Translations under genes and position numbers: made by a program
Notes under the pieces: generated by a model
The model's database searches: none
What the model was told of the DNA's origin: nothing
The model's input: the letters and a program-made list of their open reading frames with translations, nothing else
NCBI GenBank assembly: GCA_016868195.1
Contig: VGHQ01000001.1
Location: forward strand, 62,001 to 126,000
Length of the DNA stretch: 64,000 nt
Source of the DNA: Betaproteobacteria bacterium
GTDB lineage: Bacteria; Pseudomonadota; Gammaproteobacteria; Burkholderiales; Methylophilaceae
Direction: 5' to 3'
In this document: positions 1-64,000 of the stretch, piece by piece
Numbering within the stretch: position 1 is the first letter of the stretch
Layout: the number at the start of each line of letters is the position of its first letter

Positions 1-516
1 AATTGCCCATACAGGCTCATAAGCAATCACAGCCCCATCAAATATTTCTTCACCATACATTTCAATAATAGTATCAAGCTGTTTAGAAACAACTTTTTCC
101 ATAATGCCAGCTTCTCGCTCAATCAAAGTTTCACCTACACAGAGGATCGGCGTCATACCTGCTTTTTTTACCATCATAAATTTAGTAGCGATATTTTCAT
201 CAGATTCACAGTAAGCAGTACTTCTTTCAGAATGGCCAATGATCACATAACTTACACCAAACTCTTTGAGCATAGAAACACTTACTTCACCTGTAAAAGC
301 TCCTGATTCGAATTTAGCCACATTCTGAGCACCCCAACGAATAGGTGAATTTTTAAGGTAGGATTGCGTTTGAGATAAGTAGGGATAAGGAGCGCACACC
401 ACGATGTCCACTGGGATTGTTTGAAGTATCTTTTCTGTTAAGGCTTTAAGGAGTGATTCGTTAGATGCCAAAGAACCATTCATTTTCCAATTACCAACAA
501 CGATTTTACGTCTCAT
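1..516 (-). CDS. tpiA: Triosephosphate isomerase (3' part cut off by window edge)
   Basis: Reverse-strand translation begins [15 protein letters not shown] and contains [12 protein letters not shown] and AYEPVWAI, the TIM signatures. Confidence 0.95.
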
Positions 517-583
517 GACACTCTCTTAAATAGTTTATTGAATTTTACTTTGTTGGCGCATGATGGGCAATTCAAGGATCTCT

Positions 584-2266
584 CTAAGAGAGCATTCTTA
601 ATTGAATTTGAATTTTTTTATTACCATTAAACTCATTAGAATCAACCTGATAGATCGCTTTTATCTTACGAGGAAGGTGTTCACTATGATTAAAATAAAT
701 AGCTTCAAACACTTTATTTTGTAAGAGAAGATTTAACTTCAAATGCTTATCTGCAAGGATTTTTTGCTCAACGACCTCAAACTCACTTTCAAAGATAGGA
801 AGGGGGAAACCTTGCCCCCATACTTGTGTGTTAATATGCTCTATATCTTCATAGGTGACTTCTGAAAAATTAAGCGCATCATCTACTTCAATTGTTAATT
901 CAAGATCATCTGCTGAAATTAGTCCTTTTACAGTTTCCTCAAATAATTGAGCAAAATGATCAAAATCTGCTTCTTTTATGGTGAGTCCTGCTGCCATAGC
1001 ATGGCCGCCGAATGTAACAAGAATATTTTGATCTTTTTTTGATACAAGATCGAGAGCATCTCTTAAATGAAGTGATTGAATAGATCGACCAGAGCCTTTA
1101 AGAATGCCTTCATCAGATTTAGCAAACACAATCACAGGGCGATGATATTTATCTTTAATACGAGATGCAATAATCCCAATCACTCCCTGATGCCAAGTGG
1201 GGTCATAAAGTGTGATACTAAATTTCTCTTCACAATTCACGTCATGAAGTTGAATTGAGGCACCATCTTTCATTTGAGATTCAATTGATCTTCTTTTAAG
1301 ATTTAAATTTTCAAGTGATGATGCAATAAAACGCGCATCTTCATAACTTTCAGATAAAAGACATTGTATACCCAAGGTCATATCATCCAGCCTTCCTGCA
1401 GCATTGAGTCTTGGTGCAATACTAAAAGCTAGATCAGAAGTACGAAATTGTGATGGATTTTTTTTATTTAATGCCATGAGCGCTCTAATACCAGGATTAG
1501 CCTGTCCTGATCTAATTCTTCGAATACCATAATCAACTAAAGTACGATTATTTCGATCTAATGGGACTAAATCTGCAACTGTCCCTAAAGCTACAAGATC
1601 TATTAAATGCATTAAGTTAGGTTCTGTATGGCCTTTAAAATAATCTCTTTTTCGAAGCTCGGCTCTTAAAGCTAACATCACATAAAAAATAACGCCTACA
1701 CCACATAGATATTTACTTGGGAAATTACAACCATGCTGATTAGGATTCACAATACATTTGGCACGAGGTAATGTTTCGCTAGGTAGATGATGATCTGTCA
1801 CTAAGACATCAATGCCATATTGATTGGCTTGATTTACACCTTCAACACTTGCAATGCCGTTATCAACAGTAATAATAATTTTAGGATTTTTTTCTTTCGC
1901 TAAATCAACAATTTCAGGGGTTAAACCATAGCCGAATTCAAATCGATTAGGTACCAAATAATCTACATCGGCACCCATCATCCTAAGCGCTCTTACGCCG
2001 ACAGCAGTGGAGGTTGCTCCATCCGTATCGTAATCACCAATAATAAGAATTTTTTGTTTTTGTAAAATAGCATCCGCTAAGATTGACGCCATTAATGCGT
2101 TATTTGTTAAAGCTTCTGGCGGAATAATTTTCTCAATAGAAAGTATGGCATCGTCAATATGTTTAATACCGCGCGCCGAATAAAACTTCGCCAAATGAGG
2201 GTTGACCCCAGAATTAACGAGCGCTTCTACAGCAACATGATCAATTTTTTTTGATTTAATGAGCAT
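584..2266 (-). CDS. recJ: Single-stranded-DNA-specific exonuclease RecJ
   Basis: DHH motifs IGDYDTDGATS and VTDHH; full-length 560 aa. Confidence 0.95.
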   Translation of the reverse strand: MLIKSKKIDHVAVEALVNSGVNPHLAKFYSARGIKHIDDAILSIEKIIPPEALTNNALMASILADAILQKQKILIIGDYDTDGATSTAVGVRALRMMGADVDYLVPNRFEFGYGLTPEIVDLAKEKNPKIIITVDNGIASVEGVNQANQYGIDVLVTDHHLPSETLPRAKCIVNPNQHGCNFPSKYLCGVGVIFYVMLALRAELRKRDYFKGHTEPNLMHLIDLVALGTVADLVPLDRNNRTLVDYGIRRIRSGQANPGIRALMALNKKNPSQFRTSDLAFSIAPRLNAAGRLDDMTLGIQCLLSESYEDARFIASSLENLNLKRRSIESQMKDGASIQLHDVNCEEKFSITLYDPTWHQGVIGIIASRIKDKYHRPVIVFAKSDEGILKGSGRSIQSLHLRDALDLVSKKDQNILVTFGGHAMAAGLTIKEADFDHFAQLFEETVKGLISADDLELTIEVDDALNFSEVTYEDIEHINTQVWGQGFPLPIFESEFEVVEQKILADKHLKLNLLLQNKVFEAIYFNHSEHLPRKIKAIYQVDSNEFNGNKKIQIQLRMLS

Positions 2267-3179
2267 TAAAATAATTTTTTACTGTATTAATTTTTTTCCA
2301 TACCTTAAGTAGCTGTATGAATCTATTATGAATATGTAAGAGATTACCTTGATAGCTTACATAAATATCCAAATTCTTTATTTTTCGTTTTTTAAAATTA
2401 TTCCATACAACTTCTAAAATTCGGTCTATCTCTTTTTCATCCTCAAAAGCAATGAATGTGTTGTTATTAATATTGTCTTGAAGAACATTATCTAAAGTTT
2501 GAGGAGAGATTTGTGCATCAATCGATAGTGCTTTTTTTAAAAAACTTGCATTAGAAAAAATGGTTGTGTAAGGATTTTGAATACTTTGAGGCAGTACGCC
2601 GCCACCTGAAAACCAAATGCTGTTAGGGGAAAGCAATCCTCGTCGAATTCTATCTTGATTAATAGGATGATCAAAAAGAAACATTTGAATTTCGTTCATA
2701 AATGCATGCCACACCATAGCCTCATCACCTTGGGGCATAAATAAATCAATCGTTTGGCGTTTGATATGAGCAATCGATGTTGTTTTAATGTGAGGTTCTT
2801 TTTTTAATTGAAGAAATAACTTTTGTTGATCGTTTAAGACAAATACACGATTTTCATCTTCAAATGTCTGATTAAGAGCATGACATAATTTTTCAATTTC
2901 ATCCTTCGTATAATCGTCTGTTAATTTTTTTTCTAAAAAAAATGTATCTCTTTGAAGACTTAAATAAACTGGATCTGCATAGAGATAATAATGTTTATGA
3001 TTTTTTTGGTAATCTATAGCAGCACATGGATAATCTGAATTAGGTTTTATGCCTAACAAATGACATATAAATTCTTCGTAGGAAAATTTTAAAAACTCAA
3101 CTTGTCCAATCGTCAAAAATCGATCAAATATTGGATGATGATGATTTGGAGTAAATTTACAAAGAAGGGTTGTATTCAA
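2256..3179 (-). CDS. Phosphoglycerate-mutase-like protein of the type found beside recJ in betaproteobacteria
   Basis: ORF with IWFSGGGVLP motif; overlaps recJ by 11 bp. Confidence 0.5.
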   Translation of the reverse strand: MNTTLLCKFTPNHHHPIFDRFLTIGQVEFLKFSYEEFICHLLGIKPNSDYPCAAIDYQKNHKHYYLYADPVYLSLQRDTFFLEKKLTDDYTKDEIEKLCHALNQTFEDENRVFVLNDQQKLFLQLKKEPHIKTTSIAHIKRQTIDLFMPQGDEAMVWHAFMNEIQMFLFDHPINQDRIRRGLLSPNSIWFSGGGVLPQSIQNPYTTIFSNASFLKKALSIDAQISPQTLDNVLQDNINNNTFIAFEDEKEIDRILEVVWNNFKKRKIKNLDIYVSYQGNLLHIHNRFIQLLKVWKKINTVKNYFNAH

Positions 3180-3201
3180 ACTACAAGGAAATAATAAAAT
3201 A

Positions 3202-3288
3202 TGGTGCCCGGGGCCGGAATCGAACCGGCACGGCCGTGAAGCCGAGAGATTTTAAGTCTCTTGTGTCTACCAATTTCACCACCCGGGC
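3202..3288 (-). tRNA. tRNA-Leu (UAA)
   Basis: Reverse complement GCCCGGGTGGTGAAATTGGTAGACACAAGAGACTTAAAATCTC...GGTTCGATTCCGGCCCCGGGCACCA; long variable arm, encoded CCA. Confidence 0.93.
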
Positions 3289-3356
3289 CTTTTGAAATAA
3301 AACTAAGACCAAATTTTATCATTAATTATTCTTAAATAGACTTAAGCACTAATAAG

Positions 3357-3430
3357 TGGAGGCGCGAGCCAGAATCGAACTGGCGTCTACGGCTTTGCAG
3401 GCCGCTGCATAACCATTTTGCTATCGCGCC
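3357..3430 (-). tRNA. tRNA-Cys (GCA)
   Basis: Reverse complement GGCGCGATAGCAAAATGGTTATGCAGCGGCCTGCAAAGCCGTAGACGCCAGTTCGATTCTGGCTCGCGCCTCCA. Confidence 0.93.
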
Positions 3431-3484
3431 ACATCAATATCACCAAAATTAAAAAGGGAAGACGATGCTTCCCCGATTTTGATT

Positions 3485-3560
3485 TGGAGCGGGAAACGAG
3501 TCTCGAACTCGCGACCTCAACCTTGGCAAGGTTGCGCTCTACCAACTGAGCTATTCCCGC
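3485..3560 (-). tRNA. tRNA-Gly (GCC)
   Basis: Reverse complement GCGGGAATAGCTCAGTTGGTAGAGCGCAACCTTGCCAAGGTTGAGGTCGCGAGTTCGAGACTCGTTTCCCGCTCCA. Confidence 0.94.
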
Positions 3561-3628
3561 GTAAAGAAGCGAGTATTTTAGCGTTTTTTGGGCTAGTGTC
3601 AATTTACAGTCCACCGCATTCTTGAGAC

Positions 3629-4207
3629 TTACCTTATTGTAATGCTCTTTCTTAAGGTAGGCCAGGCCACACGGATGTAGTAAACCATCGATATTACAGT
3701 AAGTATTGCAGCTATATTAATCAATATGTTACCTATCCACTTTATATTGATAAACCATAGATTGTCATAGTAAAGAAGCATCAAAATGGCGATCATCTGG
3801 ATTGTGGTCTTAAGTTTACCTACAAACATAACTGCCATACCACCAGGTTTGCCAATCGTTGCCATCCATTCTCGTAGAGAACTGATTGAAAGTTCACGGC
3901 CAATGATAACCAACGAAATAATTGCATTCACCCGATCAAGCTCTAATAAAACAAGAAGGGCTGCAACCACCATCAATTTATCAGCTACTGGATCAAAAAA
4001 TGCACCAAATTTTGAAGCTTGATTTAAATATCGTGCAAAGAATCCATCGAGCCAATCGGTAATTGCCGCAAACAAGAAAATACCAGCCCCGATCCAGTTC
4101 ATTAAAGACTGGTTGATAAGTGTGTGAGGGAGATAATAAATACCTACAAAACAGGGAATCAAAATTATCCTGAAAAAAGTAAGCGCATTGGGGACATTAA
4201 TTTTCAT
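3629..4207 (-). CDS. pgsA: CDP-diacylglycerol--glycerol-3-phosphate 3-phosphatidyltransferase
   Basis: CDP-alcohol phosphatidyltransferase motif DWLDGFFAR...GAFFDPVADK; next to uvrC and tRNA-Gly as in other Proteobacteria. Confidence 0.93.
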   Translation of the reverse strand: MKINVPNALTFFRIILIPCFVGIYYLPHTLINQSLMNWIGAGIFLFAAITDWLDGFFARYLNQASKFGAFFDPVADKLMVVAALLVLLELDRVNAIISLVIIGRELSISSLREWMATIGKPGGMAVMFVGKLKTTIQMIAILMLLYYDNLWFINIKWIGNILINIAAILTVISMVYYIRVAWPTLRKSITIR

Positions 4208-4220
4208 ATAAATTTTTTTC

Positions 4221-6017
4221 TTAATGAAAGTAATCGTAAATTTTTTCAGCTAACTTTTTATCAATACCATTAACCATGATAATTTCTTCAATACTAGCAT
4301 TTTTAATACGCTCTATACCCCCAAAGTAGACGAGTAGATTTTTTCTTTTTTGTGCACCAATGCCCTCAATATCTTCTAGGGATGACGTTATCCTTTTTTT
4401 AGCGCGCTTAGCTCTATGGCCTGAAATGGCAAAACGGTGAGCCTCATCTCTTATTTGCTGTATGAGGTGGAATCCAACATTATCTTTTTTAACAATGATA
4501 GGTTCGTCTTTACCCTCCACAAAAAGTTGTTCCAATCCAGGCTTTCTCCCTTCACCTTTTGCAATACCTACGAGTAGAATATCACTTAGGCCCAATTCTT
4601 GAATAACCTCTATGGCAATATTGAGTTGGCCTTTACCTCCGTCTATAAAAATAAGATCGGGTTTAATACCCTCACCCGTTGCAATTTTTTTATAGCGACG
4701 GGTTAATACTTCGCGCATAGCTCCGTAATCATCTCCAGGCGTAATGTCCTCAATATTAAATCGTCTATATTCTTTATTTTGAAGATTACCTTTATCAAAA
4801 ACCACACATGAGGCAACTGTGCCTTCACCCATGGTATGGCTGATATCAAAACATTCAATTCTTGAAAATGATTCAGATAAATTAAAAATTTCTTTTAGTG
4901 CTTCTACTCTATTTTCTTGGCTTTCTGATTGCATCAGTTTTTGTTTTAAAGCAATCTGCGCATTCTTTTGCGCCATGGTGAGCCAAACGCGTTTATCACC
5001 AACCGCTTTATTAATTACTTTAACTTCGATGTCGTAATTTAACTTAAAAAATTCAGACAGTAATGATTGATTCACATGCTGCTGCGTAACGATTAATTTT
5101 GGTATCGTCTGATTTGTATAATATTGTGCAACAAAGGTTTCAATTACATCTTGCGTCTCAATATCAGCAGTATTTTTAGGAAAGAAACTTTTATCGCCTA
5201 AATGTCTCCCTGCCCGAATCATTACTAAATTTAGGCAGTATTCACCTGCCTCTTCAACACACGCAATAATGTCAGCATCGCTAGCACTAAAGTCACTTAC
5301 AAATTGCTTAGTTCTTACCTGCCTTAAACTTTGAATGCGATCGCGATATAAAGCTGCATGCTCAAATGCATGGGAGCTTGCTGCTTCATTCATTTGATAG
5401 GTAAGCTGGCTAATAACTTCACTATCTTTGCCATCCAAAAAAAGTGATGCGTGTTTAATGTCATTTTTATATTCATCTTCTTTAATCAGATCAACACATG
5501 GTGCGGTGCATCGATGAATCTGATATTGAAGGCAAGGTCTTGATCTATTTTTAAAAACTGAGTTTTCACACGTTCTTAATTTAAAAACTTTTTGTAAGAG
5601 CTGGATACTTTCTCTAACCGCATTGGTATTTGGAAAAGGTCCAAAATATTGATTCCCTTTTTTTTGGGCGCCTCGATGAAAGGCTAAACGGGGGAATTTT
5701 TCACCTGTTAATACAATATATGGATAAGATTTATCATCTCTAAAAATAACATTGTAGCGAGGCATATAAGACTTGATCATGTTGTTTTCTAGGATCAAAG
5801 CCTCAGCTTCAGAATGTGTCACAGTGACTTCAATATGATCAATGTGACCTACCATCATTTTTGTTCTGGGACTTACAATGGTTTTGACAAAGTAAGATGA
5901 AACCCTTTTTTTTAAATCTTTAGCTTTTCCAACATAAATTATCTCCCCTGCCTGGTTAATCATCCGATATACGCCAGGTAAACTAGGTAATGTTTTTAAA
6001 AAGGGTTTAATATCCAT
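4221..6017 (-). CDS. uvrC: Excinuclease ABC subunit C
   Basis: GIY-YIG N-terminus (LPGVYRMINQAGEIIYVGKAKDLKKRVSSYF), UvrC homology region, HhH C-terminus. Confidence 0.96.
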   Translation of the reverse strand: MDIKPFLKTLPSLPGVYRMINQAGEIIYVGKAKDLKKRVSSYFVKTIVSPRTKMMVGHIDHIEVTVTHSEAEALILENNMIKSYMPRYNVIFRDDKSYPYIVLTGEKFPRLAFHRGAQKKGNQYFGPFPNTNAVRESIQLLQKVFKLRTCENSVFKNRSRPCLQYQIHRCTAPCVDLIKEDEYKNDIKHASLFLDGKDSEVISQLTYQMNEAASSHAFEHAALYRDRIQSLRQVRTKQFVSDFSASDADIIACVEEAGEYCLNLVMIRAGRHLGDKSFFPKNTADIETQDVIETFVAQYYTNQTIPKLIVTQQHVNQSLLSEFFKLNYDIEVKVINKAVGDKRVWLTMAQKNAQIALKQKLMQSESQENRVEALKEIFNLSESFSRIECFDISHTMGEGTVASCVVFDKGNLQNKEYRRFNIEDITPGDDYGAMREVLTRRYKKIATGEGIKPDLIFIDGGKGQLNIAIEVIQELGLSDILLVGIAKGEGRKPGLEQLFVEGKDEPIIVKKDNVGFHLIQQIRDEAHRFAISGHRAKRAKKRITSSLEDIEGIGAQKRKNLLVYFGGIERIKNASIEEIIMVNGIDKKLAEKIYDYFH

Positions 6018-6021
6018 TTAA

Positions 6022-6201
6022 TTAGCCTAACAAACTACCTCCTACAGACCAATCTTCACCCTTAACTTCATCAAACACAATGTATGTATAAGACGCGGGC
6101 TTGTGAGCTACTTTTTCCATAAGTGTCGTGATTTCTTTTGCAATTGTTTCTTTTTGATCGCGGTTTAATGTTCCTGCTAATTTAATATTGATATAAGGCA
6201 T
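6022..6201 (-). CDS. 4-oxalocrotonate tautomerase family protein (59 aa)
   Basis: Missed in the ORF track; reverse translation MPYINIKLAGTLNRDQKETIAKEITTLMEKVAHKPASYTYIVFDEVKGEDWSVGGSLLG* with catalytic Pro after Met. Confidence 0.8.
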   Translation of the reverse strand: MPYINIKLAGTLNRDQKETIAKEITTLMEKVAHKPASYTYIVFDEVKGEDWSVGGSLLG

Positions 6202-6203
6202 AT

Positions 6204-6836
6204 TTAACTCTCCATTTCTTTTTTGATTGATTGAAAAACACTAAAAAACATTTCTTCGGTAAGTCTTTTCGTCTGGGTATTGTATCGACTGCAATGATAA
6301 CTATCATACAAAACTAGTTGATTAGGCAAGTCATGGCGAGCGCCATGTGAAAATACATAATCAGATTTTTTTAATTCAAAAGCTGATAGAACGGATTGAT
6401 GCGCAATACTTCCTAAAGCTAGTATGAATGTATTTGGTTGCAGTGAAGTTAATTCAGATTTTAAATAGTGATTACATTGTTTTATTTCTTTAGGTTCAGG
6501 TTTATTTTGCGGAGGTAAACATTTCACAGCATTTGTAATTCTGCAATCAATGAGTCTTAATGCGTCATCAGCTGCAGTTGACTCTTGTTGATTTGAAAAC
6601 CCAAAGTGAAATAACGCTTTATATAAAAGAATCCCTGCATAATCGCCCGTAAACGGCCTGCCTGTTCTATTGGCTCCATGCATGCCAGGCGCTAAACCCA
6701 CAATCAATAAACGAATTGATGTGTCCCCAAATGGTGGCACTGGCTTACAAAAATAACTGGGCTGCTCTAATTTAACTTGATCTAAAAATGTAGCAAGCCG
6801 AGGGCATTCTCTACAGTCTTCTTTATATTGTGTCAT
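6204..6836 (-). CDS. Uracil-DNA glycosylase, type-5 (UdgB-like)
   Basis: VGLAPGMHGANRTGRPFTGDYAG motif and N-terminal CxxCP Fe-S ligands. Confidence 0.85.
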   Translation of the reverse strand: MTQYKEDCRECPRLATFLDQVKLEQPSYFCKPVPPFGDTSIRLLIVGLAPGMHGANRTGRPFTGDYAGILLYKALFHFGFSNQQESTAADDALRLIDCRITNAVKCLPPQNKPEPKEIKQCNHYLKSELTSLQPNTFILALGSIAHQSVLSAFELKKSDYVFSHGARHDLPNQLVLYDSYHCSRYNTQTKRLTEEMFFSVFQSIKKEMES

Positions 6837-6911
6837 TATTTTATATCGTGAGAATTCACGTATTTTATTTATAAACTCTATAATAGCCCATGTTCATCAT
6901 GACCTCTATCC

Positions 6912-7751
6912 ATGCTTAGTTATCGACACGGCTTTCACGCAGGTAATCATGCTGATGTGCTAAAGCATATTGTGCTGACACTGATCTTGGATTACCTCAA
7001 ACAGAAAAATAAACCCTATTGGTTTATTGATACGCACGCAGGTGCAGGTAAGTATTCGCTTGAAAGTGAATTTTCTAACAAAACATCTGAGCACCTAGAT
7101 GGCATAAGTAAGATTTTTCATGATGAAAAAAAGCCACTAGCTTTGGCAAAATACATTGAAATTATCCGAAATCTCAACGGTGGCGATCAATTAAAACAAT
7201 ATCCTGGCTCTCCTTGGATTGCGAGCCAGATACTATCCCATGAAGATAGAATCAGGCTCTTTGAATTGCACCCTACTGATTTAACTTCATTGCTTCATGC
7301 TTTAGGCAAAAAACAAAATACTAAAATCTATGGTGAAGATGGCTTTCAGGGATTAAAGGCGCTCATTCCCCCGCCTCCAAAAAGAGCACTTGTTTTAACC
7401 GACCCTTCTTATGAAATTAAAAATGATTACCTTAAAGTGGTGGAGTCTTTAAAAGACAGTTTGAAGCGTTTTGAAACAGGTATTTATATGTGTTGGTGCC
7501 CTTTGATCGATCGAAGCGAGCCCCAAGCTATGCTTAAACAACTTCAAAAATTAAATGTTAAAGAATGGCTTTATGTAAGCCTTTCGATTGCTAAACCTAC
7601 TGATGATATTGGTATGTTTGGCAGTTATCTTTTTGTTATCAATCCGCCATGGAAACTGAAAGCACAATTAGAGGAAATCATGCCTTACTTAAGCGAACAA
7701 TTAGGGCTTAACGGCCACGGTTCTTATGAAATTGAAGTAAAAACGAGTTAA
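6912..7751 (+). CDS. rlmJ: 23S rRNA (adenine(2030)-N(6))-methyltransferase
   Basis: MLSYRHGFHAGNHADVLKH N-terminus; LTDPSYE motif. Confidence 0.93.
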   Translation: MLSYRHGFHAGNHADVLKHIVLTLILDYLKQKNKPYWFIDTHAGAGKYSLESEFSNKTSEHLDGISKIFHDEKKPLALAKYIEIIRNLNGGDQLKQYPGSPWIASQILSHEDRIRLFELHPTDLTSLLHALGKKQNTKIYGEDGFQGLKALIPPPPKRALVLTDPSYEIKNDYLKVVESLKDSLKRFETGIYMCWCPLIDRSEPQAMLKQLQKLNVKEWLYVSLSIAKPTDDIGMFGSYLFVINPPWKLKAQLEEIMPYLSEQLGLNGHGSYEIEVKTS

Positions 7752-7773
7752 AATAACACTATATATCTCATAG

Positions 7774-10078
<2,305 letters not shown>

Positions 10079-10079
10079 T

Positions 10080-10829
10080 ATGAATATTCTTTTATCTAAT
10101 GATGATGGTTATGATGCGCCAGGCATTAAAATACTTGCAAGCTATTTAAAAAAAATTGCACATGTCACAATTGTCGCACCTGATTGCAATAGAAGCGGCG
10201 CAAGCAACTCCCTATCGCTTGACCGCCCTCTTAGAGTGACAGAAGTTGAAAAAGATTATTATCATATCAATGGCACTCCCACGGATTGCGTGCATTTAGC
10301 CTTAACAGGATTACTAGACAAGATGCCAGATATGGTGATCTCAGGTATTAATAATGGTGCCAATATGGGTGACGACACAATCTACTCTGGCACAGTCGCA
10401 GCAGCGATGGAAGGTTATTTATTAGATATCCCTTCTTTTGCTATATCAATGTCGCAGCATGAAGCAACATATTTTGAAACTGCTGCATCTATTACAGTTG
10501 ATCTGATTATGCATTACCAAAAAAATAAACTTCAAGATCCGATACTATTAAATATTAATGTCCCCGACATTCCTTTAGAAAAAATTCAAGGTATACACAT
10601 CACAAGACTTGGAAAAAGACATAAAGCAGAACCCGTGAATAAAACAGAAGATACTGATGGCAATATTTTATATTGGGTGGGTGCTGCAGGTCTTCCAAAC
10701 GACGGTGGGGAAGGTACTGATTTTTATTCAGTGGGTCATGATTTTGTATCTGTATCTCCTATTCATGCAGATCTTACAAGACATAATCAAATTAATGATT
10801 TAAAAACATGGATGAATAACTTTACATGA
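10080..10829 (+). CDS. surE: 5'-nucleotidase SurE
   Basis: MNILLSNDDGYDAPGI, SGINNGANMGDDTIYSGTVAAAMEG. Confidence 0.96.
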   Translation: MNILLSNDDGYDAPGIKILASYLKKIAHVTIVAPDCNRSGASNSLSLDRPLRVTEVEKDYYHINGTPTDCVHLALTGLLDKMPDMVISGINNGANMGDDTIYSGTVAAAMEGYLLDIPSFAISMSQHEATYFETAASITVDLIMHYQKNKLQDPILLNINVPDIPLEKIQGIHITRLGKRHKAEPVNKTEDTDGNILYWVGAAGLPNDGGEGTDFYSVGHDFVSVSPIHADLTRHNQINDLKTWMNNFT

Positions 10830-11791
10830 GATTAAATTTTTTTATTTTTTACGTGGCGCTTGCTTCTTTAATTGCTAGCTGTGCATCGAATGCGCCAGCG
10901 CCAGTGACTGAAAAAAGAATAGCTACTGAGAAATCTACAGTATTGCAAAAAAAACCTGTCGCAAAAGTGAAAAAAGACTCTAGTCAACCATGTCCTGATA
11001 CTTATATCGTCAAACCAGGTGATACGCTTTATAGCTTAAGTCTTGATTGTGGCTTCTATTACAAAGAAGTCGCTCAAGCGAATGATATTAAAGAGCCCTA
11101 TGCTATCAAAGTAGGTGACAAAATAAAATTTGACCAAGTTAAAACAAATAATCCCGTTATAACTTCTAATGAAATTAAAAAAAATGAAGAGGTTGTCACT
11201 TCACCATTGAAAAATAATGAAGAAGCTATAGCAAATATAGAAGCTCAGCCTCAAACAAAACCAGCATCAGGGAGTATTGCACATATAGAAAATCCAAAAG
11301 CTTATAGAGAGAAATATACAGAAGAAGCATATAACCGAAAGGAAGTTGTAGCTCAAACACAAACAACTAATAATACTTCGTCCGTAACACAAAAAGAAAG
11401 TACATCTATTTTTTTAGAAGATAAAGTGGATTGGCAATGGCCTACCAAAGGCAAATTAGAAAATCTTTTTAATGAAGCACAAGGGCAAAAAGGAATCGAT
11501 ATTTTAGGAGTACTCGGTCAGGAAATTAAAGCGGCTGGACCGGGCAAAGTCATTTATAGTGGTGAAGATCTTAAGGGGTATGGAAAACTTGTGATCATTA
11601 AACACAATAATTCTTATTTATCTGTCTATGCCCATAACAAAGAACTTCTCGTTAAAGAAGGTCAGATGATTCTAAAGGGTCAAAAAATTGCAACAATGGG
11701 AGATTCTGGAACAGATAAAGTGAAATTGCACTTTGAAATTAGAAAACAAGGTCAATCAGTCGATCCGACTACTTTTCTCGGGCAGCGTTAA
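10826..11791 (+). CDS. nlpD: NlpD-type lipoprotein: LysM plus M23-family peptidase domain
   Basis: Lipobox-like signal (LIASCAS), LysM YIVKPGDTLYSLS, C-terminal M23 fold. Confidence 0.87.
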   Translation: MRLNFFIFYVALASLIASCASNAPAPVTEKRIATEKSTVLQKKPVAKVKKDSSQPCPDTYIVKPGDTLYSLSLDCGFYYKEVAQANDIKEPYAIKVGDKIKFDQVKTNNPVITSNEIKKNEEVVTSPLKNNEEAIANIEAQPQTKPASGSIAHIENPKAYREKYTEEAYNRKEVVAQTQTTNNTSSVTQKESTSIFLEDKVDWQWPTKGKLENLFNEAQGQKGIDILGVLGQEIKAAGPGKVIYSGEDLKGYGKLVIIKHNNSYLSVYAHNKELLVKEGQMILKGQKIATMGDSGTDKVKLHFEIRKQGQSVDPTTFLGQR

Positions 11792-12158
11792 ATTCCCCTT
11801 TGGCTTCTCTTTCATAATAATCCCTTACAGTTGACATATCGTGGTCTCTCGCCCACGTGATAATTTCATCTAGCGCTGATGCCCCGATTTGACCGATTTG
11901 GGTATGAATACCAGCCTGCTCTCTAACGATTAGAAGGCCTGGAATTTTATCCACCTGGAAATACTCACCAATTTCTGGATCAGCTTCGATATCTACCATA
12001 CCAAATATAATGTCTTTATTTTTATTCGAAGCTGCCTCAAATATAGGGGTAAATTCAACGCAAGGCTCACACCAAGGGGCCCAAAAATCAACAATCACAA
12101 AATCATTTTCTTCGATTGTTTTTTTAAAGTTCTTTTTTGTAAGCTTGACTGTTGCCAT
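11769..12158 (-). CDS. Thioredoxin-family protein
   Basis: Active site FWAPWCEPC. Confidence 0.85.
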   Translation of the reverse strand: MATVKLTKKNFKKTIEENDFVIVDFWAPWCEPCVEFTPIFEAASNKNKDIIFGMVDIEADPEIGEYFQVDKIPGLLIVREQAGIHTQIGQIGASALDEIITWARDHDMSTVRDYYEREAKGEFNAAREK

Positions 12159-12188
12159 TTGGTATTCCAGTTCTATTCGGTTAAAAAA

Positions 12189-12785
12189 CTATAACGACTG
12201 CTCACCCCATTGATTGGTATAAAAAATCTCTCTTAAGGGCTTTCGCTTTCTCGCTTCTTTTTCTCTAACTAACGCTTCAGCACTAATTTTTTCTATAGCG
12301 AGTGGATAACCAATCGCAATAAAAGACATTAAATCATACTGGCCTGGAATTTGAAATAATTGTCTAGATTTTTCAACATCAAATCCGCCCATTTGATGAG
12401 CCACTAACCCTATACTTGTGGCTTGAAGACAGATATTTTCACAAGCAGCTCCCGTATCATGCTGGTTCCATCGATTAGGTTTTTCATTACTCGAGAAGCT
12501 TTGACGGGCGCAAGCTAAAATTAAAATAGATGCATCCATAGCCCAATTTTGATTGCCCACAGATAAGCAATTAAGCGCTTGCGTCCAGGCAGTCGCATCT
12601 TTCTTATGGAATGTAATAAATTGCCAAGGCTGCTCTCCCATACACGAAGGACTCCATCTTGCAGCCTCCATAAGTGATAAAAACGATTCTTGAGAGACTA
12701 GCTGATCAGGATCATAAGCTCTAGAGCTCCATCTATCACTTAGAATTGAATGGATAGGTTGTTCAGTAATGGCTGGTTTTTTCAT
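12189..12785 (-). CDS. Nitroreductase-family protein
   Basis: RWSSRAYDPD, EAARWSPSCMGEQPWQF; start set to MKKPAITEQ rather than the longer ORF start. Confidence 0.85.
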   Translation of the reverse strand: MKKPAITEQPIHSILSDRWSSRAYDPDQLVSQESFLSLMEAARWSPSCMGEQPWQFITFHKKDATAWTQALNCLSVGNQNWAMDASILILACARQSFSSNEKPNRWNQHDTGAACENICLQATSIGLVAHQMGGFDVEKSRQLFQIPGQYDLMSFIAIGYPLAIEKISAEALVREKEARKRKPLREIFYTNQWGEQSL

Positions 12786-12867
12786 TAAGAGAGCTATCTT
12801 TATATTTAAAGTTGTCTCTATAATAAAGATAGTTTTCACTTCGTTCAAATTAAATAATAAAGATTCC

Positions 12868-13356
12868 ATGATGATTCAAACTGAACTTCCTTCCGAATTC
12901 AAAGGTATTAATCGATTTGCTATTAAAGCAATGCTTTATTTAAATGGATTCGCCCATATTATTATTGGCCTTGCTTTAGCGACGTCGATTATTATGTTCA
13001 CTTGGCTTTTCTTTAATGAAATCAATACCGCAGCGAATGCCCATAATCTGATTCATGGCTTTATTCATGCACTAGGCACTTTAATGCTTCTTTGGTCGAT
13101 ATCGGCCCTTATTTCTGCCAAAATGCGCTACCTCAATGGAAGTAAATTAGAAGTTGAAACCTTTATTGAAGTCGTGATGGTACTTTTCCTTAGAAAGCTC
13201 ATTGTGCTTCCTGTGCAAGATTCAACACCAACATTTGAAGAGGTCGGTATTTGGGTTGGAGGTGCATTTTTAATTGGCTTACTCAATATTTTAGTGATCC
13301 ATTTTAAAACAACAATTTCTGATCCTAAAAAAAATAAACTGCTTCATGACAGATGA
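12868..13356 (+). CDS. Membrane protein, PsiE-like
   Basis: Start reset to MIQTELPSEF; TM-rich with LRKLIV segment resembling PsiE. Confidence 0.5.
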   Translation: MMIQTELPSEFKGINRFAIKAMLYLNGFAHIIIGLALATSIIMFTWLFFNEINTAANAHNLIHGFIHALGTLMLLWSISALISAKMRYLNGSKLEVETFIEVVMVLFLRKLIVLPVQDSTPTFEEVGIWVGGAFLIGLLNILVIHFKTTISDPKKNKLLHDR

Positions 13357-13807
13357 AGATCTTAAGTTTATGAAACTAGCTTTAGGGTTAGCAAAAAAAG
13401 CTAAGTTAAAAAATGAAGTGCCTGTCGGCGCTCTAATTGTTTGGAATGGCGAAATAATTGGTCAAGGCATGAATACATCCATTAGTGACCATGACCCTAC
13501 TTCACACGCCGAAATAAATGCTATCAGAGAAGCTGCTAAGGCTATCAAAAATTACAGGCTAAAAGATTGCGCGATTTACGTGACATTAGAGCCTTGCGCT
13601 ATGTGCGTTGGGGCAATTCAACACGCACGTATTGAGAAAATTATCTATGGGGCTCCTGATCCAAAAACTGGCGCTTGCGGAAGTATGATTGATTTAATCA
13701 GCGTTAAAGAAATTAATCATCATGCAGAAGCTATAGGTGGCATCTTAGAAAAAGAATGCGGTCAAATACTAAAAGATTTCTTTCTTTCAAAAAGAAAAAA
13801 GCCGTAG
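13346..13807 (+). CDS. tadA: tRNA-specific adenosine deaminase
   Basis: HAEINAI and PCAMCVGAI zinc deaminase motifs. Confidence 0.94.
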   Translation: MTDEDLKFMKLALGLAKKAKLKNEVPVGALIVWNGEIIGQGMNTSISDHDPTSHAEINAIREAAKAIKNYRLKDCAIYVTLEPCAMCVGAIQHARIEKIIYGAPDPKTGACGSMIDLISVKEINHHAEAIGGILEKECGQILKDFFLSKRKKP

Positions 13808-13823
13808 AAAACTACGGCTTTTT
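13800..13823. terminator. Intrinsic terminator, probably bidirectional, between tadA and the BI-1 gene
   Basis: agccgtag-aaaa-ctacggct stem with A-run upstream and T6 downstream. Confidence 0.8.
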
Positions 13824-13839
13824 TATTTCAATCGAACGA

Positions 13840-14523
13840 TTAGTCTCTGTTGCCTAAAATAGCCATTAACAACTGAAGTAAATTAACAAACAAATTATAG
13901 ATGTTCATATAAAGCGCCAAAGTTGCCATGATGTAGTTTGTTTCTCCGCCATTCACAATTCGACTTACGTCATAAAGAATGAATCCAGAAAATAATAAGA
14001 CTGCAACGCCAGATAATGCTAAAGCCATGGCAGGCACTTGGAAAAATAAATTAGCAAGAGAAGCTAAGATGAGAAGGATGATACCAATCATCAAAAATTT
14101 TCCCATAAAGCTAAAATCTTTTTTGGTAGTAGTTGCGATCGTCGCTAAAGTTAAAAATATAGCTGCTGTGCCACCTGCAGCAAGACCAACGATTTGAGCA
14201 CCATTGCTTAGATTAAACGCTACTTGAAGAATTGGACCTAACATCACACCTAAAAACAAAGTCAGCGCTAATAATAAAACAACACCTAGACTATTGTTAC
14301 GATTTGCTTGAATCGCAAAAAATAAACCAAAAATACCAGCCATCAGCATAATGGCAAACATAATAGGATGTTGTTGAGCAAATAAAAAGTTCATGCTCAT
14401 GCCTATGTAAGCGCCAATTGTTGTTGGGATCAGAGACAAACCAAGTAAAGCATAAGTATTTCTTAGTACTTTATTTGTCGCAAGTGTTGATTGCGACTGG
14501 CTTTCAATTCTTACATTTTCCAT
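13840..14523 (-). CDS. Bax inhibitor-1 (YccA/YbhL) family membrane protein
   Basis: Seven TM segments, LYDVSRIVNGGETNYIMATLALYMNIYNLFVNLLQLL. Confidence 0.9.
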   Translation of the reverse strand: MENVRIESQSQSTLATNKVLRNTYALLGLSLIPTTIGAYIGMSMNFLFAQQHPIMFAIMLMAGIFGLFFAIQANRNNSLGVVLLLALTLFLGVMLGPILQVAFNLSNGAQIVGLAAGGTAAIFLTLATIATTTKKDFSFMGKFLMIGIILLILASLANLFFQVPAMALALSGVAVLLFSGFILYDVSRIVNGGETNYIMATLALYMNIYNLFVNLLQLLMAILGNRD

Positions 14524-14604
14524 ATTTTTTCCTCTTAAAAGTTTTTAATACTTTGTATAGATTATAGAACCTATCAAATAGTTTCAATATTCATTTGCAT
14601 TATT

Positions 14605-15624
14605 TTATATAGCCATGATTTGACTTGTCATCTCTTTGAAACATTTTTCTTGGATCATTTTTAAGGCTTCAGCAGGATCTTTAGTGCCTTTCATTGAAAG
14701 AAGTCTTGAAATACTCTCGGATGATATTTTCCAATCTAAATTAAGTAAAACCTCATCAACCAGCTGGGGGCTGTTACATAACAAGATCATATCGCATCCA
14801 GCTTCGAGGGCCTTTAAAATCCTATCTTTCATTTCACCGCCAAGTATGGCACCTTTCATGCTCATATCATCGCTAAAAATAGCGCCTTTAAAATGAAATT
14901 TTTCTCTTAATTGTTCTTTAAGCCAGAAACTTGAAAATCCTGCGGGATGTTTATCTGCGGAAGAATAAAGGACGTGGGATGGCATAACTGCATTTAATCC
15001 GTGCTTGATCAATGAAATAAAAATACTCATATCTTTAGATGTAATCTCCTCAAATGTTCTGTCGTCTTCAGAAATGCTTAAATGTGAGTCAGCCTTAATA
15101 TACCCATGCCCTGGAAAGTGTTTTCCAACCCCATGCATACCGCCTTTTTTTAAGCCTTCCAAAAGACTCGATGCCAAAGCCTTGATCGCTTCAATATCAT
15201 GATGAAAAGCTCTATCTCGAATCACGGTGCTTTCGTTGTAATCAATATCTAAAACTGGTGTAAAACTAAAGTCGATATCAAATACTCTTAATTCAGTAGC
15301 AATAATTTGGCCCATTAAAAAAGCTAAATGATTAGCTCTTTTAGGATCTTTATCCCAAACTTCCCCTAACTTTCTCATCGCAGGAATAGTCGTAAAGCCC
15401 TCTCTAAATCTCTGCACACGACCGCCTTCATGATCTACAGCTATTAAAAAGTCATGGCCTCTTATTTTTCTAATCATATCTGTTAAAGTTTTTAATTGGA
15501 TGGTATCTTTGTAATTTCTTGTAAACAAGATAAGTCCACCCACCAACGGATGCACGATTCTTTTGATGTCCTCACTTTTTAAAGTAAGGCCCTCCACATC
15601 AATCATTAACGGGCCGATCGTCAT
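14605..15624 (-). CDS. nagZ: Beta-N-acetylhexosaminidase
   Basis: VDHEGGRVQRF, GKHFPGHG, FSDDMSMKG. Confidence 0.94.
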   Translation of the reverse strand: MTIGPLMIDVEGLTLKSEDIKRIVHPLVGGLILFTRNYKDTIQLKTLTDMIRKIRGHDFLIAVDHEGGRVQRFREGFTTIPAMRKLGEVWDKDPKRANHLAFLMGQIIATELRVFDIDFSFTPVLDIDYNESTVIRDRAFHHDIEAIKALASSLLEGLKKGGMHGVGKHFPGHGYIKADSHLSISEDDRTFEEITSKDMSIFISLIKHGLNAVMPSHVLYSSADKHPAGFSSFWLKEQLREKFHFKGAIFSDDMSMKGAILGGEMKDRILKALEAGCDMILLCNSPQLVDEVLLNLDWKISSESISRLLSMKGTKDPAEALKMIQEKCFKEMTSQIMAI

Positions 15625-15645
15625 ATAGAATCGATCTGATTCATA

Positions 15646-16356
15646 TTATTTAAAAATAAAAGGATTGAAATTAGTGCGCGTATCAAAATAATCTATATTT
15701 TCTCTCTTTTTAAGAAAACCAATAATTTTGTAAATGACTGGTGTAAATAATACTTCGGTTAATGTTTTAGCAAAAAATTGCGCCATAATAACAAGAATCA
15801 ATTTGTCATTTGGAATCACGCCGCTGTTGTAGAAGGCCAATGGATAGAACAAAATAGAATCGATTGCCTCACCTGCAATAGTAGAGCTAATCGTACGACT
15901 CCATAAATATTTACCCTTCGTCATGATTTTCATTTTTGCTAATACAAAAGAATTCGCAAACTCGCCCGCTGCAAAAGCAATTAAGCTCGCTAGAGAAACT
16001 CGCCAAGCTGAACCAAAAGCAACTTCATAAGCCTCTTGATTATGCCAATAGGGGGCGGGTGGCAATGCCACAATCATCCAAGCCATAAAAGATGCGAAAG
16101 CAAGTGCAGCAAATCCTGCCCATATCACTCTTCTCGATGCCGCATAACCATAAACTTCAGTTAAGATATCTCCGAAAATAAACGAGATGGGAAAAAATAA
16201 AACACCAGCGCCAAAAGTCATGACGCCAAAGAATGGAACATCTATTTGGGAAATTTTTGCAGGTCCAATCAAATTAGATGTAATCAATACCGTCACAAAT
16301 GCTGCCATGACTAGATCGTAATATCGATATTGATTTTTATTCATATTAGATTTCAT
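15646..16356 (-). CDS. Queuosine-precursor (VUT/YhhQ family) transporter
   Basis: VUT-family membrane protein: FPISFIFGDILTEVYGYAASRRVIW. Confidence 0.85.
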   Translation of the reverse strand: MKSNMNKNQYRYYDLVMAAFVTVLITSNLIGPAKISQIDVPFFGVMTFGAGVLFFPISFIFGDILTEVYGYAASRRVIWAGFAALAFASFMAWMIVALPPAPYWHNQEAYEVAFGSAWRVSLASLIAFAAGEFANSFVLAKMKIMTKGKYLWSRTISSTIAGEAIDSILFYPLAFYNSGVIPNDKLILVIMAQFFAKTLTEVLFTPVIYKIIGFLKKRENIDYFDTRTNFNPFIFK

Positions 16357-16828
16357 TGATTAAGACATGATCACCGACGTTAATTTGATCAAATAAATCG
16401 ATGATGTCGTAGTTATCCATTCGAATGCATCCATGTGATTTGGGCTCGCCCAAATGAGCTAGGTCATTAGTTCCATGGATGTAAATAAAACGCTGCATTG
16501 TATCTTGGGTACCCAGACGATTAAATCCAACCTCGAGACCTGAAAGCCAAAGTATGCGAGTTAAAATCCAATCCTCATTGGAGTTAGAGCCTGACATTGT
16601 TGGATTCCATATTTTTCCTGTAAGTCTTCGCGCTACAAACTGCGCGAACAAAGGTGCACCTTTGCCAATTTTTGCGCGCACAATATGTTGACCTAAAGGC
16701 GTACAAAAACTGCCTTTATTTTGACCCACACCTTTTTCTGCAGTAGAAATCACAAATGATGTCACCCATACATTATCATCTTGATAGACATGAAGTTTTT
16801 GCTCTCTGATTGAAATTTTAATATGCAT
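16346..16828 (-). CDS. L,D-transpeptidase (YkuD domain)
   Basis: IHGTND...SHGCIRMDN catalytic motif. Confidence 0.9.
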   Translation of the reverse strand: MHIKISIREQKLHVYQDDNVWVTSFVISTAEKGVGQNKGSFCTPLGQHIVRAKIGKGAPLFAQFVARRLTGKIWNPTMSGSNSNEDWILTRILWLSGLEVGFNRLGTQDTMQRFIYIHGTNDLAHLGEPKSHGCIRMDNYDIIDLFDQINVGDHVLINEI

Positions 16829-16841
16829 AATTAAATAATTC

Positions 16842-18179
16842 TTAAGATGCCGTTTTTACAAATAATGCAATAGATTCTACATGCGAGGTATGTGGAAACA
16901 TATTTACAATACCAGCTTTATCTAATTTATATCCCTTCTCATTTACTAATATTTGAGCATCTCTAGCCAAGGTAGCTGGATTACAAGATACATAAACAAT
17001 CACTGAGGGATTAATTTCCTCATCAATGAGCTGAACTAATTCAAACGCCCCATCTCTAGGAGGATCAATCAGCCATTTATTTGCATGACCCAATTTTAAT
17101 AATATTTCCTTATGGATTTCAAATAAATTGATACATTGATATTCCACAAAATCATTTAAGTGATTTTCATCTCGACATTGTTTTGCTCTTTCTATCAGTG
17201 ATGCTGAGCCTTCGATACCAGTCACTTTTGCACCACTTATTGCAATAGGTAATGTGAAATTTCCAAGCCCACAGAAGAAATCAAAAATACGTTCATCTTT
17301 TGAGGGCTTTAATAGACTCATCGCTCTTCTAACTAATACTTGATTAATAAAAGGATTAATTTGTGTAAAGTCATAAGGCATAAAACTAAACTTTAGACCA
17401 AACTCTTTTAGAGTATAAGAGAGCTTCACGTCATCTTTCTTTGATAACGGTTTCACTGTTTCAGGGCCTTTAGATTGCGTCCAAAATTGGACGGAATATT
17501 GACTTGAGAATGCATTTAAAAGTACTTCATCACTTAAATCTAGCTTTTCTAAAATTCTTAATGCCAATACTAAATATTTTTGATCCGCTGCAAATTCAAT
17601 CTGAGGTATTTTGTCTTTGATAGAAAGCTGAGTAATCAAGTCTTGAAGCGGGGGCAGGATATCAGAGAGATTTTGAGGTAATATTTCGCAGCTGGAAATA
17701 TCAGCAATAAGATGTGTTCTTTTTTCATTAAAACCCACAAGTGCTTTATTTTTCTTAACAACAAATTTAACCCTTAGTCGGCCTTTATATCGGTAACGCC
17801 AGGAGGGCCCTGCAAGTGGTGTTAAGATTAATTCGGATTTAACCTTACCAATTCTAGATAATGTATTTTCAAATACTCTTTGCTTAGCTGCAATTTGCGC
17901 TTGAAACTCAAAATGCTGCATAGAACAACCGCCACATCGATTAAAGTGATCGCATTTAGGCTTTACTCTTAAATTAGATTGTCGAATCACTCTATGTGTA
18001 AAAGCGATTTCATAGCTTGGCTTTCTCACATAAGACTCACACTCAACCAACTCGCCTTGAAGTGCACCTTCTACGAAAATAGCTTTACCATCAATATGAC
18101 TGACACCCCTACCCTCTTGATCAATATTTTCTATTGTGGCGAGTAATAATTTTTTTTTAGATTTAATGTCGTCTTGCAT
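16842..18179 (-). CDS. rlmD: 23S rRNA (uracil(1939)-C(5))-methyltransferase
   Basis: TRAM domain, CDHFNRCGGCSMQH Fe-S cluster, DPPRDGA and VSCNPATLARD; start reset to MQDDIKSKK. Confidence 0.92.
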   Translation of the reverse strand: MQDDIKSKKKLLLATIENIDQEGRGVSHIDGKAIFVEGALQGELVECESYVRKPSYEIAFTHRVIRQSNLRVKPKCDHFNRCGGCSMQHFEFQAQIAAKQRVFENTLSRIGKVKSELILTPLAGPSWRYRYKGRLRVKFVVKKNKALVGFNEKRTHLIADISSCEILPQNLSDILPPLQDLITQLSIKDKIPQIEFAADQKYLVLALRILEKLDLSDEVLLNAFSSQYSVQFWTQSKGPETVKPLSKKDDVKLSYTLKEFGLKFSFMPYDFTQINPFINQVLVRRAMSLLKPSKDERIFDFFCGLGNFTLPIAISGAKVTGIEGSASLIERAKQCRDENHLNDFVEYQCINLFEIHKEILLKLGHANKWLIDPPRDGAFELVQLIDEEINPSVIVYVSCNPATLARDAQILVNEKGYKLDKAGIVNMFPHTSHVESIALFVKTAS

Positions 18180-18189
18180 TGAGGAAGAC

Positions 18190-18966
18190 TTAAGATTTCC
18201 AGGCGGACAAAAACTCATCCCAATAATCTTTTTGATATTCTTTAATCGTATTTTTAACTAAATTAATTTCAGCATCATATTCGTTTTGATTAAGTTGGCC
18301 TCGGATTAATTGAAATTTAAGATAAACAAGATAAGTATTCGCAACATCAGTTTCGCAATAGTCTCTTATCGATTGAATATCTCCTTCTCTAAAGGTATCC
18401 CAAACTTTTCCGCCATCCATACCTAACTTACCTGGGAAGCCACAAAGCTTTGCAATATCATCTAATGGAGCATTATTTTTACCCTGGAACATAGCTAAAA
18501 ATTCCATTAAATCTGTATGGCGTGTGTGATATCGGCTTAAATAATTATTCCATTTAAAATCCTTATCAATCTCACCCATATCTAAATATTTGGAAGCATT
18601 AATGCCATAAATCAAAGCTCTGTAATTTAATACAGGTAGATCAAATCCTGATCCATTCCACGATACAAGTGTAGGGGTATACTTATCAATACCATCAAAA
18701 AAACGCTGAATAACTTCTTCTTCGGAATCGTCAATATCTCCCAATGTCCATATTTTTAATTGATCTCTTTCCCGAAGAACACATGAGATCGCTACAATTT
18801 TTTGAAGATGGTGATGTAGAAAATCCGAGCCATTTTTTTGTCTTCTTTTGTAAGTAGCAGCATTCACAACATCATCATCAGAAAAATAATTATCTAATGT
18901 ATATAAAGATCTAATACCTTGAATATCAGGAATGGTTTCGATATCAAATACTAAAATAGGAGTCAA
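18190..18966 (-). CDS. 3'-5' exonuclease related to the PolB exonuclease domain
   Basis: ILVFDIETIPD, LVSWNGSGFDLPVL. Confidence 0.85.
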   Translation of the reverse strand: MTPILVFDIETIPDIQGIRSLYTLDNYFSDDDVVNAATYKRRQKNGSDFLHHHLQKIVAISCVLRERDQLKIWTLGDIDDSEEEVIQRFFDGIDKYTPTLVSWNGSGFDLPVLNYRALIYGINASKYLDMGEIDKDFKWNNYLSRYHTRHTDLMEFLAMFQGKNNAPLDDIAKLCGFPGKLGMDGGKVWDTFREGDIQSIRDYCETDVANTYLVYLKFQLIRGQLNQNEYDAEINLVKNTIKEYQKDYWDEFLSAWKS

Positions 18967-18970
18967 AACT

Positions 18971-19852
18971 TTAACTCACAAACAAATTGGAAGATAAATA
19001 GCGGTCGCCTCGATCACAAGCAATAGATACGATCACAGCATCTTTATTTGCTCTCGCTATTTGAAGAGCGACATGAAGCGCTCCGCCAGTAGATGCTCCA
19101 GAAAAAATACCTTCTTCTTTTGCAAGTTTTCGTGCAATTTCTTCTGCATTTTGCTGTGAGACATATTCAATCCGATCAATATTTTTTGGACTATAAATTT
19201 TAGGTAAATAAGCTTCTGGCCATTTACGTATACCTGGAATTTGAGAGCCTTCTTCTGGCTGAACACCAATAATTTGAATATCTTTATTTTTTTCTTTTAA
19301 GAATCTTGAGGTGCCTACAATCGTACCTGTAGTACCCATACTCGAGATAAAATGAGTGATGCGACCTTTTGTATCTTTCCATATTTCGGGACCTGTACCT
19401 TCGTAATGTGCTTTGGGATTGTCAAGATTACTAAATTGATCCAAAACAAAACCTTTACCTTCTTTTTGCATCTCTAAGGCGGTGTCTCTTGCAAACTCCA
19501 TACTGCCCTCTTGCGAGGTTAGAATGAGTTCTGCACCAAACGCTTTCATGGTTTGCCGTCTTTCGATGGTTTGATTTTCTGGTATAACCAAAATCATTTT
19601 ATAGCCCTTCATCGCAGCCACCATAGCAAGCGCTATACCTGTATTACCAGATGTAGCCTCAATGAGTGTATCGCCTGGTTTAATATCGCCTCTTAATTCA
19701 GCGTTATGAATCATAGAAAACGCGGCTCTATCTTTTACTGAGCCTGCGGGATTATTACCTTCTAATTTAAGGTAGATCGCGCTGGTTAAATTTCCATTCA
19801 TGCGCTGCAGGGAAACGAGCGGTGTGTTACCAATAAAATTTTCTAAGTGCAT
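18971..19852 (-). CDS. cysM: Cysteine synthase B
   Basis: FIGNTPLVSLQRM, NPAGSVKDRAA, EATSGNTGIALA; start reset to MHLENF. Confidence 0.93.
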   Translation of the reverse strand: MHLENFIGNTPLVSLQRMNGNLTSAIYLKLEGNNPAGSVKDRAAFSMIHNAELRGDIKPGDTLIEATSGNTGIALAMVAAMKGYKMILVIPENQTIERRQTMKAFGAELILTSQEGSMEFARDTALEMQKEGKGFVLDQFSNLDNPKAHYEGTGPEIWKDTKGRITHFISSMGTTGTIVGTSRFLKEKNKDIQIIGVQPEEGSQIPGIRKWPEAYLPKIYSPKNIDRIEYVSQQNAEEIARKLAKEEGIFSGASTGGALHVALQIARANKDAVIVSIACDRGDRYLSSNLFVS

Positions 19853-20352
19853 TACTTTACATTCATCCGAAATATAAGAACGGTATATACGAGAAAAGAT
19901 ATAAATCCAATTAAAGCCCACTGAGGAATTGTAAGGCCCAGTAAACTCCAATCAATATGGGAGCAGTCACCCGTCCCTTTAAAAAGTAAATTTAAAGCTT
20001 TTGAAAATGGAAAATTTTCAAACATATAATTTAAGTCAACGCCGCATTCATTAGGAACATCAACGGCTTTCGATTGAATCAGAATATGTTTAAACGAAAA
20101 TACCATGCCTATAATTGAGGTTATAGATAAGACAACTAGGGACAGTCTTCTCATTAAGTATGTTGGCCTAATAAATGCATTAATCAAAAAGAATAGTCCC
20201 AACACCATAAAAATAATCCTTTGCGTAATGCATAAAGGGCAAGGTTCGAGATTAAATTTTTTTTGAATGAACAGCGCTAATGCAACTAAAAAATAAGCAG
20301 CAAAAAAAGCAAATAAATGGGCTTGTTTATGTGATAAAAAAAATTTCTTCAA
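19852..20352 (-). CDS. dsbB: Disulfide bond formation protein B
   Basis: EPCPLCITQR, second Cys pair NECG...GDCS, 4 TM. Confidence 0.9.
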   Translation of the reverse strand: MKKFFLSHKQAHLFAFFAAYFLVALALFIQKKFNLEPCPLCITQRIIFMVLGLFFLINAFIRPTYLMRRLSLVVLSITSIIGMVFSFKHILIQSKAVDVPNECGVDLNYMFENFPFSKALNLLFKGTGDCSHIDWSLLGLTIPQWALIGFISFLVYTVLIFRMNVK

Positions 20353-20416
20353 TTAAAGCTCTTTAATTATTCATAGACTCTATAATGAAGATAATTGTAA
20401 CGGATATCCCCCTAGT

Positions 20417-21643
20417 TTGATTAATTCAACACCAATAAATAGCACCAAACCTAACGAGGCCAAGGTTTTTTCTGTTAAAGAAATAAACCGCCTCGTCAGG
20501 GAGCTTCTTGAGCAGAGTTTTCCCTCATTTTGGATTTCAGGCGAAATCTCTAATTTTATAAGCGCATCCTCTGGACATTGGTACTTTTCTCTTAAGGATG
20601 ATGAAGCTCAAGTACGCTGCACCATGTTTAAAAATAAAAATATGGCTGCTGATTGGATCCCTAAAAATGGTGAAAAAATTGAAGCGAAATGTTTTATTGG
20701 GCTCTATGAAGCTCGCGGAGAATACCAGCTTAATATTGATCTGATTAGACATGCGGGTGCTGGGCTTTTATCGGAAGCCTTTAATCAATTAAAAGAAAGG
20801 CTTCTCAAAGAAGGTCTTTTTGAAACTTCTCGTAAAAAACTCATACCTCAATTTCCCAAGTCTATTGGAGTTATTACTTCTCCTACAGGTGCTGCAATTG
20901 AAGATATTCTTACTACTCTTAAAAGACGAAGTCTCCATATTCCAATCTTTATATATCCTTGTCTCGTTCAAGGTAAAGAGGCGCCTCTCGCGATTGTAAA
21001 AGCTATTGAAACTGCAAATATCAGAATGGAATGTGATGTGCTCATTCTTGCGCGAGGTGGTGGTTCGATTGAAGACTTATGGGCCTTTAATGAAGAAATT
21101 GTAGCGCGAGGAATTATTGCATCTAAAATACCTATTATTACAGGTGTTGGTCATGAGACTGACACAACCATAGCTGATTTTGTATCAGACCTTAGAGCAC
21201 CAACTCCGACAGGCGCGGCTGAGCTCGTCACAAGCCATACTGTCGAACTAGTTAAAACAATTCAAGTATACAAAAATCAATTAAATAAAGTAATGGCTGG
21301 TGTCATCCGTGAATTGATGCAAAAAATAGACTATCTAGAGAAAAGGCTTATATCACCCCGACAACAAATTCAAAGACAAAAGGAACAGATTCATCAATAT
21401 ATACAAAGGATTAATCAAAGCATGAAAAATGCAATGATTCAATATCGTTTAAAGATCGATAAATTGAAATTAAACTTAGATCATTTAAGCCCTCATGCTG
21501 TTTTATCAAGAGGCTATTCCATTATCACAAATGTTGATGGCCAGATTGTAAATAATGTAAACCAGTTAAAGCTTGATGATAAAATTCGTATTCAATTGAA
21601 CCATGGCCAAGCTGATGCAAATATTTCAGATCTTAAAAATTAA
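20417..21643 (+). CDS. xseA: Exodeoxyribonuclease VII large subunit
   Basis: FWISGEISNF, TSPTGAAIEDIL, ARGGGSIEDLWAFNEE; TTG start. Confidence 0.95.
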   Translation: MINSTPINSTKPNEAKVFSVKEINRLVRELLEQSFPSFWISGEISNFISASSGHWYFSLKDDEAQVRCTMFKNKNMAADWIPKNGEKIEAKCFIGLYEARGEYQLNIDLIRHAGAGLLSEAFNQLKERLLKEGLFETSRKKLIPQFPKSIGVITSPTGAAIEDILTTLKRRSLHIPIFIYPCLVQGKEAPLAIVKAIETANIRMECDVLILARGGGSIEDLWAFNEEIVARGIIASKIPIITGVGHETDTTIADFVSDLRAPTPTGAAELVTSHTVELVKTIQVYKNQLNKVMAGVIRELMQKIDYLEKRLISPRQQIQRQKEQIHQYIQRINQSMKNAMIQYRLKIDKLKLNLDHLSPHAVLSRGYSIITNVDGQIVNNVNQLKLDDKIRIQLNHGQADANISDLKN

Positions 21644-21677
21644 TCATTTTAATTGAATTAAATATACTCTGGCGCTC

Positions 21678-23564
21678 ATGGAAGATACCAAAAAAAATAA
21701 TCAGAAAGTCTCGATAGCAACACTTTCACTTGCAGCCTTAGGTGTCGTATTTGGTGATATTGGCACAAGCCCCCTATACACTATGAAAGAAGTTTTTTCT
21801 TTAAGCAAACATCCAGTTGAACTTACTCAATTTAACGTTCTAGGTATACTTTCACTTGTCTTCTGGTCTCTCATTATGATTGTGTCAGTGAAATATGTAG
21901 GCTTTATCATGCGAGCTGATAATAGAGGGGAAGGCGGCATTATGGCTTTACTCTCTCTTGCTAATAAAAATGCGCCGAGCAGTAATAAAAGAAATTGGAT
22001 TATGATTTTAGGCATTCTTGGGGCTTGTATGTTTTATGCAGACGGAATGATTACACCTGCAATTTCTGTTTTATCTGCGATAGAGGGTCTTGAGGTTGTT
22101 GCACCTTCCTTAAGCCACCTTATTATCCCAATAACTCTTATAGTACTTTTTATTTTATTTTATGCACAAAGCAAAGGAACAAATATTGTAGGCGCACTCT
22201 TTGGTCCCATTATGTTTTTTTGGTTTTTAACACTTGGATTATTGGGTCTTACGAATATTGCGCAAGAGCCACATGTACTTCATGCGATTAATCCTTTACA
22301 TGCATTTCATTTCTTCCAATTAGCTCCCATGGTTGCATTTGTAGCTTTAGGTGCTGTCGTTTTATCTGTAACCGGTGCTGAAGCGCTTTATGTAGATATG
22401 GGACATTTTGGTAAACATCCTATTAGGCTTGCATGGTTTATTTTTGTGCTTCCAGCGCTTACATTAAATTACTTTGGACAAGGTGCATTACTTATTAGTA
22501 ATCCTGAAAATATTAAAAATCCTTTTTATCTTATGGCCCCCGAATTTCTTGGTATTCCTCTTATTATTTTAGCGACCCTCGCTGCAATCATAGCTTCACA
22601 AGCAGTGATCACTGGGGCATTTTCAGTTTCAAGACAAGCACTTCAATTGGGATTCTTACCAAGAATGCACGTCGAACATACTTCGGAAAATCAAGAGGGG
22701 CAAATTTATCTCCCAAGAATTAATTGGCTCTTAATGATTTCAGTGATGGCTTTGGTTGTGACTTTCAAAAGCTCAGGCAATCTTGCAGGGGCATATGGTA
22801 TTGCAGTTACAGGTGATATGGTAATCTCAACGCTTCTAGCGAGCTTTGTATTCTATGAAGTGTGGAAATGGAACCCCATTAAAACACTTATTTTTATGGC
22901 AATTTTTTTAATGATCGATTTAGCATTTTTTAGTGCCAATATTTTAAAAATACCTGATGGTGGTTGGTTTCCGATTTTAATCGGCTGCATTCTTTTTGTT
23001 TTAATGACTACGTGGAAAAAAGGTCGTGCACTTCTTTATAAAATACTTCAGGGTGAAGCTATTGAAATTAATTCATTTATTTCATCTATAGGCACTAATC
23101 CGCCACCTCGAGTAGAAGGTACTGCAATATTTATGACGCCTAATCCTGAGGGTGTTCCTCATGCACTTCTTCATAACCTTAAACATAATAAAGTAATTCA
23201 TGAAAAAGTTATTATTTTGACTGTGATGTTTATGGACTATCCTCACTCATTTACAAAAGATCTAGTAACTGTTGAAAAACTGCCTTATAACTTTTACAAA
23301 GTCACTGTGAAATATGGATTTAAAGATGTGCCCGATTTACCAAAAGACTTGGCATTATGTGTGAAAAATGCTGTCAATATTGATCCAATGAATAGCTCAT
23401 ACTTTATCGGTAAGGAAATTTTATTAGCGACGCCAAAAGACAACATGAATTATTGGAGAAAGAAACTATTTATCGGTTTATTTAGAAGTGCGGAAACAAT
23501 TACCAATCAATTTAAGCTTCCACCTAACCGAGTGGTTGAATTAGGAAGCCAAGTATTGTTTTAA
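21678..23564 (+). CDS. kup: Kup-type potassium uptake transporter
   Basis: GVVFGDIGTSPLYTMKE, 12 TM. Confidence 0.95.
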   Translation: MEDTKKNNQKVSIATLSLAALGVVFGDIGTSPLYTMKEVFSLSKHPVELTQFNVLGILSLVFWSLIMIVSVKYVGFIMRADNRGEGGIMALLSLANKNAPSSNKRNWIMILGILGACMFYADGMITPAISVLSAIEGLEVVAPSLSHLIIPITLIVLFILFYAQSKGTNIVGALFGPIMFFWFLTLGLLGLTNIAQEPHVLHAINPLHAFHFFQLAPMVAFVALGAVVLSVTGAEALYVDMGHFGKHPIRLAWFIFVLPALTLNYFGQGALLISNPENIKNPFYLMAPEFLGIPLIILATLAAIIASQAVITGAFSVSRQALQLGFLPRMHVEHTSENQEGQIYLPRINWLLMISVMALVVTFKSSGNLAGAYGIAVTGDMVISTLLASFVFYEVWKWNPIKTLIFMAIFLMIDLAFFSANILKIPDGGWFPILIGCILFVLMTTWKKGRALLYKILQGEAIEINSFISSIGTNPPPRVEGTAIFMTPNPEGVPHALLHNLKHNKVIHEKVIILTVMFMDYPHSFTKDLVTVEKLPYNFYKVTVKYGFKDVPDLPKDLALCVKNAVNIDPMNSSYFIGKEILLATPKDNMNYWRKKLFIGLFRSAETITNQFKLPPNRVVELGSQVLF

Positions 23565-23566
23565 GA

Positions 23567-24382
23567 ATGAAATATAGTTTTTTATTTTTATTAGTATTTC
23601 TTATTACAGGTTGTGCCTCAACTACTATAAAAAATCAATCAGGTATCGATAGAAAACAACTTTTACTTATGCCCCAATCTATGGTGGCAAGCCTGGCAAA
23701 TGATAGCTACAGAGCTGCACTTCAAGAAGCAAGAAAGAAAAATAAACTGAATGTTGATTCTTTTCAAGTAAGTCGCGTTAAGAGAATTAGTAATAGACTA
23801 ATTGCTAATACAACTTTTTTTAAGCCTGAAGCTAATCAGTGGACTTGGGAAATAAATATTGAAGACAATGATGAAGTTAATGCTTACTGTATGCCTGGGG
23901 GGAAAATTATGGTCTTCTCAGGTCTTATTCGAAAACTAAAAGCTACTGATGACGAATTAGCAGCCGTTATCGGACATGAAATTTCTCATGCACTTCGTGA
24001 ACACGGCCGGGAAAGAATGTCGACTGCAGCCGTTCAACAATTAGGTTTGATTGGTTTTGCAGCTTACATATCAAATACAAGTAAACGCAATAGAGCGAAT
24101 GCCACTGTACAAGCAGTTTCTTTGGGTACTACCCTCTTTTTCGCCCTACCTAATAGCCGAACACAAGAAAGAGAAGCTGATGCTATTGGTCTTGAACTTG
24201 CCGCGAGATCAGGATTTAATCCTTTGGCTTCAGTCACCTTATGGGAAAAAATGAAACAACAAGATACTAAAAAACCACCTGAATTTTTAAGCACTCATCC
24301 ATCTGATGACAATCGTATTAGGGAGCTCACTGATCTTGCCAATAAATTCAAGCCCCTCTATGAATCAAATCGACCAAGGTAA
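23567..24382 (+). CDS. M48-family metallopeptidase lipoprotein
   Basis: Lipobox LITGCAS, zinc motif VIGHEISHAL, READAIGLELAARSGF. Confidence 0.92.
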   Translation: MKYSFLFLLVFLITGCASTTIKNQSGIDRKQLLLMPQSMVASLANDSYRAALQEARKKNKLNVDSFQVSRVKRISNRLIANTTFFKPEANQWTWEINIEDNDEVNAYCMPGGKIMVFSGLIRKLKATDDELAAVIGHEISHALREHGRERMSTAAVQQLGLIGFAAYISNTSKRNRANATVQAVSLGTTLFFALPNSRTQEREADAIGLELAARSGFNPLASVTLWEKMKQQDTKKPPEFLSTHPSDDNRIRELTDLANKFKPLYESNRPR

Positions 24383-24433
24383 TTGCAATAGACTTTAATG
24401 TAAAATACTGTTTTAACTTAAAAAAATACTTGT

Positions 24434-25261
24434 ATGGATCAATTAAAATCAATCATCGAAAACGCTTTTGAAATAAGAGCTGAAATCAATCCAAAAAATG
24501 CACCAAAAGAAATTAAAGATACTGTGGATGAAGTGCTTAATAATTTAAATAATGGATCGCTGCGAGTGGCAACGCGCATCAGAGACTCACAAGAGTGGGA
24601 AACACATCAATGGATTAAGAAGGCGGTATTACTCTCTTTCCGACTCTACGATAACGAGGTCATGAAGAGTGGTTATACCAATTACTTTGATAAAGTAAAT
24701 TCAAAATTTGCTAATTTCTCTGATGAAGATTTTAAAGCAGGTGGTTATCGTGTTGTACCGAATGCTATTGCAAGACGCGGTTCATTTATTGGCAAAAATG
24801 TTGTGCTCATGCCTTCATATGTAAATATTGGGGCTTATGTAGACGAAGGTACAATGGTCGATACATGGGCGACTGTCGGTTCTTGTGCGCAAATTGGTAA
24901 AAATGTTCACCTCTCAGGAGGCGTAGGCATTGGTGGGGTATTGGAACCTATTCAAGCTGGTCCAACTATTATTGGTGATAATTGCTTTATTGGTGCACGA
25001 TCAGAAGTGGTTGAAGGTGTGATCGTTGAAGATAATGCAGTTATTTCTATGGGGGTCTATATTGGCCAATCTACTAAAATTTATGATCGTGAGACAGGCG
25101 AAGTAACTTATGGCCGCATTCCTAAAGGCTCAGTTGTTGTTTCAGGAAACCTACCATCAAAAGATAGCTCTTATAGTCTTTACTGTGCAGTGATTGTAAA
25201 AAAGGTAGACGAAAAAACACTCGGTAAAGTTGGTATTAATGAGTTGCTTAGAGGTATTTAA
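24434..25261 (+). CDS. dapD: Tetrahydrodipicolinate N-succinyltransferase
   Basis: Left-handed beta-helix hexapeptides, [21 protein letters not shown]. Confidence 0.96.
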
Positions 25262-25263
25262 TT

Positions 25264-25626
25264 ATGATGGTAGTCGGCATTAAAAATTGTAGTACTGTCA
25301 AAAAAGCATTAACTTGGTTTGATAACCATAAAATTAAATATGAATTTTTTGATCTAAAAAAAGAAGCATTAGATCAGGCTACTTTGACTGCATGGGTTAA
25401 AAAACTACCAAATCATTTAACCTGGGATATGCTCATTAATAAATCCGGCATGACCTGGAGAAATCTGACAGGCCGAGAAAAAAAACTTGGAGACAATAAA
25501 GAAACTGCCATTCAATTAATTATAGAAAACCCAACGGTGATGAAAAGACCTTTGGTAGCAATCGACAAAAAAGTAGTATCGCTTGGATTTGATGAAGCTA
25601 AATTTAAACAATTATTTAAAAAATAA
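25264..25626 (+). CDS. ArsC/Spx-family (YffB-like) reductase
   Basis: [17 protein letters not shown]-terminus, KRPLV motif; lies between dapD and dapE. Confidence 0.87.
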
Positions 25627-25628
25627 AA

Positions 25629-26756
25629 ATGACCAGAACATTAGAACTCACTAAGAATTTAATTGCTAGAAAATCTAACACGCCTGACGATGCTGGCTGT
25701 CAAGATTTTCTTATAAGCCTCTTAGAACCTTTAGGTTTTAAATGTGAAAAAATTAAAGTAGGTGATGTAGAAAATTTATACGCACGGAGAGGGACTGAAG
25801 CACCCTTCTTTTTTTTTGCAGGTCATACAGATGTCGTACCGAGTGGCCCAGTCGATCAATGGATATCGCCTCCTTTTGAACCTACAATCAAAGATGACAA
25901 GCTTTATGGTCGAGGTGCTGCGGATATGAAAACATCTATTGCAGCCTTTATTGTTTCCATTGAAGAATTTTTAGACGAAACCAAAGGTTTCAAAGGTTCA
26001 ATTGGATTAATTATTACTTCCGACGAAGAAGGTGTGGCGGTGGATGGTACCGTAAAAGTAGTTGAACTTCTTAAAGAAAGAAATCAAAGGATTGATTTTT
26101 GTGTAGTCGGTGAGCCTACTTCACATCTTAAGTTCGGTGATATGATAAAAAATGGCCGAAGAGGGTCGCTTTCCGCAAAGCTTACTGTAAAAGGCATTCA
26201 AGGTCATATTGCCTACCCTCATTTGGTTAAGAATCCGATTCATATGGTTGCTCCTGCAATCACAGATTTAGTCAATATGTCCTGGGATGAAGGTAATGAA
26301 TATTTTCCTAAAACCTCTTGGCAAATTTCAAATATTAAAGGCGGCACAGGTGCTACAAATACTGTTCCTGGCGAAGTCGATATTCTTTTTAATTTTAGAT
26401 ACTCAACAGCAAGTACTGCTGAAAATTTAAAAGAAAGAGCACATGCTATTTTAGATAAGCATAAACTTGATTACGTAATTGATTGGGAGCACTCGGGCAA
26501 TCCTTATTTAACAAAAAAAGGGAAGCTTGTAGAGATTTTATCGCAAGCGATTAAAGAAACTGTGGGTATCACACCCGAGCTTTCTACAACGGGCGGCACT
26601 TCGGATGGTCGCTTTATTGCGAACATCAGCGATCAGGTTGTAGAATTTGGCCCGCTCAATGCCACGATTCATAAAATAAATGAATGTATTGATGTAAAAG
26701 ATATCGAACCACTCAAAGATATCTATAAACTGACGTTGCATAAGATTCTCACTTGA
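25629..26756 (+). CDS. dapE: Succinyl-diaminopimelate desuccinylase
   Basis: [33 protein letters not shown]. Confidence 0.95.
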
Positions 26757-27652
26757 GCCAAGCGCAAATTCTTGCTGAGCTTTCTTCAATTCGTGATTGG
26801 CTTAGATACACGGTTAGTCAATTTGAAAGTTCTGATATTTTTTTTGGTCATGGCACTTCTAATGCATATGACGAAGCTGTCTGGCTTATTTTTGGCTTTC
26901 TTCACCTTCCTCACGATACGATAGAAAACTTTTTAGACGCTAGCCTAACAGGCAAAGAAAAAAAAGATTTATTATTTTTAATTGAAAAAAGAATTAAAGA
27001 CAAAATCCCAACTGCTTATCTTCTTAATGAAGCCTGGCTAAGAGATTACAAGTTTTATGTGGATGAGCGCGTCATTGTTCCTAGATCTTTAATTGCGGAG
27101 TTATTAAGCGAAAATCTTTACCCATGGATTGATGATCCTGAAAAAATCTTTAGCGCGCTAGACTTATGCTCTGGCAGTGGTTGCTTAGGCATAATGATGG
27201 CACATAGCTTTCAGAATGCAATTATTGATCTTGTAGACTTATCTGAAAAAGCATTACAGGTAGCGGAAATCAATATTAATCATTATGGGCTTAATGATCG
27301 TACCGAATTAATTCAATCTAATTTATTTGATGCCTTACAAGATAAGAAATATGACCTCATTATTTCGAACCCTCCTTATGTAAATCAAGCTTCAGTTGAT
27401 AGCTTCCCTATGGAATTTTTAAAAGAACCAAGTATGGCTTTAGGGAGTGGAGAAGAGGGTTTAGATCACACCATTAGAATTATCAACGAAGCAAAACGCT
27501 ATCTTAATGATGATGGCATATTAATTGTTGAAATTGGTCACAACAAAGAAGTTTTATTAAATAAATTCCCTAAACTTAAATTTCAATGGCTAGATGTTTC
27601 TTTAGGTAATGACTTTGTGCTTATGCTACAAAAATCTCAATTACCTGATTAG
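26753..27652 (+). CDS. prmB: 50S ribosomal protein L3 N(5)-glutamine methyltransferase
   Basis: [22 protein letters not shown] start. Confidence 0.92.
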
Positions 27653-28623
27653 ATTTTTTTAATATCAGAATCACTTCTGATTCTTCTCTTAACTGGTTTT
27701 CTTCCAATCTTTTTAATCTTTTTATCTAATATAGCTTTTCGATCAAGCTTCACTTTAGGCGCATAGGGTGATGGATGCGCATGTTTTTTTCGCGCTTTAA
27801 CTTTATTAAGACTTTCATTACGGCTGATCATCGAAAAAGGCATATCTAGCCATTTTAAAATTTTTTCAACTTCTTTCACTTCAAGCTCTAGCATCATGCC
27901 TCTTTTTACCCGAGATGGAAGAGACACGGGGCCAAATCTAGTTCGAATGAGTCGACTCACGGGCAAATTAAAATGTTCAAACAAACGCCTTACTTCTCGA
28001 TTTCTGCCTTCCATTAGTATGACTTGATACCAGCGATTAGCTCCTTCGCCACCTTGATAACGAATTTCATCAAATTTCGCGAGGCCATCATCTAACTTAA
28101 CGCCTGATTTTAACTTTGATATTTGCTCTTCAGTTAATTCGCCAAAGATACGAACAGCATATTCACGTTCAATTTCAAATTTAGGATGCATGAGGCGATT
28201 AGCAAGATCGCCTGAAGTAGTAAACATAAGGAGCCCTGAAGTATTAATGTCAAGACGCCCTATCGAAATCCATTTTTCATTCTTAATTCTAGGCAACTTT
28301 GAGAATACTGTAGTTCTTTTTTGCGGGTCACTTACAGAAACGATCTCACCTTCAGGCTTATGGTAGATAAGAATTTTAGGAAATTTTAAATCAAAGAAAA
28401 GATGAGTCGTTTTTCCATCAATCTTAATGATGTCATGCTCATAAATCAATTGACCTAAAATTGCTAGGCTATCATTAACATACACACGACCCGCTTCAAT
28501 ATATTTTTCCATTTCTCGTCTGGATCCAATGCCAGATTGAGCAAGGAGTTTATGAAGGCGCTGAGTTTTTGATACGCTTGTTTGCTTACTTTCTTTTGGT
28601 GAATCTTGATCTTGTGAACGCAT
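27649..28623 (-). CDS. rluB: 23S rRNA pseudouridine synthase (RluB-like)
   Basis: S4 domain, GRLDINTSGLLMFTTSGDLANRLMHP. Confidence 0.92.
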   Translation of the reverse strand: MRSQDQDSPKESKQTSVSKTQRLHKLLAQSGIGSRREMEKYIEAGRVYVNDSLAILGQLIYEHDIIKIDGKTTHLFFDLKFPKILIYHKPEGEIVSVSDPQKRTTVFSKLPRIKNEKWISIGRLDINTSGLLMFTTSGDLANRLMHPKFEIEREYAVRIFGELTEEQISKLKSGVKLDDGLAKFDEIRYQGGEGANRWYQVILMEGRNREVRRLFEHFNLPVSRLIRTRFGPVSLPSRVKRGMMLELEVKEVEKILKWLDMPFSMISRNESLNKVKARKKHAHPSPYAPKVKLDRKAILDKKIKKIGRKPVKRRIRSDSDIKKI

Positions 28624-28652
28624 AAAGTAATTAAGTCTTTAATGACTTAACA

Positions 28653-29204
28653 TTAGACATTCAAAGGAATTTCATTTTGGAGGAAGCTTTCGATATCAGG
28701 AAGCTCGGATAAAGACCTTAAATTAAAATCATTTAAAAAATATTTTGTTGTTGCATACAATGAAGGTCTGCCAGGAACGTCTTTTTGACCAATCACATCA
28801 ATCCAGTCTCTCTCTAGCAACTGCCTAATAGCATTAGGATTAAGTGCAACACCTCTAATCTCTTCAATATCGCCCCGCGTGACTGGCTGTCTATAAGCCA
28901 CAATCGCCAACACCTCCATAACTGCACGACTATATTTAGCTACTTTTTCAGGGCTCAATCTCATAAGATAGCTTGAATATTCATCTCTTGCTTTAAAGCG
29001 ATAACCCGATGCGACAAGGACTAATTCCATAGTGCGGTCTTGCCATTCTGTTTTAAGTTCATCTAACAACATTCTTAATGTAGATCGCTCAATTTTTTCT
29101 GAAAATAATTTTTGCAAATCATCCAATGATAAAGGATTAGCGCTTGTTAGAAGTGCCACTTCTAGTATTTGTTTAATTTTCGATATGTTATTTAAATCCG
29201 TCAT
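28653..29204 (-). CDS. scpB: Segregation and condensation protein B
   Basis: AYRQPVTRGDIEEIRGV. Confidence 0.93.
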   Translation of the reverse strand: MTDLNNISKIKQILEVALLTSANPLSLDDLQKLFSEKIERSTLRMLLDELKTEWQDRTMELVLVASGYRFKARDEYSSYLMRLSPEKVAKYSRAVMEVLAIVAYRQPVTRGDIEEIRGVALNPNAIRQLLERDWIDVIGQKDVPGRPSLYATTKYFLNDFNLRSLSELPDIESFLQNEIPLNV

Positions 29205-29207
29205 GGC

Positions 29208-29999
29208 TTAATTAATCTGTAATTTAATGTAGATAGGAGAAAAGCTTTCTTGTTGAGTAATCTTAATGAGCCGCTCTCTTGCTAATTCTAGTATAGCTAA
29301 GAAACATACAACTAATTTTTGAATTTTATCTTCAGCTACATTAAATAGTGATGAAAACTCAATAAATTCCTCTTCTTGAAGTTTTCTTAAAATCATTGTC
29401 ATATGCTCCCTTACAGAGAGTTTATTTCGAGCAACTTTATGCGCTTCAAAGTGTTTTGCACGATTTAAAATATTTTTCCATGCTGCGAATATTTCATCAA
29501 TCGATATATCTGGATAGGTAATTTCTGTAATTTTTTCAAAATAAGCATTGGCTACAAAAAGATCAATGCCCACTTGTGGCATTTGTGTAAGTTTTTCAGA
29601 GGCTATTTTAATAAGCTCATATTCCATCAGTCTTCGCACAAGTTCAGCACGAGGATCTTGCTCTGTATCTTCTTCGGCTGTTTTCTTAGGTAAAAGCATT
29701 CTTGATTTAATTTCAATCAAGACAGCGGACATAAGTAAATAATCTGCAGCTAACTCAAGTTTAATTTCTTTCATTTTCTCAACATAATCCATATACTGAA
29801 TTGTTAAGTCAGCCATAGGGATATCGAGAATATCTAAGTTATGTTTTCTAATTAGGTATAAAAGAAGATCGAGCGGCCCTTCAAAAGCTTCTAGGTAAAT
29901 TTCAAGTGCATCAGGGGGAATGTAAAGATCCTGGGGTAATACCTCAATATTCTCTCCATGAATTTTTCCAATCCTCATTGTTTGCACTTCTTGATTCAT
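29208..29999 (-). CDS. scpA: Segregation and condensation protein A
   Basis: FEGPLDLLLYLIRKHNLDILDIPM. Confidence 0.93.
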   Translation of the reverse strand: MNQEVQTMRIGKIHGENIEVLPQDLYIPPDALEIYLEAFEGPLDLLLYLIRKHNLDILDIPMADLTIQYMDYVEKMKEIKLELAADYLLMSAVLIEIKSRMLLPKKTAEEDTEQDPRAELVRRLMEYELIKIASEKLTQMPQVGIDLFVANAYFEKITEITYPDISIDEIFAAWKNILNRAKHFEAHKVARNKLSVREHMTMILRKLQEEEFIEFSSLFNVAEDKIQKLVVCFLAILELARERLIKITQQESFSPIYIKLQIN

Positions 30000-31198
30000 T
30001 AGTAACTTAACCCCATCGCTTCTCTTACCTCTCGCATCGTTTCTCTTGCTAATTTTCTCGCTTTTTCACAACCTTCTGCCACGATATTTTTTACAAGATC
30101 AGGATCTTCAATGTAATAAGATGCTCTTTCTTGAATAGGTTTCAATTCTTTATTGATCGCTTCAATCACAGGTTGCTTACACTCAATACATCCTATTTTT
30201 GCTTCTTTACATCCTGTTTCGACCCAAGACTTTATTTCGTCATTTGAGTACACTTGATGCAATTGCCATACAGGACAATGATTTGGATTACCTGGATCAT
30301 TTCTTCTGATGCGCGCAGGGTCTGTTGGCATTGTTTTAATTTTTTTCTCAACAGATTCAGGAGGCTCTCTTAAAGCAATTGTATTGTTATAAGACTTAGA
30401 CATTTTTTGACCATCTAAACCAATCATCCTTGATGCAGGTGCTAGCTTATACTCTGGCTCAACTAGAATCATTTTGCCGCCACCTTCTAAAAAGCCTAAT
30501 AATCTTTCTTTGTCGCCTAAACTTAATCCCTGATGTTCTTCGATTAATACGCGCGCTGAATCTAAAGCTTCTTCGTCACCATTTTCTTGATAGGCTGTTT
30601 TCATCTCCATATAGAGACTACTTTTTTTAGAGCCTAATTTTTTAATTGCCTCTTCAGCTTTTTCAACAAAACCAGCTTCTTTGCCGTAGAGATGATTAAA
30701 GCGTCTTGCAATCTCACGTGTAAATTCAACATGAGGAATTTGATCTTCACCAACAGGCACTTTAGTTGCTTTATAAATCAGAATATCTGCGCTTTGTAAT
30801 AATGGATAGCCTAAGAATCCATAAGTCGATAAATCTTTAGAGGATAATTTTTCTTGCTGATCTTTATAGGTTGGCACTCTTTCAAGCCAGCCTAGTGGTG
30901 TGATCATAGATAGTAAGATATGAAGCTCAGCGTGCTCAGGGACTTTAGACTGAATAAAAATAGTTGCTGTCACTGGATCAACGCCAGCTGCAAGCCAATC
31001 AACCACCATTTCCCAAACGTTCTCTTCAATAATTTCAGGAGAGTCGTAATGCGTCGTGAGAGCGTGCCAATCGGCTACGAAGAATAAACATTCGAATTCA
31101 TGTTGGAGATTGATCCAATTTTTCAATACTCCATTGAAGTGACCCAAATGAAGATTGCCCGTGGGTCGCATCCCAGATATGACACGTTCAATAGCCAT
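29999..31198 (-). CDS. trpS: Tryptophanyl-tRNA synthetase
   Basis: GMRPTGNLHLGHF, GLDGQKMSKSYNN. Confidence 0.96.
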   Translation of the reverse strand: MAIERVISGMRPTGNLHLGHFNGVLKNWINLQHEFECLFFVADWHALTTHYDSPEIIEENVWEMVVDWLAAGVDPVTATIFIQSKVPEHAELHILLSMITPLGWLERVPTYKDQQEKLSSKDLSTYGFLGYPLLQSADILIYKATKVPVGEDQIPHVEFTREIARRFNHLYGKEAGFVEKAEEAIKKLGSKKSSLYMEMKTAYQENGDEEALDSARVLIEEHQGLSLGDKERLLGFLEGGGKMILVEPEYKLAPASRMIGLDGQKMSKSYNNTIALREPPESVEKKIKTMPTDPARIRRNDPGNPNHCPVWQLHQVYSNDEIKSWVETGCKEAKIGCIECKQPVIEAINKELKPIQERASYYIEDPDLVKNIVAEGCEKARKLARETMREVREAMGLSY

Positions 31199-31215
31199 AA
31201 CTTATATCTTCATCC

Positions 31216-31854
31216 TTATGCAAATATCCATAAAATTAGACTTTGACTAATTTGGATAAGCGGAAAAATTATTAAATCAAGAATATGAGTCATTAATAAA
31301 ATTATTAAAATTAAAAAACCATATCGTTCAACTTGTGCATACTTATAAGCGAGATGATTAGGTAATAAACTCACGGCAATTCTTCCCCCATCGAGTGGGG
31401 GCAATGGAATTAAATTTAATACCATTAAAGATAGATTAATACTAATACCCGCTATACCCATTTGCTGAATAAACAAAGACATCGATTCTGGTAAATAGGC
31501 ACTTCGTCCATATAAAATTGTCCAAAAGATCGCCATAATTAAATTTGAAAAAGGGCCAGCTGCAGCTACCCAAAGCATATCTTTTTTAGGATGGCGCAAA
31601 TTCATAAAATTAACTGGTACAGGCTTAGCCCACCCAAATAAAACACCGCCCAGTAATACAGTTAAAGCTGGTAAAAGAATAGTGCCAATGGGATCAATAT
31701 GTCTTAGTGGATTAAGACTGATTCTATTTTGATTGTAAGCTGTCAAATCGCCAAAATGCTTGGCGGCATAGCCATGCGCTGCCTCATGAGCCGTAATCGC
31801 AAAGATAATGGGAAGCGCGTAAACGGTAACTTTTTGTATAACAGTTAATTCCAT
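31216..31854 (-). CDS. Site-2 protease (M50) family protein
   Basis: ITAHEAAHGYAAKHFGD zinc motif, LNLIPLPPLDGGRI. Confidence 0.92.
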   Translation of the reverse strand: MELTVIQKVTVYALPIIFAITAHEAAHGYAAKHFGDLTAYNQNRISLNPLRHIDPIGTILLPALTVLLGGVLFGWAKPVPVNFMNLRHPKKDMLWVAAAGPFSNLIMAIFWTILYGRSAYLPESMSLFIQQMGIAGISINLSLMVLNLIPLPPLDGGRIAVSLLPNHLAYKYAQVERYGFLILIILLMTHILDLIIFPLIQISQSLILWIFA

Positions 31855-31922
31855 ATATAGAATGTCATTCTATTTGAATATTCTTATATTCATTCAAGAA
31901 ATATGTATTTTTGAGAAAAAAT

Positions 31923-32786
31923 TTAGTTCAATATGGCATTGACTTCATTCCAAGTTTTCCATATTGGAACGCATGTTTCAGGAAGTCTGGGCAAAGACCC
32001 CATCTCCTTATAAGAAATACCTGGCCCATGATAGTCAGAACCTATAGATGCTAGTAATTCAAACTCATATGCAATTCTTGAGAATTTTAAAGAATCTTCG
32101 GTTGTGTGACTTCCTGATATGACTTCAATCCCTTGGCCTCCCAATGCTTTAAATTCATTCAAGAATGCCAAAAGATTATTTTTACCTAAATTATATCGAG
32201 CAGGATGTGCGATGGCAGCTATACCCCCACTTTCATGAATCCATGCCAGCGCCTTATCTAAAGTAGTCCAAGTATGTTCAATAAAGCCTGGTTTGCCTTT
32301 GACGAGATAATTTTTAAATACAGTTCTCACATCTTTAGCGTGGTCTTTTTCAACTAAAAATCTCGCAAAATGTGTCCGGCCTAGAATGCCAGATTTTGCA
32401 TATTTTAATGCGCCTTCTAAGCTGCCTTTGATGCCCACTTCATCAAGAGCACGCGCCATTAGTTTTGCTCTTTCAAAACGACCTTCTCGAATAGAAGAAA
32501 GGCCTTGTAATAAGGTTTTATTTTCTGGATCTACATTCAATCCAACAATATGAATCGTGGCCCTTTTCCATGTCACTGAAATTTCAACACCTTGAATTAA
32601 ATGCATGCCCAATAATTTTGCTTGTGAAGTTGCTTCCTTTAAACCTTCAACATCATCATGATCGGTTAAAGAAAGAACCTTGATACCTTTAGTATGAGCA
32701 TACCGAACAAGTTCAGCTGGACTCAATAATCCGTCAGATATAGTAGAATGTGAATGAAGATCGATCATGGGTATTAGGTACTTCAA
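31923..32786 (-). CDS. PHP-domain phosphoesterase (RNase AM/YciV-like)
   Basis: MIDLHSHSTISDGLLSPAEL, SLTDHDDVEGL, GSDYHGPG. Confidence 0.92.
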   Translation of the reverse strand: MKYLIPMIDLHSHSTISDGLLSPAELVRYAHTKGIKVLSLTDHDDVEGLKEATSQAKLLGMHLIQGVEISVTWKRATIHIVGLNVDPENKTLLQGLSSIREGRFERAKLMARALDEVGIKGSLEGALKYAKSGILGRTHFARFLVEKDHAKDVRTVFKNYLVKGKPGFIEHTWTTLDKALAWIHESGGIAAIAHPARYNLGKNNLLAFLNEFKALGGQGIEVISGSHTTEDSLKFSRIAYEFELLASIGSDYHGPGISYKEMGSLPRLPETCVPIWKTWNEVNAILN

Positions 32787-32859
32787 TATGAACTACCATA
32801 GTAACAGATAGTCTAGACCAAACATAATGTATAAAAGCCATGAGGTAATTTTACAAATG

Positions 32860-33384
32860 AAATTTCTATTTGATCTTTTTCCTGTCATTCTTTTTTTTAT
32901 TGCATATAAATTTTCAGACATTTATACAGCAACATTAGTCGTTATAGTTGCTACGTTTTTTCAACTGATCTATAGCAAGCTCATTCACAAAAGAGTGGAT
33001 AAATTGCTTATATTTAATGCTGTATTGATCAGCATTTTAGGTGGAACAACATTATGGCTTCACGATGCAAATTTTATTAAATGGAAGCCTAGTATTTTGT
33101 ATTGGTTATTAGCAGGCGCGCTTTTATTTTTTCATTTTTTTAAGAAAAAAAATCTTATTAAAAATCTCATGGGCGAACAAATTCGATTAAATGAAAAAAC
33201 TTGGAATCAAATTAACATGACTTCAGCAGTATTTTTTGCAGGCTTAGGCTTTCTTAATCTATACGTTGCTTTTAATTTCTCAGAGAGTATCTGGGTAAAT
33301 TTTAAATTATTCGGTATTACAGGATTAATCATTTGTTATGCCATATTGATTGCGGTTATGGCATCAAGAGCTAATCATAAATAA
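32860..33384 (+). CDS. yciB: Inner-membrane septation protein A (YciB)
   Basis: MKFLFDLFPVILFFIAYKF N-terminus, TWNQINMTSAVFFAGLGFLNLYVAF. Confidence 0.92.
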   Translation, partial: KFLFDLFPVILFFIAYKFSDIYTATLVVIVATFFQLIYSKLIHKRVDKLLIFNAVLISILGGTTLWLHDANFIKWKPSILYWLLAGALLFFHFFKKKNLIKNLMGEQIRLNEKTWNQINMTSAVFFAGLGFLNLYVAFNFSESIWVNFKLFGITGLIICYAILIAVMASRANHK

Positions 33385-33385
33385 T

Positions 33386-33685
33386 ATGTTTTACGCCATC
33401 ATCGCTAAAGATCACCAAAATAGCCTCAATCAAAGATTGGCTCAAAGGCCAGCGCATTTAGCGCGCATTAAAATATTGCAAGATCAGGGAAAGTTGATTC
33501 TCGCAGGGCCTTTCCCCGCAATCGATGCGATTGATCCTGGTTTAGATGGCTTTTCAGGAAGTCTAATTGTGGCTGAATTTACTTCGCTCGATGAAGCGAT
33601 AAACTGGGCTCATGAAGATCCTTTTTATACTTCAGGCGTTTATGCTTCTGTTGAAGTGAAACCTTTCAGAAAAACACTTCCTTAA
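33386..33685 (+). CDS. YciI-family protein
   Basis: MFYAIIAKDHQNSLNQRLAQRPAHLARI...GKLILAGPFPA. Confidence 0.9.
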   Translation: MFYAIIAKDHQNSLNQRLAQRPAHLARIKILQDQGKLILAGPFPAIDAIDPGLDGFSGSLIVAEFTSLDEAINWAHEDPFYTSGVYASVEVKPFRKTLP

Positions 33686-33691
33686 ATATCT

Positions 33692-33940
33692 ATGTTAAAA
33701 GATCTTATTAAAGAAAGGCTAGCATTTTTAGAACCCTCTCATTTAAGTCTCAAAGACTTAAGTGATCTTCATAAAGGACATAACGGCAATACAGGTGGAG
33801 GCCATTTCGATTTGGAAATTACAAGTTCGCATTTTTCAGGAAAATCAACGATAATGAGGCATCGCATGATTTACGAAGCGCTTAAAGATTTAATTCCTAA
33901 AAAAATTCATGCATTAAGTATCAAAGCTGATTTGCCTTAA
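33692..33940 (+). CDS. BolA-family protein
   Basis: GGHFDLEITSSHFSGKSTIMRHRMIYEALKDLI. Confidence 0.9.
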   Translation: MLKDLIKERLAFLEPSHLSLKDLSDLHKGHNGNTGGGHFDLEITSSHFSGKSTIMRHRMIYEALKDLIPKKIHALSIKADLP

Positions 33941-33977
33941 GGAATCACTCTTCAATATTAATTATCAAGGAGCTTTA

Positions 33978-34772
33978 ATGTTTTCTTTTATCAAAACCTT
34001 TGTCTTTATTTTACTTTTTCAGTTCGGTATATTAGGGCATGCAGCTGATTTAAATATTACAGTGAATGGCAAGCCTATTAAAAAGAATCTCTATGATTTT
34101 GTAGTGAAAGATCTTGCAAATCGCGGCCAAAAAATGGATGACAACCTTAATAATATGATTGTCAATCGCATGATTGCCATGGAAGTTATTATTCAAGAAG
34201 CAGAAAGAACCGGGCTTAGCAAGGACGCAAACTATCTTTTGAAAGAAGAGTTAGCTCGTAAAGAAATGCTATACAACACTTTCCTACAAAATTACGTTCA
34301 AAAAAATCCTATTCCAGAATCTGATATTAAAAATGCATATGAACAATATAAAAAAGATTTGGGTACTCAAGAATTCAATGCAAAACATATTCTTGTTGGA
34401 AGCGAACAAGAAGCTAAAGACGTGATTACTGAACTTAATAAAGGTGGAAACTTTAGCAAAATAGCTAAAGATAAATCAAAAGATCCAGGCTCAAAAGATA
34501 AAGGTGGTGATTTGGGTTGGTTCCCAGCGAACTCAATGGTGAAGCCATTTGCTGAAGCCCTTACCTCGATTAAAAAAGGTAGCTTTACTACTCTACCAGT
34601 TCAAACACAATTCGGCTGGCATGTGATTAAGCTAGAAGATACAAGAGTACTTCAAGCACCTGAGTTCGATAAAGTAAAAGAAGGTTTAGCCAAAACACTT
34701 CAACAAAAACAACTTGATAAGCTATTAACAGATCTCAAAGCAAAAGCTAAGATTGTTGATAACCGAAAATAA
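33978..34772 (+). CDS. Periplasmic parvulin-type peptidylprolyl isomerase
   Basis: Signal peptide; AKHILVGSEQEAKDVI, GGDLGWFPANSMVKPFAEAL, FGWHVIKLED. Confidence 0.93.
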   Translation: MFSFIKTFVFILLFQFGILGHAADLNITVNGKPIKKNLYDFVVKDLANRGQKMDDNLNNMIVNRMIAMEVIIQEAERTGLSKDANYLLKEELARKEMLYNTFLQNYVQKNPIPESDIKNAYEQYKKDLGTQEFNAKHILVGSEQEAKDVITELNKGGNFSKIAKDKSKDPGSKDKGGDLGWFPANSMVKPFAEALTSIKKGSFTTLPVQTQFGWHVIKLEDTRVLQAPEFDKVKEGLAKTLQQKQLDKLLTDLKAKAKIVDNRK

Positions 34773-34797
34773 AGAAATTCGTCTTGGGAGCCAGTTA

Positions 34798-34823
34798 AAG
34801 CCTGCGTTATGCAGGCTTTTTTG
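34798..34823 (+). terminator. Intrinsic terminator downstream of the parvulin gene
   Basis: aagcctgc-gttat-gcaggctt stem-loop followed by T-run. Confidence 0.85.
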
Positions 34824-34828
34824 TATAT

Positions 34829-34847
34829 AATAATAAGAATCATTATC
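34829..34847 (+). promoter_or_regulatory. Putative Fur box upstream of feoAB
   Basis: aataataagaatcattatc matches the classical 19-bp Fur consensus GATAATGATAATCATTATC at 16 of 19 positions, 13 bp before feoA ATG. Confidence 0.75.
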
Positions 34848-34859
34848 ATTTAGATAGCT

Positions 34860-35093
34860 ATGACTACTTTATTAGAATTGTCAGAAGGCCAAAGCGGTAT
34901 TATTCAAAAGCTCGATATGGATCGCTTGCTGATTCATAGGCTCCATGCCATGGGGTTGAAACGCGGCAAAAAAATCACTGTCTTAAGAAAGGCGCCACTT
35001 AAAGGGCCTTTTCATATCATGATTGATACAACTGAGCTTATGATTCGGGAACAAGAAGCATCACTTATTCAAATTAACTCATCTGCCCTATGA
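34860..35093 (+). CDS. feoA: Ferrous iron transport protein A
   Basis: Small SH3-like FeoA domain (HRLHAMGLKRGKKITVLRKAPLKGP) directly before feoB. Confidence 0.92.
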   Translation: MTTLLELSEGQSGIIQKLDMDRLLIHRLHAMGLKRGKKITVLRKAPLKGPFHIMIDTTELMIREQEASLIQINSSAL

Positions 35094-36880
35094 AGCGTAT
35101 TGCTCTCTTAGGCATGCCAAATACGGGCAAGTCGACTCTGTTTAATCGCTTAAGCGGCTCCTCTGCACGCATCGGTAATTGGCCTGGTATTACTGTAGAC
35201 CTTCATGTGGTGAAAACAATACTAGCCGGCCATATGGCTGAACTCATTGACTTACCAGGCATTTATGATCTTCAAGGTTTATCTGAAGATGAAAAAATTG
35301 TACAAACCTTTATCAATCATAACAAAATTGATTTAGCGATTGTTGTCTTATGTAGCGCTCAAATTGAGCGACAACTTTCATTATTATTACAACTTCAAAA
35401 GCTTAATATTCCCTGTGTACTCGCTCTCAATATGCATGACGAAGCAAAAAAAATGGGTATCAGTATAAACGCCGCATTGTTAGAGAAAAAACTTAAAATA
35501 CCTGTGGTTAAAACAAGTGCTAAATTCGGCGAAGGTATGACTGAACTTTTAAAAGCCTCTTCTCAACTAATGAGTCAAAATGTCGCCACACCCATTAAAA
35601 AAATTAGCCCATTAAATTCATCTGATCAAATATCTCATCAAAAAACAATTCAAACTTTAATTCAATTAACTGTTAAATATCCAACTAAACTTAACGATAA
35701 GAATACAAAAAAACTTGACGCACTCTTTTTGAATCCCTTCTGGGGTCTACCTATTTTTTTTATAATTGTATTTTCTATTTTTCAGTTTATCTTCACGCTA
35801 GGCAAACCTATTCAAGATTTAATGGCTCAATTCTTCAATTTCTTTAGAGCAGATTATCTTGAGCCTTTATTTACAAATCATCATGGTATTTTTCAAAGCC
35901 TCCTCTTAGATGGTCTCTATTTAGGGGTCACCACCATAGCTGCTTTTGTACCCATTATTATTCTTTTCTTCCTCATCATGAGCGTTGTAGAAGATAGTGG
36001 TTATTTTTCAAGAGCTGCATTTTTGATGGACGCTTTAATGGAAAAAATAGGCTTGGATGGAAGAGGTTTTGTGATGATGCTTATGGGTTTTGGATGCAAT
36101 GTGCCGGCTCTCATAGGCACAAAAATTATGCGCACAAAAGAACTTCGTCTCTTAACGATGTTTGTGATTCCATTTTCATTGTGCTCAGCGAGACTCCAAG
36201 TATTTTTATTTATTATTACAGCACTCTTTAACGCCAAGTACGGGCCACTGGTGCTTTTCTGTCTTTATTTATTAAGTTTTTTCACGATCTTTATTTCAGC
36301 ACTTATCTTTAAAAATCAATTCAAGAATAAAGAACCTATTATTATTGAATTGCCCCCCTATCGCTTTCCTACAATGAATCACATCATCAAAAGAAGCGTG
36401 CTTGAAATTAAACATTTTCTAACACGTGCCACCAAATTTATTACTATTGGCGTGCTTCTTGTTTGGGCGTTAACGCATTTCCCAATGGATGTGCCGATTG
36501 CGAGTGAACTCACTTATTCTGGCCAATTAGGTAAATGGCTATCCCCTATTTTCCAACCCATTGGTATTAATGAACAATTGGTGATTGCCCTCATTTTTGG
36601 TTTTATTGCCAAAGAAATTGTTATTGGTGCCTTAGCTGTAATTTACGGCGCGGAGGGCACAGCTTTAATCCATCATCTTTATAGCAATGTAACTCAAATT
36701 CAGGCTATTAGCTTTATGATTTTTACCCTCATTTATACGCCTTGTCTATCTACGATCGCAACCCTTAAAAATGAATCCAAAAACCTTTCATTTGTGATTT
36801 ATTCAGTTTCATGGGCACTTCTTATGGCCTGGGTTTTTAGCTTTATTTTCTATCAAACCTCACTCTATTTTTCTAGTTAA
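35090..36880 (+). CDS. feoB: Ferrous iron transport protein B
   Basis: GTPase G1 GMPNTGKSTLFN, LIDLPGIYDL, GFGCNVPALIGTKIM. Confidence 0.95.
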   Translation: MKRIALLGMPNTGKSTLFNRLSGSSARIGNWPGITVDLHVVKTILAGHMAELIDLPGIYDLQGLSEDEKIVQTFINHNKIDLAIVVLCSAQIERQLSLLLQLQKLNIPCVLALNMHDEAKKMGISINAALLEKKLKIPVVKTSAKFGEGMTELLKASSQLMSQNVATPIKKISPLNSSDQISHQKTIQTLIQLTVKYPTKLNDKNTKKLDALFLNPFWGLPIFFIIVFSIFQFIFTLGKPIQDLMAQFFNFFRADYLEPLFTNHHGIFQSLLLDGLYLGVTTIAAFVPIIILFFLIMSVVEDSGYFSRAAFLMDALMEKIGLDGRGFVMMLMGFGCNVPALIGTKIMRTKELRLLTMFVIPFSLCSARLQVFLFIITALFNAKYGPLVLFCLYLLSFFTIFISALIFKNQFKNKEPIIIELPPYRFPTMNHIIKRSVLEIKHFLTRATKFITIGVLLVWALTHFPMDVPIASELTYSGQLGKWLSPIFQPIGINEQLVIALIFGFIAKEIVIGALAVIYGAEGTALIHHLYSNVTQIQAISFMIFTLIYTPCLSTIATLKNESKNLSFVIYSVSWALLMAWVFSFIFYQTSLYFSS

Positions 36881-36965
36881 TTTATTAAAAATTAACGAGG
36901 TTTTAGAAAATAGCTTCTGTTAAAATCACAAGCTTAAAGTAACGTCTTAAAACACTGCCCAAAAC

Positions 36966-39900
36966 ATGCAAAGCCAAGAAATTATTCATATTGCTGGTGG
37001 CCCAGCTTATTCAAAGTTTAGAAAAGAAAAACTTCTTGAAAAGCTTCAAACAATTAATAAAAAAATCAAAGATATTCACTCTGAATACATTCATATCGTA
37101 TGGTGTGAAAAAAAAATCAAAGAAAATGATAAAGCTACCTTAGAAAAAATTCTGTATTATGGCCCTAAGGCTCACACGCTAAAATTTAAACATAACGCGA
37201 TTATCACCATGCCACGTCCTGGCACCATATCGCCTTGGGCTTCAAGAGCTACTGATATTGCAAACCATTGCGGACTTTATGACATCAAACGTATCGAAAG
37301 AGCGGTTGCTGTATATGTTGAATTAAAAGACGAATCTTTATTATCAGATGATAAAAAGAAAACGCTTTCAGTTTTACTTCATGATCGTATGACAGAAGTT
37401 TCGATTTTTGATCTTTATGAAGCTCAATCTCTTTTTTCTCATCTACCTCCTAAACCACTTCAGTACGCAGAAATACTTGAAGGTGGAAAACAAGTCTTAA
37501 ATGATTTCAATAAAAAACTCGGACTTGCTTTATCTGAAGATGAAATCGATTATTTATTTAATTACTTCACTTCTATCAAAAGAAATCCTACAGATGTAGA
37601 GCTCATGATGTTTGCTCAAGCAAACTCAGAACATTGTCGCCATAAAATATTTAATGCCGATTGGATTGTAGATGATAAGACGCAATCTAAATCACTTTTC
37701 GGCATGATTAAAAATACGCATCACTTACATCCTGGCAATACGATTGTGGCTTACTCTGATAATTCTTCTATTGTAAAGGGTGCTAGGATCAATCGCTTTT
37801 ATCCAAATCAAAATGGTATTTATAGCAATCATGAAGAACTCACTCACTTTATTATGAAGGTAGAAACACATAATCATCCGACAGCAATCTCTCCTTTCTC
37901 AGGCGCTGCAACAGGTGCAGGTGGTGAAATCAGAGACGAAGGTGCAACAGGAAGAGGCTCAAAACCTAAAGCGGGTCTCACAGGATTTTCAGTATCTAAT
38001 TTACGTATTCCTGAATTTATTCAGCCTTGGGAAAAAGATATTTACGGCGCTCCTGCTCGCATATCATCAGCACTTCAAATTATGATTGACGGTCCCATTG
38101 GAGGTGCTTCATATAACAATGAATTTGGCAGACCCAATATTACAGGCTATTTTAGAACATTAGAAATCCTACACAATAATGAGATAAAAGGTTTTCATAA
38201 GCCCATTATGTTGGCGGGTGGCATTGGCAGTATTAATGATATTCATACAAAAAAACATGCAATTCCACCAGGCGCCCTTCTTATTCAATTAGGGGGTCCT
38301 GCGATGCTTATCGGTCTTGGTGGTGGAGCTGCTTCAAGTATGGGTACTGGATTTAATGAAGAAAATTTAGATTTCGATTCTGTACAACGTGGCAATCCTG
38401 AATTACAAAGAAGAGCGCAAGAAGTGATTGATCGATGCTGGCAATTAAGGACTCAAAATCCTATCTTAAGTATTCATGATGTTGGTGCTGGTGGTTTATC
38501 AAATGCATTTCCTGAATTAGTGAATGACGGTGGTGTTGGTGCGACTTTTCAATTACGCGCAATTAACAATGAAGAGCAAAGTATGTCTCCACGCGAGCTC
38601 TGGTGCAATGAAGCTCAAGAACGTTATGTATTAGCGATCAAAGAAAAAGATTTTGATTTATTCAAATCACTTTGCGAACGAGAAAGATGTCCGTTTGCCA
38701 TTGTAGGTATTGCAAAAGACGACAAACAACTTATTGTCGAAGATAGTCTTCTTAAAAAAGATGCAGTCCATATGGATTTATCTATCCTTTTAGGAAAACC
38801 GCCTAAGATGACGCGCAATGTAAAGAGAAAAGAAAGAACAGTTAAATCTGTCAACATAGAAAATATTGATATCAAAGACGCAGCATATCGCGTTTTAAGA
38901 TACCCCGCCGTTGCAAATAAAATGTTCTTGATTCATATCGGCGATCGATCAGTGACAGGATTAATTGCAAGAGATCAGCTTGTGGGTCCTTGGCAAATTC
39001 CTGTTGCAGATGTCGCCGTCACCTTGTCATCTTTTGATAGTAATCTCGGTGAGGCTTTTGCTATTGGTGAAAAAACACCTATTGCAATGATTGATGCTAA
39101 AGCCTCTGTTCGCATGGCCTTAGGTGAGGCGATTACTAATTTATCCGCAGCATCCATTCATCATTTAGAAGATATAAAATTATCAGCTAATTGGATGGCA
39201 TCTGCAGGGCATGAAGGTGAAGATGCTGCTTTATTTGATGCTGTTGAAGAAATCGGTATGCATCTTTGCCCTGATTTAGGTATCAGTATTCCTGTCGGTA
39301 AAGATTCTATGTCTATGAAGACATCCTGGCTTGATAACAAAGAAGAAAAAGCTGTTGTTTCGCCTGTATCGCTTATCTTAACTGCGTTCGCACCTGTTTT
39401 TGATGCTAGAAAAACTTTAACGCCTACACTTAATAGAAATCTTAAGGAAAGTGGTCTGATTTATATCGACCTGGGTTTAGGCAAGAATCGATTAGGAGCT
39501 TCATCATTTAACTTGGTATTTAATGAAGTTGGCGATACGCCACCAAATCTTGAAGACACAAAAACTCTTAAAGCATTCTTTCATGTGATCCAAACATTGA
39601 AAGATGAAAATATGATTGAGGCTTATCATGATCGATCGGATGGTGGACTCCTTGCGACTTTAACTGAAATGGCTTTTGCAGGGCGTTGTGGTTTAGATAT
39701 TGATTTAACCGCGTGTGGGCCTGATATTAAAGCTATTCTATTTAACGAAGAGTTAGGTGCTGTCGTTCAAATTAAGAAAGAATATATCTCAAGTGTACTT
39801 AAAAAACTGAATGCTGCTTTAAATCAGAATGCCTTCTTAATTGGATCTGTCAATTCAGATCAAATCATTCACATCAAATATCAAAATAACACTGTCTTTG

Positions 39901-40853
39901 AAGATACAAGGTCAAGTTTACAAAGCGCATGGACTGAAACATCATACAAAATGCAATCGATACGAGATAATCCAGTATGCGCTTTAGAAGAGTTTTCTAA
40001 AATTTCAGATGATTTTGATCCAGGATTAAATCCAAAATTTGATTTTAAGATTCCCCAGTCTTTTGGAATTAAAAAAACAAAACCTAAGATAGCTATCCTA
40101 AGAGAGCAAGGCGTTAATGGCCATGTTGAAATGGCATCTGCGTTTTCGACTGCAGGATTTGAAGCACATGATGTGCATATGTCAGATATTATTGAGAATC
40201 GAAAATCTTTAACTGATTTTTCAGCGCTCGTTGCATGTGGTGGCTTTTCATATGGCGATGTATTGGGTGCAGGTGAAGGATGGGCTAAATCTATTTTGTT
40301 TAATTCAAAAACTCGTGATGCTTTTGAAGAATTTTTCTCAAGAACTGACACGATAGCACTTGGCATTTGTAATGGTTGTCAAATGATGAGTAACTTGAAA
40401 GAGATTATTCCAGGCTCCGCTTTATGGCCACATTTTATAAAAAATAAATCTGAGCAATTTGAAGCAAGATTTGTATCTGTCGAAATTCTTAAATCTAATT
40501 CAATATTTTTTAATGAAATGAATGGCGCAATACTCCCAATTGCAGTAGCACATGGTGAAGGCTTTACAGAATATCAAACTCAGAATCAGTTGAATGATGT
40601 TTTAAATCATCAACTTGCAACACTTCGGTATGTTGATAATTACCACAAGGGAACTTCTATCTATCCTATGAATCCAAACGGCTCACCTGAAGGAATTACT
40701 GGATTCACTTCGGAAAATGGACGGTTTTCTATTATGATGCCTCATCCCGAGAGAGTTTATAGAGTAATACAAAACTCTTGGCATCCTAAAACCTGGGATG
40801 GATTAGCGCCATGGTATAAAATGTTTACCAATGCTTATCAATTTTTTAACTAA
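36966..40853 (+). CDS. purL: Phosphoribosylformylglycinamidine synthase (single chain)
   Basis: 1295 aa; [17 protein letters not shown], glutaminase [10 protein letters not shown]. Confidence 0.96.
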
Positions 40854-40871
40854 ACGAAAGAATCAATCTTC

Positions 40872-41357
40872 ATGAATAAATTTTTAAAAACCACATTAAC
40901 ATTAATCTTACTTACTTTCTCAATGCATCTTTTTGCATTGACTGATGCAGAACAAATCGAATTTTCAGGCGCTGTGAATGAAGGCAAATTGCCTATCGTT
41001 AAAAAATATGTTGAAGTCAAAAAAGTAGATGTTAATTCAACTTATTTTGCATGGAGCCCGCTTCTCATGGCAGCGGCTAAAGGTCAATTTCAAGTTCTCA
41101 AATATTTGGTCGATCATGGCGCTGATATCAATTACACTCACCCCCTTACAAAAATGAATGCATTTCATCATGCTGCTTTTGATGGCAGAACTGATATGGT
41201 TAAATACCTTGCATCTAAGGGCGCTGATATTAATAAAAAAATGAAAGGTGGCGTATCTATTATCCGCGTAGTACAAGAAAAAGGTGATGAAAAAATGGCG
41301 GAGTTGCTTCTTTCGTTAGGCGTAAGTGAAGAAGGCTGTGAAGACAAGTGTCTTTAA
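40872..41357 (+). CDS. Exported ankyrin-repeat protein
   Basis: N-terminal signal peptide, ankyrin repeats (SPLLMAAAKGQFQVLKYLVDHGADIN...). Confidence 0.82.
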   Translation: MNKFLKTTLTLILLTFSMHLFALTDAEQIEFSGAVNEGKLPIVKKYVEVKKVDVNSTYFAWSPLLMAAAKGQFQVLKYLVDHGADINYTHPLTKMNAFHHAAFDGRTDMVKYLASKGADINKKMKGGVSIIRVVQEKGDEKMAELLLSLGVSEEGCEDKCL

Positions 41358-41377
41358 TTAAAACTTTCTAAAAAATA

Positions 41378-42211
41378 ATGAAAAATTTACGTGTTTTCTT
41401 ATGTCTATTATCAGCGCTCGTAAGTGTCACTTTAAAAGCGCATGAATCCTTAAATATAATCTCAGGTTTTGTAAGTCCTGAATCAGTCGTTCAAGATGCC
41501 AAAGGTGACATTTATGTCTCTGAGATTGGTGAATTCAATAAAGATGGTGATGGAAAAATTACACGTATTTCAATTGATGGAAAACTTTCAACATTTGCAA
41601 GTGGGATGGATGATCCTAAAGGGTTAATTCTTGTTGGTAAGTCTTTGTATGTAGCAGATAAAAATCGTATATTGAAAGTTGAACAAGATGGTAATTGGAC
41701 TGTATTCGGAAGTACTATGGCATTTCCACAAACACCTATTTTTTTAAATGATATTACTTCAGATGGATCAGGTAATTTATACGTAAGTGATAGCGGTAAT
41801 CTTAAATCAGGTGGTGCGATTTTTAAAATTGCGAAGGACAAAAAAATTACAATAGTACTTAATGAAGATACACCTGAAATTCTTGCCCCTAATGGTCTAT
41901 GGATTGAAAAAAATGATCTTTATGAAGTGGACTTTTCAAGTGGCATTTTATACAAAATTAATTTAAAAACTAAATCAATTACAAAGGTTGCTGAAGCGCT
42001 TGGCGGTGGTGATGGCCTAATTAAGTCTGGAAATAATTTCTTTGTTAGTGACTGGAAAAATGGAAAGATATTTAAGGTTCAAGGCAACAAAGTCAGTATA
42101 TTTAAAGCCGGCTTTAAAGCTGCTGCCGACATAGCGCTATCTTATGATAAAAAATCTATCATTACACCAGATATGAAAGCTGGTTCTGTTGCGATCGTAC
42201 CTATTCATTAA
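41378..42211 (+). CDS. Exported SMP-30/NHL-like beta-propeller protein
   Basis: Signal peptide plus repeated blades (DPKGLILVGKSLYVADKNRILKV, DITSDGSGNLYVSDSGN). Confidence 0.65.
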   Translation: MKNLRVFLCLLSALVSVTLKAHESLNIISGFVSPESVVQDAKGDIYVSEIGEFNKDGDGKITRISIDGKLSTFASGMDDPKGLILVGKSLYVADKNRILKVEQDGNWTVFGSTMAFPQTPIFLNDITSDGSGNLYVSDSGNLKSGGAIFKIAKDKKITIVLNEDTPEILAPNGLWIEKNDLYEVDFSSGILYKINLKTKSITKVAEALGGGDGLIKSGNNFFVSDWKNGKIFKVQGNKVSIFKAGFKAAADIALSYDKKSIITPDMKAGSVAIVPIH

Positions 42212-42222
42212 TTGATTACATT

Positions 42223-43002
42223 ATGGAGTTAAGAGCGGAAAGCCTAAAGGCTCTTGCCACAAATGATTTAAATGATAAATTAAATCAGGTTAAAGCTTTA
42301 TACGAATCCTTTAAATCTCGCCGAGTAACGATTGATTCAAAAAATGATATAAAACATACCTTTCAATTACCAGGTGCACCTTCTAAACCTGATATTGTCG
42401 CACCCAGACTAGTTGAAAAAAGATCAGCCTCGACTCAATATGGAAAATTAATATTCATTCATGCACTAGCCCATATTGAATTTAGTGCAATCAATTTAGC
42501 GCTCGATATCGTCTGGCGCTTTAAAAATCTTCCAGAACAATTTTATTTTGACTGGATCCAAGTCGCCTACGAGGAGCAGGCACATTTTAATTTACTTAAT
42601 GACTATCTTAAAAAATTTGGTTTAAGCTATGGCAGCTTTAATGCACATAATAGCCTTTGGGAAATGGCTGAAAGAACTCATCACGATTTAATACATCGTT
42701 TAGCACTTATTCCAAGAACCATGGAAGCAAGAGGTCTTGATGTCAGCCCACCTATTGTCAAAAAATTTAAGCAGCAAAAAGATGATGAAATTGTATCGAT
42801 TTTACAAATCATTTATGAAGAAGAGATTCGTCATGTGTCTATCGGCAATATTTGGTATCGCTGGGCATGTGAATCTAAGAAACTAGACCCTCATGAAACC
42901 TATAAGAGTTTGCTTAAAAAGTACGATATTGAATTAAATTATGGAAAGCTAAATAAGGAAGCACGATATAAAGCGGGCTTCTTAAAAGAAGAGCTTATTT
43001 AA
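42223..43002 (+). CDS. DUF455 ferritin-like protein
   Basis: HALAHIEFSAINLALD, YEEQAHFNLL, YEEEIRHVSIG carboxylate/His di-metal motifs. Confidence 0.85.
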   Translation: MELRAESLKALATNDLNDKLNQVKALYESFKSRRVTIDSKNDIKHTFQLPGAPSKPDIVAPRLVEKRSASTQYGKLIFIHALAHIEFSAINLALDIVWRFKNLPEQFYFDWIQVAYEEQAHFNLLNDYLKKFGLSYGSFNAHNSLWEMAERTHHDLIHRLALIPRTMEARGLDVSPPIVKKFKQQKDDEIVSILQIIYEEEIRHVSIGNIWYRWACESKKLDPHETYKSLLKKYDIELNYGKLNKEARYKAGFLKEELI

Positions 43003-43844
43003 ATTTTAAAAAGATTTAATACGCCGTTAAAGTCTGAGTGGTTGAATTTAAACCGTGCCTTTTCTTGTACAATAGGCTTTGCGTGATACGCAATGCTATA
43101 TTGAGCCTCAGCTAACATCTTTAAATCATTCGCTCCATCACCAATCACGATTGTTTTTGACTTATCAATATTGAGTTTAGCTTGAAATTCTCTTACTACT
43201 TGAGCCTTCACTTCGTCATTTACAATACGCCCTAATACTTTACCCGTGAGCTTCTTGTCTTTAATTTCAAGCTGATTAGATATAGCAACATCAATCCCAA
43301 GTTTATTTCTCACATAATTTGCAAAATAATCGAAGCCACCTGAAACAAGCACTGTCGTGACATTATTTCTACGACAAGCTTTAATCCATGCTTGAGTGCC
43401 CTCGTTAAATTTTAATCTTTCTTCTATGACCTTAAAAAGCATTTCTTCTCCAAGACCTACTAATAATGAAACACGTTTGATAAGGCTTTGTGAAAAATCA
43501 ATTTCTCCTTTCATCGCGCTTTTAGTTATCAAAGTGACATCTTCTTTTTTGCCGCACATATCGGCGATTTCATCAATACATTCAATCGATATGACTGTTG
43601 AATCCATATCCATGACACATAAGCTAAATTCACTTAAAGCTTTGTAATGATCTAAAATTGCAAAATCTATATGTTTAAGATGAAGCTGATTTTTTAAATC
43701 TTCTGATAAGTCCTCTCCAATCTCATATATGGCAGCATTGTCATTAATAACCTGATATGGAGAATCTGTCGCTTGGCCTAAAATTTCAGAGATTTCTGCC
43801 AAATGACTTTTGAAACTATATGAAGATTGAATTAATAATTTCAT
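42999..43844 (-). CDS. serB: Phosphoserine phosphatase
   Basis: VMDMDSTVISIECIDEIAD, VSGGFDYFA, IGDGANDLKML. Confidence 0.94.
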   Translation of the reverse strand: MKLLIQSSYSFKSHLAEISEILGQATDSPYQVINDNAAIYEIGEDLSEDLKNQLHLKHIDFAILDHYKALSEFSLCVMDMDSTVISIECIDEIADMCGKKEDVTLITKSAMKGEIDFSQSLIKRVSLLVGLGEEMLFKVIEERLKFNEGTQAWIKACRRNNVTTVLVSGGFDYFANYVRNKLGIDVAISNQLEIKDKKLTGKVLGRIVNDEVKAQVVREFQAKLNIDKSKTIVIGDGANDLKMLAEAQYSIAYHAKPIVQEKARFKFNHSDFNGVLNLFKI

Positions 43845-43967
43845 AAAATGAATAAGTGATAAAAGGCTCTAAATGAATAATTCTAACATTGCTATGAAAA
43901 TATAATTCTTAACTAGCATGTTTGCTTAAATTCGTAGAAAATAATGCTTATTTAGCTCCTTTTTATC

Positions 43968-45131
43968 ATGAATCTCCACGAATATCAGGCCAAACAATTA
44001 ATTGCAAAATACGGTATTTCTGTTCCAAAAGGTATTGTAATTAAGTCGATAGATGAAGTAGATCAATCAATAGGCGAGATGGAAACACCTTCTTATGTCA
44101 TAAAAGCCCAAATTCACGCGGGTGGTAGAGGTAAAGCAGGTGGCGTTAAGATTGTGAGTTCAAAAAAAGAGGCGTCTGAAATTACAAAATCACTTCTTCA
44201 TAAAAAACTTGTCACTTATCAAAATAAGCCAGATGGTCAGCCTGTTAATTCAATTCTTATCGAAGAATCATGCGATATAGAAGAAGAATTATATTTTTCT
44301 ATATTGGTTGATAGGCAATCAGAAAGGATCGTTGTCATTGCATCTTCTGCTGGCGGCATAGAAATTGAAGAAATTTCTAAAAATAATCCTGGAAAAATTA
44401 TCAGAGAGCTATGTAGTCCAATTAACGGCCTCATGGACTTTCAATCCCGAAATATTGCCTTTACATTAGGTTTGCCTAATGAAATGATTAATGATTTTGT
44501 TAAGCTTGCTCGAAGTGCTTTTAAGGTCTTTATTGAAAATGATCTTGCACTATTGGAGATTAATCCGCTCGTGATTACTTCTAATAAAAAAATAATTGCT
44601 CTCGATTGCAAAGTGACAGTTGATGACAATGCACTCTTGAAACAAAAAACATTGGCAGAATTTCGCGATTGGTCACAAAATGATTTTAAAGAAGCTGAGG
44701 CTTTTAACGCTGGATTAAACTATATTGCACTTAATGGAAATATTGGCTGCATGGTTAATGGCGCAGGACTTGCTATGGCTACCATGGATCTTATTAAACT
44801 TTATGGTGGAGAACCTGCAAACTTTTTAGACGTCGGTGGTGGGGCAACTGCTGAAACTGTTGCGAAAGCTTTTAAAATTATTCTTGATGATAATAACGTA
44901 CAAGTTGTTTTAGTTAATATTTTTGGCGGTATTATGCGTTGCGATATTATTGCGGAAGGCATTATTGCAGCAGTCAAAGAAGTCGGTATGCAAATACCTA
45001 TAGTAGTGAGATTGGAAGGTACCAATGTGGATCTTGGCAAGAAACTTTTACAAATAAGTGGCTTAAATATCAAAGCCGCAAATTCACTTACTGAAGCGGC
45101 AACCATCGCGACTAGCCTTATAAAAAAATAA
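43968..45131 (+). CDS. sucC: Succinyl-CoA synthetase beta subunit (ADP-forming type)
   Basis: MNLHEYQAKQLIAKYG, QIHAGGRGKAGGVK, FGGIMRCD. Confidence 0.94.
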   Translation: MNLHEYQAKQLIAKYGISVPKGIVIKSIDEVDQSIGEMETPSYVIKAQIHAGGRGKAGGVKIVSSKKEASEITKSLLHKKLVTYQNKPDGQPVNSILIEESCDIEEELYFSILVDRQSERIVVIASSAGGIEIEEISKNNPGKIIRELCSPINGLMDFQSRNIAFTLGLPNEMINDFVKLARSAFKVFIENDLALLEINPLVITSNKKIIALDCKVTVDDNALLKQKTLAEFRDWSQNDFKEAEAFNAGLNYIALNGNIGCMVNGAGLAMATMDLIKLYGGEPANFLDVGGGATAETVAKAFKIILDDNNVQVVLVNIFGGIMRCDIIAEGIIAAVKEVGMQIPIVVRLEGTNVDLGKKLLQISGLNIKAANSLTEAATIATSLIKK

Positions 45132-46004
45132 ATGTCTATTCTTATTAATAAATCTACCAGAGTAATTTGCCAGGGTTTTACTGGTAAACAGGGTACCTTT
45201 CACTCAGAGCAAGCACTCGCTTATGGTACAAAATTAGTAGGTGGAGTCACGCCTGGTAAAGGTGGTACAACTCATCTTAATCTACCTGTATTTAATACAG
45301 TAAGAGATGCTATTAAAATGACTAATGCTAATGCTTCAGTAATTTACGTCCCCCCTGCTTACGCTGCAGACTCAATTATTGAAGCTTCGGAAGAAGGTAT
45401 TGAAATTATTGTATGTATTACAGAGGGCATTCCAATTCAGGATATGATTAATGTTAAGGCGGCAATACGCGCTAATCAATCGAAGCTTATTGGTCCAAAT
45501 TGTCCCGGTGTTATTACACCTGGCGAATGCAAGATTGGCATTATGCCTGGCAACATTCATTTGCCTGGATCAATTGGTATTATTTCAAAATCAGGCACAT
45601 TAACTTATGAAGCTGTTCAGCAAACTACCGTCCTTGGTTTAGGTCAAAGCACATGTGTTGGTATTGGTGGAGATCCTATCAAAGGACTTAATTTTATTGA
45701 ATGCATGCAAATGTTTGAGGAAGACAAAAATACTAAGGGCATTATCATAGTCGGTGAAATTGGCGGCTCGGATGAAGAAGTGGCTGCTGAATATATTAAA
45801 CAACATATCAAAAAACCGCTCGCAGGTTATATTGCTGGTATTACAGCTCCTGAAGAGAAACGAATGGGTCATGCCGGCGCTATTATCTCCCAAGGCTCTG
45901 GTCTTGCAATAGATAAAATTAAAGCATTAGAAAAAGTTGGGGTCAGCATGGCTAAATCGCCTGCCGACATAGGACTTACCATGCAAGCCTTATTAAAAAA
46001 ATAA
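45132..46004 (+). CDS. sucD: Succinyl-CoA synthetase alpha subunit
   Basis: [24 protein letters not shown]-type motif ([10 protein letters not shown]), GHAGAI catalytic His. Confidence 0.95.
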
Positions 46005-46007
46005 AAA

Positions 46008-46955
46008 TTGTATAAAAAAACTATTTTCGTTTTTCTTTTGATTACTTCTTTATTTGTATCAATTGCATATGCTGAAGAGTCTGTGAATTATCTTTTAACT
46101 GCAGCCTCAAAAGGTGATGTTGAAACAGTAAGTGCTATTTTAGAAAGTGGTGGTAATTCAAATACTAAAGATGAAGATGGCGTCACAGCATTAATGTATG
46201 CCGCGAGAAAAGATATGGATAAGATTGTAGCGCTTTTAATAAAAAAAGGTGCGGCAGTAAATGCAACTGAAAACAATGGTTGGACTGCACTGATGTTTGC
46301 AGCCAAAAAAAATTATGTGAGATCAGCTCAAATGCTACTGGATAATGGAGCAGATCCTAAAATAAGAGACAAAGATGGGTGGAGTGCTTATGGATTAGCT
46401 GCCATATCAGGATTTCACGAGACTGTAGATCTTTTAATTAAGCGCGGTATTGACCCAAATAACGCCAACGATACAGGACAAACTGTTTTAATGTATGCAG
46501 CCAAAAATGGTGACATCAAAACAGTTCAAATATTACTAGATCATGGTGCTGATCCAAATATTACAGATAAATATAAATGTAGTCCTCTAATGTATGCTGC
46601 CAGAGAGGGTAATGCAGATGCAGTAGCTATTTTAATAAAACGCGGTGTAAAAGTTGATTATGAAGACCAATATAGTTGGACAGCACTGACATGGGCTACT
46701 AAAAAGAATCGCTTACCTGTTGCCAAGATCCTGATAGAAAATGGCGCTAATATTGATCGTAAAGATTCTGATGGCACACCTATTCTTCATTACGCTGTAG
46801 CAAATAAATCCAAAGAAATGATTCAGCTTTTCATTGACGCAAAAGTAAATTTAAAAGCAAAGGATCGCTATGGATTAACGGCTCTTGTATATGCGCTTAA
46901 AGCTAAAAACACTGAAATTGTTGATCTAATTAAAAATGCAGGTGGTAATTACTAA
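46008..46955 (+). CDS. Exported ankyrin-repeat protein
   Basis: Signal peptide then about eight ankyrin repeats (GVTALMYAARKDMDKIVALLIKKGAAVN...); TTG start. Confidence 0.88.
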   Translation: MYKKTIFVFLLITSLFVSIAYAEESVNYLLTAASKGDVETVSAILESGGNSNTKDEDGVTALMYAARKDMDKIVALLIKKGAAVNATENNGWTALMFAAKKNYVRSAQMLLDNGADPKIRDKDGWSAYGLAAISGFHETVDLLIKRGIDPNNANDTGQTVLMYAAKNGDIKTVQILLDHGADPNITDKYKCSPLMYAAREGNADAVAILIKRGVKVDYEDQYSWTALTWATKKNRLPVAKILIENGANIDRKDSDGTPILHYAVANKSKEMIQLFIDAKVNLKAKDRYGLTALVYALKAKNTEIVDLIKNAGGNY

Positions 46956-46960
46956 AAATC

Positions 46961-48556
46961 ATGAAAATAGCGCTAGGGCAAATAAATTCATTTGTTGGTG
47001 ATATAGAAAAAAATAGTAACCTTATTATTAAGCGCGCCAAAGAAGCTTCTAATAAAGGTGCTGAACTATTTATTACTCCTGAGCTTTCTATATGTGGCTA
47101 TCCGCCTGAGGATCTAGTTTTAAGAGAAGATTTTCTTGATACATGTACAAAAGCATTAAAAAAAATTGCGAAAGCCTTACCTTTCATAAAGGTTATCGTT
47201 GGACACCCATTAAAAAAAGATAGCAAAATATATAATTCAGCCTCCTTACTTTTTAATGGAAAAATTCAAGGTACCTATTCCAAACAAACATTGCCAAATT
47301 ATGGCGTATTTGACGAAAATAGATATTTTAAATCAGGTAAAAAAGAATTTATTTTTACACATAAAACTTTAAAAATTGGTCTTCTAATATGTGAAGATGC
47401 CTGGAGTTTTTTACCAAGCAAATTACTCAAAAAAAAATCAGTTGATGGCATTATTGTAATTAATGCATCTCCTTATGAAATAGAAAAATCTCATGTCCGA
47501 ATAAAAGTTATTTCTAAATTAGCGAGAGAAACTAAATCCACTGTGATCTATCTCAACGCAATTGGAGGCCAAGATGAGCTGATATTTGATGGTGGCTCTT
47601 TCGTTGTCAATAAAGAATTAAAACTCTTACATCAATCATCGTTCTTTAAGGAAGAAACAGCAATTATTGATTTTTCTTCAAAAACAATTGTTAAATTTAA
47701 TAGACATAAAATCTCTTATCATAGGGAGGCACATCTATATGAAGCGCTTAAATTAGCACTTAAAGATTATGTAGTTAAAAATAATTTTAAAAACTTATTT
47801 ATAGGCTTATCCGGTGGTATTGATTCTGCTCTAGTTTTAGCGTTGGCAAGTGATACATTTGATAAGAAAAATATTACTGCTGTTATGATGCCCTCAGAAT
47901 TTACGGCAAAATTAAGTATTACAGAGTCTCGAAGAATGATTAAAAATACTGGCGTGAATTACAAGGAAATAGATATTCAATCTATTTTTAAACTTTTCAG
48001 AAAAACATTGTCTAGTGAATTTAAAAATAAGCCTTTTGATACTACCGAAGAAAATTTACAGGCTCGTATAAGAGCCGTTTTATTAATGGCGCTATCTAAT
48101 AAATTTAATGGAATTGTAATATCAACAAGTAACAAAAGTGAAACTGCTGTTGGTTATTCAACGCTATATGGCGATATGGTAGGAGGTTTTGCCCCTCTTA
48201 AAGATGTGCCAAAAACGTGGGTTTATAAATTAGCAAATTATAGAAATTCAATATCAACTATCATTCCAAATGAAATAATTAAGAGGCTGCCAACGGCTGA
48301 ACTTAGGCCTAATCAGTTAGATCAGAATAGTCTACCTAAATATGAAATTCTTGATAAGATAATTGAGCTTTACATTGAAAAAGATTTGTCTATAGGCTCT
48401 ATTGTAAAAAAAGGTTTTTCTAGTAAAAATGTAAATCACGTTGTAAAGTTAATTAATGATAACGAATTCAAAAGAGCTCAAAGCCCAATAGGTCCAAAAA
48501 TTACCCAAAGGGCTTTTGGCAAAGATAGAAGATACCCCATTACCTTTAAACATTAA
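46961..48556 (+). CDS. nadE: Glutamine-dependent NAD+ synthetase
   Basis: Nitrilase domain LLICEDAW, synthetase P-loop GLSGGIDSALVLALA. Confidence 0.95.
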   Translation: MKIALGQINSFVGDIEKNSNLIIKRAKEASNKGAELFITPELSICGYPPEDLVLREDFLDTCTKALKKIAKALPFIKVIVGHPLKKDSKIYNSASLLFNGKIQGTYSKQTLPNYGVFDENRYFKSGKKEFIFTHKTLKIGLLICEDAWSFLPSKLLKKKSVDGIIVINASPYEIEKSHVRIKVISKLARETKSTVIYLNAIGGQDELIFDGGSFVVNKELKLLHQSSFFKEETAIIDFSSKTIVKFNRHKISYHREAHLYEALKLALKDYVVKNNFKNLFIGLSGGIDSALVLALASDTFDKKNITAVMMPSEFTAKLSITESRRMIKNTGVNYKEIDIQSIFKLFRKTLSSEFKNKPFDTTEENLQARIRAVLLMALSNKFNGIVISTSNKSETAVGYSTLYGDMVGGFAPLKDVPKTWVYKLANYRNSISTIIPNEIIKRLPTAELRPNQLDQNSLPKYEILDKIIELYIEKDLSIGSIVKKGFSSKNVNHVVKLINDNEFKRAQSPIGPKITQRAFGKDRRYPITFKH

Positions 48557-48578
48557 TGCATACAAAGAGGGAAGATAG

Positions 48579-49658
<1,080 letters not shown>

Positions 49659-49662
<4 letters not shown>

Positions 49663-49841
49663 GAATAATCTTCATTATCTTTAAGCATCCTCGCTTCACT
49701 CTCTAATAAAACAGGAATACCATCTCTAATAGGGTAAGCAAGCTTGGCAGATTTTGATATGAGCTCATTTTGATCTTTTTTATAAATTAATGGTCCTTTG
49801 GTTACTGGGCAAACTAAGATTTTTAGTAGATTTTTATCCAT
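49659..49841 (-). CDS. Trm112-family protein
   Basis: [16 protein letters not shown]...[18 protein letters not shown]. Confidence 0.92.
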
Positions 49842-50829
49842 GGCTTATATGCTTCAACTTTTTTAAAATTACGTCAATAAACTTCGAATTTATTTCGGCA
49901 GAAACTGGCAAATACCAAAAATTATCTTGAGCAAACTTCTCGCATTTCACAGCATCTTTCTCAGTCATTATAATATTCTTATCATTCATAGTTTTAAAAT
50001 CTTTTTTTGTAAATCGATAATGATCTTTATAGGCGGAACTATCAAATACTAAACCAAGCGATTTAAGATCATTAAAAAATAGATCTGGATTCCCTATGCC
50101 AGCTATGGCATGAATATTCTTTAGGCGAATCTTATTTAATGAAATCTCTTGATTAGTCTTTAGATTTATTAAGACCTCTCTTTTATATTTCATCAAGTAA
50201 CTGTCATCTACCACTTTTTTGTGATTACATACAATAATATCTACATCATTTAATTTAGATATAGACTCTCTTAGCGGTCCTGCTGGCAAAAGATATCCAT
50301 TTCCAAATTTTCTAGTGCCATCAATTACTATTACTTCTATATCGCGCATTAAACGATAATGCTGAATACCATCATCAGATAAAATGACATCTATTTTTTT
50401 ATATTTTCTTATAAGTGCTTTTGCAGCGATCACTCTGTCTTTTGAAACAAAAACTGGCAAACGAGTCCGCTTTTTAATCAAAATAGGCTCGTCCCCTACT
50501 TCATCTGTATTACTTTTTTGATTAACTTCAACAGCACCTATTGTTTTGGAGCCATATCCTCTGCTTACTATACCGGGATGATACCCATTTTTTTTCAATT
50601 CATTTGCAAGATGAATAACTAAAGGGGTTTTGCCTGTCCCACCCAAAGTAATGTTTCCTACAATAACTATAGGGACTTTTAATTTGTAAGATTTTAGAAA
50701 ATTAAATTGGTAAAGATATTTTCTAGCATAAGATATTAAAAAAAATATTGCTGATAAAGGAAGAAGCAATAATAAAGCTGGGCTTTTTGAGTAATGTATT
50801 TTAGAAAAAACTTCTTCGTACGGAATCAA
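49834..50829 (-). CDS. lpxK: Tetraacyldisaccharide 4'-kinase
   Basis: [37 protein letters not shown]. Confidence 0.94.
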
Positions 50830-50833
50830 AATA

Positions 50834-52588
50834 TTACTTTAACCCTTTTTTGTAGAGGACTGAATAATGCTTACAGCGCCTAATTAATTCTTTATGAGTC
50901 CCGATATCAATGACTCTTGATTTTTCAATCACAATGATTCGATCAGCATTTAAAATTGTAGAGAGTCTATGAGCAATAACTATAGTTGTTCTATTTTTCA
51001 TTAAATTGTCTAAAGCAGACTGAACATATTTTTCAGAATGAGAATCTAATGCTGATGTAGCCTCATCGAGGAGCAATATAGGTGCATTTTTTAAAATTGC
51101 ACGAGCTATTGCAATTCTTTGACGCTGTCCCCCTGACAATCTTACCCCTCTATCGCCAATTTCATGGTCTAATTGATTTTCAAGTGGCTCAATGAACTCC
51201 CAAGCGTTAGCCGCTATAGCGGCTTTTTTTACCTCTTCTTTATTTGCCGATCTATCCATGGCACCGTAAGCTATATTATTCATAATAGTATCGTTAAATA
51301 AAATTGTATCTTGACTTACCAGGGAATACTGATTTCGCAAACTTCTTAGCTTGAGATCCTTAATATTAATACCGTCTAATAATATTTGACCCTGCTCAAA
51401 TTCATAGAATCTTGGCAATAAATTAATTAGTGTTGTTTTTCCTCCGCCTGATTTACCAACAAGCGCTACTTTTTCCCCAGGCTTTATATTAAAACTAATG
51501 CCTTCAAGAATATTATGTTTGCTATTTTGATACTTGAAGGTTAAGTTAGATACTTTTAAATATCCTCTTGCCCGCTTGATAGATTTTGAACCGCGATCAG
51601 TCTCGGCAGCCTCATCCATCAATCCGAATACACTTCTTGCTGCTGCTATGGCAATTTGAACTTTATCATTTATTGAAGTTAAGCTCTTAATCGGAGCAAT
51701 AATCATTAGTAAAGCACCAAAAAACGCTGCAAATTGGCCTGCGGTAAATTTACCGAAAGAATAGAAAGCAATGCTAGATAATGCAACACCCGCTAAAATT
51801 TCAACAGTGAAGGAATTTAATGCAGTTATTCTCACAAGTTTAGTTTGTGCTTTTCTTATTTTTTCAGAAATCTTAGTGAACCGATTAATTTCATATTGAT
51901 TTGAGCCAAAAATTTTAACAATTCTTTGGCCTGAGATAGCCTCATCAGAAGACATTGTAAGTTCGCCCATGGCTTGCTGAGAGACAGTCCCAGCATTTCT
52001 TAATCTAGGTGACATTATCTTTAAATAGTAAGTGAGTAATGGGGCCAGTAAAAAAAATACTAAGGTAAGTCTCCAATCTAAATAAAGCATATATGAGACA
52101 ATCCCAATAAAACTTATTCCGTCTTTAATAAAATTAAAGCCAATATCTGTAATGACATTTGAAAGTTGCTGAACATCATTGATAATTTTAGAAACAATGT
52201 GGCTAGAAGAGTTTTTATCAAAAAAATTAACTGGTAACATCATAATTTTCTTAAAAAGATCGCATCTAATACTTTCAACAGTTCTCATTGAAATTGATTT
52301 CATAAAATAACTTGAAAATAATCCTGATAATGCTCTTGTCACCATTACTAAAAGTAAAAGAAATGCCAAAGAGACTTGCCTATGTCCAACATCAGATCCA
52401 AATCCGTGATCAGTAATCTTTTTTATAATGACCAGAAATGCTGTATTAGTTAAGGACAAAACAACTAGCGATAAAAGACTTAAGGATAAAATAAACTTAT
52501 GTTGCCAAGTATATTTGAACAGCCTTTTATAAAGATATTTAAGGTTAATTGATTGTTGTGCAGTTATTTTTTTAATATTTTTTGCCAT
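50834..52588 (-). CDS. msbA: Lipid A export ABC transporter MsbA
   Basis: ABC TM plus NBD; GKSGGGKTTL, LSGGQRQRIAIARAI; beside lpxK/kdsB. Confidence 0.93.
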   Translation of the reverse strand: MAKNIKKITAQQSINLKYLYKRLFKYTWQHKFILSLSLLSLVVLSLTNTAFLVIIKKITDHGFGSDVGHRQVSLAFLLLLVMVTRALSGLFSSYFMKSISMRTVESIRCDLFKKIMMLPVNFFDKNSSSHIVSKIINDVQQLSNVITDIGFNFIKDGISFIGIVSYMLYLDWRLTLVFFLLAPLLTYYLKIMSPRLRNAGTVSQQAMGELTMSSDEAISGQRIVKIFGSNQYEINRFTKISEKIRKAQTKLVRITALNSFTVEILAGVALSSIAFYSFGKFTAGQFAAFFGALLMIIAPIKSLTSINDKVQIAIAAARSVFGLMDEAAETDRGSKSIKRARGYLKVSNLTFKYQNSKHNILEGISFNIKPGEKVALVGKSGGGKTTLINLLPRFYEFEQGQILLDGINIKDLKLRSLRNQYSLVSQDTILFNDTIMNNIAYGAMDRSANKEEVKKAAIAANAWEFIEPLENQLDHEIGDRGVRLSGGQRQRIAIARAILKNAPILLLDEATSALDSHSEKYVQSALDNLMKNRTTIVIAHRLSTILNADRIIVIEKSRVIDIGTHKELIRRCKHYSVLYKKGLK

Positions 52589-52621
52589 TAGGCCAAGGAA
52601 AAAACTAATCTTCTCTAAAGT

Positions 52622-53035
52622 CTAATTAATTTTTGTAGAAAATGTAATATGAGTCAAACCAACTTGTCTTGAAGCTTCCATAACGTTAATTACTGATTGG
52701 TGCTCGCATTTTGCATCTGCATTAATGATCACAGGAATTTCTTTCTCATCTTTGGCCGAATTTTTTAAGGCTGTAATAATAGACTCAAGGCTCTTATTTG
52801 GAAGTTGTGTTTCATTGACCGAATAAATACCATCCGCAGTAATAGATACATTAATAACATTAGGTTTTTTATCCAGACTATTAGCTTCAGCGGTCGGAAG
52901 ATTAATTTTTAATTCGCTAAATCTAGAAAAGGTTGTACTCACGACAAGGAAAATAATAATAACCAATAATACGTCGATTAGAGGAACCAAGTTTAATTCC
53001 ATTTCTTCGTGCTTTTTTCCTCGTTGAAAATTCAT
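52622..53035 (-). CDS. exbD: ExbD/TolR biopolymer transport protein
   Basis: ELNLVPLIDVLLVIIIFLVVSTTF. Confidence 0.93.
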   Translation of the reverse strand: MNFQRGKKHEEMELNLVPLIDVLLVIIIFLVVSTTFSRFSELKINLPTAEANSLDKKPNVINVSITADGIYSVNETQLPNKSLESIITALKNSAKDEKEIPVIINADAKCEHQSVINVMEASRQVGLTHITFSTKIN

Positions 53036-53051
53036 ATGTAATCCTAATTAT

Positions 53052-53654
53052 TTATTTACGAACACCGATAGAATCAATCAGTTTAAGCGCTTGTTGCTCC
53101 ATATCAAAAATTAAATCATCTACTTTAGATCTAAAAAAGCGATAAAAAATCATTGCAGGAACTGCTACAATAATACCCGCTGCTGTATTATACAAAGCAA
53201 CAGAAATACCTCTCGCAAATACAGCTACGTCATGACCACTGTTTGTAAATGAGCTAAAAAGATCGACCATACCTATGACTGTTCCCAAGAGTCCTAGAAG
53301 AGGGGCCACTGCTGCAATTGTGCCTAATGTTGGCAGGTACTTTTCAAGCTTGTAGTTCACTGCTCTACCTGATTCTTCTATAGCCTCTTTAATATGAGCT
53401 GCAGATGTATTTGAATTAAGAAGAGCATTTGCAAAAATTTCACCTAAAAGAGAATGCTCTCTGATTTTCGCAATCACATCTTTCTTTATCGAGCCTTGAT
53501 TCAACAACTTCTGAACCTCAGGAAGAAGATCGCTTGGGGCAACTACTTCAACTCTTAATGACCAGAAGCGCTCACCAATTATTGCTAAGGCAATAATTGA
53601 TGCAAATATGAGCGGCCAAATAGGCCATCCTGCAGCTAAAATAATTTCCCACAT
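53052..53654 (-). CDS. exbB: ExbB/TolQ/MotA proton channel protein
   Basis: LGTIAAVAPLLGLLGTVIGMVDLFSSF, ALYNTAAGIIVAVPAMI. Confidence 0.92.
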   Translation of the reverse strand: MWEIILAAGWPIWPLIFASIIALAIIGERFWSLRVEVVAPSDLLPEVQKLLNQGSIKKDVIAKIREHSLLGEIFANALLNSNTSAAHIKEAIEESGRAVNYKLEKYLPTLGTIAAVAPLLGLLGTVIGMVDLFSSFTNSGHDVAVFARGISVALYNTAAGIIVAVPAMIFYRFFRSKVDDLIFDMEQQALKLIDSIGVRK

Positions 53655-53689
53655 ATTCAGTTCTCCAAGTGTTTGATGAGTATTATTCT

Positions 53690-53757
53690 ATCTTAATATT
53701 CAGTTAATTGTTTAAATCAACTTATCTTAATATTCGATTAATTGCTTAAACCAACTT
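53690..53757. repeat. Two-copy 34-bp direct tandem repeat
   Basis: atcttaatattcagttaattgtttaaatcaactt (53690-53723) followed immediately by atcttaatattcgattaattgcttaaaccaactt (53724-53757); 30/34 identical. Confidence 0.92.
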
Positions 53758-54433
53758 ATATCTTTTTAAGTTTTCCCAGGGTTAATTTATATTGAAACTT
53801 TAATTTTGATGCAAGCTGATTATCATGTGTTACCAAGACTAGAGTTGAACGATTCTCTTTTGTTAAATCAAGTAATAAATCAAATACAAAATGCGCTGTT
53901 TTTCCATCTAAATTTCCTGTAGGTTCATCTGCAAGAATGCATTTTGGCTTAGTGATTAAAGACCTAGCGATTGCAACTCTCTGTCTTTCACCTCCAGATA
54001 ATTCATAAGGCTTATGAGTTAGTCTTTTGTTAAGTCCTATTTTTTTTAAAAGCGCTTCAGCTTCTTTAAAAGCAAGCTTGTATGAATATCTTCTAATTAA
54101 TAATGGTATTGCAACATTTTCTATCGCATTAAAATCACTAAGCAAGTGATGAAATTGATAAATAAAACCTAGATGCGCATTTCTCAAAACACCCAGATCA
54201 TCCTGAGTTAAGGATGCAATATCCTGGTCTAAAATTTTTATCTGGCCAGAGGAGGCTTTTTCAAGCCCAGCCATAAGATGAAGTAGTGTGCTTTTACCAG
54301 AGCCAGAAACTCCAACTATAGCTGAATGATCCCCTTCATTAATGTTTAGATTTAACTTATTAATAATTTCTTCATCTAGACCAGGAAATGTCTTCGATAA
54401 ATTTTTACAAGTTATAAGTAATTTTTTAGTCAT
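53756..54433 (-). CDS. lolD: Lipoprotein-releasing ABC transporter ATP-binding protein
   Basis: VSGSGKSTLLHLMAGLEKASSGQI, ELSGGERQRVAIARSL, next to lolC/E. Confidence 0.93.
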   Translation of the reverse strand: MTKKLLITCKNLSKTFPGLDEEIINKLNLNINEGDHSAIVGVSGSGKSTLLHLMAGLEKASSGQIKILDQDIASLTQDDLGVLRNAHLGFIYQFHHLLSDFNAIENVAIPLLIRRYSYKLAFKEAEALLKKIGLNKRLTHKPYELSGGERQRVAIARSLITKPKCILADEPTGNLDGKTAHFVFDLLLDLTKENRSTLVLVTHDNQLASKLKFQYKLTLGKLKKI

Positions 54434-55694
54434 GCTTTAACGCCTCAGCAGGTGAAGTGCTAGATGCTTTGATACTAGGATAAATCGTTGCAAGAATTGT
54501 CAGTAAAATAGAAATTGAAGTGATAGCGATAACATCAGTTAATAAAAGCTTAGAAGGCACTTCAGAAATATAATAAATGTCTTTAGATAAAAATTGGACA
54601 TTAAATAAATGCTCAATAAAAGGAACAATTGTTTGGATATTAAGTGAGATAGCAATTCCAAAAAATGCACCAGCGAGAGTTCCAATAATGCCAATTAAAG
54701 AACCCTGAATAATAAATATATACAGAATACTTTTTGGTTTTGCTCCGTATGTTCGAAGAATTGCAATATCTGATCTTTTGTCAGTTACTGCCATTACCAA
54801 GGTCGATACAATATTAAATGCTGCAACAGCAATAATTAACGTGAGAATGATAAACATTGCTCTCTTTTCCATCTTTACAGCTGAGAAAAAATTCGAATGC
54901 TTTTTTGTCCAGTCACTTATATAAAAAAGACCTGATTCCGAGAGTTTATTTGACAACCTCTGAGCTACTGCAGGGGCTAAAAAAAGATCATCAATTTTGA
55001 CTCTAACTCCAGAAACTGTATCGTGCATTTGAAGGAATTTTTGAGCATCCTCTAGATTCATTAACGCCATTCCTGAGTCATATTCATACATTCCGATTTC
55101 AAAAATACCCACAATATTAAATTGTCGCATTCTAGGAAATGTGCCTGCTGGTGTATAAGAACCTTGCGGAATTAAAATATTAACTTTATCCCCAACGACA
55201 ATGCCCAATTGCTTTGCAGCATCTATACCTAAAATAATATTAAATGTCCCAGACTTTAAATCAGACAAATGGCCTACCTTAACTTTCTTTTCAAGGTCAT
55301 CGACATTGCCTTCTAGTTCTGATGAAATGCCGCGAAGCATAATTCCTTGACTTCCATATTCACTAACCAACATACCCTGACCATCTATATAGGGTGCTGA
55401 ACCCTTAACCTCAGAAACTCCCTGGAGCTTTTTTGTTACATCTTCCCAATCAGTTAATGTATTATTTGAGCTTGTAATTTCAATGTGAGAAGCTACTCCT
55501 AAAATTCGTGTTCGAAGCTCATCTTGAAAACCATTCATAACAGACATAATAATTATGAGTGCCGAAACTCCAAGGGCTATCCCAACCATACTTGTCGTTG
55601 AAATAAAAGATATAAAGCTATTTTTTTGCTTAAATTTTATATATCTATAAGCAATCCAAACTTCAAAAGGTATATATTTGATAAGTGAAAGCAT
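54426..55694 (-). CDS. lolC: Lipoprotein-releasing ABC transporter permease (LolC/E)
   Basis: FISFISTTSMVGIALGVSALIIIMSVMNGF, LRTYGAKPKSILYIFIIQG; start reset to MLSLIKYIPFEVW. Confidence 0.92.
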   Translation of the reverse strand: MLSLIKYIPFEVWIAYRYIKFKQKNSFISFISTTSMVGIALGVSALIIIMSVMNGFQDELRTRILGVASHIEITSSNNTLTDWEDVTKKLQGVSEVKGSAPYIDGQGMLVSEYGSQGIMLRGISSELEGNVDDLEKKVKVGHLSDLKSGTFNIILGIDAAKQLGIVVGDKVNILIPQGSYTPAGTFPRMRQFNIVGIFEIGMYEYDSGMALMNLEDAQKFLQMHDTVSGVRVKIDDLFLAPAVAQRLSNKLSESGLFYISDWTKKHSNFFSAVKMEKRAMFIILTLIIAVAAFNIVSTLVMAVTDKRSDIAILRTYGAKPKSILYIFIIQGSLIGIIGTLAGAFFGIAISLNIQTIVPFIEHLFNVQFLSKDIYYISEVPSKLLLTDVIAITSISILLTILATIYPSIKASSTSPAEALKHD

Positions 55695-55743
55695 TTGTTT
55701 TATTTTATCAGGGTTATACATTCTAATCTGATAAAATCACCTT

Positions 55744-56331
55744 ATGTTCACAGGCATTATTCAATCAGTTGGCTTAGTAAAAAAAATTGAATCTTTAAAA
55801 AAAGATGTTCGCATTACTATTGCATACAAGCCAAGTCAAATGAAAGTAAGTAGTCTAGGTGACAGCATATGTATAAATGGTGTATGTCTTACCATCCAAA
55901 AAAAACAAAAAAACCAATTTATATTTCATGTGTCGGAAGAAACATTAAATAGAACCATAACTTTTACCGAAAAATCTCTTGTAAATTTAGAGAGCGCACT
56001 TTTATTCAATGGAAAAGTGGGGGGTCATTTTGTAACAGGTCATATTGATGGGATAGGAAAAATTATAAGTATTAAAGTCACCAGTGAATGCTGGATTCTT
56101 GAAATAAAGCCTCCTAAAAAACTACTTAAATTTATTGCCGAAAAAGGATCCATTGCGATCAATGGTGTAAGTCTTACGGTAAATTCAATTAATCACGATA
56201 AATTTAAGATAAATATTATTCCCTATACTTTAAAAGAAACTAATTTAGGGGGCCTCACTAAGGGTTGTGAAGTTAATATTGAAATAGATTTAATTGCCAG
56301 ATATCTCGAAAACATACTCAAAAGAAAATAA
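55744..56331 (+). CDS. ribE: Riboflavin synthase alpha subunit
   Basis: MFTGIIQSVGLV, GGHFVTGHIDG, internal duplicated lumazine-binding domains. Confidence 0.94.
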   Translation: MFTGIIQSVGLVKKIESLKKDVRITIAYKPSQMKVSSLGDSICINGVCLTIQKKQKNQFIFHVSEETLNRTITFTEKSLVNLESALLFNGKVGGHFVTGHIDGIGKIISIKVTSECWILEIKPPKKLLKFIAEKGSIAINGVSLTVNSINHDKFKINIIPYTLKETNLGGLTKGCEVNIEIDLIARYLENILKRK

Positions 56332-56338
56332 AAAATAA

Positions 56339-57421
56339 ATGATCAGTCCGATAATTGAAATTATTGAAGATATCAAACAAGGCAAAATGGTTATCCTTGT
56401 AGACGAAGAAAATAGAGAGAATGAGGGTGATCTCGTTCTTGCTGCAGAGTTTGCAAATACAGACCACATAAATTTTATGTCTAAATTTGGACGTGGTCTT
56501 ATTTGTCTTACGCTAACTGAAGAAAAGTGCAAGATACTCGAATTACCCTTAATGGTTCAAGAAAATGAAACTCGCTTAGGGACTAATTTTACTGTATCTA
56601 TTGAGGCAGCTGAGGGTGTCACTACAGGGATCTCAGCCAATGATAGAGCCACTACAATCAAGGCTGCTATCCATAAAAATGCTACTTCAAAAAGTATTGT
56701 AAGGCCAGGTCACATATTTCCATTGATATCTAAAAAGGGTGGCGTGCTTGTGAGGGCTGGGCATACCGAAGCCGGATGTGATCTTGCTCATCTTGCAGGC
56801 TTAGAATCAGCATCAGTAATTTGCGAAATTCTTAATGAAGACGGAAATATGGCAAGACTTCCAGATTTAATTAAATTTTCTGAGCAGCATAATATTAAGA
56901 TTGGAACGATTGCAGATCTCATTGAATATCGAAGAAAAAATGAGAAATTAATTGAAAAATTAATCGAAAAAAATATCTTAACGCCTTATGGTGAAATGAA
57001 ATTAATCTTATATAAAGATAAGATTTTAGAAGAAAGTCACATTGTTCTTGTAAAAGGTGAAATTCAAAAAGATAAGGAAACTATTGTAAGAGTTCATGAG
57101 CCTTTGTCGGTCATAGACCTTTTGGATATGGAAGATAAAAAACACTCATGGAATGCATTAAAGGCTATTAAAAAAATAAGTGAAGATGGTGGCGTCTTGA
57201 TTTTTATCAATCACAATACAAACACAAATGATCTTTTAGGCATCCTTAAAACAGAAAATACTACCCCCCTAAAAAGCAATAATGATTTAAGAAATTACGG
57301 AATCGGCTCTCAGATACTAGTGGATTTAGGGGTTAAAAAAATGAAACTACTATCTACACCAAGAAAAATGCCAAGCATGATTGGTTTTGGCCTTGAAATT
57401 ACAGGTTACATAGAAAATTAA
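56339..57421 (+). CDS. ribBA: 3,4-dihydroxy-2-butanone-4-phosphate synthase fused to a degenerate GTP cyclohydrolase II-like domain
   Basis: N-terminal DEENRENEGDLVLAAEF and RAGHTEAGCDLA intact; C-terminal half has no Cys. Confidence 0.93.
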   Translation: MISPIIEIIEDIKQGKMVILVDEENRENEGDLVLAAEFANTDHINFMSKFGRGLICLTLTEEKCKILELPLMVQENETRLGTNFTVSIEAAEGVTTGISANDRATTIKAAIHKNATSKSIVRPGHIFPLISKKGGVLVRAGHTEAGCDLAHLAGLESASVICEILNEDGNMARLPDLIKFSEQHNIKIGTIADLIEYRRKNEKLIEKLIEKNILTPYGEMKLILYKDKILEESHIVLVKGEIQKDKETIVRVHEPLSVIDLLDMEDKKHSWNALKAIKKISEDGGVLIFINHNTNTNDLLGILKTENTTPLKSNNDLRNYGIGSQILVDLGVKKMKLLSTPRKMPSMIGFGLEITGYIEN

Positions 57422-57497
57422 CATGTGCCATTGATAAATTATGCTAGAATACTGTCATTGAAAAATTATAGAAAAAATAATTTTAAAACAATCTGTC

Positions 57498-57524
57498 AAA
57501 CTGACTTCACGTCAGTTTTTTTTT
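57498..57524 (+). terminator. Intrinsic terminator downstream of ribBA
   Basis: aaactgac-ttcac-gtcagttt followed by T-run. Confidence 0.85.
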
Positions 57525-57579
57525 CGAAAAAAACTACCCTCATTAGCTTAAATTTAAAATTAAGCCCAAAAACATTGCT

Positions 57580-58032
57580 ATGTTAATGAACGAGAATCAT
57601 CATCAATCTGGCAAGCAAAAAGAAGGGAATATTATAGGGTTTGATTTTGGACAAAAGCGCATAGGCGTTGCAATTGGAAACAATATATCCAAGACAGCCC
57701 AGACCTTAGTCACCATTGACTCTTCATCGAATAATCAAAAATTTGAAGCAATACAAAAAATTATAGAAGAATGGCAACCGATCTCTATCGTCGTTGGCGT
57801 TCCATTTAATGTAGATGGCTCTGAACATAAAGTCACAAATCTATCTAAAAAATTTGCTAAACAGCTAGAACAAAAATATTCATTACCGACTCATCTTATT
57901 GACGAACGCTACACTTCGATTGAAGCTAATCATGAAATTAAAGATAAAAAAATTGATTTAAAGAAAAAGAAACTTTTAATTGATCAAATAGCTGCAAAAA
58001 TTATTTTACAATCTTATCTTGATCAAATTTAA
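57580..58032 (+). CDS. ruvX: Holliday junction resolvase-like / pre-16S rRNA nuclease
   Basis: IIGFDFGQKRIGVAIGN, VVGVPFNVDGSE, DERYTSIEA. Confidence 0.93.
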   Translation: MLMNENHHQSGKQKEGNIIGFDFGQKRIGVAIGNNISKTAQTLVTIDSSSNNQKFEAIQKIIEEWQPISIVVGVPFNVDGSEHKVTNLSKKFAKQLEQKYSLPTHLIDERYTSIEANHEIKDKKIDLKKKKLLIDQIAAKIILQSYLDQI

Positions 58033-58039
58033 CTAAAAA

Positions 58040-58540
58040 ATGACCCTACCTAACGCAGAAAAACTCGTAGAAATCTTAAAAAATAAAATCAATGAAATAA
58101 TTGATGACAAGACTGTTCTCATTGGCGTTCAGCGTGGTGGAGAACTTATTCTTCAAAGGATTTTGCCTGGTTTAAAAGATACTGTCGCAACAGGTTCGAT
58201 TGATACCTCGTTTTATAGGGATGATTTTTCAAGTCGCGGATTGAAAGTTAAAAATAAGCCATCAAAAATTGATACAGAAATTAATGATAAGCATATTATT
58301 CTTATTGATGATGTATTTTCTACTGGAAGAACTGTCCGTGCTGCTATGAATGAAATTTTTGACTATGGAAGACCTGCAAAAATTACATTAGCTGTTTTGA
58401 TCGATCGTAATGAGCAAGAACTTCCGATTGCCCCTCAGATTTATATTGAAAAAATTAGTCTAAGTAAAAATCAACATTTAGAGCTTGGATTAGATGAAAA
58501 TAAAAAATTTATCTTTCAGCTAAAGGATTCTCATGTTTAA
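58040..58540 (+). CDS. pyrR: Bifunctional pyr operon regulator / uracil phosphoribosyltransferase PyrR
   Basis: PRTase motif [29 protein letters not shown]; upstream of pyrB. Confidence 0.92.
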
Positions 58541-59486
58541 TCCTCAGTTGAATAGCAAAGGCAATTTAAACCATCTTCTATCTATTGAAGGTTTATCTAA
58601 AGAAAAAATTATTCAAATATTGGATACGGCAGAGTCATTTTTAAAGATAGGTGAGAGAGATGTTAAAAAAGTACCTATATTAAGAGGAAAAACAGTATGT
58701 AATGTTTTCTTCGAAAATAGCACAAGAACAAGAACCACTTTTGAAATTGCCGCCAAAAGACTTTCTGCTGATGTCATTAATTTAAATGTAGCCACCTCGT
58801 CTCAATCTAAAGGTGAGACCATTTTAGACACGATTAATAATTTAATTGCCATGAATGCAGATGTTTTTGTTGTAAGACATTCATCATCCGGCGCCGCACA
58901 TTTTATTGCGACACATGTAAAGCCGAATATCCATATTATTAATGCAGGTGATGGGAATCACTCTCATCCCACCCAGGGATTGCTAGACGCTTTTACAATC
59001 AGAAAATATAAAACTAACTTTAATAAGTTAAAAGTAGCCATTGTGGGAGACATTTTGCATTCTAGAGTTGCTCGATCCAACATTCATGCATTAAATATAC
59101 TTGGCGTTCCTGAAATTAGAGTGATTGCTCCTAAAACATTACTTCCTTACGAGATTGAAAAATTAGGGGTACACGTGTTTCATGATATTGATAAAGGGCT
59201 TAAGGATGCAGATGTCATTATGATGTTAAGGATTCAAAATGAGAGAATGGATGGTGTCATGCTTCCTTCCCAAGAAGAATATTTTAAAACTTACGGATTA
59301 AATCAAACGCGTCTGGACTTAGCAAAAAAAGATGCAATAGTTATGCACCCAGGCCCAATGAATAGAGGTGTAGAAATAGATTCAGCGGTTGCGGATAGTG
59401 ATCAATCCGTTATCCTTCCCCAAGTTACTTTTGGAATTGCAGTGAGAATGGCTGTGATGGCAATTTTGGCGGGACAACACTCATGA
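58533..59486 (+). CDS. pyrB: Aspartate carbamoyltransferase catalytic subunit
   Basis: [42 protein letters not shown]. Confidence 0.96.
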
Positions 59487-60760
59487 GTATTTTAATTAAA
59501 AATGGTCGTGTGATTGACCCAAAAAATAATATTGATGCAGATTTAGATATCTTGATTGCGGATAGGAAAATTGCAGAATTAAATAAAAATTTAGATCCAA
59601 AAAAAGCAACACAGATAATTGATGCCTCAAAAAAAATAGTTATGCCAGGCATTATAGATCTTCAATTGAATTTAAGAGAGCCTGGCAATCAATACAAATC
59701 GACATTAGAAAGTGAAATGAAAGCGGCAAATGCTGGTGGAATTACTGGCATGGTATGCCCCCCAGATACCACCCCTATTCTAGATGAGCCTGGTCTTGTA
59801 AAAATGCTAAAGAACAAATCTGAAGCTCTCAAATTAGGGAATGTTTACCCTCTTGGTGCGCTCACTCAAAAATTAAATGGAAAACTATTAACTGAAATAA
59901 ATGATTTATATGAATCAGGTTGCATTGGATTTTCTCAAGCAGAAAAACCTATCCAAGATACAGAGGTTCTATATAGATCATTTCAATATCTCTCAACGTT
60001 TAATCTCAAAGCTTTTTTAAGGGCTGAAGATGCCTATTTATCAGAAAAAGGCATTATAAATGCAGGTGAAATTTCGACTCGACTTGGACTAAAGGGCATT
60101 CAAAGTATCAGTGAAACCACCGCTATTAATAAAATATTAGAAATAGCGGACTTAACTAAAACTAAAGTTCATTTAAATAAAATATCAACAGCTGAAGGAT
60201 TAAATTTAATAAAAATAGCTAAAAAAAATGGTATCAATGTAACTTGCGATGTTTCTATCCACCAAATTTTTCTTACAGATAATGATATTGGCTTCTTTAA
60301 CACAAACTGTTTTTTAAAGCCTCCTTTAAGGAAAGAATTTGATCGAGTAAAAATTATTGAGTCAATTATTGATGGTACAATTGATGCAATATGCTCAGAT
60401 CATTCTCCGGTAAATGAAGATAATAAATTAAAACCTTTCGCAGAATCGGAATATGGTGCATCAAGCGCAGAGCTTCTCATGCCACTTATATTCAAGCTTT
60501 CTGATGAAAATAAAATAGATTTAAGTTTGCTGATTAACAAAATAACTTATCAGCCCTCAAACATTCTAGAAATTAATAAAGGAAATCTCTCAATAAATTC
60601 GGGAGCTGATATTTGTATATTTGATCCTGAACATCCATGGGAAATAAATTCAAAAACTTTGATTAGTGAAGGTAAAAATACACCATTTTTGAACCAAAAT
60701 TTAACCGGAAAAGTATCAAGTACTATTTTTAACGGCAATATTGTCTTTAATGGTCACTAG
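59483..60760 (+). CDS. Dihydroorotase-like protein, probably non-catalytic (PyrX/PyrC' type)
   Basis: Dihydroorotase fold motifs (MPGIID...[25 protein letters not shown]) but DxHxH replaced by DLQLN. Confidence 0.85.
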
Positions 60761-60832
60761 CAATTTTAAAAAGCCAAATAAAAAGAGTAAATTTATCGTT
60801 CAAATTTATATCAAAATAATTACAATAAAAAC

Positions 60833-60861
60833 TTGACTAGCTTTAAAAACAAGTCCATATT
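60833..60861 (+). promoter_or_regulatory. Candidate sigma70-type promoter upstream of the H1-like gene
   Basis: TTGACT (60833-60838), 17-bp spacer, CATATT (60856-60861). Confidence 0.45.
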
Positions 60862-60915
60862 TACACTTGCACTTGCAGTAAAAAAAATTTTTTTTATTCT
60901 TTGGAGCCTTTTTAA

Positions 60916-61227
60916 ATGATCAAAAAATTAATTTCAGCAATTTTTGGTTCTTCTAAACCAGCAGAAACTAATAGTACGCTTCCAGCAACAATTTCAAGAC
61001 CCTCAACATCGGTTAGCGCTAAGAAAAAACCAGCAGCTAAGAAAAAACCAGCAGCTAAAAGAAAACCAGCAGCTAAGAAAAAACCAGCAGCTAAAAGAAA
61101 ACCAGCAGCTAAGAAAAAACCAGCAGCTAAGAAAAAACCAGCAGCTAAGAAAAAACCAGCAGCTAAGAAAAAACCAGCAGCTAAGAAAAAACCAGCAGCT
61201 AAAAGAAAACCAGCAGCTAAGAAATAA
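60916..61227 (+). CDS. Histone H1-like Lys/Ala/Pro-rich repeat protein
   Basis: MIKKLISAIFGSSKPAETNS... followed by 11 KKKPAA/KRKPAA hexapeptides; SD-like ggag at 60902-60905. Confidence 0.88.
   Translation: MIKKLISAIFGSSKPAETNSTLPATISRPSTSVSAKKKPAAKKKPAAKRKPAAKKKPAAKRKPAAKKKPAAKKKPAAKKKPAAKKKPAAKKKPAAKRKPAAKK
61021..61218 (+). repeat. In-frame tandem repeat, 11 x 18 bp
   Basis: Two unit types: aagaaaaaaccagcagct (A) and aaaagaaaaccagcagct (B), in order AABABAAAAAB; 198 bp exactly. Confidence 0.97.
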
Positions 61228-61231
61228 TCTT

Positions 61232-61255
61232 AACGGGACTTTAGGTCCCGTTTTT
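61232..61255 (+). terminator. Intrinsic terminator of the H1-like gene
   Basis: aacgggac-ttta-ggtcccgtt followed by T-run. Confidence 0.88.
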
Positions 61256-61285
61256 ATTAGCAAGTTCTTTGTTGCTAAATACAAT

Positions 61286-61322
61286 AAAACCAAGCAAACT
61301 TCAATTTTGCTTGGTTTTTTTA
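61286..61322 (+). terminator. Second intrinsic terminator 5' of yggS
   Basis: aaaccaagcaaa...ttttgcttggttttttt stem-loop with T-run. Confidence 0.85.
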
Positions 61323-61330
61323 TTTAATTA

Positions 61331-62047
61331 ATGTCTTTAATCTCCCAAAATATCTCTCAAATTCATGATGGCATTCAAGAAGCTTCTGCTACTGATGCTT
61401 CCCCTGAAAAAATTACTTTAGTAGCCGTGAGCAAAGGTCAGAACTTTAATAAAATTATCGAGGCTTTTGATGTGGGCGTTTTGAATTTTGGGGAAAATTA
61501 CCTTCAAGAAGCGCTCGATAAAAAAAAGCAGCTAGAAAAATTTCCAATTCAATGGCATTTTTTGGGGCCAATTCAAAGCAATAAATGCAAACTTATTGCA
61601 GAAAATTTTAATTGGGTACATAGCGTTGATAGATTAAAAGTTATGAAATTGCTTAACGATAATAGGCCTTTAAACCTCCCTCCTTTAAATATTTGCATCC
61701 AAATTAATACCAGCGGAGAAAAAACTAAAAGTGGCATCCCTATTAAAGATGTAAAAGCACATTTATCAGAGTTAATTCAAGCACTCAAAGAACTTCCCAA
61801 GCTTAAACTAAGAGGTATTATGTCTATACCCTCTAATACAAAAGATACCAAACAAGTGATTGATGAATTTAAGGCTATGCATATACTTTATAGCGAACTC
61901 AAGAATGAAATTGCTACCATTGATACCCTGTCTATGGGAATGTCGAGTGACTTTAAACTAGCAATTGAATATGGTTCAAATCTTGTTAGAATTGGAACCG
62001 CTATTTTTGGAGCGCGTGCCGTAAAAACTCAAGGGGACGATAATTGA
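61331..62047 (+). CDS. YggS-family pyridoxal phosphate homeostasis protein
   Basis: LVAVSKGQ, FGENYLQEA, WHFLGPIQSNK, SMGMSSDFKLAIEYGSNLVRIGTAIFG. Confidence 0.95.
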   Translation: MSLISQNISQIHDGIQEASATDASPEKITLVAVSKGQNFNKIIEAFDVGVLNFGENYLQEALDKKKQLEKFPIQWHFLGPIQSNKCKLIAENFNWVHSVDRLKVMKLLNDNRPLNLPPLNICIQINTSGEKTKSGIPIKDVKAHLSELIQALKELPKLKLRGIMSIPSNTKDTKQVIDEFKAMHILYSELKNEIATIDTLSMGMSSDFKLAIEYGSNLVRIGTAIFGARAVKTQGDDN

Positions 62048-62847
62048 ATATTTGCTTTTTAGGTGGTGGAAATATGGCTTCTGCTATGATTAGCGGCCTA
62101 TTAAACAAAAACTATTCCCCTGAGCTTATTCGAGTCATTGAATCTGATAGCAAAAAGAGATTGGATATTAAAACCAAATTTAATATTTTCTCAGAAGCAG
62201 AATTTAAGAAAATAAATGAAGATGAAATTATTGTACTTGCAGTTAAACCTCAACAAACTGAATCTCTTCTCAAATCAATATCTCATCAAATTTCGCAACA
62301 AATTATTTTATCGATTGCCGCAGGTATTCAAATAAAATCTATTGAAAAATGGACGAATGGACATAAAAACATTGTCCGCTCTATGCCTAACATGTGCGCT
62401 CAAATTCAACTTGGCATTACAGCTCTTTTTACCCAAGAAACATTAGATAAAAAAAATAAAATGGCCATAGAAGAAATTGCAGGTGCTATTGGAAATTTTA
62501 TATGGCTGGATGATGAATCTAAACTGGATGCAGTTACAGCTATTTCAGGAAGCGGCCCTGCTTATGTATTTTATTTCCTTAATGCATTCATTGAAGCAGC
62601 TATCAAATTAGGTTTATCAAGAAATGAAGCTGAGAATTTATGCAGCAAAACCATGCTTGGCGCATCTCATTTGGCCAAAGACCAACTAAATAATCTTCAA
62701 AATTTAATTACATCGGTAGCTTCAAAAGGTGGCACGACAGAAGAGGGATTAAATCAACTCGAGTCAAATAAATTAGATGAAGCACTTTTAAAAGCAACGC
62801 GAGCTGCATATGAAAGATCGAAAAAACTTGGCTCAGAATTTAATTAA
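62044..62847 (+). CDS. proC: Pyrroline-5-carboxylate reductase
   Basis: FLGGGNMASAMISGL, AVTAISGSGPAYVF; TTG start. Confidence 0.94.
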   Translation: MNICFLGGGNMASAMISGLLNKNYSPELIRVIESDSKKRLDIKTKFNIFSEAEFKKINEDEIIVLAVKPQQTESLLKSISHQISQQIILSIAAGIQIKSIEKWTNGHKNIVRSMPNMCAQIQLGITALFTQETLDKKNKMAIEEIAGAIGNFIWLDDESKLDAVTAISGSGPAYVFYFLNAFIEAAIKLGLSRNEAENLCSKTMLGASHLAKDQLNNLQNLITSVASKGGTTEEGLNQLESNKLDEALLKATRAAYERSKKLGSEFN

Positions 62848-62851
62848 TTAA

Positions 62852-63979
62852 ATGAAAAATAATACAGTGATTGTAGGTTTATCTGGCGGCGTTGATTCTT
62901 CAGTGACTGCTTTGCTTTTAAAAAATCAGGGGTACAAAGTCGTTGGGCTCTTCATGAAAAATTGGGAAGATGACGATGATGACGAGTATTGTTCAAGCAA
63001 ACAAGATCTTTTAGACGCAGTATCTGTTGCCGATAAAATCGGCATTGATATTGAAGTCGTAAATTTCAGTAAAGAGTACAAAGAAAAAGTTTTTTCTGAG
63101 TTTATTAATGAAATTAAAAATGGCAGAACTCCGAATCCAGACATTTTATGTAATTCCGAAATTAAATTTAATGCATTTTTAAATCATGCCATTTCAATGG
63201 GTGCCGATAAAATTGCAACCGGGCATTACGCGCAAATTAAAGAAAATGATGGTCTATTTAGTCTGCTTAAAGCTGACGACTCAACTAAAGATCAAAGTTA
63301 TTTTCTATATCGACTCAACCAACACCAACTCTCAAAATCTATATTTCCTCTAGGCAACCTTCTTAAAAAAGATGTAAGAGAGATCGCCAAAAAAGAAGGT
63401 TTGCATAATAGTGAAAAAAAAGACTCAACTGGCATTTGTTTCATCGGTGAAAGGCCTTTTACTGAATTTTTAAATAAATATATAGAAAATTTGCCAGGGC
63501 CCATTAAAGACGAGCATGGTAAAAAGTTGGCGGAACATACAGGCCTTATGTTTTATACGCTTGGTCAAAGACAAGGATTAGGGATTGGCGGCTCAAAAAC
63601 AAGCAATGGAGAACCTTGGTTTGTTGTTGAGAAAAATATTCAAGAAAATACTCTTATTGTTGCGCAAGGGCATGGGCATCCTCTTTTATTTAAAGATGGA
63701 TTAACTGCAAAGAAAACACATTGGATACATGGGGCTTTGCCAAAAAAACATTGGGTATACGGTGCTAAAACGAGATATCGTCAACCTGATGCTCCTTGCG
63801 AAATTGATGCAATTACCGATGACTCTATTGAGATATTCTTTGGGCAAAAACAATGGGCCATTACCCCTGGACAGTCGGTAGTAGTCTATGAAAGTAATGT
63901 TTGCTTAGGTGGAGCTATTATTGAAAATGCTATAGATAAGGCTCAGGTATCGTTTTCTGAAAAGACGGTCGCTGCATAA
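62852..63979 (+). CDS. mnmA: tRNA-specific 2-thiouridylase
   Basis: [43 protein letters not shown]. Confidence 0.96.
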
Positions 63980-64000
63980 GCAATTCATAAAGATGATGTA

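Follow-up and report, generated by a model that had tools for sequence, protein, structure and literature searches.

A small gene in the 64,000-nucleotide stretch of DNA analysed here (the window) encodes a short amphipathic helix followed by a polycationic tail of near-identical repeated units, and represents a lineage-specific family that, among the genomes sampled, is restricted to two streamlined pelagic genera of the Methylophilaceae. The original prediction had treated the gene as a retained oddity of one small genome; we find instead an orthologous family at a common locus in both genera, whose repeat array is hypervariable between close relatives. Genome streamlining in pelagic bacteria is generally considered to remove whatever is dispensable, yet the polycationic protein is kept in every well-assembled genome of Methylopumilus and the OM43-like bacteria that was examined, whilst larger relatives are without one at the locus. 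The family thus constitutes a simple, cultured and abundant system in which the function of H1-like tails in bacteria, and any importance of their length, can be studied, natural versions of 3 to 20 units already existing in related strains, and the array itself provides a fast strain-typing locus for pelagic Methylophilaceae.

The closest named relative found in a genome scan is Ca. Methylopumilus universalis MMS-RIV-52, which has the order ribBA-ruvX-pyrR-pyrB-pyrC-[gene]-yggS-proC-mnmA in common with the window, and the window's organism belongs to Ca. Methylopumilus, Methylophilaceae. The source genome (G000) comprises 1.21 Mb in 24 contigs and is 92% complete. Direct reading of the sequence places the ATG of the gene at 60916 and its stop at 61225-61227, with the following parts:

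60916 to 61227, forward strand: gene for the helix-plus-repeat-tail protein, 103 aa (ORF list, direct read, same-locus orthologs in two genera)
60916 to 60948, forward strand: N-terminal amphipathic helix MIKKLISAIFG, residues 1-11 (AlphaFold2 helix 2-11, cross-species conservation)
60949 to 61020, forward strand: linker SSKPAETNSTLPATISRPSTSVSA, 24 aa in Methylopumilus
61021 to 61218, forward strand: array of 11 x 18 bp, (K[K/R]KPAA)11, units AABABAAAAAB (direct read, Tandem Repeats Finder)

The array fills codons 36-101, i.e. 198 bp or exactly 11 units, with only 35 residues ahead of it and AAG AAA TAA directly after it. Two unit types are present, type A being aagaaaaaaccagcagct (KKKPAA) and type B aaaagaaaaccagcagct (KRKPAA), and the description on which the original prediction was built, of eleven 18-bp units arranged AABABAAAAAB, is letter-perfect. 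Tandem Repeats Finder reports 61018-61224 with period 18 and a score of 372, against 114 for the runner-up in the 64 kb; a score of 114 was returned for an AT-rich 34-bp unit in 2.1 copies at 53689-53759. Given the codon frequencies of 51 long ORFs in the window, the probability that 11 independently encoded units would all share identical Pro-Ala-Ala codons is p ~1.6e-13, which implies that the array DNA was duplicated unit by unit, beyond mere bias in the protein. If the source genome was built from short reads, confidence in the exact count of 11 is lower than in the presence of the array, the interior of which is the break point of several related draft assemblies. Two overlapping ORFs, 60944-61327 on the forward strand and 61003-61293 on the reverse strand, were rejected as by-products of the repeat, which is open in several frames because it has no stops.

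Within Methylopumilus the gene is present in every genome with an assembled locus, 11 of them including the N-terminus and three having the tail at a contig edge; the exceptions are G079, whose contig stops at a break upstream of yggS, and G123, which is 54% complete. One draft (G118) matches the gene twice, near the end of contig C8 and at the start of C3, probably as an assembly duplicate and not a paralog. A sister genus (g15; 1.2-1.4 Mb when complete), which from its size and affinity appears to be OM43-like, carries the protein between pyrB or pyrC and yggS-proC, so that the locus pyrB/pyrC - gene - yggS - proC is common to both genera. Its version consists of MLEKLINALLG, a short linker and then [KKKPAA]n, [KKPAA]n or KKKPVA variants, and helix and tail were found together in at least 22 of its genomes, with a match in all 14 of those of good quality. 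Profile searches at E <= 1e-3 in the order (399 genomes) and at E <= 1e-4 in the phylum (398 genomes) gave no full-length match outside the two genera, and weak matches elsewhere cover the Lys-rich part only or the first 25 positions only (in a 654-aa frame of G443). Scan matches from Rhodocyclaceae and Burkholderia were set aside, as they appear alike in Lys/Ala/Pro composition only. The viral contigs searched hold no relative of the protein, an NCBIfam scan gave no significant match, and Pfam returned no family at E <= 10, which is weak evidence since the HMMER bias filter can hide repeat proteins; no paper naming the protein was met in the literature searched (open-licence PubMed Central).

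The same slot looks different in the other genera of the family. In 20 members of these, the position upstream of yggS, after pyrC, is usually occupied on the opposite strand by pilT, alone or together with pilU, as judged from the N-terminal sequences, and none of the 20 showed a small Lys-rich ORF upstream of yggS; in G003 and G037 pyrC almost directly abuts yggS. Planktonic Methylophilaceae are reported to have lost motility, whilst sediment strains possess flagella and type IV pili, and Methylopumilus and OM43 are the truly pelagic members, Ca. Methylosemipumilus turicensis having diverged earlier (PMC6794327). The simplest reading, we infer, is that the common ancestor of Methylopumilus and OM43 gained the gene once, at or close to the former pilT/pilU space. 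The absence of the gene from less-reduced relatives thus suggests that it was gained rather than kept, contrary to the idea of a very small genome "keeping" a length-variable tail.

Complete Methylopumilus arrays contain 8-14 units and those of the sister genus 3-20, and the number and order of units differ in nearly every genome compared. Thus G044 (AAAAAAArrBB) and G032 (AAAAAAArABBBB) have different arrays at 97.5% identity over 59 kb and 99.5% in the immediate flanks, as do G063 (ABAAvvABBBABB) and G054 (ABAABABABAB), the flanks of which are 98-99% identical. The expectation of recent expansion or contraction, with copy number variable between strains, is therefore borne out, since both count and A/B order change even at 97.5% regional identity; the relatives do not all share one count and order. 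Most fully assembled Methylopumilus arrays have A at the start and B at the end, an edge effect expected if slippage or unequal exchange homogenises the inner units, and G085 has KRK in its first full unit and mostly KKR inside. Indels within the array are whole codons and keep the frame. We accordingly picture an array that would lengthen and shorten by whole codons, via replication slippage or unequal recombination, with its inner units being homogenised in the process; the codon identity of the units is itself a sign of such concerted evolution. Methylopumilus isolate genomes derive from Illumina short reads, 2 x 250 bp or PE150 (PMC6794327, and PMC10872708, which describes about 90 genomes), and such reads could under-call counts in long runs of identical units, whilst order and types are harder to fake. 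In the complete genome G063, single-base homopolymer indels relative to G054 split pyrC and yggS, which flank the array. These are probably sequencing errors, and their homopolymer character suggests a long-read assembly, in which the array has 13 units.

At the protein level, the N-terminal amphipathic helix, of the type M[IL]xK[LF] and followed by a Lys-Pro-Ala array, is the conserved element. AlphaFold2, run on a three-sequence alignment and of low overall confidence (mean pLDDT 65, pTM 0.15), places a helix at residues 2-11 (pLDDT about 73) and coil elsewhere. MIKKLISAIFG and MLEKLINALLG are identical at six of 11 positions, the remaining five being I/L, K/E, S/N, I/L and F/L, and five complete relatives show no difference in the opening 36 nt of the gene. 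The linker, by comparison, has 24 aa in Methylopumilus and about 3-12 aa, unalignable, in the sister genus; helix and linker thus appear, respectively, constrained and unconstrained across the two genera. The hydrophobic moment of the helix exceeds that of only about 95% of same-residue shuffles. The distinct, short and amphipathic N-terminus that had been proposed is accordingly supported, by the modelled helix 2-11 and its conservation in two genera, as is the H1/AlgP-like composition, at 38% K+R, 14% P and 25% A with a pI of 12; all measured members have a net charge of +15 to +47 and a pI of 10.7-12. So basic a protein, beginning with a segment akin to short cationic amphipathic peptides, might be secreted or act at the surface, in an antimicrobial or adhesin-like manner. 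We give this very little credence: inspection by eye shows neither a hydrophobic stretch of the signal-peptide kind nor a cleavage site, residue 3 is acidic in the sister genus (MLEKL), and the neighbours are pyrC and yggS, with export or immunity genes not adjacent.

Each unit includes KPAA, or the variants RPAA or KPVA. In Methylopumilus the unit is 18 bp long, whereas in the sister genus it is often 15 bp and uses other synonymous codons; the unit peptide in both is nearly always Lys(2-3)-Pro-Ala/Val-Ala. Because the unit DNA differs between the genera and the peptide logic is preserved, selection must act on the protein. This bears on the alternative that the array acts as DNA, i.e. as iteron-like sites or as a recombination or slippage hotspot, with the protein incidental, a reading to which the exact 18-bp periodicity and the several frames left open by the stop-free repeat would lend themselves. 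It is nevertheless very improbable, given that the two genera differ in unit length and synonymous bases under a constant peptide logic, that indels comprise whole codons, and that helix, ribosome-binding site, promoter and terminators are conserved. Selection would instead maintain the helix, and keep the tail in frame and at its charge density, and leave the exact length free.

Our preferred reading, which by analogy with known systems we regard as having about an even chance of being correct, is that of a minimal AlgP/PhaF-like protein in which an attaching amphipathic helix carries a disordered nucleic-acid-binding tail, the whole acting as a nucleoid condenser or tether. The polycationic K(K/R)(K)PAA tail would bind nucleic acid by charge and without sequence specificity, DNA in the first place and possibly RNA; composition and precedent make such binding most likely, a C-terminal domain fragment of AlgP and KPAA-repeat peptides having been found to bind DNA in vitro (PMC9239181). 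The helix could anchor the protein to a hydrophobic partner, be this the inner membrane, the protein itself or another protein, and helix and tail together would then loosely condense or tether the nucleoid. We infer the attachment and tether role from this arrangement of parts; that a helix of 10 residues is short for stable membrane binding is a point against attachment. Tails in the sister genus go down to 3-4 units (proteins of 38-43 aa), so that strong condensation cannot be a matter of length. Three matches to PF00216 (the HU/IHF fold), presumably HU and both IHF subunits, are also found in most genomes of the genus. With these HU-fold proteins retained, there is no obvious need for a general packaging protein, and the helix-plus-tail protein would supplement, and not replace, the ordinary nucleoid proteins. 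Composition cannot tell RNA from DNA binding, and a disordered lysine tail might equally mark an RNA-binding protein, associated with ribosomes or mRNA and forming condensates in starved cells. This we consider possible but unlikely, in that the precedents for KPAA units concern DNA and polyphosphate (PMC9239181) and no RNA-binding fold is apparent in Pfam, NCBIfam or the AlphaFold2 model.

The likeness to AlgP (AlgR3) of Pseudomonas aeruginosa comprises a disordered Lys/Pro/Ala-rich tail of KPAA units and a repeat number that rearranges among clinical isolates (PMC9239181). AlgP is however longer, at 352 aa against about 38-121 aa here, and its N-terminal domain is helical and comprises 124 aa; that large domain is replaced by a single helix of about 10 residues, and the unit is a regular one of 5 or 6 residues. 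AlgP, the best-studied protein with a KPAA tail, localises to polyphosphate granules and spaces them (PMC9239181), and the present protein could do likewise, its tail binding polyphosphate and spacing granules or tethering them on the nucleoid. The polyphosphate kinase gene ppk1 does occur in most Methylopumilus genomes of good quality (8 of 9, the source genome among them); of the 14 good sister-genus genomes, only 4 have it, yet all 14 match the helix-plus-tail protein. Four single-contig complete genomes of the sister genus (G034, G046, G056, G080) keep the protein without ppk1, and Methylopumilus G072 (97% complete) has the tail and no ppk1 match. The absence of ppk1 from 10 of 14 good OM43-type genomes makes a role confined to polyphosphate granules unlikely, and weakens the idea of such a role as a general one.

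The part order is also that of PhaF, the Pseudomonas putida phasin, in which an N-terminal amphipathic helix precedes a lysine-rich DNA-binding tail (PMC3574117), and the protein might accordingly be a minimal phasin, with its helix on polyhydroxyalkanoate granules and its tail on DNA. This is scarcely credible, and a PHA-granule role is largely ruled out by the missing PHA synthase (PF07167, without a match in any of 16 genomes from the genus); moreover, PhaF has a long helix and a leucine zipper, whereas the protein described here has a far shorter helix of 10 residues, no zipper and no phasin-family match. Hc2 of Chlamydia and the BpH1/Hc2-like proteins of Bordetella and Burkholderia likewise gain and lose lysine-rich units and exist in many size variants (PMC2848022), but here the units have the form K(K/R)(K)PAA and nearly all contain Pro, the amphipathic helix is the conserved part, and there is no Pfam match. 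The C-terminal tail of TubY, a plasmid partition protein, is lysine-rich, binds DNA non-specifically and folds into an amphipathic helix on membranes (PMC7762940). It provides a precedent for the tether idea, although TubY is a tetrameric coiled-coil MerR-like regulator and the working principle alone is comparable. The proposed likeness to H1-like and AlgP-type proteins therefore stands as regards composition and variation in repeat length, whilst membership of the AlgP, PhaF phasin or Hc2 families fails on the structural features tested; the protein plausibly works like them.

The gene is accompanied by putative expression signals on both sides:

60833 to 60861, forward strand: putative sigma-70-type promoter, TTGACT-N17-CATATT (consensus scan)
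60880 to 60895, forward strand: A8T8 palindrome in the 5' leader, between promoter and ribosome-binding site (direct read, upstream alignment)
60903 to 60906, forward strand: GGAG ribosome-binding site, 9 nt 5' of the ATG (direct read, alignment)
61232 to 61252, forward strand: first intrinsic-terminator-like hairpin (conserved in Methylopumilus)
61286 to 61318, forward strand: second intrinsic-terminator-like hairpin, immediately 5' of yggS (scan, fold)

The consensus scan found five promoter sites against 1.4 expected in shuffles, and the putative promoter stretch is near-invariant among Methylopumilus species. The 90 bp 5' of the start show a mean identity of 93.8% with five complete relatives, which have 84-94% overall identity, and tie for second in conservation among 20 gene-upstream regions. 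All 11 aligned Methylopumilus upstream regions retain the A8T8 palindrome, with one base changed in G091; as a structured RNA the 5' leader folds no better than shuffles (z = 0.23). Downstream, the segment 61222-61330 has a fold z of -8.0, and a hairpin of the second type, AACC(A/G)(A/G)GC...GCTTGGTTTTTT, lies 3' of the gene in those OM43-type genomes that have sequence beyond the stop. With promoter, ribosome-binding site and double terminator all predicted and conserved, the gene would be transcribed independently.

Further observations were made on the flanking DNA. Arms reading ACTTG (60831-60835) and CAAGT (60850-60854) span the -35 region and spacer of the promoter, and possibly form an operator. 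Rfam gave only sub-threshold matches over 60700-61400, the best (RF00378 and RF04312, over the double-terminator region) being judged due to chance. Between the two terminator-like hairpins in 61232-61318 sits a third, TTAGCAA...TTGCTAA, and the region as a whole is 90-96% identical between species, compared with 78-92% for the adjoining yggS; it is possibly a 3'-derived small RNA. The window's most conserved stretch among the five relatives, at about 98-99.7%, lies elsewhere, at 3342-3574, and is perhaps an RNA gene.
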